DNA from: an uncultured Opitutia bacterium
GTDB taxonomy: Bacteria > Verrucomicrobiota > Verrucomicrobiia > Opitutales > Opitutaceae
Direction: 5' to 3'
Assembly: GCA_903839035.1 (NCBI GenBank)
Contig: CAIMAQ010000045.1
Location: 1 to 45,445, forward strand
Length of the DNA: 45,445 bases
In this document: positions 1 through 45,445 of the stretch, piece by piece
Layout: every line of letters starts with the position of its first letter
How positions within the stretch are numbered: position 1 is the first letter of the stretch
Made by a program: the position numbers and the translations under genes
The notes under the pieces: model-generated
Databases searched by the model: none
Told to the model about the DNA's origin: nothing
What the model saw: the letters and a program-made list of their open reading frames with translations, nothing else

Positions 1-444
<444 letters not shown>

Positions 445-3400
445 GTGACCCCCGAAATCCGCCCCCTCCACAAGCTCATGGCCGCGAACCGCGGCGAGAT
501 CGCCGTCCGCATCTTCCGCGCCGGCACGGAGCTTGGGCTCCGCACGGTGGCCGTTTATGCCGAGGAGGACCGCTTTTGCATCCACCGTTACAAGGCCGAC
601 GAGGCCTACCAAGTCGGCCACGGCAAGGGCCCGGTGGCGGCGTACCTCGACATTGAGAGCATTGTGGGCACTGCGAAGGAAAAAGGGGTGCAGGCCATCC
701 ATCCCGGCTACGGTTTCCTCTCCGAAAACGCCGCACTCGCCCGCGCCTGTGAAAAAGCCGGCATCATCTGGGTTGGCCCGCGGCCCGAGCTGCTGGAGAT
801 GATGGGCGACAAGACCGCCGCCCGCGCGCTCGCGAAAAAAATCAACGTCCCCGTGCTGCCCGGCACCGAGGACCCCGTGACCGACCGGACCGCCGCGCTG
901 AAAATCGCGAAGGAGATCGGCTTCCCGCTCATCATCAAGGCGGCGTTTGGCGGCGGCGGCCGCGGCATGCGCGTGGTGCAGAAGGCGGCCGACCTCGCCG
1001 CGCTGCTCGACGAGGCGCAGGCGGAGGCCGAACGCGCGTTCGGCAACCCGGCCGTCTTCCTCGAGAGCTACATCGCCAACGCCAAGCACATCGAGGTGCA
1101 GATCCTCGGCGACCAGCACGGCAACGTCATCCACCTCCATGAGCGCGACTGCTCCGTGCAGCGCCGCCACCAGAAGGTTGTGGAGGTCGCCCCGAGCTTC
1201 GGCCTGCCGAAAACCATCATCACCGAGCTCTGCGCGGCCGCCGCACGCATGGCGCGCGAGGTGCGCTACGACAACGCCGGCACGATCGAGTTTCTCTACG
1301 ACCTCGACCGGCACGAGTGGTTCTTCATCGAGATGAACCCGCGCATCCAGGTGGAACACACGGTGACGGAAGTCGTCACCGGCCTCGACCTTGTCCGCGC
1401 GCAGATCCTCATCGCCCAGGGCCACGCCCTGCACTCCGCCGCGGTCGGCATGCCGACGCAGGACCAGGTCCCGTGCAACGGCTACGCCATCCAGTGCCGG
1501 ATCACGACCGAGGACCCGGAGAACAAGTTCGTCCCCGACTACGGCCGCATCATCGCCTACCGCTCGCCGGGCGGCTTTGGGGTGCGCCTCGACGGCGGCA
1601 TGGGCTACGCCGGCGCGGTGATTACGCCGTTCTACGACTCGCTGCTCGTGAAGAGCATCACCAGCGGCCAGACCTACGACATCGCAATGGCCCGCGCGCG
1701 CCGCGTGCTGAGCGAATTCCGCATCCGCGGGGTGAAGACCAACATCCCGTTCCTCGAGAACGTCATCGTGCACCCGCTGTTCCGCGCGGGCACGGCGACC
1801 ACCACGCTGATCGACACCTCGCCGGAGCTGTTCACCTTCAAGGCCAAGCGCGACCGCGCATCGAAGCTGCTCAACTTTTTAGGCAACGTGTCGTCAACGG
1901 CAACCCCCACGCCAAGGGCTACCGTCCCGCCAAGCCGCTCGCCGCCGGGCCGGCGCCCGGCCACGACGACCGCAGCACCCCGCCGCCGGGCACCCGCCAG
2001 CTGCTGCTGGAGCTCGGGCCGAAGAAATTCGCCGCATGGACGCTGCAGCAAAAGCGGCTGCTCGTGACCGACACAACCTTTCGTGACGCGCACCAGTCGC
2101 TCATGGCCACCCGGGTGCGCAGCTACGATATGCTCGCCTGCGCGGGCTTCCTCGCGCGCCGCGCGCCGGAGCTCTACTCCCTCGAGATGTGGGGCGGGGC
2201 GACATTCGACACCGCCATGCGTTTCCTCAACGAGGACCCGTGGGAACGGTTGCGCCACCTGCGGGCGCGGGTGCCGAACATCTGCTTCCAGATGCTGTTC
2301 CGCGGCGCGAACGCCGTCGGCTACACGAATTATCCTGACGCGGTCGTCGCCGGTTTCGTGAAGCACGCCGCGGCCGGCGGCATGGACATCTTCCGGATCT
2401 TTGACTCGCTGAACTACCTGCCGAACCTGCGCGTGGCGATGGAGGCGGTGCAAAACACCCACGCCGTATGTGAGGCCGCGCTCTGCTACTCGGGCGATAT
2501 CCTCGATGCCAAGCGCGACAAGTTCACGCTGAAGTATTACGTGAAGATGGCGCGCGAGCTTGAGCGCATGGGTGCGCATGTGCTGGCGATCAAGGACATG
2601 GCCGGTCTCTGCCGGCCGTATGCCGCGCAGAAACTCGTCAAGGCGCTGAAGGAGGAGGTCGGCCTGCCGATCCATTTCCACACGCACGACACGAGCGGTG
2701 TCGCCTCGTCGTCCATTCTCCGCGCCGCCGATGCGGGCGTGGACATCGTGGACCTGGCGACCGCGTCCATGTCCGGCAGCACGGCGCAGCCCAACCTCAA
2801 TTCCCTCGTGGCCGCGCTGCAGCACACGCCGCGTGACACCGGGCTCGACCTCGCCGCGCTCAACACCTTCTCCGACTATTGGGAGCAGGTGCGGGAGTAT
2901 TACCGGCCGTTCGACACCGCGCCGAAAACCGGCAGCGCCGAGGTCTACCTGCACGAGATGCCGGGCGGGCAGTACACCAACCTCAAGGAGCAGGCCGCCT
3001 CGATGGGTGTGGCGCACCGCTGGCCGGAGATTGCGCGCATCTACGCCGAGGTGAACCAGCTGTTTGGCGACATCATCAAGGTCACGCCGTCATCGAAGGT
3101 CGTCGGCGACATGGCGCTGTTCCTCTTCTCGCGCGGCATCAAGCCGGCCGACGTCGTGAACCTGGAGCCCGGCGCCACGCCGTTTCCGGAGAGCGTGATC
3201 GACATGCTCGGTGGCGGACTCGGCTGGCCCGATGGCGGCTGGCCGGTCGCGATGTGGAAGGCCGTGCTGGGCGAAAAGAAGTTCAAGGAGGCCCAGGCGA
3301 AGTATCTCTCAGCCGTCGCGGCGGAGCAGAGACAGACCCGCAAGAAAGCCAAAATCGAAAATCCAAAATCGAAAATCACCGCCGCCGCGGCGGAACTGGC

Positions 3401-3983
3401 GGCCCTGAAGAAACCGCTGGTGGAAAAACTCCGGCGCGAGCCGACCGATGACGAATTCTACTCGCACCTGATGTACCCGCAGGTATTCGCGGACTTTACG
3501 AAGCACCAGCGCGATTTCGGTGACGTGAGCGTGCTGCCCACGCCGGCGTTTTTCTACGGGCTGCGTCCCCGCGAGGAAATTTCCGTCGAGATCGAGGAGG
3601 GCAAGGTGCTCATCATCCGGCTCGTGAGTGTCGGCGACGCCGACAAGGACGGCCGCCGTCCGGTCACCTATGAGCTGAACGGCATCACCCGCGAGGTGTT
3701 CATTGCGGACAAGGGTGTGACGGCCACCGCCAAGTCGCGCCCGAAGGCCGATCTCTCCGATCCGATGTCCGTCGCCGCGCCGATCCCCGGCCTGATCGTG
3801 GTCCTCTCCACGTCTGTCGGGGCCAAGGTCGCCAAGGGCGACAAGCTCTTCATGATGGAGGCGATGAAGATGCAGACGACGATCTACGCGCCGGCGGATG
3901 GCGTGGTCGCCGAGCTGCACGCCGCCGTCGGCGACACGGTCGAATCGAAGGACCTGATCGTGAAACTGCGTTCAGCGGGGTGA
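445..3983 (+). CDS. pyc: Pyruvate carboxylase, frame interrupted by a one-base shift near 1893
   Basis: Biotin enzyme that carboxylates pyruvate to oxaloacetate with ATP and bicarbonate (anaplerosis). Reading from 445 gives the biotin carboxylase domain, with the glycine-rich loop FGGGGRGMR and EMNPRIQVEH. The second frame gives the carboxyltransferase domain (DTTFRDAHQS, EMWGGATFD, HFHTHDTSG) and a C-terminal biotinyl domain with MEAMKM, whose lysine is codon 3867-3869. The two halves lie in different frames. The homology switches exactly at LGNV/SVNGNPHAKG: reading the G at 1893 twice restores a continuous protein of about 1,179 residues, normal for the family. One lost base, through mutation or sequencing error, is therefore the simplest explanation. 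A true two-subunit enzyme is less likely because no sensible start lies at the join. A short lysine-rich linker around 3340-3380 is unusual. The start is GTG at 445; an ATG at 478 is possible. Confidence 0.87.
3349..3376 (+). repeat. Two tandem 14-base units inside pyc
   Basis: The unit CCAAAATCGAAAAT occurs twice head to tail (3349-3362 and 3363-3376) and encodes the linker KIENPKSKI between the carboxyltransferase core and the last part of the enzyme. It is strikingly AT-rich for its surroundings and looks like intergenic filler captured inside a coding sequence. Confidence 0.8.
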
Positions 3984-4128
3984 ACGGTTGGTGCTCTCAT
4001 CGAGCAGTCGGATAGGGTGGGCGGCGACCCGCAGACCGCCGGGAAAAAGAAACCCGTTTACCCTGCGCTGCACGACAGGGCTCGGTTGCTCTTGGCGGGC
4101 CAATCCCAAGGCGCCAAATAAGTTGCAG

Positions 4129-4162
4129 GTCCGCGAGTGATCCTCGCGGGCTTTTTCTTTTT
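4129..4162 (+). terminator. Rho-independent terminator downstream of pyc
   Basis: A 9-bp stem with one G-U pair (GTCCGCGAG / CTCGCGGGC, loop TGATC) at 4129-4151 is followed directly by TTTTTCTTTTT at 4152-4162. It lies about 145 bases after the pyc stop and before the next gene, and is the clearest intrinsic terminator in the window. Confidence 0.75.
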
Positions 4163-4207
4163 GGCAGTGGCGGTTGACCGGAGTCGGCCGGCGTGAAACG
4201 TGTAGGT

Positions 4208-4876
4208 ATGAATCCCGAACAATGGATCGCGGTGGATCAGTATATCACGGATGCACTCGTGCCCGCGGATCCGGTGCTGGACGCGGTGCTCAAGGCCAGT
4301 ACGGACGCGGGCTTGCCGGAGATCAATGTGTCGCCGGCCCAGGGAAAATTCCTGCACTTGCTCACGCGCATCCACGGCGCGCGCCGGGTGCTCGAGATCG
4401 GCACGCTGGGCGGCTACAGCACGATCTGGCTGGCGCGGGGGATGCTCCCGGCGGGCGGCAAGGTGGTCACTCTGGAAGTAGACCCAAGGCATGTCCGGGT
4501 CGCGCGGGCTAATTTTGAACACGCCGGTCTCGCCAAGATGATCGAGGTGCGCGAGGGACGGGCCCTCGATACCCTGTCGCAGCTGGCCACGGAAGGGCGC
4601 GGGCCGTTTGACCTGATCTTCATCGATGCGGACAAGGTCCGGATCCCGGATTATTTCACGTGGGCGCTGAAGCTGTCGCGGCGTGGCACGGTGATCATCG
4701 TGGACAATGTCGTGCGCAAGGGCGCGGTGACGGATGCGAATTCCACCGATCTGAGCGTACAGGGCGTGCGCCAGCTCAACGCGATGCTGGCGACGGAGAA
4801 GCGCGTGAGCGCCACCACGATTCAGACCGTCGGGGCGAAGGGCTACGACGGGTTTACGCTGGCAGTGGTGAATTAA
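4208..4876 (+). CDS. SAM-dependent O-methyltransferase, COMT/CCoAOMT-like family
   Basis: Soluble class I methyltransferase of 222 residues that would move a methyl group from S-adenosylmethionine to a hydroxyl of a small molecule; the substrate cannot be told. Visible motifs are RVLEIGTLGGYSTIWLARG (SAM-binding motif I), KVVTLEVDPRHV (acidic end of strand 2) and FDLIFIDADK, whose aspartates ligate the divalent metal in the family, followed by VIIVDNVVRKG. Length and order fit the methyltransferase 3 family. The ATG at 4208 is preferred; a GTG at 4193 in frame would add five residues. It is a single gene, preceded by the pyc terminator and followed by an inverted repeat, and converges with the flavoprotein gene. 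It works with SAM, not with the corrinoid system further right. Confidence 0.85.
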   Translation: MNPEQWIAVDQYITDALVPADPVLDAVLKASTDAGLPEINVSPAQGKFLHLLTRIHGARRVLEIGTLGGYSTIWLARGMLPAGGKVVTLEVDPRHVRVARANFEHAGLAKMIEVREGRALDTLSQLATEGRGPFDLIFIDADKVRIPDYFTWALKLSRRGTVIIVDNVVRKGAVTDANSTDLSVQGVRQLNAMLATEKRVSATTIQTVGAKGYDGFTLAVVN

Positions 4877-4890
4877 GCGAAGCCCGCTCC

Positions 4891-4978
4891 TTGCCCGCGA
4901 ATTAGCGCGAATAGTTCGGAGAAAACCAAACGGATAGTGGTTCGGATATTCGCGCAAATTTGCGTAATTCGCGGGCAA
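4891..4978. repeat. Imperfect inverted repeat between convergent genes
   Basis: The left arm at 4891-4913 (TTGCCCGCGAATTAGCGCG...) is the reverse complement of the right arm at 4948-4978, except for an extra nine-base block in the right arm. Copies of one arm type also occur near 11330 and, more weakly, 9029-9048. It probably forms a bidirectional terminator-like hairpin. Confidence 0.75.
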
Positions 4979-5030
4979 ACAATCCGGATGGATCGGAGTT
5001 CGTGTTTTTCGTGGCTAAATCAACCCCGTC

Positions 5031-6452
5031 TCACGCCGCCGGGCCGCGCAGATAGCGGAGGACGTCCTCCGCCCGGTAGTGATCATCCCCGGCGGGGACC
5101 AGCCGGGCGAGATCAGTCACCTCGTTGCCCGCGGTCACGATGGCCGGCTCCACGCCGCCGGCCCGCAGCTGACCCAGGTCCACGGTCGCCATGAGCCCGT
5201 TGCACAGGCATTTCCGGCCGATCGTATCGGCGAGGATTCCGCCCTTGCGCAGGTAGGATTCGAGCGGTTCGCCGCCGCAGCGGTAGCCGACGCTGCCATC
5301 GGGTTTGCGGTAGGCCTGCCGCAGGTAGCCGAGATCGCAGATTTTTTCCCGGGCCGCGTAGGTGGCGGCCTCCGACAGCGTGCCGGAGAGTTCCGCGACC
5401 TTGAAGGGAAAGCCGGTGGGCGACGCGGCGGGGTCGGTGAAGACATGAGCTGTGCCGTCGCGGCTGGCTTGGATCATCCGCCGCTTGAGTTCGGGCGAGA
5501 TGCCGGATTCGTCGCAAAAAGCGAACGCCGTTCCGACCTGGATACCCGCGGCGCCAAGGCGCAGCGCCTCCGCCAGCTTGTCCGGCCGGGCCTGGCTGCC
5601 CGCGAGCCAGAAGGGGAGTCCGAGCTCGCGGATCTTGGCGAGGTCGGGCGTGTCGCGCGGGCCGTAGACGGGCTCACCCTGCGCATCCAGCTGCAACGGG
5701 CCGCGCGGCGGCGCGTTATGGCCGCCGGCCAGCTCGCCCTCGACGACGAAGCCATCCACCCGGCCGCTGGACTTGCGGGCGAGCGTCAGGGCGAGCGTGG
5801 CCGAGGAGACGATGGCGAGAAAGTGCGGCCGCCGCAGTTGCGGCGGAGGTCCGCCGCAGAACGCGACCGGGTCAAAGCGGAGGGTGAATTCCTCGCCGGG
5901 CAACGCGCCCTCGACCTCAATCTTCTGCTGCGCCGGTTCGCCCGCCGCCAGTTGGTCGAGAAAGCCGGGAATGGCGCGCGGGATGCCAGCACCCATCAGC
6001 ACGTAGTCCACATCTGCCAGCATCGCGCCATAGAGCGAAGGCAGGGTGGGGAGCTGGATTTTCTCGAGCAGATTGAGGCCGACGACACCGGTGTGCCCGG
6101 ACTTCGCGAGGAAGACCTCGGCAAAATTGGCCACCACCGTCAGCTCGGTCAGGGCCAGCCCTGGTTGCAGCGAGGGCATCGGGTGGGTGGCGAACGGGAC
6201 GGACGCGGCCTTGCCGCCGGGGATGAAGTAGGCGGTCAGCACCCGTTCGGCCATGGCCGGAAGCGGAAACGCCGCGAGCGCCCGGCGAACCTCGCCCGAG
6301 GGATCACCGAGCTGCAGCCGACGCACCAGCACACTGGTCAAGGCGGTGCCCGAGACGACGCCGAGCGCACCCTGCCGGGAGACGGCGCGCGCCAGCTCCC
6401 AATTGGAGACCGCGGCGCCCATGCCGCCCTGAATGATGACCGGATGTGACAT
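5031..6452 (-). CDS. Nitronate monooxygenase / 2-nitropropane dioxygenase family flavoprotein
   Basis: A 473-residue FMN-dependent TIM-barrel protein. The start MSHPVIIQGGMGAAVSNWEL contains the QGGMG phosphate/flavin loop typical of the family. Further on are ELTVVANFAEV, VVEGELAGGHNAPPRG with the GGH motif, and LGAAGIQVGTAFAFC, the usual C-terminal phosphate-binding strand. It is longer than the classic nitronate monooxygenases (about 350 residues) and resembles the larger PfaD-like or uncharacterised subgroup; its C-terminal part has several cysteines (GYRCGG, GRKCLCNG). The true substrate is unknown: nitronate oxidation is the family name, not a proven role. The start is the ATG complementary to 6450-6452; upstream in-frame sequence is GC-rich and not conserved-looking. 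It appears to be a single gene. Confidence 0.8.
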   Translation of the reverse strand: MSHPVIIQGGMGAAVSNWELARAVSRQGALGVVSGTALTSVLVRRLQLGDPSGEVRRALAAFPLPAMAERVLTAYFIPGGKAASVPFATHPMPSLQPGLALTELTVVANFAEVFLAKSGHTGVVGLNLLEKIQLPTLPSLYGAMLADVDYVLMGAGIPRAIPGFLDQLAAGEPAQQKIEVEGALPGEEFTLRFDPVAFCGGPPPQLRRPHFLAIVSSATLALTLARKSSGRVDGFVVEGELAGGHNAPPRGPLQLDAQGEPVYGPRDTPDLAKIRELGLPFWLAGSQARPDKLAEALRLGAAGIQVGTAFAFCDESGISPELKRRMIQASRDGTAHVFTDPAASPTGFPFKVAELSGTLSEAATYAAREKICDLGYLRQAYRKPDGSVGYRCGGEPLESYLRKGGILADTIGRKCLCNGLMATVDLGQLRAGGVEPAIVTAGNEVTDLARLVPAGDDHYRAEDVLRYLRGPAA

Positions 6453-6673
6453 AAATTTAAAACACCGGTCATGGTGGCACCCAGCGGGAAAACGCGGGCA
6501 CGATAACGGCCGATATGTCCGTCCATCCTGTTCCATCCCCTCCGGCAAAGAAAGCCCCGGGCGCCGCCGTGCCGATGGTATAAGCGCCACCGACTCCGCA
6601 ATTATTGTCCACCTGCCTCGGCGGTCCGGAATTTCCGCAGGGCTCAGCCTTGGTGAGCGCCGGATTTTTGCGG

Positions 6674-7261
6674 TTAAACCGATCCGTTGGTCGCTTCCTG
6701 GACCAGCGCGGCGATGCCGGGGGGCAGGGCGAGAGTATGCGCCATGGCCTGGGCAGCGGGGCTGAGTTTTCGCCAGGTTTTCTTCAGGATATCGACAAAT
6801 TTTTCGCGGGGATATTCCGCGTGCTGCGCGGCGAAAGCGCCGATTTCGTTTTCCAGGAAGACCAGCACGGCGGCATCCTCGAGCGCCTGCGTGCCGGGGT
6901 TGGTTTTCAGGCCGGTCTTGGAAACCCACGTTGCGGCCTCGTCCGCCTCGGTAGCGGACACCCCTGCGGCGAGCAGCAGTACCTTCGCGCGGGCGGCCTG
7001 CTTGGCGTAGAGCGAACGGCGCCAGTTGAGATAAGCCACCTTGCCCTCGGGAAAACTCGCGCGCGGCACGGACCAGCGTTCGAGGTGCTGGCAGCGCGCG
7101 GCCAGGCGAAGCAGCGGGGTGGCGCCGGGGATGAGGCGTACGACCCAGGCCTCCACGCGCTCGGCGTAAACCAGTTCGGCGGGACGGCCGTCGGTCGCGC
7201 GAGCCGGATCGGCCGCGTGGGCGGCATCAATCAGTTCACGGGCGCGCGCGTAGGCCGGCAT
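6674..7261 (-). CDS. DUF4202 family protein
   Basis: A 195-residue soluble protein of unknown biochemical function. It carries the features typical of DUF4202: LVYAERVEAWVVRL, LRLAARCQHLERW, YLNWRRSLY, KTGLKTNPGTQALEDAAVLV and DILKKTWRKLSP. Conserved His/Arg residues in CQHLERW and the acidic LED suggest a metal-binding helical fold related to HD-type proteins, but this is inference. The ATG complementary to 7259-7261 is chosen because the family begins a few residues after it. It lies 11 bases downstream of glyS on the same strand, so the two are probably cotranscribed, without an obvious functional link. Confidence 0.8.
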   Translation of the reverse strand: MPAYARARELIDAAHAADPARATDGRPAELVYAERVEAWVVRLIPGATPLLRLAARCQHLERWSVPRASFPEGKVAYLNWRRSLYAKQAARAKVLLLAAGVSATEADEAATWVSKTGLKTNPGTQALEDAAVLVFLENEIGAFAAQHAEYPREKFVDILKKTWRKLSPAAQAMAHTLALPPGIAALVQEATNGSV

Positions 7262-7272
7262 GGCGCGGGCGG

Positions 7273-8802
7273 TCAGTAAACGTGTTCCTCGAGCAGGGCG
7301 AAGAGCTCCGCTTCGGTGATCCGGCGCTGGCTCATCGAGTCGCGCTCGCGGAGCGTGAAGGTCTCGCCGGGCTTCTCGATCGTGTCGAAGTCGATGGTCA
7401 CGCACCAGGGCGTGCCGATCTCGTCCTGGCGCCGGTAGCGGCGGCCGATGGCGCCGGCCTCGTCGTAGAACACGGCGTACCTCCGCTTCAGCTTAGCGTG
7501 GAGCTTCTGCGCGATCGCGACGAGCTCGGGCTTGTTCTTGAGCAGCGGGAGGATGGCGACCTTCACCGGGGCGATGCGCGGGGAGAAGCGGAGCACGGTG
7601 CGCTTTTCGACGGCGCCCTTCTCGTCCTTCACTTCTTCCTCGGCATAACCGGCGCAGAGAACGGCGAGCAGGATGCGGTCGACGCCCACGGCGGGCTCGA
7701 TGACGTGCGGGACGAATTTCTTCTTGGTGGCCTCGTCAAAGATCTCCTGCGGCTTGCCGCTGGCGGCGGCGTGCTGGGTGAGGTCGTAGTTGCCGCGGGC
7801 GGCGATGCCCCACAGTTCCTGCACGCCGAACGGATAGGAGAACATGATGTCCACCGTGCCGCGCGAGTAGAATGCGAGTTTCTCCTTCGGGTGGGTGTAG
7901 CGCGAGAGGTGGCTGGCGGGGAGGCCGATGCTCTTCAGCCAGTTTTCGCACCACGTGATCCACTCCTCGTGGCACTTGGCCCAGTCGGCGTCCTCATGGA
8001 TGAAATATTCCATCTCCATCTGCTCGAATTCGCGCGAGCGGAAGATGAAGTTGCGCGGCGTGATCTCGTTGCGAAACGACTTGCCGATCTGGGCAATGCC
8101 GAAGGGCAGCTTCACGCGGCCGGTGTCCACGACGTTCTTGAAGTCCACGAACATGCCCTGCGCCGTCTCGGGCCGCAGGTAGGCGACGGACGACGCGTCG
8201 GTCATCGCGCCGACGTTCGTCTGGAACATCATGTTGAAGGAGCGTGGCGGGGTGAGGCTGCCGGGTTCGCCGGTGGCGGGGGAGGGGATGAGCGCGATCT
8301 CATCGGGCTGGGCCTCGGTCATGTCCTTGGCGACGATGGGCGAGAGCGCGCCCTGGAGGGCCTTCTTGCGCTTGAAGAGCTCGGCGGCGGCCTGCAGTTC
8401 GGCGGCGGTTTTTTCGCTCTCGAGGGCGGAGACGTAGCCGGCGGTTTTGCCGTCCACGATGACGGCGGCGAAGAACAGCTGGTCGGCGCGGTAGCGCTGC
8501 TTGCTGACCTTGCAGTCCACGAGCGGGTCGGTGAAGCCGGCGACATGGCCGGACGCCTCCCAGACCTTCGGGTGCATGATGATGGAGGATTCGAGACCGA
8601 CGACGTCGTCGCGGCGGCGGACCATGTCGTCCCACCAGCAGTCGCGGATGTTCTTCTTCAGCTCGGCGCCGAGCGGACCGTAGTCGAAGAAGCCGTTGAA
8701 CCCGCCGTAAATTTCGGAGGACTGGAAAATGAAGCCGCGGCGCTTCGCGAGCGCGACAATGGCATCCATGGTGATGGCGGCGGGGGCGGGTGTGTCGGAC
8801 AT
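7273..8802 (-). CDS. glyS: Glycyl-tRNA synthetase, single-chain (alpha2) class II type
   Basis: Charges tRNA-Gly with glycine in the cytoplasm. The 509-residue chain shows class II motif 2 ([20 protein letters not shown]), followed by MEMEYF, and motif 3 ([14 protein letters not shown]), plus the N-terminal [20 protein letters not shown] characteristic of the archaeal/eukaryotic-like dimeric form rather than the alpha2beta2 form. A C-terminal anticodon-binding domain starts near [12 protein letters not shown]. The start is the ATG complementary to 8800-8802; further upstream an in-frame ATG at 8857-8859 would add 19 unlikely residues. DUF4202 follows 11 bases downstream. No T-box-like leader was recognised in the upstream region, which is occupied by inverted repeats. 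Confidence 0.97.
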
Positions 8803-8866
8803 AGCCTGCCAGACATGGCGGGGAGGGTGGCGGTGGTCAATTTCAACCACGAAGCCCACCCGGATT

Positions 8867-9081
8867 TGTCACCACAAAAGACACGAAAGCTAAGGCACCC
8901 GGATTTTTAACCACGGATTACACCGATGACCCGGATGGAACCCCCATCCCCCAGGACTGGCTGCTTCCTGATTTATCCGTGGCATCCGTGTAATCCGTGG
9001 TCAAAAAGGATTGAGATCGGACGACGCGCCGATTCGCGCAATTCGCGGACCAAATCCGCCGGTTCGACTTTCGTTGTGACC
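8867..9081. repeat. Nested inverted repeats upstream of glyS
   Basis: Inner arms lie at 8905-8940 (TTAACCACGGATTACACCGATG...) and 8971-9007 (...CCGTGTAATCCGTGGTCAAAA), reverse complements with a few mismatches. An outer, weaker pair involves GTCACCACAAAAGACACG at 8869-8886 and CTTTCGTTGTGAC at 9068-9080. It occupies almost the whole 289-base gap between glyS and the lipase-maturation-factor fusion gene. Confidence 0.7.
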
Positions 9082-9091
9082 TGAGGGGAAC

Positions 9092-11185
9092 CTAGCGCTT
9101 GCGCGCCTCCAAGCCGGCGAGGATGGCGTGGGCGCGCTGTTCGGCTGCTTGAATGACAGCAGGCTGGGCGCGGGCTTTGGTGTAGTTTAAATGGCCTTGG
9201 GCTGCTTCTTCGCCGGTAAGCGCGGCGACCTGAAACCATGCGAGCGCCTCCACCACGTCCCGGGGTACCCCTGCTCCTTGGAGATGCATGAGGCCGAGGC
9301 GGTCCTGCGCGGCGGGCAGACCTTGTTCGGCAGCCAGGCGGCACCAGCGCGCGGCCTGGCGGGGATCGACGGGACCGCCGTCACCGTTGGCGTAGATCAG
9401 CGCGAGATTGAACTGCGCCCCAGCCACACCCTGCGCGGCCGCGAGCTCGAACCAGTGCCGGGCTGCGGCGGCTTGCTTGGGCACTTCCGGGTCCTCGCCG
9501 CTGATGAAGAGATAGCCGAGGGAGCTTTGGGCGTCCGGGTTGCCGAACCGGGCCTTGACGAGCAACTGTTCGTACGCGGAGACGGCCTGTGCGACGGACC
9601 CGTCGGCGGCGAGGTAGCGCAGCGGCAGGTGTTCGCCGAGATATTCGCGTTTCCAATAGAGCCCGTCGCGGCGCTGGGCCGCGAGCGCGGTAAAGTGGTA
9701 GCGGTAGCCGGGGGTGCGGATCATCTGCGGCGGACTGGCGGGGAACGGGTTGTCGCGGAAGAGGCGCAGCACCTCCGGGTTTTGCCGGAGCAACTGCTCC
9801 ACGACGAGTTCGTAGAGCACGGTGGGTTCGTCGCGCGTGATGACCTGGATCTGCAACGAGGCCTCGAACCGCGCGAAATACGGCGCCATCAACGGGCTGA
9901 CGTGATCGAGCCGTTGGGGAAAGTAGCGGAACTCGTACGGCCGCCAAGTGTGGCCGCCGTCGTCGGAGCCGACGAACTCGACCACGCAGTGGAACGGGTC
10001 GAGCCTGGCGTAGAGCTGGTAGGTGTTGGCGCTGCCGAAACCGCCGAAGGCGAGCCGGAGGGGTTGGGTGAACAGATTGGTCACGCCGTTGGAGGGCAGG
10101 CCGGCGAGGAGGGCAAAGGCGACGAGGGTGAGATAAAAATGGAGCCCAAGTGCCAGACGCAGACCATACCTCCGCCAGCGGACGAGCGCCGGGACCGCGA
10201 ACGCGACGGCGCGCGTGGAGATAAACCGGCTCAGCCGGCGGAGGCGGAGGGTGCGCGCGGCGGCGGCCAGCATCTGGTCGTCGAGGAGCACGAGACCGAG
10301 TGCGCAGGAGGCGGTGTTGAGCCAGCCGAAATTGCACGTGAGCTGGATGCCGGCCTGCAGCGCGCTCCACAGGCCGAAGGCGATCCAACGGCCGCGCCGG
10401 CCGGCAAAGACTGCGAGCAGCGGCGCCAGGAGCTCGGCGGCGAAGGTCAGGATGAGTTCACCGACGTGCCAGAGATGGGGCAGTTGGTGGTCGAGATAGC
10501 CGAGGAAGGTGGGGCTGGGCGCCGTCTCGTAGAGCGCGTCCATCGCCGTGAGATTCCACCAGCGCGGTTCGCCGCTAAGGAGCTTGGCGAGGCCCGACTC
10601 GAACATCACGCGAAAGAGCAGCCACCGCATCATGAACAGGGCGATGGGTCGCACCGGCGAATGCGCGCCGAGCCCCGGGCGGTAGCCGGCAGGGGCGAAA
10701 GGGATGCACAGCAGCGCCACCTCGAGCATGAGCCAGTCCACCTGCGGGTCGGAAAACATGATCCAGCCGCGCGCGAACGACAGCAGCGTCACCCAGCAGA
10801 CAAAGAGGGACATTCGCGGCCAGAGATTGAGCGTCAGCGCGCACGCCGCCGCCAAGCCGCCGCCTTGGAGGATTACGACCATGCCCCAGCTGCTGTTGAA
10901 CCAAAATAGCGTTGGCGCCCGGAAAAACGATTCCAGCAGGGTGGGGTGCGCGGCCTTGAGCTGCGCGACTAGGCCGGACAGCGGCGCGAGACCGTCGGGA
11001 CCGATCAGGGCGCGGCTTTCGTGGATGATCCCCGCGAAGATGACGATGTAGACGAGGCCGACTGCGCGCAGGATCAGCCAGCGTGGCCAGAGGTGGCTGG
11101 CGCCGCCGCCCAGCCCGGAGAAATCCTGCAACTGACGCCAGGCACCGGATAACCTCGGCAAGACTGTTTTACTGGCGGAGCCCAT
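9092..11185 (-). CDS. Lipase maturation factor-like membrane protein fused to Sel1 repeats
   Basis: A 697-residue protein. Residues about 30-370 form a multi-pass membrane region with roughly eight hydrophobic segments, containing FSDPQVDWLMLEVALL and RWLLFRVMFESGLAKLLSG, which match the lipase maturation factor family (DUF1222; in animals an ER chaperone for lipases). A soluble part follows (about 390-540, with GGHTWRPYEFRYFPQ). The C-terminal portion (about 550-690) contains at least three Sel1-type repeats such as AAARHWFELAAAQGVAGAQF and QAARWCRLAAEQGLPAAQ, which usually mediate protein contacts. The bacterial role is unknown; help in folding or secretion of an envelope enzyme is a guess. 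The fusion is unusual. The ATG complementary to 11183-11185 gives a short cytoplasmic lead before the first membrane segment. It appears monocistronic. Confidence 0.82.
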   Translation of the reverse strand: MGSASKTVLPRLSGAWRQLQDFSGLGGGASHLWPRWLILRAVGLVYIVIFAGIIHESRALIGPDGLAPLSGLVAQLKAAHPTLLESFFRAPTLFWFNSSWGMVVILQGGGLAAACALTLNLWPRMSLFVCWVTLLSFARGWIMFSDPQVDWLMLEVALLCIPFAPAGYRPGLGAHSPVRPIALFMMRWLLFRVMFESGLAKLLSGEPRWWNLTAMDALYETAPSPTFLGYLDHQLPHLWHVGELILTFAAELLAPLLAVFAGRRGRWIAFGLWSALQAGIQLTCNFGWLNTASCALGLVLLDDQMLAAAARTLRLRRLSRFISTRAVAFAVPALVRWRRYGLRLALGLHFYLTLVAFALLAGLPSNGVTNLFTQPLRLAFGGFGSANTYQLYARLDPFHCVVEFVGSDDGGHTWRPYEFRYFPQRLDHVSPLMAPYFARFEASLQIQVITRDEPTVLYELVVEQLLRQNPEVLRLFRDNPFPASPPQMIRTPGYRYHFTALAAQRRDGLYWKREYLGEHLPLRYLAADGSVAQAVSAYEQLLVKARFGNPDAQSSLGYLFISGEDPEVPKQAAAARHWFELAAAQGVAGAQFNLALIYANGDGGPVDPRQAARWCRLAAEQGLPAAQDRLGLMHLQGAGVPRDVVEALAWFQVAALTGEEAAQGHLNYTKARAQPAVIQAAEQRAHAILAGLEARKR

Positions 11186-11505
11186 GAAGCGTCAGCGGCG
11201 CGCAGAGAACGGCGAAGCACAGGGGCCCGGAATCCGTGGGGTGGCGGCGCATGGGAAGGGCGTGATTAAGGTTGGGCGCGCGACATGCGTCAATGGCCGG
11301 AGCGCGGACAAGCTATGACCCTGGATTTTTGCCCGCGAATTACGCGAATCGACGCGAATTTCGGGCCATCGGATTGGTCCCTACGAAAGACACTAAAACG
11401 AATTATTGATCCGTTTGCCCACGGAATACACGGAGGACACGGAATCATTCCCAGCGGGGTAAATGGGTTGCTTGGGGCAACCGGGACAATCTAACTCAAG
11501 ACAAC
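11186..11505. repeat. Divergent gap holding several dispersed-repeat arms
   Basis: This 320-base gap separates the divergent LMF-Sel1 and triple-TonB genes and so carries both promoters, none of which is clear. It contains single copies of repeat arms seen elsewhere: GCCCGCGAATTACGCGAAT at 11331-11349 (also near 4893), ACGAAAGACACTAAAACG at 11383-11400 and CCCACGGAATACACGGAGG at 11419-11437. No gene is supported here. Confidence 0.55.
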
Positions 11506-12564
11506 ATGAGCCCCCATGTGAGTCGCTGGATTTTTGGCGGACTGCTGGTTCTGTTGATCGCCCCGTGCTCTCTCGCGGAGATCTATCCCTTCCAGGAGTT
11601 GGACAGTCCGCCCAAGGCTATTTCCCAGCCCGCGCCCACGTATCCGGTCGAGAAACGGGCGAATGGGGTGATGGGCGTCGCCCTGGTTCGCCTTTGGGTG
11701 AATGCCGCCGGCGACGTGGAGCGGAGTGAGGTAGTCGCCCAATCCAGCCCGGCTTTTGGCAAGGCAGCTTATGAATCCGCAAGACGCTGGAATTATAGCC
11801 CCGGCACCAAGCAGGGCGTTCCAGTCGGCTTCATCACCCAAACCGGGATCTCCTTCACGTTGATGGGCGAATCTTTTCCCGATCCAGAGAGCCGAGTGGT
11901 TGGGTTTCCTGCGAAACCGAAGTCGAAGCTGCCGGCCGTCTACATGTACGACGCGGCACCTTTCCCTCAGGTTAACCCCCGGCCCCTTTATCCCTATGAG
12001 CAATGGCTGGCCAAGACCCCGGGACAAGCGACGGTGGGCTACGCGGTCGACGAGACTGGCCGGGTAATCGACGTTCAAGTGATGAAAGACTCCGACCCCG
12101 AATTTGGCCTCGCGCTGAGTGCCGCGATCCAGGGCTGGCATTTCAAGCCGGCCACCGCGAAGGGCACACCGCGGAAGGCGGTCGGGACCATCGCGTTGGA
12201 TTTCGACCTCTATTTGCCCCCGGATGCCAGCGAACTGCGCCTGCGCGAGTTGATCAAGCACGGGCGAAAATTTTTCACTGTGGGCGACTTGGACACTCCG
12301 TTGCAGCCTCTCCACCAAGTTTCCCCAAAGTATCCTCTGGCTCTGGTGAGTGACGGCCAGGCCGGCGAAGCGGTGATCGAATTTGTCATCGACCGCGATG
12401 GCTGGGTGGCGCTGCCGAGGATTGTGTCCGCGACAAAACCGGAGTTTGGCTGGTCGGCGGCAACCGCCGTGAGCCAGTGGCGATTTGTCCCGCCCAGGAA
12501 AGACGGAACGCTGGTGGATGTACGGGTGCGCGCACCCTTCGATTTTTCCGCGATCTCGAAATGA
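11506..12564 (+). CDS. Secreted protein with three TonB C-terminal-like domains
   Basis: A 352-residue protein with an N-terminal signal peptide (hydrophobic FGGLLVLLIAPCSLAEI; cleavage likely near residue 25). Three successive stretches resemble the TonB C-terminal (energy-transducer) fold: about 30-118 (PAPTYPVEKRANGVMG...ARRWNYSPG), 145-235 (RPLYPYEQWLAKTPGQATV...IQGWHFKPA) and 255-350 (SPKYPLALVSDGQAGEAVI...VSQWRFVPP). Each has the family pattern of P-x-YP, a strand ending V-x-x-x-G, and a W-x-F-x-P close. There is no proline-rich linker and no long N-terminal anchor helix, so it is unlikely to be a classical TonB motor partner; a periplasmic binding or scaffolding role is more likely. 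The ATG at 11506 directly precedes the signal peptide. A single TonB-like domain occurs in the protein at 38854-39747. Confidence 0.78.
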   Translation: MSPHVSRWIFGGLLVLLIAPCSLAEIYPFQELDSPPKAISQPAPTYPVEKRANGVMGVALVRLWVNAAGDVERSEVVAQSSPAFGKAAYESARRWNYSPGTKQGVPVGFITQTGISFTLMGESFPDPESRVVGFPAKPKSKLPAVYMYDAAPFPQVNPRPLYPYEQWLAKTPGQATVGYAVDETGRVIDVQVMKDSDPEFGLALSAAIQGWHFKPATAKGTPRKAVGTIALDFDLYLPPDASELRLRELIKHGRKFFTVGDLDTPLQPLHQVSPKYPLALVSDGQAGEAVIEFVIDRDGWVALPRIVSATKPEFGWSAATAVSQWRFVPPRKDGTLVDVRVRAPFDFSAISK

Positions 12565-12594
12565 TGCGCTGAAAACATTCCGGGCGCCACTGAA

Positions 12595-12747
12595 TTTGCC
12601 CGCGGAAGACGCGGAGGTCACGGGATCCCAAATCTCATTCATCGGCCTTGCGGCAGGGGCCTGGTTCTTTCGTGTTTTCCATGTATGCCGCGGGCAAAAA
12701 ATCCGGTGGTTCGACTTTCGGGCCTTTCGTGTTTTTCGTGGTGACCG
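12595..12747. repeat. Inverted-repeat block between TonB-domain gene and GH2 gene
   Basis: TTGCCCGCGGAAGACGCGG at 12596-12614 faces CCGCGGGCAAAAAA at 12688-12701, and two copies of a TTTCGTGTTTTyC(A/G)TG motif follow (about 12669 and 12731). It fills the 201-base gap, leaving little room for a separate promoter for the glycosidase gene. Confidence 0.6.
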
Positions 12748-12765
12748 ATCCCGTCTTTCCCCGCC

Positions 12766-14610
12766 ATGGCCAAGCTTCCCGCCATTCCCCGTCCTGAATA
12801 TCCGCGTCCGCAGCTCGTGCGGCGCGACTGGCTCTGCCTCAACGGCCGGTGGCAGTTCGAGATCGACCAGGGTGACAGCGGGCTCGACCGCGGGCTGCTG
12901 CTGCGGCCGCTGAAGGACGTGATCGTCGTGCCGTTCTGCCCGGAGTCGAAGCTCTCGGGGGTCGAAAACACCGACTATCTCAACGCCGTCTGGTACCGCC
13001 GGGAGGTGACGATCCCGCGGGCGTGGCAGGGGAGGCGGATCCTGCTGCATTTTCAGGCGAGCGACTACGACACCTTTGTCTGGGCCAACGGCACGGAGGT
13101 GGGGCGGCACCGCGGCGGCATGACGCCGTTCAGCTGCGACCTGACGGCCGTGGCCGTGCCTGGGAAAAAGGTCACGCTGGTTATCCGCGCGCGGGACAAC
13201 CCCCGCGAGTCCGTTCCCTCCGGCAAGCAGTCATGGGTGTTCGCCAACTCCGGCTGCCACTACACGCGCACGACCGGCATCTGGCAGACCGTGTGGCTTG
13301 AGCCGGTGGCGCAACGCGCCCATCTGCAGCGGCCGAAGATCGTGCCGGATCTCGCCCACGGCCGCTTTCTGATCGAGCAACCCGTGGCGGGGGCGCAGGC
13401 GGGGCTGAGCTACCGGGCGCGGCTGCGGGATCAGCGCGGGTTTATCAGCGAGACGGAGTGCATCTGCGGCGCGGGGTTTTATCCGCGGCTGGAGCTGGTG
13501 ATTCCCGACGCCCGGCAGCACCTCTGGAGCCCGGAGGATCCGCATCTCTACGACCTGGAGCTGGAGTTGGTGGACACCATCACCGGCGAGATCGTGGATG
13601 CGGTGAAGAGTTATGCCGGCCTACGTAGCGTGAGCATTGACGGTTTTGCCGTGAAGCTGAACGGCCGGCCGGTGTTCCAGCGGCTGGTGCTCGACCAGGG
13701 TTATTACCCGGACGGCATCCTGACGGCGCCGAGCGACGCCGCGCTGGTGGCCGACATCAAACTATCACTCGCGGCGGGCTTCAACGGCGCGCGGCTGCAT
13801 CAGAAGGTGTTCGAGGAGCGCTTTCTCTATCACGCGGACCGCCTCGGCTACCTGGTGTGGGGTGAGTTCAGCGACTGGGGCCTCGCGGGGGCGGCGCCGG
13901 TGCGCCGGTGGACGGCCGACGGCAAGGGCGGGTACGTCCAAGGCGGCAACCACATCGGCAACGAGTATCCGGCGACGTATCTCACCCAGTGGCTCGAGGC
14001 GCTGCAGCGCGATTTCAACCACCCGTCGATTGTCGGCTGGTGCCCGCTGAACGAGAGCGAGAGCCGGCGCGACGAGCGCAACACGATCCACGACGACATC
14101 ATGCGCGGCATGTTCCAGGCGGCGAAGATGTATGACGCGACGCGCCCCGTGCTCGATGTGTCGGGTTACTGTCACCGGCTCACGGAGAGCGACATCTACG
14201 ACTCCCACGACTACGACCAGAACCCCAAGACGTTCGCGGCGCGCCACGCGGCGCTGATGCAGGATAAGCCGTGGGGCAACGAGTCGATAACGCACAGTTC
14301 GGTCCCGTGGCAGGGCCAGCCGTATTTCGTGAGCGAGTTTGGTGGCATCTGGTGGAACCCGAAGGCGAAGCCTGGTGACGCCTCATGGGGCTACGGCGAC
14401 CGGCCGAAGTCGCTGGAGGAGTTTTACACCCGCTTCGAGAAACTCTGCCGCGTCCTGCTCGAGCACCCCCGGATGTTCGGCTACTGCTACACGCAGCTCA
14501 CCGATGTCTACCAGGAGCAGAACGGCATCTTCTTCTTCGACCGGAAAAAGAAATACGACCTGAAGCGCGTGCGCGCCGCGCAGCAGCGGACGGCGGCGAT
14601 TGAGAAGTAG
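12766..14610 (+). CDS. Glycoside hydrolase family 2 (beta-galactosidase/glucuronidase-like)
   Basis: A 614-residue retaining glycosidase without a signal peptide, so cytoplasmic. Domains in order: sugar-binding jelly-roll (about 1-180, with LNGRWQFEID and VPFCPESKLSG), an immunoglobulin-like sandwich (about 190-295), and the catalytic TIM barrel (about 300-605). The general acid/base is Glu430 in WCPLNESES (the family NE pair) and the nucleophile is Glu524 in YFVSEFGG. Both catalytic residues are present, so the enzyme should be active. The usual barrel-start motif RG..x is altered (FQRLVLDQGYYPDG), as in subgroups acting on unusual beta-linked sugars; the substrate cannot be set. The ATG at 12766 fits the family start. 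It is a single gene followed by an inverted repeat. Confidence 0.9.
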   Translation: MAKLPAIPRPEYPRPQLVRRDWLCLNGRWQFEIDQGDSGLDRGLLLRPLKDVIVVPFCPESKLSGVENTDYLNAVWYRREVTIPRAWQGRRILLHFQASDYDTFVWANGTEVGRHRGGMTPFSCDLTAVAVPGKKVTLVIRARDNPRESVPSGKQSWVFANSGCHYTRTTGIWQTVWLEPVAQRAHLQRPKIVPDLAHGRFLIEQPVAGAQAGLSYRARLRDQRGFISETECICGAGFYPRLELVIPDARQHLWSPEDPHLYDLELELVDTITGEIVDAVKSYAGLRSVSIDGFAVKLNGRPVFQRLVLDQGYYPDGILTAPSDAALVADIKLSLAAGFNGARLHQKVFEERFLYHADRLGYLVWGEFSDWGLAGAAPVRRWTADGKGGYVQGGNHIGNEYPATYLTQWLEALQRDFNHPSIVGWCPLNESESRRDERNTIHDDIMRGMFQAAKMYDATRPVLDVSGYCHRLTESDIYDSHDYDQNPKTFAARHAALMQDKPWGNESITHSSVPWQGQPYFVSEFGGIWWNPKAKPGDASWGYGDRPKSLEEFYTRFEKLCRVLLEHPRMFGYCYTQLTDVYQEQNGIFFFDRKKKYDLKRVRAAQQRTAAIEK

Positions 14611-15001
14611 GTTTTAAAGCCCTCAAGGATCAGCGGTCAGCTTTCAGCCAAGGACTCGTGCGGGGAGGCCAGGAGAACCGCGTTACGGCGGCAAAAACTG
14701 CAGTTTTGACCAAGCTGAGCGCTGAAGGCTGACGGCTGATAGCTCCGCTAATGTACTTTATGGGATAATATTTGTGCTCTTTGGCGCTGGAACCTGCGCG
14801 CCGGGAGTAACGGGGCTTCGCTATGTAGCGTGTTTATAATTCACATAGGTAATTACTAGGGGAAGTAAGAAAAAGTGAATTGCCGTAGATCAGGCGGTTT
14901 CCGCAAGACATTCACCGGTGATTCGTGTAGCTTTTGGGAGTGATCGACGCCCCGCACTTTTCCCCCCGGTCAGGCCGCTAGCCCGGCGGAGATCACCCCT
15001 C
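14611..15001. other. Intergenic region: inverted repeat followed by the metF upstream region
   Basis: The first half contains an imperfect inverted repeat with arms at 14629-14648 (ATCAGCGGTCAGCTTTCAGC) and 14721-14740 (GCTGAAGGCTGACGGCTGAT), plus the perfect palindrome AAAACTGCAGTTTT at 14694-14707. The second half (14745-14920) is clearly more AT-rich and should hold the promoter of the folate operon. It contains GATAAT at 14764-14769, a good -10 candidate. No cobalamin, SAM or SAH riboswitch signature was found. An in-frame ATG at 14918 would extend the downstream protein by 28 non-conserved residues. Confidence 0.6.
14751..14763 (+). promoter_or_regulatory. Shared 13-base motif upstream of the folate (metF) operon
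   Basis: ATGTACTTTATGG stands here, directly before the -10-like GATAAT. The identical 13 bases occur, in the orientation of the corrinoid operon, at 26466-26478. Flanks also agree (CT-N before, N-AT after). It may be an operator or promoter element for a common regulator; no regulator gene was found in the window. Confidence 0.4.
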
Positions 15002-16624
15002 ATGATCAACCCCACCCCGCATTCCTCGTTTCGCGAGCAACTGAACTCCGGGCGTTTCATCTACGGCGCTGAGCTGGTGACGACGCGCGGGATTCCCGAG
15101 CCCGACCAAAAGCCGAAACTCGTGGAGCTGGGCGAGGGCCTGGCGGCGGACGCGCGGATTGGGTGGGTGTCCATCACCGACAATCCCGGCGGCAACCCGA
15201 TGATCCCGGCGGACTGGCTCGCCAACCTCCTCAAGCCGCGGGGCAAGGAACTGGTCATCCATCTCACCTGCAAGGATCTCAACCGCAACGGGCTCGAGTC
15301 CGCCGCATGGCGTTACGCCGCGGACGGGTTCAACAACATCCTGGCGTTGACGGGCGACTATCCGACGTCGGGCTTCAAGGGGCCGGCGCTGCCGGTCTTC
15401 GATTTGGATTCGGTGAGCCTCGTCGCGATGTTGAAGACGATGAACGAGGGGATGGAGGTCACGCGGCCGAACGGGAAGACGGAGCGGCTGGCCAAGACAA
15501 ATTTCTTCATCGGCGCCGCGGTGGCGCCGTTCAAGCGGCAGGAGCGCGAGCTGATGCCCCAGTACTTCAAGCTCGCCCGCAAGCTTCAGTGTGGCGCGGA
15601 GTGGGTCATCCCCCAGCTCGGCTACGACATGCGGAAATTTCACGAGATCAAACTGTTCCTGAACTGGGCCAATCTCTCGGCCCCCATCATCGGCAACGTG
15701 TACGTGCTGAACAAGACGGTGGCCCGCATGTTCAACCAGAACAAGATCCCGGGCTGCGTGGTGAGCGACGCGCTCTACGCCCAGGTGGAAAAATACGCCG
15801 CCGGCCCGGACAAGGGGAAGGCGTTCTTCACCGAGCTTGCGGCCAAGCAACTCGCGGTGTTCAAGGGGATGGGTTTCGCCGCCGGCTATCTGGGCGGCGT
15901 GCACAAGGCGGACACCTTCGCGCAGATCATCGACCTGGCCGAAAGCTACGGCGCGAACGACTGGAAGGAATTTGCCCGCGAGATCCAGTTTCCGAAGCCG
16001 GACGAGTTTTATCTCTTCGAAAAGGATGCGGCGACGGGTCTCGGCGATGGCGCGCAGGTCAACGTCGCGTACCTCCAATCCCTCAAGGAACCCGCCAAGT
16101 CCCCCGAAGTCGGCCTGGGCTACCGCCTCACGCGGGCGGTCCACGGGCTGGCCTTCACCCCGGGTAACAAGCTCTTCCCGGCGATCCAGCAGGGCTACGC
16201 GCGGCTCGAGACGGGCCAGCACGACAAGGCCCTCCACGCCCTGCACGGCGTCGAGCATCTCTCGAAGGTCGTGATGTTCGGCTGTCAGGATTGCGGCGAC
16301 TGCTCCCTCCCGGACACCGGCTATTTCTGCCCGCGCGCCTCCTGCTCCAAGACACAGCGCAACGGCCCCTGCGGCGGATCGGCCGACGGCCGTTGCGAGC
16401 TCCATGACAAGGACTGCATGTGGGCGCGGGCCTATGACCGGATGAAATTCTTCGGCGAATCCGAGCATATGCTCGACGGGCCCGCTGTCTTCGCTAATCC
16501 CGCGCTCCGCGGCACATCGGGCTGGGCCAATAATTTTCTGGGCCGCGACCATCACCACGTCACCCAGCCGGAGCCGGCCGCGGCACCGGACCCGAAGGAC
16601 CCGCCGCCGCTCCAACCCATTTAA
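15002..16624 (+). CDS. metF: Methylenetetrahydrofolate reductase fused to a MetV-type zinc domain
   Basis: A 540-residue cytoplasmic flavoenzyme interconverting methylene- and methyl-tetrahydrofolate. The N-terminal MetF barrel (about 10-330) shows YGAELVTTRG, SITDNPGGNP, HLTCKDLNRNGL and LALTGDYP, the FAD/folate-binding pattern. The last part (about 420-480) is cysteine-rich (FGCQDCGDCSLPD, YFCPRASCSKTQRNGPCGG), matching the MetV / MTHFR C-terminal zinc domain that in acetogens is a separate partner of MetF. The fusion suggests a ferredoxin- or NADH-linked reductase of Wood-Ljungdahl type rather than the enzyme used only for methionine synthesis. The start ATG 15002 follows the family; ATG 14918 is possible. 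It is the first gene of an operon with the pterin methyltransferase (21 bases away) and fhs. It carries methyl groups delivered by the corrinoid system into the folate pool, or the reverse. Confidence 0.9.
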   Translation: MINPTPHSSFREQLNSGRFIYGAELVTTRGIPEPDQKPKLVELGEGLAADARIGWVSITDNPGGNPMIPADWLANLLKPRGKELVIHLTCKDLNRNGLESAAWRYAADGFNNILALTGDYPTSGFKGPALPVFDLDSVSLVAMLKTMNEGMEVTRPNGKTERLAKTNFFIGAAVAPFKRQERELMPQYFKLARKLQCGAEWVIPQLGYDMRKFHEIKLFLNWANLSAPIIGNVYVLNKTVARMFNQNKIPGCVVSDALYAQVEKYAAGPDKGKAFFTELAAKQLAVFKGMGFAAGYLGGVHKADTFAQIIDLAESYGANDWKEFAREIQFPKPDEFYLFEKDAATGLGDGAQVNVAYLQSLKEPAKSPEVGLGYRLTRAVHGLAFTPGNKLFPAIQQGYARLETGQHDKALHALHGVEHLSKVVMFGCQDCGDCSLPDTGYFCPRASCSKTQRNGPCGGSADGRCELHDKDCMWARAYDRMKFFGESEHMLDGPAVFANPALRGTSGWANNFLGRDHHHVTQPEPAAAPDPKDPPPLQPI

Positions 16625-16645
16625 CCGTACCCAAAAAACAATCCC

Positions 16646-17512
16646 ATGGCCTTTCCCAACCTCACGATCATCGGCGAATCTATCAACGATTCGGTGCCGT
16701 CGACCCACAAGCTTTTCGAGGCCAATGACCTCGCCGGGCTCCAGGAACTTGCCCGGTCCCAGGACCAGGGCGGCGCCGGCTACGTCGACGTCAATGTCGG
16801 GCCGCGCTCCGCCGAGTTCCTTGCCCAGATGGTGCGTGATGTCCAAAGCGTCACCTCCAAGCCGCTCTCCATTGACACGCCGGACCCGGTGATGGCTGAG
16901 GCCGGGCTCAAGGCCTATGACCGCGTGCGCGGCGGCGGGCTCATCCCGATCCTGAATTCCATTTCCCAGCCCCGCCGGGAGATGTTCAAGCTCACGAAGG
17001 TCATGCCCTTCATGCCCATCCTGCTCGCGTCCGAGCGCATGGAAAAGGGCATCGCCCAGCCCAACCACACCGCGGCCGAGGTGTACCAGACCGCCCGCGA
17101 GCTCGTCGCGGAGGCTGGCCAGCACGGCATCCCGGTGAACCACTGCATCATTGACCCCGCAATCTCGCCGATCGGCGCGGACTCCGAGGGCCGCCTTCAC
17201 TGCCTGATGGGTGCGATCAACCTGATCCATGCCGATCCCGCGCTCAAGGGGGTCCACATGTCGGTCGGCCTGAGCAATTTCAGTGTGATGCTCCCGCCGA
17301 AGCGCGCGGACGGTTCGCCGACAAAGGGCCCGCTCGAGAGCGCGTTCCTGACCCTCGCCGGCCCGCTCGGCATGGACCACGTAATCGGCTCGGTGAAGCG
17401 CAAATACGAGGTGCTGCCGGCCGATCATCCCGCCATGCTCTGCCTGACCGACTGCTTGAAGCTCGAGGGTTTCGACGTCATCATGCGCGTGCAGGAATAC
17501 TACTCCAGCTAA
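16646..17512 (+). CDS. Methyltetrahydrofolate:corrinoid methyltransferase (AcsE/MeTr-like pterin-binding)
   Basis: A 288-residue TIM-barrel protein of the pterin-binding family. It would transfer a methyl group between N5-methyl-tetrahydrofolate and the cobalt of a corrinoid protein. Visible family motifs are [11 protein letters not shown] at the N terminus, [23 protein letters not shown], a barrel strand with PILNSISQ (conserved Asn), and [17 protein letters not shown] near the C-terminal end, as in AcsE and the MeTr domain of MetH. It lacks the corrinoid-binding and homocysteine domains of MetH, so it needs a separate corrinoid partner; the only one in the window is the protein at 25751-26389. 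Lying between metF and fhs, it is the natural junction between the methyl-corrinoid cluster and folate. The start at 16646 follows the metF stop by 21 bases. Confidence 0.88.
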
Positions 17513-17534
17513 GCACCCTTTACCCCAACCCCCC

Positions 17535-19220
17535 ATGGCCGCTAAAATCGTCCCCTCCGATATCGAAATTGCCCAACAGGCAAAAATGCTGCCGATCGAC
17601 CAGATCGCGGCCCGGCTCAAGATTCCCGTCGACGCGCTCGAGCACTACGGGAAATACAAGGCCAAGGTCGGGCTGGACTATTACCAGCAGCAGCGGGCGA
17701 AACCCCGCGGCCGGCTCGTGCTGGTCACCGCCATTTCCCCCACGCCCGCGGGCGAGGGCAAGACCACGACGACGGTCGGGCTGGGTGATGCGCTCAACCG
17801 CATCGGCAAGCGCGCCATCATCTGCCTCCGCGAGCCCTCGCTCGGGCCCAGCTTTGGCGTGAAGGGCGGCGCCGCCGGCGGCGGTTATGCGCAGGTCATG
17901 CCGATGGAGGATATCAACCTGCACTTTACGGGTGATTTCCACGCCATCACGTCCGCCCACAACCTGCTCTCGGCGATTATCGACAACCACCTCACGCACG
18001 GCAACGCGCTGGGCCTCGACCCGAACCGCATCGTCTGGAAACGCGTGATGGACATGAACGACCGCGCGCTGCGGGAGATCATCGTCGGCTTGGGCGGCGT
18101 CGCCAACGGCACGGTCCGCCAGTCGGGCTTTGACATCACCGTCGCGTCCGAAGTCATGGCGATCTTCTGCCTGTCGCAGGACCTGGCGGAGCTGCGCGAG
18201 CGCCTCGGCAAGATCGTGGTCGGCTACACGCGCGAGAAAAAGCCCGTGACGGCGGCCCAGCTGAAGGCGCACGGCGCCATGGCGGTGCTGCTGCGCGATG
18301 CCCTTGCGCCCAACCTCGTGCAGACGCTGGAGAACAACCCCGCGTTCGTGCACGGCGGCCCGTTTGCGAACATTGCGCACGGCTGCAACAGCGTGCTGGC
18401 CACCAAGCTGGCCCTCAGCCTCGGCGAATACACGGTCACCGAGGCGGGTTTCGGCGCCGACCTGGGCGCCCAGAAATTCATCGACATCAAGTGCCGCTTC
18501 GCCGGCCTGCAGCCCGACGCGGTCGTCATCGTGGCGACCGTCCGCGCGCTGAAGATGCACGGCGGCGTGGACAAGGCCGACCTCAAGACGCCCAACGCCG
18601 AGGCGGTCGGGCGCGGCTTCGCCAACCTGGAGAAACACTTGGAGAACATCGCCGGCTACGGCCTGCCCGCCGTGGTGGCCATCAACCGCTTTACCGCCGA
18701 CACCGACGAGGAGTTTGCCGTCATCCAGGAACGCTGTGCCCGCCTGGGTGTGAAGGCGGTCCCGGCCACGCACTGGGCCGATGGCAGCGCCGGCGCCGAG
18801 GCCCTGGCGCACGCCGTGGTCGAGGCGGCGGAAAAGAACACGCGGAAATTCCAGCTGCTGTACCCGGACGAGATGCCGCTGTGGGACAAGGTCCGCACCA
18901 TCGCGCAGAAAATCTACGGCGCGAAGGACATCACCGCCAGCGCGAGCGTGAGGAACAAGTTCGAGGACCTGCAGAAGGCCGGCTACGGGAAATTTCCGAT
19001 CTGCATGGCCAAGACGCAGTATTCGTTCTCCACCGATCCGACCCTGCGCGGCCGGCCCACGGGTTTCGAGGTCGAGATCCGCGAGGTGCGGCTCTCGGCC
19101 GGGGCCGGCTTCATCGTCTGTCTCACGGGCGAGATCATGACGATGCCGGGCCTGCCCAAGGTCCCCGCCGCCGAGGTGATCGACCTCGACGCGTCCGGCA
19201 AGGTCGTCGGTTTGTTCTAA
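17535..19220 (+). CDS. fhs: Formate--tetrahydrofolate ligase
   Basis: A 561-residue cytoplasmic enzyme: formate + ATP + tetrahydrofolate to 10-formyl-tetrahydrofolate, reversible, so it can also make ATP from formyl-folate. Motifs include [20 protein letters not shown] (P-loop), [35 protein letters not shown] and [12 protein letters not shown], all typical of the family, and the length is standard. It is the third gene of the folate operon, 22 bases after the pterin methyltransferase. With metF it gives both ends of the folate C1 pathway; the methylene-folate dehydrogenase/cyclohydrolase (FolD) is not in the window. A palindrome at 19265-19291 follows the stop and may end transcription. Confidence 0.97.
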
Positions 19221-19264
19221 CGGCGTCGCCGCAGTGGGGTTTCTCACCCTGCCGACGGGATGAT

Positions 19265-19291
19265 GTGGGTGGCGCGCAGCGCGCCACCCAC
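19265..19291. repeat. 27-base perfect palindrome after fhs
   Basis: GTGGGTGGCGCGC (19265-19277) is followed by one base and its exact reverse complement (19279-19291). It could fold into a very stable hairpin and act as a T-less terminator or mRNA stabiliser for the folate operon. Confidence 0.7.
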
Positions 19292-19336
19292 GACACGATC
19301 AAGCGCGTGGACGCCGCGGGCCGCTCTTAGCGGGCG

Positions 19337-19366
19337 CAAAAAAGGGCCGGTCCGAGGACCGGCCCT
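19337..19366 (-). terminator. Rho-independent terminator for the minus-strand DUF6580/UroD operon
   Basis: Read on the minus strand, AGGGCCGGTCC and GGACCGGCCCT (19343-19366) form a GC-rich stem followed by TTTTTTGCGCC. It lies about 20 bases past the stop of the DUF6580 gene and so closes the minus-strand run. Confidence 0.72.
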
Positions 19367-19386
19367 GAACACAACCCAAAGCAGGC

Positions 19387-19956
19387 TTAGGCGGTGCGGG
19401 TCTGCGGCACGGTGGCGCGGCTCATCACGAGGGCGAAGGTCCCGGTGAAGAGCAGGTCGCCGATCAGCGTGTTGCGGAAGAACCACAGGGTCGGCGGGAA
19501 CTCGATGTGCCCGACCGTCATCGCCTGCCACCAGCCGCCGAGGGTCTTGGCGTAATACGCGTCGCCGAGCCAGGAGGCGGAGTTGCTGACGAGGTAGAAC
19601 AGGATGGAGCAGCCGAGCACGCCGCTGAACACGTTGAGCGCGGTGCGGCGGCGGGCGACGAGGGCGCCGACCCCGATCGCAGCGGCGAAGCAGGCGATGC
19701 GCAGCAGCGATCCGCTCAGCTCCCACGTGTAGCCGTAGTGGCTGGCGTAGTAGCGGTCGATCCACACATCGCTGGCGACGAGGGCCACGAAGGGCACCAG
19801 CCAGAGGCTGCGGCGCCCAAAGAAGGCCGCGCCACAGAAGGCGAGGGCCATGATGGGTGAGAGGTTGGACAGGTCCGGGACAAACACCGCGCCCACGCGG
19901 TAGGCGGCGGCGGCAACAATCAGCGCAAGGGCGATGAGGAGGTTGGAGTTTTTCAT
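19387..19956 (-). CDS. DUF6580 family membrane protein, possible transporter component
   Basis: A 189-residue protein with five to six hydrophobic segments (LLIALALIVAAAAYRV, PIMALAFCGAAFFG, LWLVPFVALVASDVWID, LLRIACFAAAIGVGAL, VLGCSILFYLVSNSASW, and a last one near IGDLLFTGTFALVM). The pattern NLSPIMALAFCGAAFF plus D-W-I-D and the FFRNTLIGDLLFTG end fit DUF6580, listed as a putative transport family and similar in layout to substrate-binding (S) components of vitamin ECF transporters. It lies 71 bases after the last UroD-like gene on the same strand and before a terminator, so it is probably the end of the corrinoid operon. Uptake of a cobamide precursor or of the methylated substrate is an attractive inference without direct support. 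The ATG complementary to 19954-19956 gives the first membrane helix at once. Confidence 0.75.
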   Translation of the reverse strand: MKNSNLLIALALIVAAAAYRVGAVFVPDLSNLSPIMALAFCGAAFFGRRSLWLVPFVALVASDVWIDRYYASHYGYTWELSGSLLRIACFAAAIGVGALVARRRTALNVFSGVLGCSILFYLVSNSASWLGDAYYAKTLGGWWQAMTVGHIEFPPTLWFFRNTLIGDLLFTGTFALVMSRATVPQTRTA

Positions 19957-20027
19957 GATGGGAATTTGATGGATAGGCAGAGGGTTGGAGTCGAATGGAG
20001 GTTGGTCAATGGCGGGGGGAAAGGCGG

Positions 20028-21128
20028 TCAGGCCAGGCGGATGGATTTGGTTTCCTCGACGAGGGCGAGGATGTTGGCGAACGGGACATCGGGCTCGAGG
20101 ACGTGGGTGGGCGCGATCATCACGCGGGCGGGATGGACCCGGTGCAGGTGGAGCGCGGCGATCTCGCGCACCCGGCGGCGGACGTCGTCGGGCGTGCCAA
20201 ACGGCATGGTCGTCTGGGTGCCGACCATGCCGCTGAGGCCCAGCTTGCGGCCGAAGCGGCGGGTGAGGTCGGCGGCATCCATGCACTCGGGCTGGACCGG
20301 GTTGAGGATGTCCACGCCGAGCTCGATGAGCTCGGGGACGATGGGCAGGATGTTGCCGTCGGAGTGGTAATGCACCCACACCTTGCGGTCGCCGGACGCC
20401 TCGCGGATGGCGGCGATGACCTTGCCGAGGCGGGGCTTGAGGTGTTCGCGCCACATCTCGACGGAGAGCAGCATGCCGGTCTGCATGCCGACGTCGTCGC
20501 CGAGCCCGATCACGTCCACGCCCGACCGGGCGAACGCGCGGCCGACGTTGATGGAGCGCTCGGTGAAATAATCGAGCAGCCAGTCGGCGATGCCGTTGCC
20601 CTCGGCGAGGTCCTGGAAGAGGTTGTCCATGCCGCGGACATACCAGGCGGCCTCGAAGGCGGTGCACTCGAGGCCGGCGAAGGCGACCTTCCCACGGGTG
20701 TGGATCTGGCGCATGCGCTGCTGGACGGCGGTGTAATGCGCCGGGTCGGAAGTGTCGGGCCAGGGCAGTTTTTCCAGCTGGGCGACGGCCGTGACCTTTT
20801 CCAGCGGATGCAGCATGGTCCGGAAGTGGTACGCATCACCCACGGTGCCCGCGGGCGGCGCGACGTGCGCGATGCAGAACGGCCCGAGCTCGACGTCGGT
20901 GGGGAGCTGGCAGCCCAGGTCGGCGAGCGCGGCGCGCCAGCGCTGCGGGTCCTCGTTGTAGCCGACCCACTCGAAGCCGAAGTCCGTCTCGAAGGCCAGT
21001 TCCGAGCTGCGCACGCCTGTGCGGGCCTCGATGAGGTCGGCGACGGGCGGTGTGACGGGCAGGTTGAGCGGAATCCACTCGGGGCGCCCGCCGGACATCA
21101 TGGCGTGGAAATTTTCGCGGGCGTTCAT
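20028..21128 (-). CDS. UroD-like methyltransferase-family barrel (1), HSD type
   Basis: A 366-residue TIM-barrel protein of the uroporphyrinogen decarboxylase superfamily, which includes the corrinoid methyltransferases MtaA, MtbA and CmuA. The end is diagnostic: VWVHYHSDGNILPIVPELIE, then GVDILNPVQPECMDAADL and GTQTTMPFGTPDDVR. Where MtaA has a His-x-Cys zinc pair, this protein has His-Ser-Asp, so metal binding, if any, uses a carboxylate. It begins within the stop of the preceding gene (ATGA overlap at 21125-21128), showing translational coupling. True heme-pathway HemE is ruled out by the many paralogues and by the different N-terminal region. The likely role is methyl transfer from one particular substrate to the corrinoid protein at 25751; the substrate is unknown. 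Confidence 0.8.
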   Translation of the reverse strand: MNARENFHAMMSGGRPEWIPLNLPVTPPVADLIEARTGVRSSELAFETDFGFEWVGYNEDPQRWRAALADLGCQLPTDVELGPFCIAHVAPPAGTVGDAYHFRTMLHPLEKVTAVAQLEKLPWPDTSDPAHYTAVQQRMRQIHTRGKVAFAGLECTAFEAAWYVRGMDNLFQDLAEGNGIADWLLDYFTERSINVGRAFARSGVDVIGLGDDVGMQTGMLLSVEMWREHLKPRLGKVIAAIREASGDRKVWVHYHSDGNILPIVPELIELGVDILNPVQPECMDAADLTRRFGRKLGLSGMVGTQTTMPFGTPDDVRRRVREIAALHLHRVHPARVMIAPTHVLEPDVPFANILALVEETKSIRLA

Positions 21129-22210
21129 GGGGAGAGCCGGTGGACCGTATCGAGGAAATCCGTGGCCTCGTCGGTGTTGGCAAACGGCGTGCAGATCGTG
21201 AGCCACAGGCCGTCGGGGCCGAGTTCGCGCAGGACGGTCAGCGCATCGGCGGGATCGTCCGCGAGGATCTGGAGGGCCTTGCCCGCGGCGAGGCAGCGCC
21301 GGTAGACGTCGATCCATTTGGCGGCGGGCCCGTGGCCGGAGCCAAAGACCCATTGCACGGCGTTCAGGCCGGGCAGGCGCAGCATCAGGTCGAGGTGGTG
21401 CAGGGCCTGCGGGCCGTCGAGGTGGAAGATGGAGCGCTCGAGCGGCGCCATCTCCAGCTCGATGGTGGGCCGGACGTATTCCTGGGCGATTTCCTTGGAG
21501 ACGAGGCACCAGAAGTCGCAGCTGGGAATGTAGGCGGGTCCCGTGTGCAGGTAGGAGCACCAGGTCGTGCTCGGCTGGCCGAGGGCTGTGAGCCGCTGGT
21601 ACAGCCGGCGGTAGGCCTCCACGTAGGCGCGGGACGCATGGAGGCTGGCGCGGCGCACCAGTTCCGGCTCGTCCATGAGGTCGAGGCAGACGTTTTCCGG
21701 CCCGCGCACGCCGGCGAGGATGTCGAAGCTGCCGTGCAGGTCGGGCATGGCGACGTAGTAGCGCCCGGCAAAGCGCTCGGCGGCGCGCGTGATCATCGCG
21801 TCGATGGTCCGCCAGTAGACGTTGTCGAAATCCGGCGGGGTCGCGATGAAGCGCTCCCAGTCCGCGGTCTCCGGCACGGTGTGCTGGCACCAGCTCGTGT
21901 TCTCGCCGAAGACCAGCTCGGCGCCGAAGAGCGTGGAGGAGAGGTCGGGGCCGACATTGGGCAGGTAGGAAGGGACGGTGTCGCCCAGGATCGGGTTGGT
22001 CTCGAGTCCGGTCAGAGCGCAATCGACCTGGTACTCCACGTCGAGCCAGCGCTCGCGCAGCGTGGCGTGCGTGGAGCGTGGCGCGCGCAGGGGGTGAGGG
22101 GTCTTCACCCAGAGGCTCACCGGCGGGCGGTCCACCCGGGCGCAACGCCACCACGCCTCATAGCGGGCGCTGGCGACTTCCGGGATGAAGCGATGGGCGG
22201 GCGGTTTCAT
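21125..22210 (-). CDS. UroD-like methyltransferase-family barrel (2), HLD type
   Basis: A 361-residue protein that belongs to a divergent branch often labelled trimethylamine corrinoid protein 2-like although it has no B12-binding motif. It contains WWRCARVDRPPVSLWVK near the N terminus, FGAELVFGENTSWCQ, TTWCSYLHTGPAYIPSCDF, and SIFHLDGPQALHHLDLML, then INAVQWVFGSGHG-like (NAVQWVFGSGHG). The likely active-site pair is His-Leu-Asp in FHLDG instead of His-x-Cys. It lies 4 bases before the next upstream gene's stop and overlaps the downstream gene by 4 bases, so it is cotranslated with both. The start ATG complementary to 22208-22210 fits the family; longer reading into the upstream gene is not supported. 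The methyl donor is unknown. Confidence 0.72.
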   Translation of the reverse strand: MKPPAHRFIPEVASARYEAWWRCARVDRPPVSLWVKTPHPLRAPRSTHATLRERWLDVEYQVDCALTGLETNPILGDTVPSYLPNVGPDLSSTLFGAELVFGENTSWCQHTVPETADWERFIATPPDFDNVYWRTIDAMITRAAERFAGRYYVAMPDLHGSFDILAGVRGPENVCLDLMDEPELVRRASLHASRAYVEAYRRLYQRLTALGQPSTTWCSYLHTGPAYIPSCDFWCLVSKEIAQEYVRPTIELEMAPLERSIFHLDGPQALHHLDLMLRLPGLNAVQWVFGSGHGPAAKWIDVYRRCLAAGKALQILADDPADALTVLRELGPDGLWLTICTPFANTDEATDFLDTVHRLSP

Positions 22211-22214
22211 GGGC

Positions 22215-23474
22215 TCAGGCGGCGGCACCGTTGAAGTCGCGGACGGCATCCACCATCGCGACGATGTTGGCGACCGGCGTGCGGGCCTGGATGTTGTGGA
22301 TGGTGTTGAAGACGAAGCCGCCGTTGGGCGAAAACGCCCGGAGGCGCGACGTGACCTCGGCCCGCACTTCCGCGGGGGTGCCGAAGGGCAGGGTGCGCTG
22401 CGTATCCACGCCGCCGCCCCAAAACACGATGCGACTACCAAAGTCGGCCTTGAGCCGGACGGGGTCCATGTCCTTCGCCGAGCACTGCACCGGGTTAAGG
22501 ATGTCGAATCCGACGTCGATGAAGCGGTCGATGAGCGGGCGGACCGCACCGCAGGAGTGCTTGAAGGTCTTCCACTTCGTGTGGCGGTGCACCCAGTTGT
22601 TGATCTGCCGGTAGTACGGCGCGAAGAGGTCGTCGAACGCCTCCGGCGAGCAAAACTGGGAGCTTTGGGTGCCGAAATCGGTCCCGCAGATCACCAGCAC
22701 GTCCACGGTGTCGCCGGCGAGGGCGGCATAGGTCTCCAGGTTCTTGAGCGCCACCTCGCACTGGTGGGTGAAGATCTGGTGCACGTAGTCGCGGCGCTCG
22801 ATGAGGGAGATGTACCACTCGCTGACGTCGCGGATGCCCTTCGGGTGCTTGAGGAAGGCCGCCGGCACGAGAGCGATGTCGCCAAAGCCGGTGCCGCCGA
22901 TGCCGGAGACCACCGCGCGCTGCTCGCCGTGCACGCGGGCGAACTCGGTCCGCCAGTGGGCGAGGTCGGCCGGGCTGAGCAGTTGAAACTCCTCGCAGTT
23001 GTCCGCCGGGTTGAGGTGATCCTCGTCAATCGGCTCCTGGCGCACAATCGCGTCGAAGAAATAGCCGCTGCCCGGCATGTGCCCGCTGGGGGCGACGGAG
23101 GTGTCGCCCTGGGGGAAAAGATACACGTCGCCGCTGGCATCCTCGCGCGGCCGGAAGCCCTCCGGGACGAGCACGAGCTGGCCCCACGGCGTGCGCCACT
23201 CGTGCCAGCCCTCGTTGGCGAAGCCGAACATGGTGCCGCGGCCATTGGCGCCGACGCAATCGGAGCCGAGGAGGCGGCCCAGGTCCTCCTCGATCTCGCC
23301 GAGCATCTGGAACGGTTCCCAGACCTTCACGGGGTGGCGGGGCAGGCCGTAGTGGTCGCGCAGCGCGGCGACGCAGCTGACATGCATGCCTGTGAGCCCG
23401 GTGCCGCCGAAATCCACCGGCACGGGACCGGACTGGTGGGCGAGCGCCCGCTGGATTTTTTCCCGGGAAGTCAT
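22215..23474 (-). CDS. UroD-like methyltransferase-family barrel (3), HSC type
   Basis: The largest of the minus-strand set, 419 residues. It starts MTSREKIQRALAHQSGPVPV, the common MTxRERVxxAL start of the superfamily, with an insertion of about 60 residues before the barrel's middle. It ends with the zinc-type motif KTFKHSCGAVRPLI (His306, Cys308), a further cysteine in NPVQCSAKDMDP, then VFWGGGVDTQRTLPFGTPAEVR. His-x-Cys followed by a distal Cys is the metal pattern of MtaA/MtbA-type methyltransferases, so this protein probably binds zinc and activates a methyl acceptor or donor thiol/heteroatom. It is the fourth gene of the minus-strand corrinoid operon, with gaps of 17 bases before and 4 after. 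It differs clearly in motif from its neighbours, arguing for a different substrate. Confidence 0.8.
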   Translation of the reverse strand: MTSREKIQRALAHQSGPVPVDFGGTGLTGMHVSCVAALRDHYGLPRHPVKVWEPFQMLGEIEEDLGRLLGSDCVGANGRGTMFGFANEGWHEWRTPWGQLVLVPEGFRPREDASGDVYLFPQGDTSVAPSGHMPGSGYFFDAIVRQEPIDEDHLNPADNCEEFQLLSPADLAHWRTEFARVHGEQRAVVSGIGGTGFGDIALVPAAFLKHPKGIRDVSEWYISLIERRDYVHQIFTHQCEVALKNLETYAALAGDTVDVLVICGTDFGTQSSQFCSPEAFDDLFAPYYRQINNWVHRHTKWKTFKHSCGAVRPLIDRFIDVGFDILNPVQCSAKDMDPVRLKADFGSRIVFWGGGVDTQRTLPFGTPAEVRAEVTSRLRAFSPNGGFVFNTIHNIQARTPVANIVAMVDAVRDFNGAAA

Positions 23475-23491
23475 GGACGGGGTGGGGGAAC

Positions 23492-24622
23492 TCAGCCGCG
23501 CAGGCCGAAGAGCTCCTCCTTGAGGTCGAGATAGTAGAGGTAGTCGTCGGGATCGACGTTGGGCGGGCAGCGGTGGTCGCAGAACGGGATGAAGCCGCCC
23601 GACGCGACGTAGGGAGCGAGCGACTGGAGCCAGGCGCGGATGTCCTTGCGGCTGCGGCCGAGCACCATCTTGTCCACGCCGCCCATGATGCGCAGCTCCG
23701 GACCCCAGCGGTCCAGCGACTCGCCGGGGTGGCCCGAGCCGTTGACCTCCCAGGGGAACATGGTGTTCACGCCGCCGGCGAGGAAGTGCGGGATCAGCGG
23801 CCGGACATCGCCGTCGCAGTCAATCCACCAGAGGTCCACGCCGCCGGCGCGCAGCTTGGTGCCGATGCGCTTGTACCGGGGCACCACGATGTCGCGGAAG
23901 AAATCGACGGAGACGAGCGGACCGCTCTTGTAGCAGATGTCCTCCCAGCCGCCGGCGTAGTCGAACTTCACATGCGGCAGGACGGCATCGAGGAAGTCTT
24001 CCACGAGGAGGCAGGACGTCTCGACCATGTCCTCCACCATCTCGGGATAATCGTACACCGCATAAGCCAGGCCCTCGACGGTGAGCATGTCGCGGATCTT
24101 GCCGATCATCGAGCCGGCCCACACGCCGAGCGGGTAGTCGCGGTCGGCGGGGTGGTCGCGGAGAATCGCGGCGAGGTCGGGCTTGCGGTCGGGATGGCGG
24201 CGGTCGAAGCGCTCGGCCTTCACCTTGGCCCAGTCCTCGGGCGTTTTGACGGTGGCCTCGAGGTAGTGGGGAATCGTGTCGTGGCCGTCGAGCGGCACCT
24301 CGGCGATCAGGCCGTCGCCGTTGCGCAGGATCCGGGTGGTGGCCGTCCGCGAGATTTCTTCGTACGGAAACCCCGGATGCATCCAGGGTGAACCGACCAT
24401 CGCGGTGCGGTCGAAGTTGAGGAAGCGGTCGGCGTCCTCGTTGTTCGTGATGCCGTGGTCACGGAACATCGGCCAGAGCTTGAAGTTGTCGTCCCAGTAG
24501 CCGAACTCCATGTTGAAGCAGCGGTCGACGGGCTGACGGTTCAGCTGCCGGACAAAGCGCGCCCGGTCGGTGAGCGGGCCGCGCCATTTTTTGCGGAAGG
24601 GGTCGATGATGGTCGCGCTCAT
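23492..24622 (-). CDS. UroD-like methyltransferase-family barrel (4), DCD type
   Basis: A 376-residue protein. After the N-terminal RARFVRQLNRQPVDRCFNMEFGYWDD it shows the superfamily core and ends VDLWWIDCDGDVRPLIPHFL, NTMFPWEVNGSGHPGESL, LRIMGGVDKMVLGRSRKDIR and GGFIPFCDHRCPPNVDPDDY. The position of the His-x-Cys zinc pair is occupied by Asp-Cys-Asp, and the final GGFIPFCDHRCPP block is shared in outline with barrels (5), (10) and (12), defining a subfamily. It lies 6 bases after gene (5) and 17 before gene (3) in the same operon. The ATG complementary to 24620-24622 is used. The likely role is methyl transfer to the shared corrinoid protein; the substrate is unknown. Confidence 0.8.
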   Translation of the reverse strand: MSATIIDPFRKKWRGPLTDRARFVRQLNRQPVDRCFNMEFGYWDDNFKLWPMFRDHGITNNEDADRFLNFDRTAMVGSPWMHPGFPYEEISRTATTRILRNGDGLIAEVPLDGHDTIPHYLEATVKTPEDWAKVKAERFDRRHPDRKPDLAAILRDHPADRDYPLGVWAGSMIGKIRDMLTVEGLAYAVYDYPEMVEDMVETSCLLVEDFLDAVLPHVKFDYAGGWEDICYKSGPLVSVDFFRDIVVPRYKRIGTKLRAGGVDLWWIDCDGDVRPLIPHFLAGGVNTMFPWEVNGSGHPGESLDRWGPELRIMGGVDKMVLGRSRKDIRAWLQSLAPYVASGGFIPFCDHRCPPNVDPDDYLYYLDLKEELFGLRG

Positions 24623-24628
24623 GGAAAA

Positions 24629-25714
24629 TCAGTAGGTGCCGTAGCGTTCGACGAAGCCGATGATGGCCTGGTAGGTGTCCCAGCTCACCTGCGGCGGCAC
24701 CGAGTGGTCGGAGTGGTAGGCATAACCGCGCGTCGCCATGCCGGCGGCGAACTTGGTGCGGATTTCCTCCTCAATGATGTCGAGGTCGTTAGTCCCCATC
24801 TTCATCACGTCGATGTTGCCGAACATGGCCAGCCGGTCGCCGAAGAGGGGGGCGAATTCCCGGACGTCCATGCCGGCCTTGGCCTCGATCGGCTGGAGGC
24901 ATTCGAACCCGGCGGCGATGTAGAGCGCGAGCACCTCGCGGACATGGCCGTCGGTGTGGTAGATGACGCGCTGGCCGCGGGCATGCGCCCAGTCCGCCAT
25001 GCGCTTGTGGGCCGGCCAGACGAGGTCCCGGTACATGGCCGGCGAGCACATGGTCGAGTGGTTGTACGCCATGTCGCCGTAGATCCAGAGTCCGTCCGGC
25101 TTCACGCCGCCCGCGAGGAGGGCCTCGAACGAGCGGAGCACGATGTCGGTGTGCACCTTCACGATGTCGCGCACCCACTCGGGGTCCTCGATCATCGCGA
25201 CGAGGCAGGTCTCGTCGCCAATGAGCCGGCGCAGGGCCTCGAAGCCCTCGACCCCGGTCAGGTGGGTCCAGCGTCCGAGGGCGCGGCCATCCTGCTGGGC
25301 CTGCAGGGCGGCCGCGACGTCCAGTTGCAGCGGGGCGGCCAGCATGGCCGGGCGGTAGATGGTTTCCCAGGCCTCGCGCGAGTCGCAGCCAAAGCTGATG
25401 TGTTCAGGTGTGCCGGAGCGGGCCTTCCAGTGCCGGGCGACGCCGCCCCAGGCATCGCGCACCGTCTCCGTCTCGGGGTCTGCCGACAGGACCTCCCGTT
25501 TACCAGGGAAAGGCGACGGCCAGCTCCAGCAAAGCGATTGAAAATCGGAGCCCAGGCGGAGCATCACGTCGTGGTAGTCGCCTTTGAGCCCCTCGCGTTG
25601 CCAGCGGGCGATGGTTTCCACCCAGAAGGAATCGCAGCGCGGGATGCGATCCTGGTCCTGCCGGGCGAACATGCGGTTCACGCGTTCGCACCCCGTCATG
25701 GAGATGGTTTTCAT
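24629..25714 (-). CDS. UroD-like methyltransferase-family barrel (5), HTD type
   Basis: A 361-residue protein, first barrel downstream of the corrinoid protein (36-base gap). It starts MKTISMTGCERVNRMFARQD; an in-frame ATG nine codons earlier is possible. Core motifs are GVKPDGLWIYGDMAYNHS, RVIYHTDGHVREVLALYI, FECLQPIEAKAGMDVREF, LAMFGNIDVMKMG and YAYHSDHSVPPQVS. The metal-site position reads His-Thr-Asp rather than His-x-Cys. The YGDMAY and QPIEAKAGMD blocks are typical of the large uncharacterised UroD-like group common in Verrucomicrobiota and Planctomycetota. Being immediately next to the corrinoid gene it is the best candidate for a dedicated methyltransferase I of that protein. Confidence 0.82.
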   Translation of the reverse strand: MKTISMTGCERVNRMFARQDQDRIPRCDSFWVETIARWQREGLKGDYHDVMLRLGSDFQSLCWSWPSPFPGKREVLSADPETETVRDAWGGVARHWKARSGTPEHISFGCDSREAWETIYRPAMLAAPLQLDVAAALQAQQDGRALGRWTHLTGVEGFEALRRLIGDETCLVAMIEDPEWVRDIVKVHTDIVLRSFEALLAGGVKPDGLWIYGDMAYNHSTMCSPAMYRDLVWPAHKRMADWAHARGQRVIYHTDGHVREVLALYIAAGFECLQPIEAKAGMDVREFAPLFGDRLAMFGNIDVMKMGTNDLDIIEEEIRTKFAAGMATRGYAYHSDHSVPPQVSWDTYQAIIGFVERYGTY

Positions 25715-25750
25715 GGCCGAACCCCGGAAGGGCCGGGGCACGGGGCCCGG

Positions 25751-26389
25751 TTAGGCCGCCGCGCCAACCAGTTTCCTGGCAATGTCCACGGCCGTGCCGG
25801 CGTCGGCGGCATAACCGTCGGCACCGATCTCATCCGCGAAAGCCTGGGTAATCGGCGCCCCGCCGATCATGATCTTCATGTCGGGCAGGTTGGCGGCCTT
25901 GAGGATGCGCACCGTTTCCTTCATCGCCGGCATCGTGGTGGTCAGCAGGGCGGAGAGGCCGACAATGTTGGCCTTGTGCTCCACCGCGGCGGCCAGGTAC
26001 TTGTCCGGGCTCACATTGGTGCCGAGGTCGACGACGGCGAAATTTGCGCCCCGCCACATCATGGAAATGAGGTTCTTGCCGATGTCGTGCAAGTCGCCCT
26101 GGACGGTGCCGATGAGGGCGGTGTACTTCGGCTTGATGCCCGCGATGGCGAGCAGCGGCTCGAGGATCTTCAACGCTTCCTTCATGGCCCGCGCAGCCAC
26201 GAGCATCTCAGGCACGAAGATCTCGTTACGTTTGAATTTGTCGCCCACGATGGCCATGCCGGGCACGAGGCCCGTCTCGACAATGGTCTGCGGGGCAACG
26301 CCAGCCGCGAGAAGTTCCTGGGTGAGTCGCACGGTGTCGGTCCGCTTTCCAGCGGCAACGGCGGCGGTCAGTTCAGTGAGGTGGGGCAT
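25751..26389 (-). CDS. Corrinoid (B12-binding) methyl-carrier protein, MtaC/MtbC type
   Basis: A 212-residue protein with the two-domain layout of methanogen and acetogen corrinoid proteins: an N-terminal helical cap (about 1-85, VPGMAIVGDKFKRNEIFVPEM region) and a Rossmann-like B12 domain. The cobalt-ligand motif DxHxxG is present as GDLHDIGKN, with His101 as the lower axial ligand. GLSALLTTTMP and KIMIGGAPIT supply the usual Ser/Thr and GG nucleotide-loop positions. It carries the methyl group as methyl-Co(III) between a substrate methyltransferase and the folate methyltransferase. It is the first gene of the minus-strand operon and the only corrinoid protein in the window, although twelve barrel-type genes surround it. 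It is divergent from the DUF1638/activator operon, so both are probably controlled from the 171-base gap. Confidence 0.95.
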   Translation of the reverse strand: MPHLTELTAAVAAGKRTDTVRLTQELLAAGVAPQTIVETGLVPGMAIVGDKFKRNEIFVPEMLVAARAMKEALKILEPLLAIAGIKPKYTALIGTVQGDLHDIGKNLISMMWRGANFAVVDLGTNVSPDKYLAAAVEHKANIVGLSALLTTTMPAMKETVRILKAANLPDMKIMIGGAPITQAFADEIGADGYAADAGTAVDIARKLVGAAA

Positions 26390-26465
26390 CCAAGCTTTAT
26401 AGGACGGCTCCCAACCCGAAGTAAATGCGAAGACCGCGCGGAAACCGTGAGATACATAAGAAATG

Positions 26466-26478
26466 CCATAAAGTACAT
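26466..26478 (-). promoter_or_regulatory. Shared 13-base motif upstream of the corrinoid operon
   Basis: Read on the minus strand the sequence is ATGTACTTTATGG, identical to 14751-14763 upstream of metF. It is 77 bases before the corrinoid-protein start and 83 before the divergent DUF1638 start, so it could serve either direction. A partial second copy of the core (CTTATG) follows 6 bases later on the same strand. Confidence 0.4.
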
Positions 26479-26560
26479 GAGGCGTGCTTTGTCAGTACCG
26501 GCGATGGGTGGTTTACACTCATGGAAGGGTGGCTGCCGCCCTGCTGGACCCCATTCCCCC

Positions 26561-27301
26561 ATGTCCAATTCATACAACATTTCCGTTATCTCGTGCGCGG
26601 TGCTCGAGCCGGAAGTCCGTCATTTCCTGCGCGATAACCCCCGCGTCCGGGATCTGGTTTTCATCCCGCTGGCGTTACACGAGGATCCCGCGCGACTGCA
26701 GCAGGAGTTGCAGCGGGCGGTGCAGCGCGCGGAGGCCAACCCCGCCGTCGAGGCCATCGTGCTGGTTTTCGGCCTGTGCGGCCGGGGGGTGGAGAATATC
26801 CGGCACGAGCGCTGCCCGATCATCCTGGCCCGGGCGCACGACTGCACGACCCTCTTCCTCGGGGACAAGGACCGGTACGCTGCCTACGTGAAGGACAATC
26901 CCGGAACCTACTGGTACAACCCGGGCTTCATCCGCGGCGGCAAGATCCCCGGCCCGGACCGGGAGGACCGGCTGCGCGAGGAGTTTGGCCGGAAGTTCGA
27001 CCCCGAGGACGTCGAGTTTCTGATCGAGCAGGACCGTGAGGGCCTCGCGCACTACAACCGCGCCACCTATGTGAGCATGGATCTGGGCGACACCCGGAAG
27101 GATGAGGAGTACACGCAGAGCTGCGCCGCCTGCCGCAACTGGGGCTATGACCGGGTCCCGGGCAACCCCGAGCTGCTCCAGGCCCTGCTGCGGGGCGACT
27201 GGGACGAAAAACGCTTTCTCATCGTGCCACCCCGGCACGTCATCCGCCTGTCGGCGGACGAATCCATTATCCGGGCCGAACCCGAATCCGCCTCTTCATG
27301 A
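26561..27301 (+). CDS. DUF1638 protein associated with corrinoid methyltransferase systems
   Basis: A 246-residue cytoplasmic protein. The start MSNSYNISVISCAVLEPEVR and the blocks VLVFGLCGRGVENI, PIILARAHDCTTLFLGDKDR, GTYWYNPGFI and SCAACRNWGYDRVPGN fit DUF1638, a family often found beside corrinoid proteins, MtaA-like enzymes and reductive activators in methanogens, acetogens and Verrucomicrobiota. Conserved cysteines (CAV, LCG, HDC, CAAC) suggest metal or thiol chemistry, perhaps in loading or repairing the corrinoid protein; no biochemical role is established to my knowledge. The ATG at 26561 is the first plausible start. Its stop overlaps the ATG of the activator (ATGA, 27298-27301), so the two proteins are made together, which supports a common task. 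Confidence 0.82.
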   Translation: MSNSYNISVISCAVLEPEVRHFLRDNPRVRDLVFIPLALHEDPARLQQELQRAVQRAEANPAVEAIVLVFGLCGRGVENIRHERCPIILARAHDCTTLFLGDKDRYAAYVKDNPGTYWYNPGFIRGGKIPGPDREDRLREEFGRKFDPEDVEFLIEQDREGLAHYNRATYVSMDLGDTRKDEEYTQSCAACRNWGYDRVPGNPELLQALLRGDWDEKRFLIVPPRHVIRLSADESIIRAEPESASS

Positions 27302-28923
27302 GTCACAAACTTCAGCTTGAAACCCCCGAGGGCCGCCAGGAGATCGAACTCGCGCCCGGCGAGGAACGGCGGTCGCTGACCGAGTTGCTGTCCCGCCACG
27401 GGCACCCGCTCAACACCCGCTGCGGCGGCCGCGGCCTGTGCGGCGGCTGCGAGGTCGGGCTGCGCGCGGGCGGTCTCCGGCGCCTGACGGACGGCGCCGC
27501 GGTCGCACCGGCGCCCGGGGATAAATTGCGCGCCTGCCAGCTGCGGCCGGACGGTGCGGCGGAGATCACGGTACCGGCGCGCTCGTTGTTGAAGCATGAG
27601 CCGTCGATCGTCGCGGAGTTCAAGATCAACGTGCCGTGGGCCAGTGATCCGCTCGATCCGGCGGCGCGCTTCGGCGCGGCGGTGGACGTGGGCACGACCA
27701 CGGTGGCGCTGCTGCTCGCCAACCTGGCCACGGGCAAGGTGGTCGGGGAAGCCTCGGCCTTCAACGCCCAGATCCGTTTTGGCGAGGATGTGCTCACCCG
27801 CATCCAGCGCTGCGACCAGAGTCCCGCCGCGGTGCGGCAGATGCAGCGGGCCGTGGCGGTGGAGACGATCCAGCCCCTGCTCGAGGCGGCCTGCACCAAG
27901 GCCGGCGTGGCCACGGCGGATGTCGGCGTGATGACTGTCGCGGCCAACACCACCATGCAGCATCTGCTGGCAGGCGTGGATCCCGGCCCGCTGGGCGTGC
28001 ATCCGTTCAAGCCGGTCTTCCTCGACCATCGGATCTATGCACCGGCCGAGCTGGGCCTCGCGTTCGGCGGTTCCGGGGCGAAGGTCCATCTGCTGCCGGG
28101 TCCCGCCGCCTATGTCGGCGCCGACCTGGCCGCCGGCATCATCGCGACTGGGATGCTCTACGACGAGGGCCCGGTGCTGCTGGTGGATGTCGGCACGAAC
28201 GGTGAGATCATCGCCAAGGTGGGCGACCGCCTCGTGGGCTGCGCCACGGCGGCGGGCCCGGCCTTCGAGGGCGCGGGCCTCACGAGCGGCACCCGCGGCG
28301 TCAAGGGCGCGATCGAGCGCATCAGTTTGCAGGGCGACCCTTACACTGTGGAGCTCGGGGTGATCGGCGGCGAGGCGCGGCCCATCGGCATCTGCGGCTC
28401 GGCCTATGTGGATTTCCTCTGGGAAGGCCGGCGGCGCGGCCTCCTGCAGCAAAACGGGCGCTTCGCGCCAGACTTCGTGGCCCGCGCGGGCGCGGCGGTC
28501 CAGGCGGACGAGTACGGCCAAAAGCTCCAGTTGCACGCCCGCGGGGCCTCGGGCCCGGTGTGGATCTCCGAGGTGGACATTGCGCGACTGCTGCAGGCGA
28601 AGGCCGCCATCGCCGCCGGTATCAACACGCTGCTCAGCCTGCTGGGGGTGGCGGCGGCGGACGTGAAAACGCTCTATCTCGCCGGCGGTTTCGGACTCCA
28701 TCTTTCCCTGGAGCACGCCATCGGCTGCGGCCTGCTGCCCGGCTTCACCCCCGCGCAGATCCAGGTTGTGGGCAACACCTCGCTCGGCGGCGCCTTCCTT
28801 GCGCTCAACGACCGCAGTCTCCTGGCGGAGATGCAGTCGGCCTGCACGCGCCTGGAATCCATCGAGCTTAACCTGCAACCCGGCTTCGAGGACGCCTACA
28901 TTGACGAGCTCATGCTGATCTGA
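27298..28923 (+). CDS. Corrinoid reductive activator (RACo-type; 2Fe-2S ferredoxin plus DUF4445 ASKHA domain)
   Basis: A 541-residue protein. The N-terminal plant-type ferredoxin domain has Cys42, Cys48, Cys51 (TRCGGRGLCGGC) and Cys80 (LRACQLRP), a CX5CX2CXnC set for one 2Fe-2S cluster. A linker follows, then from about residue 120 an ATP-binding ASKHA domain (FGAAVDVGTTTVALLLANL, GPVLLVDVGTNGEI, AGPAFEGAGLTSG, LYLAGGFGLHLSLEHAIG). Such proteins use ATP to drive electrons uphill onto inactive Co(II) corrinoid, restoring Co(I) after accidental oxidation; they are the bacterial counterparts of RamA. It is translationally coupled to DUF1638 and divergent from the corrinoid protein, its expected partner. 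Electrons could come from ferredoxin reduced by the nifJ product. The gene is complete with all four cysteines. Confidence 0.93.
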   Translation: MSHKLQLETPEGRQEIELAPGEERRSLTELLSRHGHPLNTRCGGRGLCGGCEVGLRAGGLRRLTDGAAVAPAPGDKLRACQLRPDGAAEITVPARSLLKHEPSIVAEFKINVPWASDPLDPAARFGAAVDVGTTTVALLLANLATGKVVGEASAFNAQIRFGEDVLTRIQRCDQSPAAVRQMQRAVAVETIQPLLEAACTKAGVATADVGVMTVAANTTMQHLLAGVDPGPLGVHPFKPVFLDHRIYAPAELGLAFGGSGAKVHLLPGPAAYVGADLAAGIIATGMLYDEGPVLLVDVGTNGEIIAKVGDRLVGCATAAGPAFEGAGLTSGTRGVKGAIERISLQGDPYTVELGVIGGEARPIGICGSAYVDFLWEGRRRGLLQQNGRFAPDFVARAGAAVQADEYGQKLQLHARGASGPVWISEVDIARLLQAKAAIAAGINTLLSLLGVAAADVKTLYLAGGFGLHLSLEHAIGCGLLPGFTPAQIQVVGNTSLGGAFLALNDRSLLAEMQSACTRLESIELNLQPGFEDAYIDELMLI

Positions 28924-28937
28924 GCCGGGCAACTAAT

Positions 28938-29028
28938 TTAGGAATTAAGATTTAAGAGTTAAGAATCAGAACCCCCGAGCCCCGTTTCATCTCTCCGCAC
29001 TTTTTAACTCCTAATTTCTAACTCCGCC
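28938..29028. repeat. AT-rich inverted repeat between activator and barrel (6)
   Basis: AGGAATTAAGATTTAAGAG at 28940-28958 and CTCCTAATTTCTAACTCC at 29008-29025 are roughly reverse complementary. It fills the 114-base gap and may separate transcription of barrels (6) and (7) from the DUF1638/activator pair. Confidence 0.5.
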
Positions 29029-29037
29029 TTTCTTCCC

Positions 29038-30051
29038 ATGAGCGCCACCCCCCGTGAGATTGTGCAGCGAACGCTGGATTTTTCCGGCCCGCCCCGCGCG
29101 CCGCGCGACCTGTGGGTCCTGCCCATCGCCTCGGAGCGGTTTCCCCTCGAGCTGAAGGCGCTGGAGCGCGAGTTCCCGCCCGATTTCGCGGCGATCCCCG
29201 GGCATGAGCGGCAAACCGCCCCGACCCGCGGCGCGCCCTATGTCGTTGGCGAATTTACCGACGAGTGGGGCTGCACCTTCGTCAACATCCAGCGCGGCGT
29301 CATTGGCGAGGTGAAGGACCCGCTGGTGCGCGACTGGACCGCCGACTACGCGCGCCTGCACGTGCCGCGCGAGTGGCTGACGGTGGACCGGGACGCGGTG
29401 AACCGCGACTGCACCGCGACGGACCGGTTCACCTTTGCCATGGCCTGCCCGCGGCCGTTTGAGCAGCTGCAGTTCCTCCGCGGGTCGGAGGAGCTCTACC
29501 TCGACCTGGCCGACCCGCCGCCCGAGCTACTGGCCTTCATGCGGGAGCAGCATGCGTTTTATTGCGAGCTGCTCGAGGTCTGGGCGCGCACCGACGTGGA
29601 CGCCCTGCGCTTCATGGACGACTGGGGCTCGCAGCGCGCGCTGCTCATCGCCCCGAAGCTCTGGCGCGAGCTGTTCAAGCCGATGTACCGCGACTACGCC
29701 CAGATTGCGCATCGCCACGGCAAGAAGCTCTTCATGCACTCGGACGGGCACATTGCCGCGATCTATCCCGACCTGGTTGAGATCGGGATCGACGCGGTCA
29801 ACTCGCAGCTCTTCTGCATGGGGGTCGAGGCCCTCGCGCCCTTTGCCGGCCGCATCACGTTCTGGGGCGAGATCGACCGCCAGCACCTGCTGAGCGACGG
29901 CACGCCCGCGGACATCGACCGCGCCGTGAAATCGGTCCACACGCACCTTTGGCGCAACGGCGGCTGCATCGCCCAGTGCGAGTTCGGCGCCGCCGCGCGC
30001 CCGGAAAACGTCCGCCAGGTCTACACCTCCTGGTCCGCCCTCGTGCGCTGA
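29038..30051 (+). CDS. UroD-like methyltransferase-family barrel (6), HSD type
   Basis: A 337-residue protein, slightly shorter than its paralogues. It starts MSATPREIVQRTLDFSGPPR; the REIVxRxLxF start is typical. Core motifs are DVDALRFMDDWGSQRALLIA, KLFMHSDGHIAAIYPDLV, DAVNSQLFCMGVEALAPF, ITFWGEIDRQHLLSDGTPAD and NGGCIAQCEFGAAARPENV. The FMDDWGSQ block is characteristic of one large uncharacterised subgroup. The site equivalent to His-x-Cys reads His-Ser-Asp; two cysteines sit near the C terminus in GGCIAQCE and could complete a metal site. It is separated by only 12 bases from gene (7), so those two form an operon. Confidence 0.8.
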   Translation: MSATPREIVQRTLDFSGPPRAPRDLWVLPIASERFPLELKALEREFPPDFAAIPGHERQTAPTRGAPYVVGEFTDEWGCTFVNIQRGVIGEVKDPLVRDWTADYARLHVPREWLTVDRDAVNRDCTATDRFTFAMACPRPFEQLQFLRGSEELYLDLADPPPELLAFMREQHAFYCELLEVWARTDVDALRFMDDWGSQRALLIAPKLWRELFKPMYRDYAQIAHRHGKKLFMHSDGHIAAIYPDLVEIGIDAVNSQLFCMGVEALAPFAGRITFWGEIDRQHLLSDGTPADIDRAVKSVHTHLWRNGGCIAQCEFGAAARPENVRQVYTSWSALVR

Positions 30052-30063
30052 AACCCTCCTCCC

Positions 30064-31347
30064 ATGTCCACCCCGCCCGCGCCCGCCCCGCCCATCCAGC
30101 TGCTCGCTCACGACCGCGAGGTCCTGCGACCGCTGGTGGAGGCCACCGCGCAGATCGCGGCGCTGCCCGTGCACCGGGAAAAGGCGCGGCTGTGGGGCCG
30201 GATCAACGACCTGCACAGCGAGCGCCCGATGATCTGGATCACCGAGGTGCCGTGGCACGAGTTCAGCGACCGCACCGACGAGCTGGTGTTGCAGTGCCGG
30301 TCGCCGTGGGCGCGCGCCCTGGAGGTGGACCTGCGCCGCCAGCTGTACCAGTGGCGGCACCTGCCGGGGGATATGATCTTCAACACTTACGTGCCGTGCC
30401 CGATCGCCTGGCGCAGCACGAGCTTCGGCATCATGCGGCAGGGCGAGCTGCTCGCGGTTACCGGCGGCGCCGGGATCAACTCGCAGCACTACGAGCCGCA
30501 GATCTCGTGCCTGTCCGACCTGAAAAAGATCAAGGACCCGGTCGTGACCGTGGACCGGGCGGACACCGCCGCGCGGTTCGACGTGATGCACGAGGCGTTT
30601 GGCGACATCATGCCCGTGCGCGAGCAGGGGTGTAACAACGTCTGGTTCACGCCCTGGGACAACCTGGTGATGTGGTACGGCGTGCAGGAGGCGCTGATAG
30701 ACCTCATCGAGCAGCCCGAGGTGATCAACGCCGCCGTCGCGCGCATCGTCGAGTGCTGCCTCAAGGAACTCGACCAGTTCGTCGCGCTGAACCTCCTCGC
30801 GGCGAACAACAACAACTGCCGCATCGGCTCGGGCGCCTACGGCTACACGAGCGAGCTGCCGCGAGCCGGCTTCAATCCCGCGCACCCGACCCCACCGCAC
30901 CTGTGGGGCTGCTCGAACGCCCAAATCTTCACGGAGGTCTCGCAGGAGATGCACTGGGAGTTCGCGCTGCGCCACGACCTGCCCTGGCTCGCGCGCTGGG
31001 GCCTCATTTACTACGGCTGCTGCGAGGTGCTCGACACGAAGATGGAGATCCTGCGGCGCATCCCGAACCTGCGAAAAATCTCGATGAACTACCGCATCCA
31101 TGTGGACCGCGCGGCGGCCGCGGTCGGGTCGGACTACGTTTTCAGCTACAAGCCGAACCCCGCGTGCTTCGCCACGGATGCGTTCGACCTCGGCAAGGCC
31201 CGCGACGAGCTGAAGCACGTGCTGGACTGCACGCGCGGCGGGCACGTGGAGCTGGTCCTGAAGGATATCTCGACCGTGGCCAGCCAGCCCGAGCGGCTGT
31301 GGCAGTGGGCCGCGATGGCGCAGGAACTCGTGGAAGGCCGCGCATGA
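30064..31347 (+). CDS. Divergent UroD-like barrel (7) with YGCCE motif
   Basis: A 427-residue protein, the most divergent of the set. It contains a long N-terminal region (WITEVPWHEF, IFNTYVPCPIAWRSTSFG), then GCNNVWFTPWDNLVMWYG, LSDLKKIKDPVV, GLIYYGCCEVLDTKMEILR, NLRKISMNYR, YVFSYKPNPACFA and VELVLKDISTV. The YYGCCE and KPNPA blocks define a family repeatedly found with MtaA-like genes; the two adjacent cysteines and Glu probably take the place of the metal site. Assignment to the UroD superfamily rests on layout and context rather than on clear sequence identity. It lies 12 bases after barrel (6) and converges with barrel (8). A methyltransferase role is inferred; it could equally be a partner protein of the other barrels. 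Confidence 0.6.
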   Translation: MSTPPAPAPPIQLLAHDREVLRPLVEATAQIAALPVHREKARLWGRINDLHSERPMIWITEVPWHEFSDRTDELVLQCRSPWARALEVDLRRQLYQWRHLPGDMIFNTYVPCPIAWRSTSFGIMRQGELLAVTGGAGINSQHYEPQISCLSDLKKIKDPVVTVDRADTAARFDVMHEAFGDIMPVREQGCNNVWFTPWDNLVMWYGVQEALIDLIEQPEVINAAVARIVECCLKELDQFVALNLLAANNNNCRIGSGAYGYTSELPRAGFNPAHPTPPHLWGCSNAQIFTEVSQEMHWEFALRHDLPWLARWGLIYYGCCEVLDTKMEILRRIPNLRKISMNYRIHVDRAAAAVGSDYVFSYKPNPACFATDAFDLGKARDELKHVLDCTRGGHVELVLKDISTVASQPERLWQWAAMAQELVEGRA

Positions 31348-31397
31348 ACGGCGGCCCTTCCAGCGCGCACCGGCGGACCCGACCCCAGTCGGCGGAC

Positions 31398-32441
31398 TTA
31401 CTTCTTCCCCGCGTCCTCCGGCTTGTGCTCGCGGGCGTAGGCAACCATCGCGCGCACGTTCTCCGGCGGGGTGAGCGGGGAGATCTCGCAACCCGCACCG
31501 ACGATGAAGTAACGCCCGCTGGTCTCGTGGCAGCGCCGGCAGGCCTCGTACACGCGCTCGGGGGTGCCCTCGAGCAGGTCGGTGATGGTGGAGACATTGC
31601 CGGCGAGCGTGCGCGTGGGGCCGAGCTGCTCCCGGGCGAGCGCGAGGTTGGCGGGAAAATCGATTTCGTAGATGTCGATGGGGAGCTGCGCCATCTTGGG
31701 GTACAGCCGGTCAATGCGCCCGCACATGTGCTGCCGCAGCAGCACGTCGGGATGATTTCGCCGGAGAGTGTCCAGCACGCGCTTTTGCTGCGGCCAGAGA
31801 AATTTCTCGTAGAGGTCCGGGCCGATGAGGCCGGCGGCGGCATCACTCATGCCCATGGTGTCGGCACCCGCGGCAATCTGTGCCGGGGCGTAGGCGAGGG
31901 CGACGTCCGCGCAGAAGGCCAGCAAGTCGTGCGCAAACTGCGGGTCGTCCCCGAAATCCAGCATGATGGTGTTCAGACCGCGCAGCTCGGCGGCGAGGGC
32001 CAGCGGGCCCTCAATCCAGCCGACGATGGACATGCCCGGGCCGGCGGTGCGGCGCATGAGTTCGATGCTTTTCACCCGGTCGTGCATCCGGCCGCCGCCC
32101 AGCGGGTCGGGCAGCTTGAAACTGCGCAGCCGCAGCTTGTCGGCCAGCGCCGCGCGCTCCTCGTTGATCGCCGGGCCCTGGTCAGTGAACCAGTCCACGC
32201 TGCCCTCGCCGGCAATATCGATGACCTCGCGCGCGGGGTCCGAGCAGGTGAGCAGGCAGTCGAGCCCGAAGTCCGCGACGAGCTTGAGCTGCGCCTCCGC
32301 CATCTTCCGCCCGTCCTTGGTGTAATCAATGAAGGGGATGCCCGCGTGCTTGGCCGAAAACATCATCGACATGGGCTGGGCCGGCAGGTGGTCCACCGCC
32401 TCACCCCGCACGACCCGGCGCACTCGTTCGATCGAAGTCAT
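31398..32441 (-). CDS. MtaA/MtbA-like corrinoid methyltransferase (barrel 8), HxC...C zinc type
   Basis: A 347-residue TIM-barrel protein closest in pattern to methanogen MtaA/MtbA, which move a methyl group from a methyl-corrinoid protein to a thiol (coenzyme M in archaea). The zinc ligands are visible: His238 and Cys240 in RQHMCGR and Cys318 in VGAGCEIS, with the order and spacing of MtaA. Other motifs are IVGWIEGPLALAAELRG, GMSDAAAGLIGPDLYEKFLW and TLAGNVSTITDLLEGTPERV. In a bacterium the acceptor is unlikely to be coenzyme M; a thiol, homocysteine or a methylated donor in the reverse sense is possible. It stands alone on the minus strand, convergent with barrel (7) and divergent from barrel (9), so it is separately expressed. 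The ATG complementary to 32439-32441 is used. Confidence 0.87.
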   Translation of the reverse strand: MTSIERVRRVVRGEAVDHLPAQPMSMMFSAKHAGIPFIDYTKDGRKMAEAQLKLVADFGLDCLLTCSDPAREVIDIAGEGSVDWFTDQGPAINEERAALADKLRLRSFKLPDPLGGGRMHDRVKSIELMRRTAGPGMSIVGWIEGPLALAAELRGLNTIMLDFGDDPQFAHDLLAFCADVALAYAPAQIAAGADTMGMSDAAAGLIGPDLYEKFLWPQQKRVLDTLRRNHPDVLLRQHMCGRIDRLYPKMAQLPIDIYEIDFPANLALAREQLGPTRTLAGNVSTITDLLEGTPERVYEACRRCHETSGRYFIVGAGCEISPLTPPENVRAMVAYAREHKPEDAGKK

Positions 32442-32512
32442 GCCAGCTTGATGTTGGGCGGTGCGGCGGAAATCAACCCCGCGCTACCGCGATTGCTGCG
32501 CACTATTTGCCC

Positions 32513-33676
32513 ATGAAAACCATGTCGCCCCGCCAGCGCCTCGTAGCCGCCCTCGACCGCCGGCCCACCGACCACCTGCCCGTGACGACGCATCACCTGA
32601 TGCGTTCGTACATGAAGAAATACTTCCCCGGGAAGACGGACGCCGAGTTTTTCGCGACCTTCGGGCTCGACCCCATTTGCTGGATCCAGGCCCACCGCCC
32701 CGACTCGCCGGCGGGGGCAGACTATGAACCGGGCCAGGTGCCGGGCTTTCTCGAGGCGCAGCGGATCATCTCGCCCACCTGGCGGTTTGAGCACCGGGAC
32801 GTGCCCGGCCGCGAGTACGCCACGACGCGCCACGCCATCGTCACGCCGCGCAAGACCCTGAACCTGGAGCTGCAGAGCAACGAGTTCACCGCGTGGGTCT
32901 CGGAGCGGCTGATCAAGGAAAAGTCCGATATCGACCTCATTGCGGAGTTCGCCCCGCAGCCGCTGTGCGACGTGGCGGCGATCAACCGCTGCGCCGAGGC
33001 GCACGGCGACACCACGCTGATCCGCGGCAACATCAACTGCTTCGAACTCTACGGCCAGCCCGGCTGCTGGCAGGACGCCTGCGTGCTCTATGGCGTGGAG
33101 GAGATGATCCTCGCGACTTACGACGACCCGGCGTGGGTGCACACCTTCCTCGGCATCCTGCGCGACCGGAAGGTCCGCTTTGCCGACTCGATGAAGGGCG
33201 CGCCCTACGACCTCATCGAGCACGGCGGCGGCGACGCCTCCTCCACCGTCATCTCGCCGAAGGTCTTCGACGAATTCGTCGCGCCCTACGACCGCGCGGT
33301 CATCGCCCACGCCCGCGCCGCCGGACAGCGCGTGGTCTACCACACCTGCGGCGGCATGATGCCGCTGCTGGAACGGCTGGTCGGGCTGGGGGCGAACGCG
33401 CTGGAAACCTTCACCCCGCCCGCGATGGGCGGCGACGTGGACCTGGCCGAGGCCAAGCGCCGCATTGGCGACCAGGTATGCTTCATCGGCGGTTTTGACC
33501 AAAACCGCTTCTTCACCACCGCCACGCCGGCCGAGACGCGCGCGGAAGTGCGACGGTGTTTCCGCGAGGCGGGTGCCGGCGGCGGGTTTATCCTCAGCCC
33601 GTCGGACCATTTCTTCGAGGCCAAGCCCGAACTCCTCCATGCCTTCGCCGATGAGGCGCGGCAATGCACGTACTGA
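32513..33676 (+). CDS. UroD-like methyltransferase-family barrel (9), HTC type
   Basis: A 387-residue protein beginning MKTMSPRQRLVAALDRRPTD, the typical superfamily start; the ATG at 32513 is preferred to a TTG two codons earlier. Core motifs are LIRGNINCFELYGQPGCWQD, HGGGDASSTVISPKVFDEFV, RVVYHTCGGMMPLLERLV (His277, Cys279), ETFTPPAMGGDVDLAEAK, CFIGGFDQN and GGFILSPSDHFF. The His-x-Cys pair points to zinc. The HGGGDASST and PAMGGDVDL blocks mark a known but uncharacterised subgroup. It heads a plus-strand run of four barrels and an SGNH hydrolase and is divergent from the MtaA-like gene (8), with a 71-base gap that must hold both promoters. Confidence 0.83.
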   Translation: MKTMSPRQRLVAALDRRPTDHLPVTTHHLMRSYMKKYFPGKTDAEFFATFGLDPICWIQAHRPDSPAGADYEPGQVPGFLEAQRIISPTWRFEHRDVPGREYATTRHAIVTPRKTLNLELQSNEFTAWVSERLIKEKSDIDLIAEFAPQPLCDVAAINRCAEAHGDTTLIRGNINCFELYGQPGCWQDACVLYGVEEMILATYDDPAWVHTFLGILRDRKVRFADSMKGAPYDLIEHGGGDASSTVISPKVFDEFVAPYDRAVIAHARAAGQRVVYHTCGGMMPLLERLVGLGANALETFTPPAMGGDVDLAEAKRRIGDQVCFIGGFDQNRFFTTATPAETRAEVRRCFREAGAGGGFILSPSDHFFEAKPELLHAFADEARQCTY

Positions 33677-33696
33677 AATCTCCACCCTCCTTTTCC

Positions 33697-34824
33697 ATGA
33701 CGCCACTCGATCGCTTCCACGCCTGCATGAATTACTCGCCCGTCGACCGGGTGCCGAACCACGAGGTGGGCGTGTGGACCCAGACCAAGCAGCGCTGGCG
33801 CGAGGAAGGTCTGGCGGCTGACGAGCTGCACTGGGATTGGTTCGTTGGCGAAGAGCGCTGGGACTTGGATCCACGCGAGTACGTGGATGTCGGCACCGGC
33901 ATGGTGCCGGGGTTTGAGGTGAAGGTGATCAGCCGCGAGGGGGAGACCGAGATCATCCGTGGCGCGAACGGCGTCACCACCAAGGCGCTCATCACCGGCA
34001 CCGTGGACGGCATGCGGGCGAGCATGGACGAGTTTATCGGCTTTCCGGTGTCCACGCCGGCGGATTTTCAGGACCTGAAGCATCGCTTCCGTCCGTCCAG
34101 CCCGGTCCGTTACCCCGCATATTGGAAGCAATTCCAACTGCCCGGCTGGGGCCTGCGCCAGCACCCGCTCATCCTCGGCCGCAACTGCTCCATCCTCGGC
34201 TACTACTGGCGCGCCCGCGAGTGGATGGGCACGGAGAACCTCAGTTACGCCTGGTACGACGAGCCGGCGATGATGCACGAGATGATGGAGTTCATCACCG
34301 ATTTCACCATCGAGACTACGCGGCCGTTCCTCACGGCCGGGGTGAAGCCGGACTATGTGTTCATCAACGAGGACCTGAGCATGAAGAACGGCCCGCTACT
34401 CAGCCCGGATTGCTACCGCACGTTCATTCTCCCGGAGCTGAAGCGGCTGGTGGCCTGGTTCAAGTCGCAGGGCGTCCGCTGGGTGGTCATCGACACCGAT
34501 GGCAACTGCGAGCTCGTGATCCGGCCGTTCATGGAAGCCGGCGTGGACGCCATCTGGCCGTTGGAGCGCGCCTCCGACATGGACCCGCTGGACATCCGGA
34601 AAAAATTCGGCCGCGACCTGCGGCTGTGGGGCGCGGTGGACAAACGTGAGCTGGCGAAGAACCCCGCCGCGATCGATGCGCACCTGCGCACGTTCCAGCC
34701 GCTCATCGCCGAGGGCGGGTTCATCCCCTCGGTGGACCACCTCGTTCCGCCGGACGTGTCACTGGCCAACTTCGAGCACTATATGCGCCGCAAGCACCAG
34801 CTCCTCCGCGGCGAGGCGTTTTGA
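33697..34824 (+). CDS. UroD-like methyltransferase-family barrel (10), DTD type
   Basis: A 375-residue protein starting MTPLDRFHACMNYSPVDRVP. An upstream in-frame ATG at 33664, inside the end of gene (9), would add eleven residues and couple the two genes; the shorter form fits the family better. Core motifs are GRNCSILGYYWRAREWMGTE, PDYVFINEDLSMKNGPLLSP, RWVVIDTDGNCELVIRPF, DAIWPLERASDMDPLDIRK, LRLWGAVDKRELA and FIPSVDHLVPPDVS. The metal-site position reads Asp-Thr-Asp. The INEDLSMKNGPLLSP block places it with barrel (12), which has VHEDFAGKSGPLVGP at the same point, probably through old duplication. The gap to the next gene is 12 bases. Confidence 0.82.
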   Translation: MTPLDRFHACMNYSPVDRVPNHEVGVWTQTKQRWREEGLAADELHWDWFVGEERWDLDPREYVDVGTGMVPGFEVKVISREGETEIIRGANGVTTKALITGTVDGMRASMDEFIGFPVSTPADFQDLKHRFRPSSPVRYPAYWKQFQLPGWGLRQHPLILGRNCSILGYYWRAREWMGTENLSYAWYDEPAMMHEMMEFITDFTIETTRPFLTAGVKPDYVFINEDLSMKNGPLLSPDCYRTFILPELKRLVAWFKSQGVRWVVIDTDGNCELVIRPFMEAGVDAIWPLERASDMDPLDIRKKFGRDLRLWGAVDKRELAKNPAAIDAHLRTFQPLIAEGGFIPSVDHLVPPDVSLANFEHYMRRKHQLLRGEAF

Positions 34825-34836
34825 CCGCACCCACCC

Positions 34837-35883
34837 ATGAGCCTCCAACTCGCGCTCGACACCCTCGCGCTGAAGCCCGTCCCGCGGTTTGCGCGCACGG
34901 AATACAGCCTCGAGTACCACCAGGCCAACAATCCGCTCGCCACGGCCCCTGGCGTTGACCCGGCGGCGGCCCCGCGCGCGCTCTACGCCAAGTGGGACCT
35001 GGATTTCCTCTGGACCACGGAGGACGGCCTGCGGGGCGACTGGGCGAAATTCGGCCGCTGCACCAACATGGGCCACGCCGAATATGCGGCCGACGGCAGC
35101 GACCTGCACCAGGCCACCCAGAGTCCGTTCCAGGACCCCGAGGAAGTCTGGGCGTTTGACGCCGTCAAGGAATACGGGCTGCCCACGATGGCGGAACAGG
35201 TCGCGGCCTACGAGGCCTGGCTGGGCGAAAAACGCCGCAACTTTCCCGACCAGCTCTGCCCCGGCGGTTACTACAAGACGATCGTGTCCGGCGCCATCCA
35301 GGCGTTCGGCTGGGACCTGCTGCTCGAGGCCGCGGCCGACCGCGACCGGATGGAGACGGTGTTCGACAGCTTTTTTCGCCGCACGCAGTTCCACATGAAC
35401 GCCTGGGCGCAGACCAGCGCGGAGGCGATTATCCAGCACGACGACTTTGTCTGGACCGCGGGCGCCTTCATGCGGCCCGACTACTACCGCGCGGTCATCA
35501 TCCCGCGTTATGCCGAGCTGTGGAAACCGCTCAAGCGTGCCGGTAAGAAGGTGCTGTTCTGTGCCGACGGGGATTTCCGGGAATTTGCCGCCGACATCGT
35601 CGCCGCGGGCGCAGACGGGCTGATCTTCGAGCCGGTGATGGACTTTGCCGAGATGACCGCAAAATACGGCCGGACCACCGTGCTGGTGGGCAGCGCCGTG
35701 GACTGCCGCGACCTGACGTTTGGGAAGTGGGAGACCGTGCGCGCCTCGATCGACCGCTCGCTCCAGTTGGCCCGGACGTGCCGCGCCGTGATCCTCGCCA
35801 CCGGCAACCACCTCCCGGCGAACATTCCCGCGGCGATGCTGGAACAGTACCGCGCGTACCTGGAGGAACACCGGCAACGCTGA
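34837..35883 (+). CDS. UroD-like methyltransferase-family barrel (11), CAD type
   Basis: A 348-residue protein. The N-terminal stretch is unlike the others (LKPVPRFARTEYSLEYHQ), while the second half has the superfamily pattern: IIQHDDFVWTAGAFMRPDYY, KVLFCADGDFREFAADIV, DGLIFEPVMDFAEMTAKYG, TVLVGSAVDCRDL and ILATGNHLPANIPAAMLEQY. The zinc-site position reads Cys-Ala-Asp. HDDFVWTxGxFMxPxxYR and GNHLPxNIP are shared with a group of uncharacterised UroD-like proteins from carbohydrate-degrading bacteria. It lies 12 bases after barrel (10) and is followed by a strong inverted repeat, which may reduce transcription into barrel (12). Its substrate is unknown. Confidence 0.78.
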   Translation: MSLQLALDTLALKPVPRFARTEYSLEYHQANNPLATAPGVDPAAAPRALYAKWDLDFLWTTEDGLRGDWAKFGRCTNMGHAEYAADGSDLHQATQSPFQDPEEVWAFDAVKEYGLPTMAEQVAAYEAWLGEKRRNFPDQLCPGGYYKTIVSGAIQAFGWDLLLEAAADRDRMETVFDSFFRRTQFHMNAWAQTSAEAIIQHDDFVWTAGAFMRPDYYRAVIIPRYAELWKPLKRAGKKVLFCADGDFREFAADIVAAGADGLIFEPVMDFAEMTAKYGRTTVLVGSAVDCRDLTFGKWETVRASIDRSLQLARTCRAVILATGNHLPANIPAAMLEQYRAYLEEHRQR

Positions 35884-35887
35884 ATTT

Positions 35888-35989
35888 TTCACGCAGAGAC
35901 GCAAAGCCGCTGAGACCAAGACAAACAACGAATTTTTAAACCCACCCTCCGTTGCTCCCAAGCTCCGCGGCTTTGCGCCTCTGCGTGAA
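35888..35989. repeat. Long-armed inverted repeat between barrels (11) and (12)
   Basis: Arms of 23 bases at 35888-35910 (TTCACGCAGAGACGCAAAGC...) and 35967-35989 are reverse complements with a single mismatch, separated by 56 bases. One of the best-conserved members of the dispersed intergenic inverted repeats. Confidence 0.85.
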
Positions 35990-36009
35990 CTATTTCCCTC
36001 CCAAAACCT

Positions 36010-37125
36010 ATGCGCTGGAACCGTGAACAATACCTCGACCTCATGACCTTCGGGGCCGCACCGCGGCCGATGTTCACCGAACTCTTCGGCCCGCTCATCG
36101 GGCTCGACGCCGAATGGCGCGCCCAAGGCGCGTCCGAGGCCGAGATCGCGATGACCGCGTTCGACTGGGACTACGTGCCCACGGTGTTCTGCGGCGGCTA
36201 CACCCACCTGCAGGGGCCGCCGTCCGTGGTGCTTGAGGACACTGCGGAGCGCCGCCTCGAGCGCGACTGCCTCGGCCGGGAAATGCTGCTCCTGAAGCAG
36301 ACCGCAACCATCCCGCTGCCGATGAATTTCCCGGTGAAGGACATGGATGACTGGCTGCGCGTGAAGCCGTTCTACACGTTCAACCCGGGCCGCATCCACT
36401 GGGATGAAATCGAGGCCGCGCGCCGCGCGCAGGCGGAAGGCAGCCTGGTGGTGGCGCACATGCCGGGGGCGTTCGACACCCCGCGCGACCTGATGGGCGA
36501 GGAGGTCGCCTGCCTCGCGTACTATGAGCAGCCCGAGCTGATGGCGGACATCCTGGCCACGATTTCCGACACGACGATGCGCGTGCTCGAGCCGATCAGT
36601 GAAACCCTGCAAATCGACCAGTTGATGGTGCACGAGGACTTTGCCGGAAAATCCGGCCCGCTCGTCGGGCCCGTGCAGATTAACGAATACTTCCAGCCCT
36701 ACTACCGCCGGGTCTGGGATCTGATGTCGTCCCGGGGCGCGCGCATCTTTGAGCAGGACACCGACGGTAACATCAACCCCGTCATCCCGGCGCTCCTCGA
36801 CTGTGGTCTCACCAGCATCTACCCGATGGAACCTGCGGCCGGCATGGATATTGTTGAAGTCCGGAAGACCTACGGCACGCGCCTTGCGATGCGCGGCGGT
36901 ATTGACAAGCATGTGCTGCGCCAGGACCGCGCGGCCATCCGCCGCGAGCTCGAGTACAAGCTCGCCCCGGCCCTGCGCACCGGCTGCGCGCTCGGGCTCG
37001 ACCACCGCATCCCCAACGGCACGCCGCTGGAAAACTACCGCTACTACGTCACGCTCGGCCGGGAAATCCTCGGCCTGCCGCCGCTCGACCCCGCCCGCAC
37101 CGGCTGGGCCCGCATGGCGATGTGA
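36010..37125 (+). CDS. UroD-like methyltransferase-family barrel (12), DTD type
   Basis: A 371-residue protein starting MRWNREQYLDLMTFGAAPRP. Core motifs are DQLMVHEDFAGKSGPLVGPV, ARIFEQDTDGNINPVIPALL, TSIYPMEPAAGMDIVEVRK, RLAMRGGIDKHVL and LGLDHRIPNGTPLENYRYY. As in barrel (10) the metal-site position reads Asp-Thr-Asp, and the final LDHRIPNGT replaces the HxxPP ending of barrels (4) and (5). It is the last barrel of the cluster and is followed after 51 bases by an SGNH hydrolase on the same strand. The inverted repeat just upstream suggests partly independent expression. The likely role is methyl transfer or methyl-group binding within the corrinoid system; no substrate can be named. Confidence 0.82.
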   Translation: MRWNREQYLDLMTFGAAPRPMFTELFGPLIGLDAEWRAQGASEAEIAMTAFDWDYVPTVFCGGYTHLQGPPSVVLEDTAERRLERDCLGREMLLLKQTATIPLPMNFPVKDMDDWLRVKPFYTFNPGRIHWDEIEAARRAQAEGSLVVAHMPGAFDTPRDLMGEEVACLAYYEQPELMADILATISDTTMRVLEPISETLQIDQLMVHEDFAGKSGPLVGPVQINEYFQPYYRRVWDLMSSRGARIFEQDTDGNINPVIPALLDCGLTSIYPMEPAAGMDIVEVRKTYGTRLAMRGGIDKHVLRQDRAAIRRELEYKLAPALRTGCALGLDHRIPNGTPLENYRYYVTLGREILGLPPLDPARTGWARMAM

Positions 37126-37176
37126 GGCTGGCGTTCGGGCGCCCAGTCCTGCTTGGCTGCAGCGCCCAATTTCCCC

Positions 37177-38295
37177 ATGTCCCCTGCCTCCAACCCGATT
37201 GACCAACTAGGCCCGGTGATCCGCCCCCGCGGCGCCCTCGACCGGACCCGCGCCGCGCTGGCCGGCGGCCGGCTGACCGTGGGCTTTCTCGGCGGATCCA
37301 TCTCGGCCCCCGGTCCCTCCTGGCCCGGTCCGCTGGTCGCTTGGCTGGCCGATACCTTTCCGGGAGTGCGGCTGGCCGTCGAGAATGCCGCGATCGGCGC
37401 GACCGGCAGTGAACTGGCGGCGGTCCGCGTGCAATCCGAGATCCTCGATCGCGGCTGTGACCTCGTCTTCGTCGAATATGCCGTGAACGACTTTGGCACG
37501 CCGGCGGCGCGGCGCGCGCGCACCCGCGAGGGCCTGCTCCGGCAACTGTTGCGTGTCGGGACGTGCGACGTGGTTGTGGTCTATACTTACAGCCCCGACC
37601 TGCAGACGGACATGTTTGCCGGCCGGGTGCCGGCCTCGATCGCCGACTTTGAGCAGCTGGCGGAACACTACGGCCTCAGTTCCGTGTGGATGGGTCTGCA
37701 GGGGCTGCGCGAGGTGCGGCGCGGGCTCATGCGCTGGGAGGAATGGCTCCCGGACGGCCTGCACCCGACCGAACGCGGCAGCCTCTGCTACGCGCAGGCG
37801 GTGATGGCTTTTCTGGCCGAGGGCCTCGCAAAGGGCGGCCCGGCGGCCGGCGTATCCCGCCCGCCGCAGCGGCCTGCAGCGCTCGTCCCGGGCGCGTGGG
37901 AACGCGTCCGCTTGCTCCCGCTGGCCACGCTTAACTGGACTGGACCATGGACGCTGCGGCGCTGGACAAGCTGCCCCGGCATCACGCAGGTCCTCATGAC
38001 GGTCGCACCGGGGGCCGGACTGCGCGTGGATTTCGCCGGGCGCGGACTCCTGCTGGCCTTCGACTTTGGCAAGGCGTCGGGCGAAATCCGTTACCGCCTC
38101 GATGGTGGCGCCTGGGAGGAATCGCAGCGCGACTGTCCCTCGTGGGCGGGCGAGGCAGGCTGGCTGCGTCCGCTGGTCATCACCGAGGACCTGGCGCCCG
38201 GGCCACACCGGTTTGAGCTGGAGACGCTGCCGGGTCCGGGTTCGGCGGGCCGGGGTTCGCGCACCGCGCTTGGGCTCGTCGGCGTGATCGAGTGA
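37177..38295 (+). CDS. SGNH/GDSL-family hydrolase with C-terminal sandwich domain
   Basis: A 372-residue probable esterase without an evident signal peptide. The SGNH blocks are visible: nucleophile Ser41 in GFLGGSISAP (block I), Gly in AAIGATGSEL (block II), Asn in VEYAVNDFG (block III), and Asp193/His196 in LPDGLHPTE (block V). The C-terminal 150 residues (TSCPGITQVLMTV to the end) look like a beta-sandwich accessory domain, as in carbohydrate esterases. Family members remove acetyl or other acyl groups from sugars; here it follows the barrel cluster and may share its transcript, hinting that the methylated substrates could be decorated carbohydrates. The ATG at 37177 is used; a TTG at 37153 is less likely. 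Confidence 0.82.
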   Translation: MSPASNPIDQLGPVIRPRGALDRTRAALAGGRLTVGFLGGSISAPGPSWPGPLVAWLADTFPGVRLAVENAAIGATGSELAAVRVQSEILDRGCDLVFVEYAVNDFGTPAARRARTREGLLRQLLRVGTCDVVVVYTYSPDLQTDMFAGRVPASIADFEQLAEHYGLSSVWMGLQGLREVRRGLMRWEEWLPDGLHPTERGSLCYAQAVMAFLAEGLAKGGPAAGVSRPPQRPAALVPGAWERVRLLPLATLNWTGPWTLRRWTSCPGITQVLMTVAPGAGLRVDFAGRGLLLAFDFGKASGEIRYRLDGGAWEESQRDCPSWAGEAGWLRPLVITEDLAPGPHRFELETLPGPGSAGRGSRTALGLVGVIE

Positions 38296-38314
38296 GCCGG
38301 CGGGCCTGGCGGGG

Positions 38315-38791
38315 TCAGTACTTCAGGCCGACTTTTTTGTAGACCTTGCTCAGCAGCCACGCGGGGCCGATGAGCAGGAACAGCACGTCCTTCAGGAAGG
38401 ACGGCTTTTTGCCCTCGATCTGGTGGCCGATGAACTGGCCGATCCAGGCGAGGACGAAGATGACGGCGCAGATTTTCCAGACCGGCCAGGGCGCCATCAT
38501 CTCGAAGCGCAGGTGCACGGTCTGGCAGACGGTCATGAAGCCGAGCATCCCGATCGCGAGGGGCAGCGAAAGCCAGGCGTAGAACAGGGTCGTGAGGGCG
38601 ATGGCCACGATGGACCAGTTGAACCACGGCAGGCTCGTTTCCCACGCGTTGGGCGTCGGGATTTCCCAGATGAAACCGAGCCCGCTGAAGAAAATGAGCG
38701 GCACGCAAATCCAGTGGATCACCTCGTTGGCGTGATCCTGGTGGCTCTCGCCGTACTCGGCGAACCACTGGTCGGCGGATTTCCTGAGCAT
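38315..38791 (-). CDS. Mpo1-like protein (DUF962 / YGL010w family)
   Basis: A 158-residue membrane protein with about four hydrophobic segments. The start MLRKSADQWFAEYGESHQDHANEVIHWICVPLI has the conserved H-x(n)-N-x-x-IHW-x-x-VP pattern of the DUF962 family, and the middle QFIGHQIEGKKPSFLKDVLF has the G-H-x-x-E-x-K-P block. The yeast member Mpo1 is an Fe(II) dioxygenase that shortens 2-hydroxy fatty acids by alpha-oxidation; whether bacterial members do the same is unknown. The inner ATG complementary to 38789-38791 is preferred because the conserved region begins right there; the upstream ATG would add 19 unrelated residues. It converges with the SGNH gene and lies 62 bases after the TonB-domain gene on the same strand. 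Confidence 0.85.
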   Translation of the reverse strand: MLRKSADQWFAEYGESHQDHANEVIHWICVPLIFFSGLGFIWEIPTPNAWETSLPWFNWSIVAIALTTLFYAWLSLPLAIGMLGFMTVCQTVHLRFEMMAPWPVWKICAVIFVLAWIGQFIGHQIEGKKPSFLKDVLFLLIGPAWLLSKVYKKVGLKY

Positions 38792-38853
38792 GAGGTGACT
38801 TGAGACGGGGCCCGGGAGTTTGGCGACGGCGGAGTTTCCGGGTCGCATGGGAC

Positions 38854-39747
38854 TCAGAACTGCAGCGGTACCCGGACGCGGAAGAACACGGGCTGGCCGG
38901 CCTTGAGCTTGGGCAAAAAGAGCCAGCCGCTCAGCGCCTGAATCACGCTCTCCCGGGCGCTGTCGTCGGCGATCATGCCGGCGTCCACGTTGGAGACGGT
39001 GCCGTCTTCCATGACGCTGAGTTCCACGGTCACCTCGCCGGTCGGCAGCACGGCGGTGGACTGGAAAATTGGGCTGGGGGTGAAGGCCGGGACGAGCTCG
39101 TGGTCGGCGTTGGGAAATTTCTTTACGTACGACTCCACGGCCTTGGCGAGGCGGGCGCGGTCCCGCTGGGCATAATAACTCCAGGCCAGGGCCAGGTCGG
39201 GAGTCCGGACCTCGCGCCCCTCATCGTCAAAGATCTGCGCAAAAAAGGCCGGCTCGTTCACGCTGGGCATCTGGTGCACCTCCAGCTTGACCTTGACCGG
39301 CTTGCCGGCCGGCAGCTCGGGCAGATCGTGCACGATGATTTCACCAAAACCGACCGTGGTCGCGATCGCGATGGTGATAAACCCGTGCTTGATCGTTTTC
39401 CGGGCCGTCATCGGCACCTCGAAGGTGATCGTCGCGCTGATGCCGCCCTCCCGGTCGTTGAAATAATGATCGCCCAGCACGTGCATCTGGAATTTTCCGC
39501 TCAAGCTGCGGGGTGTCTGCACAAAATTGTCACTGTAGCCGTTGGCGTTCTCGAGGAAGTAGAGGGGCTTGGAGCGGATCAGCGTCTCGTGGCCGTCCAC
39601 GATCACATACGGGTCGTCGCGGTGCACGCGGACCACCTCCAGCATCTTATCCCTGTATTTGACGCGGAGCACGGTCGGGTGCGGGGGCGCGGCGATCAGG
39701 CCGGGCGCGAGGAGGCAAAAACCAAGCAGCAGGGGGGTGGTTTTCAT
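38854..39747 (-). CDS. Secreted protein with a C-terminal TonB-like domain
   Basis: A 297-residue protein with a clear signal peptide (MKTTPLLLGFCLLAPGLIAAP). The middle part (about 30-215) is not recognised; it contains a run of beta-rich sequence. The last 80 residues (FTPSPIFQSTAVLPTGEVTVELSV... SGWLFLPKLKAGQPVFFRVRV) follow the TonB C-terminal pattern with the W-x-F-x-P close. There is no membrane anchor or proline-rich span, so it probably stays in the periplasm or on the outer membrane. It resembles one unit of the triple protein at 11506-12564. The start is the ATG complementary to 39745-39747. It is divergent from the enolase-like gene and upstream of the Mpo1-like gene. Confidence 0.72.
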   Translation of the reverse strand: MKTTPLLLGFCLLAPGLIAAPPHPTVLRVKYRDKMLEVVRVHRDDPYVIVDGHETLIRSKPLYFLENANGYSDNFVQTPRSLSGKFQMHVLGDHYFNDREGGISATITFEVPMTARKTIKHGFITIAIATTVGFGEIIVHDLPELPAGKPVKVKLEVHQMPSVNEPAFFAQIFDDEGREVRTPDLALAWSYYAQRDRARLAKAVESYVKKFPNADHELVPAFTPSPIFQSTAVLPTGEVTVELSVMEDGTVSNVDAGMIADDSARESVIQALSGWLFLPKLKAGQPVFFRVRVPLQF

Positions 39748-39819
39748 GGGGAATAGAGTCCGGGGGATGAAAGCACCGGCAGGATTGTTTAAACCAATTC
39801 ACCTGTCCAGCCTCCGGCC

Positions 39820-41229
39820 ATGATTCAACTCCGTCACGCCGAACTCTTCCGGATCCAGCTGCGCGCGCGGATGCCGTTTCGCTATGGAATCGTGACGATG
39901 ACGGAGGTGCCGCACGTGATCCTGCGGCTGACGTTCGAGCTCGACGGGAAAACCCACGAGGGGCTCGCGGCGGATCACCTGCCGCCGAAGTGGTTTACCA
40001 AGGACCCGAGCCGGGCGCTCGCCGAGGAAATCGACGAGATGCTGGTCGTGATCCGGGCGGCGGTGGCCAGCGCGCGGACGATCCGGGCGGAGACGCCGTT
40101 CCAGTTCTGGCAGCAGCTGTATGCCGCGCAGGGCTCCTGGGGTGCCGCGCACAAGATCCCGCCGCTGCTCGCGCATTTCGGAACATCGCTGGTGGAGCGG
40201 GCGTTGCTGGACGCATTTTGCCGCTCAGTCGGGCTTTCGTTCGCCGTGGCGCTGCGGGAAAACCGCCTCGGCGTGGACCTGGGCGCGCTGCACCCGCAAC
40301 TGGCGGGCACCGCGGCGCGCGACTGGCTGCCGGCGCCGCCGCCGATGGAGGTGTTTGCGCGGCACACGGTGGGGCTGGTGGATTCGATCGAGGAGTCCGA
40401 GATCACCGCGGCCGACCGTGTACACGACGGGCTGCCCCAGTCCCTCGCGGCGTGCGTGAAATTTTACGGGTTGCGCCACTTCAAAATCAAAATTGACGCG
40501 GACGTGGCGCGGGCGAAGGAGCGGCTGCTGAAGATCGCGGCAGTGCTCGAGCGCGAGTGCGGCGGGGACTACGCGTTCTCGCTCGATGGCAACGAGAGCT
40601 TCCGCGACCCGGCGGTGTTTGCGGCGCAGATGCGCGCGCTGCTGGCCGAACCGGCGCTGCGGAAATTCTGGCCGAAGCTGCTCTTCATCGAGCAGCCGCT
40701 GCACCGCGACGTGGCACTGACGCCCGCAGCCGACTGGGCGGCGTGGCCGGAACGCCCGCCGATCATCATCGACGAGTCCGACGCCGAGCTCGGCAGCCTG
40801 CCGGCGGCGCTCGCGCTGGGTTACGCCGGGACGAGCCACAAGAACTGCAAGGGCATCTTCAAGGGCGTGGGTCACGCCTGCCTGCTCGCGCTGCGTCGCT
40901 CGGCGGGGTTGCCGGCGATGCTCAGCGGCGAGGACCTGACGAATGTCGGGCCGGTGGCGTTGCTGCAGGACCTCGCGGTGGCGGCGGTGCTCGGCGTGAC
41001 GAGCATCGAGCGCAACGGCCATCATTACTTCACCGGGCTCGCGCAGTTTCCCGTTGCGATCCAGGAATTCATCCTCGCGCACCACAGCGACCTTTACACT
41101 CGCAGCCCCGCCGGCTGGCCGCGGCTCGACGTGAAGGCAGGGAAAATCCAACTCGGCACGGTGCTTCGCGCGCCCTTCGGCTGCGCAGTGGGGCTGGACC
41201 TGTCCGCGCTGGAGCGCGTGGAACTGTAG
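39820..41229 (+). CDS. Enolase-superfamily enzyme (mandelate racemase/muconate-lactonizing type)
   Basis: A 469-residue enzyme that would take a proton from the carbon next to a carboxylate, using Mg2+. The catalytic residues are visible: Lys222 and Lys224 in HFKIKID, metal ligands Asp256 (SLDGNE), Glu291 (FIEQP) and Asp318/Glu319 (IIDESD), and a second lysine region at SHKNCKG (341-344). The barrel is preceded by an unusually long cap with an insertion around 130-200. The spacing and the KNCKG end are unlike well-known dehydratases; acid-sugar dehydration or racemisation is plausible but not shown. The stop codon TAG lies inside the inverted repeat at 41226-41279. Possible partners are the sugar enzymes in this part of the window. 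Confidence 0.82.
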   Translation: MIQLRHAELFRIQLRARMPFRYGIVTMTEVPHVILRLTFELDGKTHEGLAADHLPPKWFTKDPSRALAEEIDEMLVVIRAAVASARTIRAETPFQFWQQLYAAQGSWGAAHKIPPLLAHFGTSLVERALLDAFCRSVGLSFAVALRENRLGVDLGALHPQLAGTAARDWLPAPPPMEVFARHTVGLVDSIEESEITAADRVHDGLPQSLAACVKFYGLRHFKIKIDADVARAKERLLKIAAVLERECGGDYAFSLDGNESFRDPAVFAAQMRALLAEPALRKFWPKLLFIEQPLHRDVALTPAADWAAWPERPPIIIDESDAELGSLPAALALGYAGTSHKNCKGIFKGVGHACLLALRRSAGLPAMLSGEDLTNVGPVALLQDLAVAAVLGVTSIERNGHHYFTGLAQFPVAIQEFILAHHSDLYTRSPAGWPRLDVKAGKIQLGTVLRAPFGCAVGLDLSALERVEL

Positions 41230-41279
41230 GTCGGGCTTTACGCCCGACGTGCAGATATCGGGTGTAAAGCCCGACCTAC
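41226..41279. repeat. Long-armed inverted repeat between convergent genes
   Basis: Arms of 22 bases at 41226-41247 (GTAGGTCGGGCTTTACGCCC...) and 41258-41279 differ at one position, with a 10-base loop. It supplies the stop codon of the enolase-like gene and lies 9 bases from the stop of the convergent trehalase-like gene, so it may terminate both. Confidence 0.88.
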
Positions 41280-41288
41280 GGGCGTCGC

Positions 41289-42575
41289 TCAGACGGACTC
41301 GAGCACCTCGATGGCGTGCACGCAGCCGCCGGCGGTCCAGCCCATCATGTGCGGCATCTTGTATTCGTCGGCGACGTCGATGCGGCCGGTCAGGGCGTTG
41401 TATTTTTCCCAAAGCTGGCCGGTGGTGGCGAGGTTGCGGGCGCAGGTCAGGACGTATTTTTCCGCGATCCGCCGGGCTTCAGCTTTAAAACCGTGGCGCA
41501 GCAGGCCGATGATCGCGGCGGTCTGCAGCGGCGGCCAGGCGTTGGGGGCGTCCCACTGGTAGGTGTTGGCGGAGGTGTTGCTCCCCTCGGCACAGGTCAT
41601 CACGCCATGCGCGCGTTCGACGAGCGGGAGATTGCGGGCGAGCGCAGCGGCTTGCGCGTCGGAACAGATGCCCGACCACAACGCGAAATACGGGGCCGCG
41701 GAGACAACGCGACCGGGGCGCCGGTTGGCCCAGTCGTAGTCGAAATAGAACCCCCTGGCCTCGTCCCAGAGATACTCATTCACGAGGGCGCGGCGGCGGG
41801 CGGCGCGCTCGCGCCAGACTGGTTCGGCGTCGGCGTGGCCGAGCTCGCGGGCGAAATCGCCGGCAATGGTTTCGAACTGGTAGAGGATCGCGTTCGTGTC
41901 CACCGGGTTGAAATCCGCCGCGTGCTGGTTGAAGCGCGGGTTGAAGTCCCACACCTCGCATTCCGCCATCTTGTGGTGGAGATAGCGGAGGCGCGCGACA
42001 GGATCGGCGGGAATGTCGGCCAGGCGGGGTTTGATGACCTCGTAGAAGTGGGCGAGCGTGACGGGGTCGGCGAAGTTGCCGCAGGTGGCGAGGCCGTTGG
42101 GGGCGAGCCGCAGGGCCATCCAGAAGGCATATTCCTTCACGAGGGCGGCATAAGCGCGGGCGAGCCAGGTGCGGTCCTGGGAGTGAGCGTAGATCTCCTG
42201 GAACAGCACGGCGGAAACCGGGATCTGGCTGCGGTTGAGCGCGATCTTGACGGAGATGTTGGGCGCGAAGCCGAAGCGATCGAGAACGTAGATGATGTTT
42301 TCGGCGTTGTTGAGCGCCTGGTCGAAACGGCCCTGCCGAATGAGGCCGAGGTTGGTGAAGTAGGTGTCCCAGTAGAAGAAGAGCCACATGGTCGGGTCCG
42401 TGGACGGGACGGTGTGGGGACGGGGCAGGGAGATCTCCTTGGCGGTCTCCTCGCGGGACACGCGGAAGGTCTTTTCCCAGTTGGCGTCGATGTACGAACG
42501 CGTGGCGGCAATGGCGTCGGCGAGATTCAAGCCGGCGATGAAGAGCAGGGAACAGACCGGAGGCAATTCCGGCAA
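41289..42575 (-). CDS. Trehalase-like glycoside hydrolase (GH37 family)
   Basis: A 428-residue (alpha/alpha)6-barrel enzyme expected to hydrolyse trehalose or another alpha-linked glucoside by inversion. Trehalase signatures are visible: FFYWDTYFTNLGL (variant of signature 1) and QWDAPNAWPPLQ (signature 2). The general acid corresponds to Asp210 in CEVWDFNPRF and the base to Glu390 in LWEKYNA. It is shorter than E. coli TreA and starts without a clear signal peptide. The start is uncertain: the TTG complementary to 42573-42575 gives a weakly hydrophobic N terminus, and the first ATG would cut into the conserved barrel. It converges with the enolase-like gene. A close relative acting on a different alpha-glucoside is possible. 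Confidence 0.82.
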   Translation of the reverse strand: MPELPPVCSLLFIAGLNLADAIAATRSYIDANWEKTFRVSREETAKEISLPRPHTVPSTDPTMWLFFYWDTYFTNLGLIRQGRFDQALNNAENIIYVLDRFGFAPNISVKIALNRSQIPVSAVLFQEIYAHSQDRTWLARAYAALVKEYAFWMALRLAPNGLATCGNFADPVTLAHFYEVIKPRLADIPADPVARLRYLHHKMAECEVWDFNPRFNQHAADFNPVDTNAILYQFETIAGDFARELGHADAEPVWRERAARRRALVNEYLWDEARGFYFDYDWANRRPGRVVSAAPYFALWSGICSDAQAAALARNLPLVERAHGVMTCAEGSNTSANTYQWDAPNAWPPLQTAAIIGLLRHGFKAEARRIAEKYVLTCARNLATTGQLWEKYNALTGRIDVADEYKMPHMMGWTAGGCVHAIEVLESV

Positions 42576-42864
42576 AATGAACGTTCGGTGCGGGCTCGCC
42601 GCCGGTTCCGTCCGGCTCCCCGGCTTCCGTTGAGATCCAGCAACCCAGCCGCACGCCCGGTCTCGGCATGGGCAGACTGGAGACCGTCCTCCCGGCCGCT
42701 GATCCTGACTCTATGGGCGGGGAAACGTTGCCTTGGTCTCATTTTCTATCCGCCCCCATCCGGCCTTAGTCGTGGTTTTTATGGCAGACGGTCGGGCAAG
42801 AAGAACAACCTTGCCCATCGCGGCCGGGCTTGCTTTTTGGCGCGACCTATTCGGGTTCACCGCC

Positions 42865-43983
42865 ATGACCAATCACCTTCGCTCCCTCACCGTCCTGCCC
42901 GCTCTCATCGGCGCCCTGCTGCTCAGCCCGTCGCGGTCCGCCGCCTGCACGGGCATTTCCTTAACCGCGCAGGATGGCTCCGTCATTGCGGCCCGCACCG
43001 TGGAGTGGGCTCTCGGCGACGCCCAGCATAACCGCATTGCAGTATTCCCCCGCCGGCAGGCTTTTACCGCGCAGGCGCCTGCGGGTGCCCGCGGCATGGC
43101 CTGGACCGGCCAGTACGGCTTCGTGACGCTCACCGCGTACGGCCAGCCCTACGGGCCCGACGGGCTCAACGAGGCGGGGTTGTACGTCGGCCTCTACTAC
43201 CTGCCGGGCTATGCCGAGTACTGCCCCTACGACGCAGCCCAGGCGGCACGCTCGCTCAGCATCGGCGACTTTATGCAGTGGACGCTCTCCACTTGCCGCA
43301 CCGTCGCGGAGGTCCGCGAGCGGTTGCCCAAGGTCCGCGTCGTGCAGGTTGACGACGAGCGCTTTGGCGGTGCCGCGCTGCCCTTCCACTGCAAGTTTAG
43401 CGACCCGACCGGCGCGAGCATCGTGGTGGAGTTCGTCGCGGGCGGGCAGGTCAAGGTCTACGACGCCTTCCTCGGCGTCATCACCAACTCGCCGACTTAC
43501 GACTGGCATCTTACCAACCTGCGCAACTACCTGCACCTTACGCCGGCTCCGCGTTCCCCGCTCACGGTCGGCAATCTGCAGCTGAGCCCGCTGGGTGCCG
43601 GATCCGGCCTGGCTGGGATGCCGGGCGACTACACTCCTCCGTCACGTTTTGTTCGCGCCGCCGCGCTCACCGCCTCGGCCCGGCCTCTGGCCAGTGCGAC
43701 GGATGCCGTGTTCGAGGCGTTCCGTATTCTCGACAGTTTCAACCTGCCACTCGGCGCACTCGCGCCGACGGGCAAGATTGCACCGGACATCGAGAGCGGC
43801 ACTCAGATCACCACGGCCTGCGACCTGAAGAACCGGATTTTCTACTACCACACGATGCAGAACCGGCAGGTCCGAAAAATCGACCTGGCTCGCCTGGATT
43901 TCGACCGCATTCAGGCGCAACAGCTGGACGATGACACCGGCCGCGTGCACGAGACCCGGGATCTCACTCCCCAAGTCCGCTAG
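42865..43983 (+). CDS. Secreted linear amide C-N hydrolase (choloylglycine hydrolase / penicillin V acylase family)
   Basis: A 372-residue Ntn hydrolase that cleaves a linear amide, such as bile-acid conjugates, penicillin V or N-acyl signals. A signal peptide ([17 protein letters not shown]) ends exactly before Cys28 of [20 protein letters not shown]; removal would expose this cysteine as the N-terminal nucleophile. Family residues follow: arginine in ARTVEW, Asp/Asn in [17 protein letters not shown] and [18 protein letters not shown], and a final arginine region. The ATG at 42865 is chosen because it gives a normal signal peptide; the longer reading from 42733 does not. The 289-base gap upstream shows nothing further. 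The substrate in a free-living bacterium is probably an N-acyl compound, possibly acyl-homoserine lactone. Confidence 0.9.
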
Positions 43984-44039
43984 GACGCGCCCGCGCCAAC
44001 CCGTTGGCGGGGCACTTGTAACTTGTCACTTCTGCCCTT

Positions 44040-44060
44040 GTTCGCGACAACATCGCGAAC
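44040..44060. repeat. Perfect 8-bp hairpin just before the tRNA gene
   Basis: GTTCGCGA-CAACA-TCGCGAAC, four bases before the tRNA 5' end. No T tract follows, so it is not a standard terminator; it may be a processing or operator site. Confidence 0.6.
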
Positions 44061-44064
44061 AGAT

Positions 44065-44140
44065 GGGCCGATAGCTTAATGGTTAAAGCAGAGGACTCAT
44101 AATCCTTTGATTCTGGGTTCGAGTCCCAGTCGGCCCACCA
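44065..44140 (+). tRNA. tRNA with CAT anticodon, probably tRNA-Ile2 (lysidine type), otherwise tRNA-Met
   Basis: The cloverleaf folds completely: acceptor GGGCCGA/TCGGCCC, D arm GCTT...AAGC, anticodon stem GAGGA/TCCTT around loop CTCATAA (anticodon CAT, 44098-44100), T arm CTGGG-TTCGAGT-CCCAG, and an encoded CCA at 44138-44140. The AGGACTCATAATCCT anticodon arm resembles many bacterial Ile2 tRNAs, in which C34 is changed to lysidine, but elongator Met cannot be excluded from sequence alone. It marks the border to a more AT-rich, decayed segment. Confidence 0.92.
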
Positions 44141-44344
44141 CCTTTCGCGCCGCGCACCCCCGCTCATTGTCGATGGAACCAGTCCGTGGCCGATTTGCCA
44201 GCGAGTGCTTCCTTTCGGCCTGTGGACAACTACTGCTTCCTTTTTTGCAATCGATAGGAGCAAGGCAAGTTGCAGAATTAAAGCTCAGATTCGATTCTCA
44301 CCCCGTCCGCGATCCCGCAGGATCGCATAACCCGCGTCCAAGTC

Positions 44345-44636
44345 TTACGCCCCCCCCCAGTCGCCGCAGAGGAGGGAGGCCTGAGCCAGCACTTCCTTAA
44401 CCGCGGCATCCTGGAGATGTGGTGGGTAGCCGAATTTGTTCAGGATGCGCTTCACCATCACCCGGAACTTGGCCTGCGCCCCCCTCCAGCAAGGTCCAGT
44501 CAATGGTCACACTCTTGCGAACCTAGGTGACGAGTTCCGTGGCGATGACCCGGAGCTTGGCGTCACCCATGGATCTCAGGTTTCCAGTAGCTCCAGCATC
44601 TGGCCGATGTGCTCATACTCACCGTCGGGGAGCTAA
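44345..44636 (-). pseudogene. Decayed C-terminal remnant of a type I restriction endonuclease subunit (HsdR, DUF3387)
   Basis: No intact frame exists, but the minus strand can be read in pieces as DAKLRVIATELVT, stop, VRKSVTIDWTLLEGG, frame shift, then AKFRVMVKRILNKFGYPPHL and LQDAAVKEVLAQASLLCGDW, ending at the stop complementary to 44345-44347. This is the standard ending of HsdR proteins with a DUF3387 domain (the VTIDWT...AxxRVMVKRxLxKxGYPP pattern). The shift falls in a run near 44480, the stop near 44520. Upstream (44570-44636) the frame holds EYEHIGQMLELLE before another stop; its origin is unsure. The rest of the gene and hsdM/hsdS are absent. The region to its right up to the tRNA (44141-44344) shows nothing else. 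Confidence 0.72.
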
Positions 44637-44646
44637 CTGATTCCCC

Positions 44647-44880
44647 ATGAAATCTCGCAGTTACGGCATCGCCCAGATCACAGATTGCAGTGACGGCTCC
44701 AAGATTCTGATTCTGCCAAAGAGCTTAATCCGGGACCTTCGGCTGCATCTGGGCGACACGATAACCTTGCAGCGTTTGAATAAGGAGGGCCTGCAAATGC
44801 GTTTTTACCGCAAGGTGAAACGCAAATGGTTGAGGCTCTTGCCTGGCGGGGTATCGCGAACCGTTAAGGCCCCGCTATAA
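44647..44880 (+). CDS. Small AbrB/SpoVT-like protein (possible antitoxin or regulator)
   Basis: A 77-residue basic protein. SKILILPKSLIRDLRLHLGDTITLQR resembles the swapped-hairpin AbrB fold (pattern: lP..lr..Lgl..Gd.v.l), a DNA-binding module of many antitoxins and transition-state regulators. The C-terminal part (RFYRKVKRKWLRLLPG) is strongly basic. No toxin gene (PIN, MazF type) follows in the 203 bases after it. It uses more AT-rich codons than the genes to the left, in keeping with the island-like character of this end. GGGGAG at 44626-44631 is the nearest purine-rich stretch before the ATG. The assignment rests on pattern only. Confidence 0.45.
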   Translation: MKSRSYGIAQITDCSDGSKILILPKSLIRDLRLHLGDTITLQRLNKEGLQMRFYRKVKRKWLRLLPGGVSRTVKAPL

Positions 44881-45083
44881 GTTCTCGGTCAGTTATATCA
44901 TGTCCTATAATGCCAAATTATGCGCGTGAGATTTCTAGGTATGGCAACAAATGCGGAGTAAAGAATCTCGTGTGCAGCAACTTAGGAGCTCATACACAAT
45001 GTGTAATTAGTGGCTTCCGTAAGTCTTTACCCCCCGTCCCTTAGCAAGGCTGCGAAGCGAAACCCTGCACCCCATACCCACAA
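44881..45083. other. AT-rich intergenic region
   Basis: Clearly lower in GC than the rest of the window. It contains a TATAAT at 44906-44911 without a matching -35 box. No gene, RNA or repeat was recognised. Confidence 0.4.
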
Positions 45084-45445
45084 ATGAGCTCATTGATCAA
45101 ATGCCCGACCTGCCAAACTGAGATGTCGTCTGAAGCGAAAGCGTGCCCGAAGTGCGGCGCTCCGAACAAAAAAAAGAGCGGTTGCCGACGGCTTATCCTC
45201 TACGTCGGTGGCGGATTCATTGGACTAATGATTATTGGAGCGATTGTTGGTGGCGATAAGAAGGGTGGGTCAAGTTCGTCGTCGTCAAGCAGTCCAGCCG
45301 CCACTGCATCCGCCGGTGCTCCGATGCCGAAAGCTGAACACGATTTCATTGCCATCGTTACGAAAGCTCAGCGTGGTTCGTCGGAAGCTGAGAACGATAT
45401 GGCGCGCGGTGGGTTTCTCGCTGTTCGCAGCAGCTCGCTTAAGGG
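45084..45445 (+). CDS. Zinc-ribbon membrane protein, N-terminal part (cut by window end)
   Basis: Open from the ATG at 45084 to the window edge (120 codons). It begins MSSLIKCPTCQTEMSSEAKA, then CPKCGAPNKKKSG: two CxxC knuckles forming a zinc ribbon. One membrane segment follows (LILYVGGGFIGLMIIGAIVGG), then a serine-rich linker and an external or periplasmic part starting KAEHDFIAIVTKAQRGSSEAEN. This layout (zinc ribbon, single helix, low-complexity linker) is common in small bacterial membrane proteins of unknown role. The remaining domain is outside the window. Confidence 0.75.
   Translation, partial: MSSLIKCPTCQTEMSSEAKACPKCGAPNKKKSGCRRLILYVGGGFIGLMIIGAIVGGDKKGGSSSSSSSSPAATASAGAPMPKAEHDFIAIVTKAQRGSSEAENDMARGGFLAVRSSSLK

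Follow-up and report, generated by a model that had tools for sequence, protein, structure and literature searches.

A role for DUF1638 proteins in corrinoid reactivation is supported by their co-occurrence with the reductive activator RACo, by operon coupling, by natural fusions of the two proteins, and by retention of the gene in trans. We analysed a stretch of 45,445 nucleotides from an uncultured Opitutia bacterium (the window), in which an earlier note had proposed that DUF1638 takes part in cobalt reactivation or corrinoid loading, a role it believed to be unassigned so far. The tie to cobalt reactivation stands, but the role was not unassigned, since genetic work in Phaeobacter inhibens had already pointed to it. 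DUF1638 mutants of this species are rescued by methionine (Price et al. 2018, PMC5764234), and the gene is cofit with methionine synthase genes, as is that of a RamA-like protein (PMC5764234). Both are counted there as B12 reactivation proteins, with, in the relevant section of that paper, no 'specific proposal' for DUF1638 (PMC5764234). A 2025 PNAS paper, in the portion that concerns DUF1638, restates the reactivation role as a prediction (PMC12478193).

The genes of interest occupy positions 25751-28923. Coordinates taken from the sequence and its open reading frames bear out the described layout, in which a corrinoid carrier heads a minus-strand operon, DUF1638 and the activator are on the plus strand with an ATGA overlap, and 171 bases lie between. 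The features of the window are as follows.

14750..14777, minus strand: the 28-bp operator-like element a second time, with 140 bases to the MTHFR open reading frame (score 32.5)
14918..16624, plus strand: MTHFR with DUF5981
16646..17512, plus strand: pterin-binding methyltransferase, MeTr-like
17535..19220, plus strand: formate-tetrahydrofolate ligase, FTHFS
22215..23474, minus strand: URO-D superfamily methyltransferase, gene 4 of the minus-strand operon (56.6 bits, above the Pfam cut-off)
23492..24622, minus strand: URO-D-like protein, gene 3 of this operon (18.7 bits, under the cut-off of 23.9)
24629..25741, minus strand: URO-D superfamily methyltransferase, gene 2 of this operon (PF01208, 52.1 bits)
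25751..26389, minus strand: corrinoid carrier, 212 aa, B12-binding_2 plus B12-binding, first gene of this operon (start codon at 26389)
26390..26560, no strand: divergent control region, 171 bases, carrier to DUF1638
26417..26521, no strand: core of the conserved footprint (of 106 columns, 21 do not vary across 14 related loci)
26421..26426, minus strand: GTAAAT, or ATTTAC as read on the minus strand, which may serve the carrier side as a -10 box (its GTAAA does not vary across 14 loci)
26452..26479, plus strand: central operator-like element, 28 bp (matrix score 31.4 when the window's own row is excluded)
26489..26517, plus strand: promoter-like TTGTCA-N17-TTTACA on the DUF1638-RACo side (1 match, 0 in 100 shuffles; pattern derived from the same site)
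26561..27301, plus strand: DUF1638 protein, 246 aa (ATG at 26561, stop TGA at 27299-27301)
27298..28923, plus strand: RACo/Ram-type reductive activator, 541 aa, with an N-terminal CX5CX2C...C motif (ATG at 27298, inside the end of DUF1638)
29038..30051, plus strand: URO-D superfamily methyltransferase 3' of RACo (36.9 bits)

The DUF1638 protein matches PF07796 over residues 34-210 with 115.3 bits (cut-off 27). The activator carries the Pfam domains Raco_middle (163.2 bits) and RACo_C_ter (ASKHA, 221.3 bits); its cysteine motif, a candidate sign of an N-terminal [2Fe-2S] ferredoxin-like domain, was read in the translation, where Pfam Fer2 gives no match, and it scores below the NCBIfam cut-offs for AcsV (NF040756, 334.5 of 800) and RamA (TIGR04270, 92.4 of 500). 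By its domains it is of RACo/Ram type, and ATP-dependent reduction of Co(II) to Co(I) is predicted. The carrier has the domains and length of a free-standing methyltransferase corrinoid carrier (79.8 and 92.7 bits, 212 aa) and resembles MtgC, MtbC and TIGR02370, while falling under every curated NCBIfam cut-off listed (MtgC 185.7 of 370; TIGR02370 174.4 of 215.3). The URO-D-type methyltransferases are probably the clients of this DUF1638-RACo system.

The earlier note had named, as evidence that would count against it, DUF1638 occurring mostly in genomes without any corrinoid methyltransferase. With RACo as the marker, the distribution is the reverse. RACo is present in 45/46 DUF1638 genomes of the class sample versus 7/190 others (Fisher 1e-39), in 27/27 versus 53/219 in Planctomycetota, and in 18/19 versus 7/42 in the family sample, where the class and family samples overlap and related genomes are not independent. 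It was also found in 46 of 48 named DUF1638 genomes tested; in the other two the contig stops 71 and 159 bases past DUF1638. A tblastn search of a plasmid collection with the DUF1638 protein gave no match. Conversely, 7/52 RACo genomes of the class, 53/80 in Planctomycetota (some of these matches being weak) and 7/25 in the family have no DUF1638. One such genome, G226 (98% complete in a single contig), encodes RACo together with a carrier placed among the DUF1638-linked ones, and in the RACo tree some clades are without DUF1638. Since RACo often occurs without it, DUF1638 is, on this distribution, an accessory for a subset of RACo systems. The RACo and carrier trees (rows under 400 and 180 residues dropped, respectively; L220, a repeat of L138, left out of the latter) do not distinguish between DUF1638 following RACo clades and following carrier clades.

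The gene-neighbourhood survey that had been suggested covered the best 80 of at least 586 confirmed DUF1638 candidates, a set biased to relatives of the window. RACo lies 3' on the same strand, within an estimated 400 bp, in 64/80 of these best-matching named loci (two being single-frame fusions), and a divergent carrier is found within 500 bp in 31/80. An ATGA or GTGA overlap is possible at 33 of 61 DUF1638-RACo junctions, four have the TGATG/TAATG form, and the other 24 show neither arrangement. In the less biased class sample, which includes fragmented genomes, RACo is within 5 kb of 27/52 DUF1638 places. In three genomes (G085, G093 and G015) it is the carrier, and not RACo, to which DUF1638 is linked, and at one locus (L115) the DUF1638 and carrier genes overlap by four bases. 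A new observation is that in three Opitutaceae genomes (G058, G541 and G556) carrier and RACo are neighbours at the control region, and DUF1638 is kept on another contig.

Fusions provide a second new observation. Two natural single-frame DUF1638-RACo fusions, both confirmed by Pfam, were found at loci L057 and L067, the former in the complete chromosome of Planctomycetes bacterium syqfu (CP087563.1); among the open reading frames of all fetched loci, two hold DUF1638 and RACo and none holds DUF1638 and the carrier. Four further DUF1638 fusions are to a hydantoinase-type ATPase, with neither a carrier nor RACo in the 4.6-8.5 kb of sequence retrieved. In an AlphaFold2 model of the L057 fusion (pLDDT 84.8, pTM 0.59) the inter-domain stretch is poor and the domain packing unsettled, and the input alignment (A5) misplaces about 20 residues.

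Also new is the invariance of a Cys3-His set in 132 distinct DUF1638 domains, which remained of 188 rows after removal of duplicates and contained pieces (from alignment A1 the truncated sequence L014 was left out). H40, C73 and C95 are each conserved in 132/132, and C12, which lies outside the Pfam match, in 130/130 with two gaps; E18, H93 and D94 are nearly invariant. The AlphaFold2 model of DUF1638 (pLDDT 94.0, pTM 0.89) predicts an alpha/beta fold, in whose predicted secondary structure the four residues fall at or just past the ends of the first four strands and would cluster in space. This pattern suggests a candidate metal centre. The best PDB hit of a Foldseek search with the model (E 1.3e-3, TM 0.24) misses the threshold of E <= 0.001, and the top VIA-align Z of 7.1 (asparaginase, 125 residues, rmsd 3.5) is within the tool's stated background. 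We rejected reading function from the fold, as many Rossmann-like proteins tie. When solved structures were searched with the alignment, only two matches came up, both at chance level (E 0.82), and a profile comparison of DUF1638 with the carrier revealed no similarity.

We read the 171-bp gap as a real control region, as the earlier note had supposed in assigning one divergent region to the carrier and to DUF1638-activator, because 14 related loci share a conserved footprint of about 105 bp and the 28-bp element recurs before the MTHFR-MeTr-FTHFS genes. The gap is estimated at 168-175 bp in loci L033-L044. A footprint profile (R1), in whose training set the window was included, recovers the window site with 72.4 bits (E 6.8e-20 genome-wide); it finds the second 28-bp copy with a genome-wide E of 0.033, and the next best matrix score elsewhere in the window is 11.1. 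A scan of positions 26200-26700 for consensus sigma-70 promoters and terminators gave no match, the only Rfam match at the gathering threshold in the whole window is a tRNA, not a riboswitch, and matches to the short motif TATTCCCAA were at chance level. Operator-like sites in G093, G141 and G015 adjoin ten open reading frames that have no Pfam match, so that no gene is attributable to them.

With Ti(III) or Eu(II) as reductant, RACo-type enzymes are active in vitro, and DUF1638 is not among the proteins named in the relevant parts of two reports (PMC6739815, PMC6855144), which give the natural electron donor only as 'e.g., ferredoxin or flavodoxin'. A donor named by way of example, together with chemical reductants in vitro, leaves room for a partner upstream of RACo. 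Our preferred reading, held tentatively and at somewhat less than an even chance, is that DUF1638 is an accessory subunit, a Cys3-His metal protein that docks on RACo and feeds electrons for corrinoid reactivation. Contact between the separate proteins is suggested by coupled genes, the two RACo fusions and co-occurrence. The Cys3-His site would most likely bind a metal, probably as an iron-sulfur cluster, and pass electrons from the low-potential pool of the cell to the N-terminal iron-sulfur domain of RACo, whose ATP-driven transfer would then bring the cobalt of the carrier back from Co(II) to Co(I). Carrier and DUF1638-RACo would be expressed from one divergent control region, and as its central element also precedes the folate C1 genes, methyl-group supply and its repair system may be switched on together.

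We count several observations against this mechanism. RACo is common without DUF1638, even with a DUF1638-type carrier in the same genome (G226); carrier-only linkage fits loading equally; the hydantoinase-type ATPase fusions lack a nearby carrier or RACo, and there is no profile similarity to YjiM; and the published in-vitro RACo systems, as described in the parts concerned, run without DUF1638.

A broader and rather doubtful extension is that DUF1638 represents a novel type of metal protein serving as redox partner of ASKHA-type ATPases, acting as an electron relay with RACo and, in those Planctomycetota that have it joined to a hydantoinase/oxoprolinase-type ATPase, in another, undescribed ATP-coupled electron transfer.

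It is also conceivable, if unlikely, that DUF1638 is a loading factor that supplies the apo-carrier with cobamide or replaces cobamide that is damaged, with RACo reducing afterwards. Loading would likewise produce the published methionine phenotype (PMC5764234), and DUF1638 genes linked to, or overlapping, the carrier gene fit it. However, the fusions go to RACo and to another ATPase, with none to the carrier among the open reading frames of the fetched loci, and a same-group carrier is present without DUF1638 in G226. Moreover, corrinoid alone can suffice to reconstitute corrinoid proteins in vitro.

Slightly less probable is a docking or allosteric subunit that brings RACo into place on the free-standing carrier or controls its ATPase, the Cys/His site being structural zinc. 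Fusion to two different ATPase families would suit an ATPase-binding module, and some RACo clades manage without DUF1638. However, the conserved residues are predicted to lie at strand ends, where functional sites are usually found, and the near invariance of E18, H93 and D94 exceeds the needs of structural zinc.

We consider it improbable that DUF1638 uses its thiols to rescue carrier cobalt that is over-oxidised or wrongly ligated (as Co(III) or with foreign upper ligands) and that RACo could not reduce. The three invariant cysteines are compatible with it, and DUF1638 is rarer in Planctomycetota genomes with an AcsV-like RACo (5/29 versus 22/51 others), as if strict anaerobes need less; however, the Fisher value of 0.03 is borderline and depends on a 285-bit cut chosen with the list already in view, and the anaerobe Methanosarcina acetivorans, a control in our searches, has DUF1638. 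A passenger gene kept by operon structure only, as the overlap with RACo might suggest, is very hard to reconcile with retention on other contigs, the 27/27 co-occurrence and the invariant residues, and is refuted in Phaeobacter by the published knock-out phenotype (PMC5764234).

Corrinoid proteins lose activity when their cobalt slips to Co(II), and the in-cell electron route to the ATP-driven repair enzyme is only suggested in the relevant parts of the literature. As a widespread partner that has a published knock-out phenotype, an unvarying Cys3-His signature and, in two natural cases, a fusion to the repair ATPase, DUF1638 makes the question raised in 2018 experimentally tractable.

The closest known system is that of Phaeobacter inhibens, where DUF1638 (PGA1_c13340) and a RamA-like protein (PGA1_c15200) are paired by phenotype and phylogenetic profile, and where, as in the window, DUF1638 goes with a RACo-like activase and adjoins a B12-binding protein gene (PMC5764234). 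That system serves a split methionine synthase, whereas the clients in the window are probably URO-D-type methyltransferases, and the genome of the window has its own methionine-synthase activation domain elsewhere. With RACo, RamA and the O-demethylase activating enzyme the window activator shares Raco_middle, RACo_C_ter and the N-terminal Cys motif; it differs in falling below the AcsV and RamA cut-offs and in its coupling to DUF1638. The ASKHA-ATPase-driven Fe-S enzymes (2-hydroxyacyl-CoA dehydratase, benzoyl-CoA reductase) may share the idea of a Cys-ligated cluster protein with an ASKHA ATPase; however, hhalign of DUF1638 against the E. coli dehydratase homologue YjiM, the one PF06050-type sequence tried, gave no similarity (probability 0.2). 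Type 1 mlp clusters, as treated in the pertinent part of Kountz and Balskus (PMC10418091), in which a literature word search did not find the word DUF1638, are defined by Mlps more than 25% identical to a characterised SCMT and by His-Cys-Cys zinc ligands. Like these clusters, the window brings together several URO-D-type proteins, one carrier and one Ram/RACE protein, to which it adds a folate methyltransferase-like gene and MTHFR/FTHFS.

The carrier, DUF1638 (PF07796) and activator genes lie exactly at the coordinates that the earlier note had given them, as the sequence and an ORF check confirm, and Pfam assigns the identities of all three products. The activator is of the RACo type, the ATP-driven reductive activators of corrinoid proteins.

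14918-19220: MTHFR, pterin-binding methyltransferase and formate-tetrahydrofolate ligase
25751-26389, minus strand: corrinoid carrier
26390-26560: control region between the divergent carrier and DUF1638 genes
26561-27301, plus strand: DUF1638
27298-28923, plus strand: RACo-type activator

The window is contig 45 in a genome of 3.39 Mb (97% complete). The nearest named DUF1638 among the matches listed (86% identity) belongs to an 'uncultured Opitutae bacterium', which points to an origin close to Opitutaceae. The sole Rfam match in the window at the gathering threshold is a tRNA gene (44065-44137). A second DUF1638 gene, adjoining a GDSL-type lipase, is present in the window's own genome (L129:9573-10343, contig C2) and at locus L125, and this pairing also occurs in genome G030.

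DUF1638 is nearly always accompanied by RACo in all three genome samples. In the class sample (236 genomes), DUF1638 is present in 46, RACo in 52 and both in 45; the sole exception is 77% complete and has DUF1638 at a contig edge. Among 246 Planctomycetota, RACo accompanies DUF1638 in 27/27 and occurs alone in 53, some of the RACo matches being weak. In the family sample (61 genomes, some shared with the class sample) RACo is present in 18/19, the exception (G567) carrying a divergent DUF1638 that lacks the HDC motif. A genome-wide test of 48 named loci, from the best 80 of at least 586 confirmed candidates, found RACo in 46; in the other two the contig stops 71 and 159 bases behind DUF1638. 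The converse fails, and RACo is frequently present without DUF1638. A RACo tree (55 proteins) places the window's protein in a clade of 30 (support 99/98), 28 of them with DUF1638 in the genome; the remaining two come from genomes 85 and 89% complete. Six of the seven family genomes with RACo and no DUF1638 hold only distant RACo proteins (30–32% identity to the window's); in the seventh, G571, the RACo start lies off the contig.

The carrier-RACo system retains DUF1638 inside or outside its operon, as gene arrangements in other genomes indicate. G058 (same genus), G541 and G556 have carrier and RACo diverging from the same control region as in the window, without an intervening DUF1638; each genome retains DUF1638 on a different contig. 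In G085 and G093 it lies beside an AraC-type regulator and a carrier, distant from RACo, with an additional URO-D gene in G085, and in G015 a four-base overlap joins the DUF1638 ORF to that of the carrier. L115 has a run of DUF1638, carrier and URO-D genes with an alpha-L-rhamnosidase nearby on the same strand, perhaps for demethylation of methylated plant sugars.

The shared divergent control region is real, and its footprint is conserved across 14 related loci, with 21 of 106 alignment columns invariant. The carrier-DUF1638 gap is estimated at 168–175 bp in twelve loci (L033-L044), four of which (L036, L041, L043, L044) have an estimated start that is not on a start codon. Its conserved parts are GTAAA towards the carrier, in the middle a CACA..A..T.CCCA....TACAT-like element and, towards DUF1638, a TTGTCA-N17-TTTACA-like pair. 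The last pattern, derived from this same site, matches once in the window and in 0/100 shuffles. Because a consensus sigma-70 scan gives no call at the pair, we infer only a candidate promoter here. The control-region profile matches one additional site genome-wide, upstream of MTHFR (14745-14783, E 0.033). With the window's own row removed from the matrix, the two sites score 31.4 and 32.5, against a next-best score in the window of 11.1 and a maximum over 20 random copies of 20.0. One regulator therefore probably acts on both the folate operon (MTHFR-MeTr-FTHFS) and the corrinoid operons, which likely form a shared regulon. At L113 and L114 an AraC-type regulator, one with a PocR sensor domain, lies between DUF1638 and carrier; these are candidates for the regulator family.

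We identified two single open frames of about 785 residues, at L057 (complete chromosome CP087563.1) and L067, that join DUF1638 to RACo and contain Raco_middle and RACo_C_ter. No other reading frame at any fetched locus has both proteins, and none fuses DUF1638 to a carrier. Four other Planctomycetota (G293, G380, G426, G396) carry DUF1638 as a fusion with a hydantoinase/oxoprolinase-type ATPase (PF05378 and PF01968), the frame in G396 extending beyond the contig end. RACo is also present in all four genomes; no carrier or RACo lies within the stretch fetched around such fusions (L271, L272, L273, L274). Pfam describes the RACo C-terminal domain as ASKHA-type, a superfold to which hydantoinase A also belongs.

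The confident AlphaFold2 model of DUF1638 (pLDDT 94.0, pTM 0.89) has no clear match among solved structures. Across 132 distinct domains, fusions and divergent ones included, H40, C73 and C95 are each found in 132/132 and C12 in 130/130 (two gaps). Position 18 holds glutamate in 126 and aspartate in four (two gaps), H93 is kept in 125 and D94 in 129. C12 falls outside the Pfam match, which begins at residue 34. Predicted strand 1 (7-12) ends at C12, and H40, C73 and C95 follow strands 2 (29-35), 3 (65-69) and 4 (87-90), which would probably place all four residues along one sheet edge. Three cysteines and one histidine are a frequent set of metal or Fe-S ligands, and we infer that this putative Cys3-His site may bind a metal or Fe-S cluster. 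The divergent proteins L245 (G567), L127 (G047) and L279 (G322) keep all four residues and lack the histidine and aspartate of the HDC motif. A frame near the divergent gene in G567 appears PAS sensor-like by eye.

Taken generally, a role for DUF1638 in corrinoid reactivation or upkeep is very likely. In published in-vitro systems the activase reduces carriers with ATP plus Ti(III) or Eu(II), and DUF1638 is not among the proteins that the passages name (PMC6739815, PMC6855144); the ATP-driven step itself therefore does not seem to need it. By the phenotype published in 2018, DUF1638 is required in the cell (PMC5764234). What the in-vitro systems lack is either the activase's natural source of electrons or the production of a loaded, reducible carrier. 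The second option is kept alive by DUF1638-carrier linkage in some genomes; the RACo fusion and Cys3-His site favour the first. An electron relay through DUF1638 is a tentative mechanism, and somewhat doubtful. The passages of open-licence papers retrieved by full-text search for DUF1638/PF07796 make no mention of fusions or a metal site.

An ORF in the plus-strand operon (30064-31347) is conserved and also lies near RACo in G058 and G541; neither Pfam nor NCBIfam matches it at E <= 0.001. A methionine-synthase activation domain is present elsewhere in the genome, and thus the RACo and DUF1638 of the window need not serve MetH. Nine URO-D-type ORFs above the Pfam cut-off and one below surround the carrier, DUF1638 and RACo genes, and the whole resembles the methyl-transfer clusters described as mlp clusters or O-demethylases.
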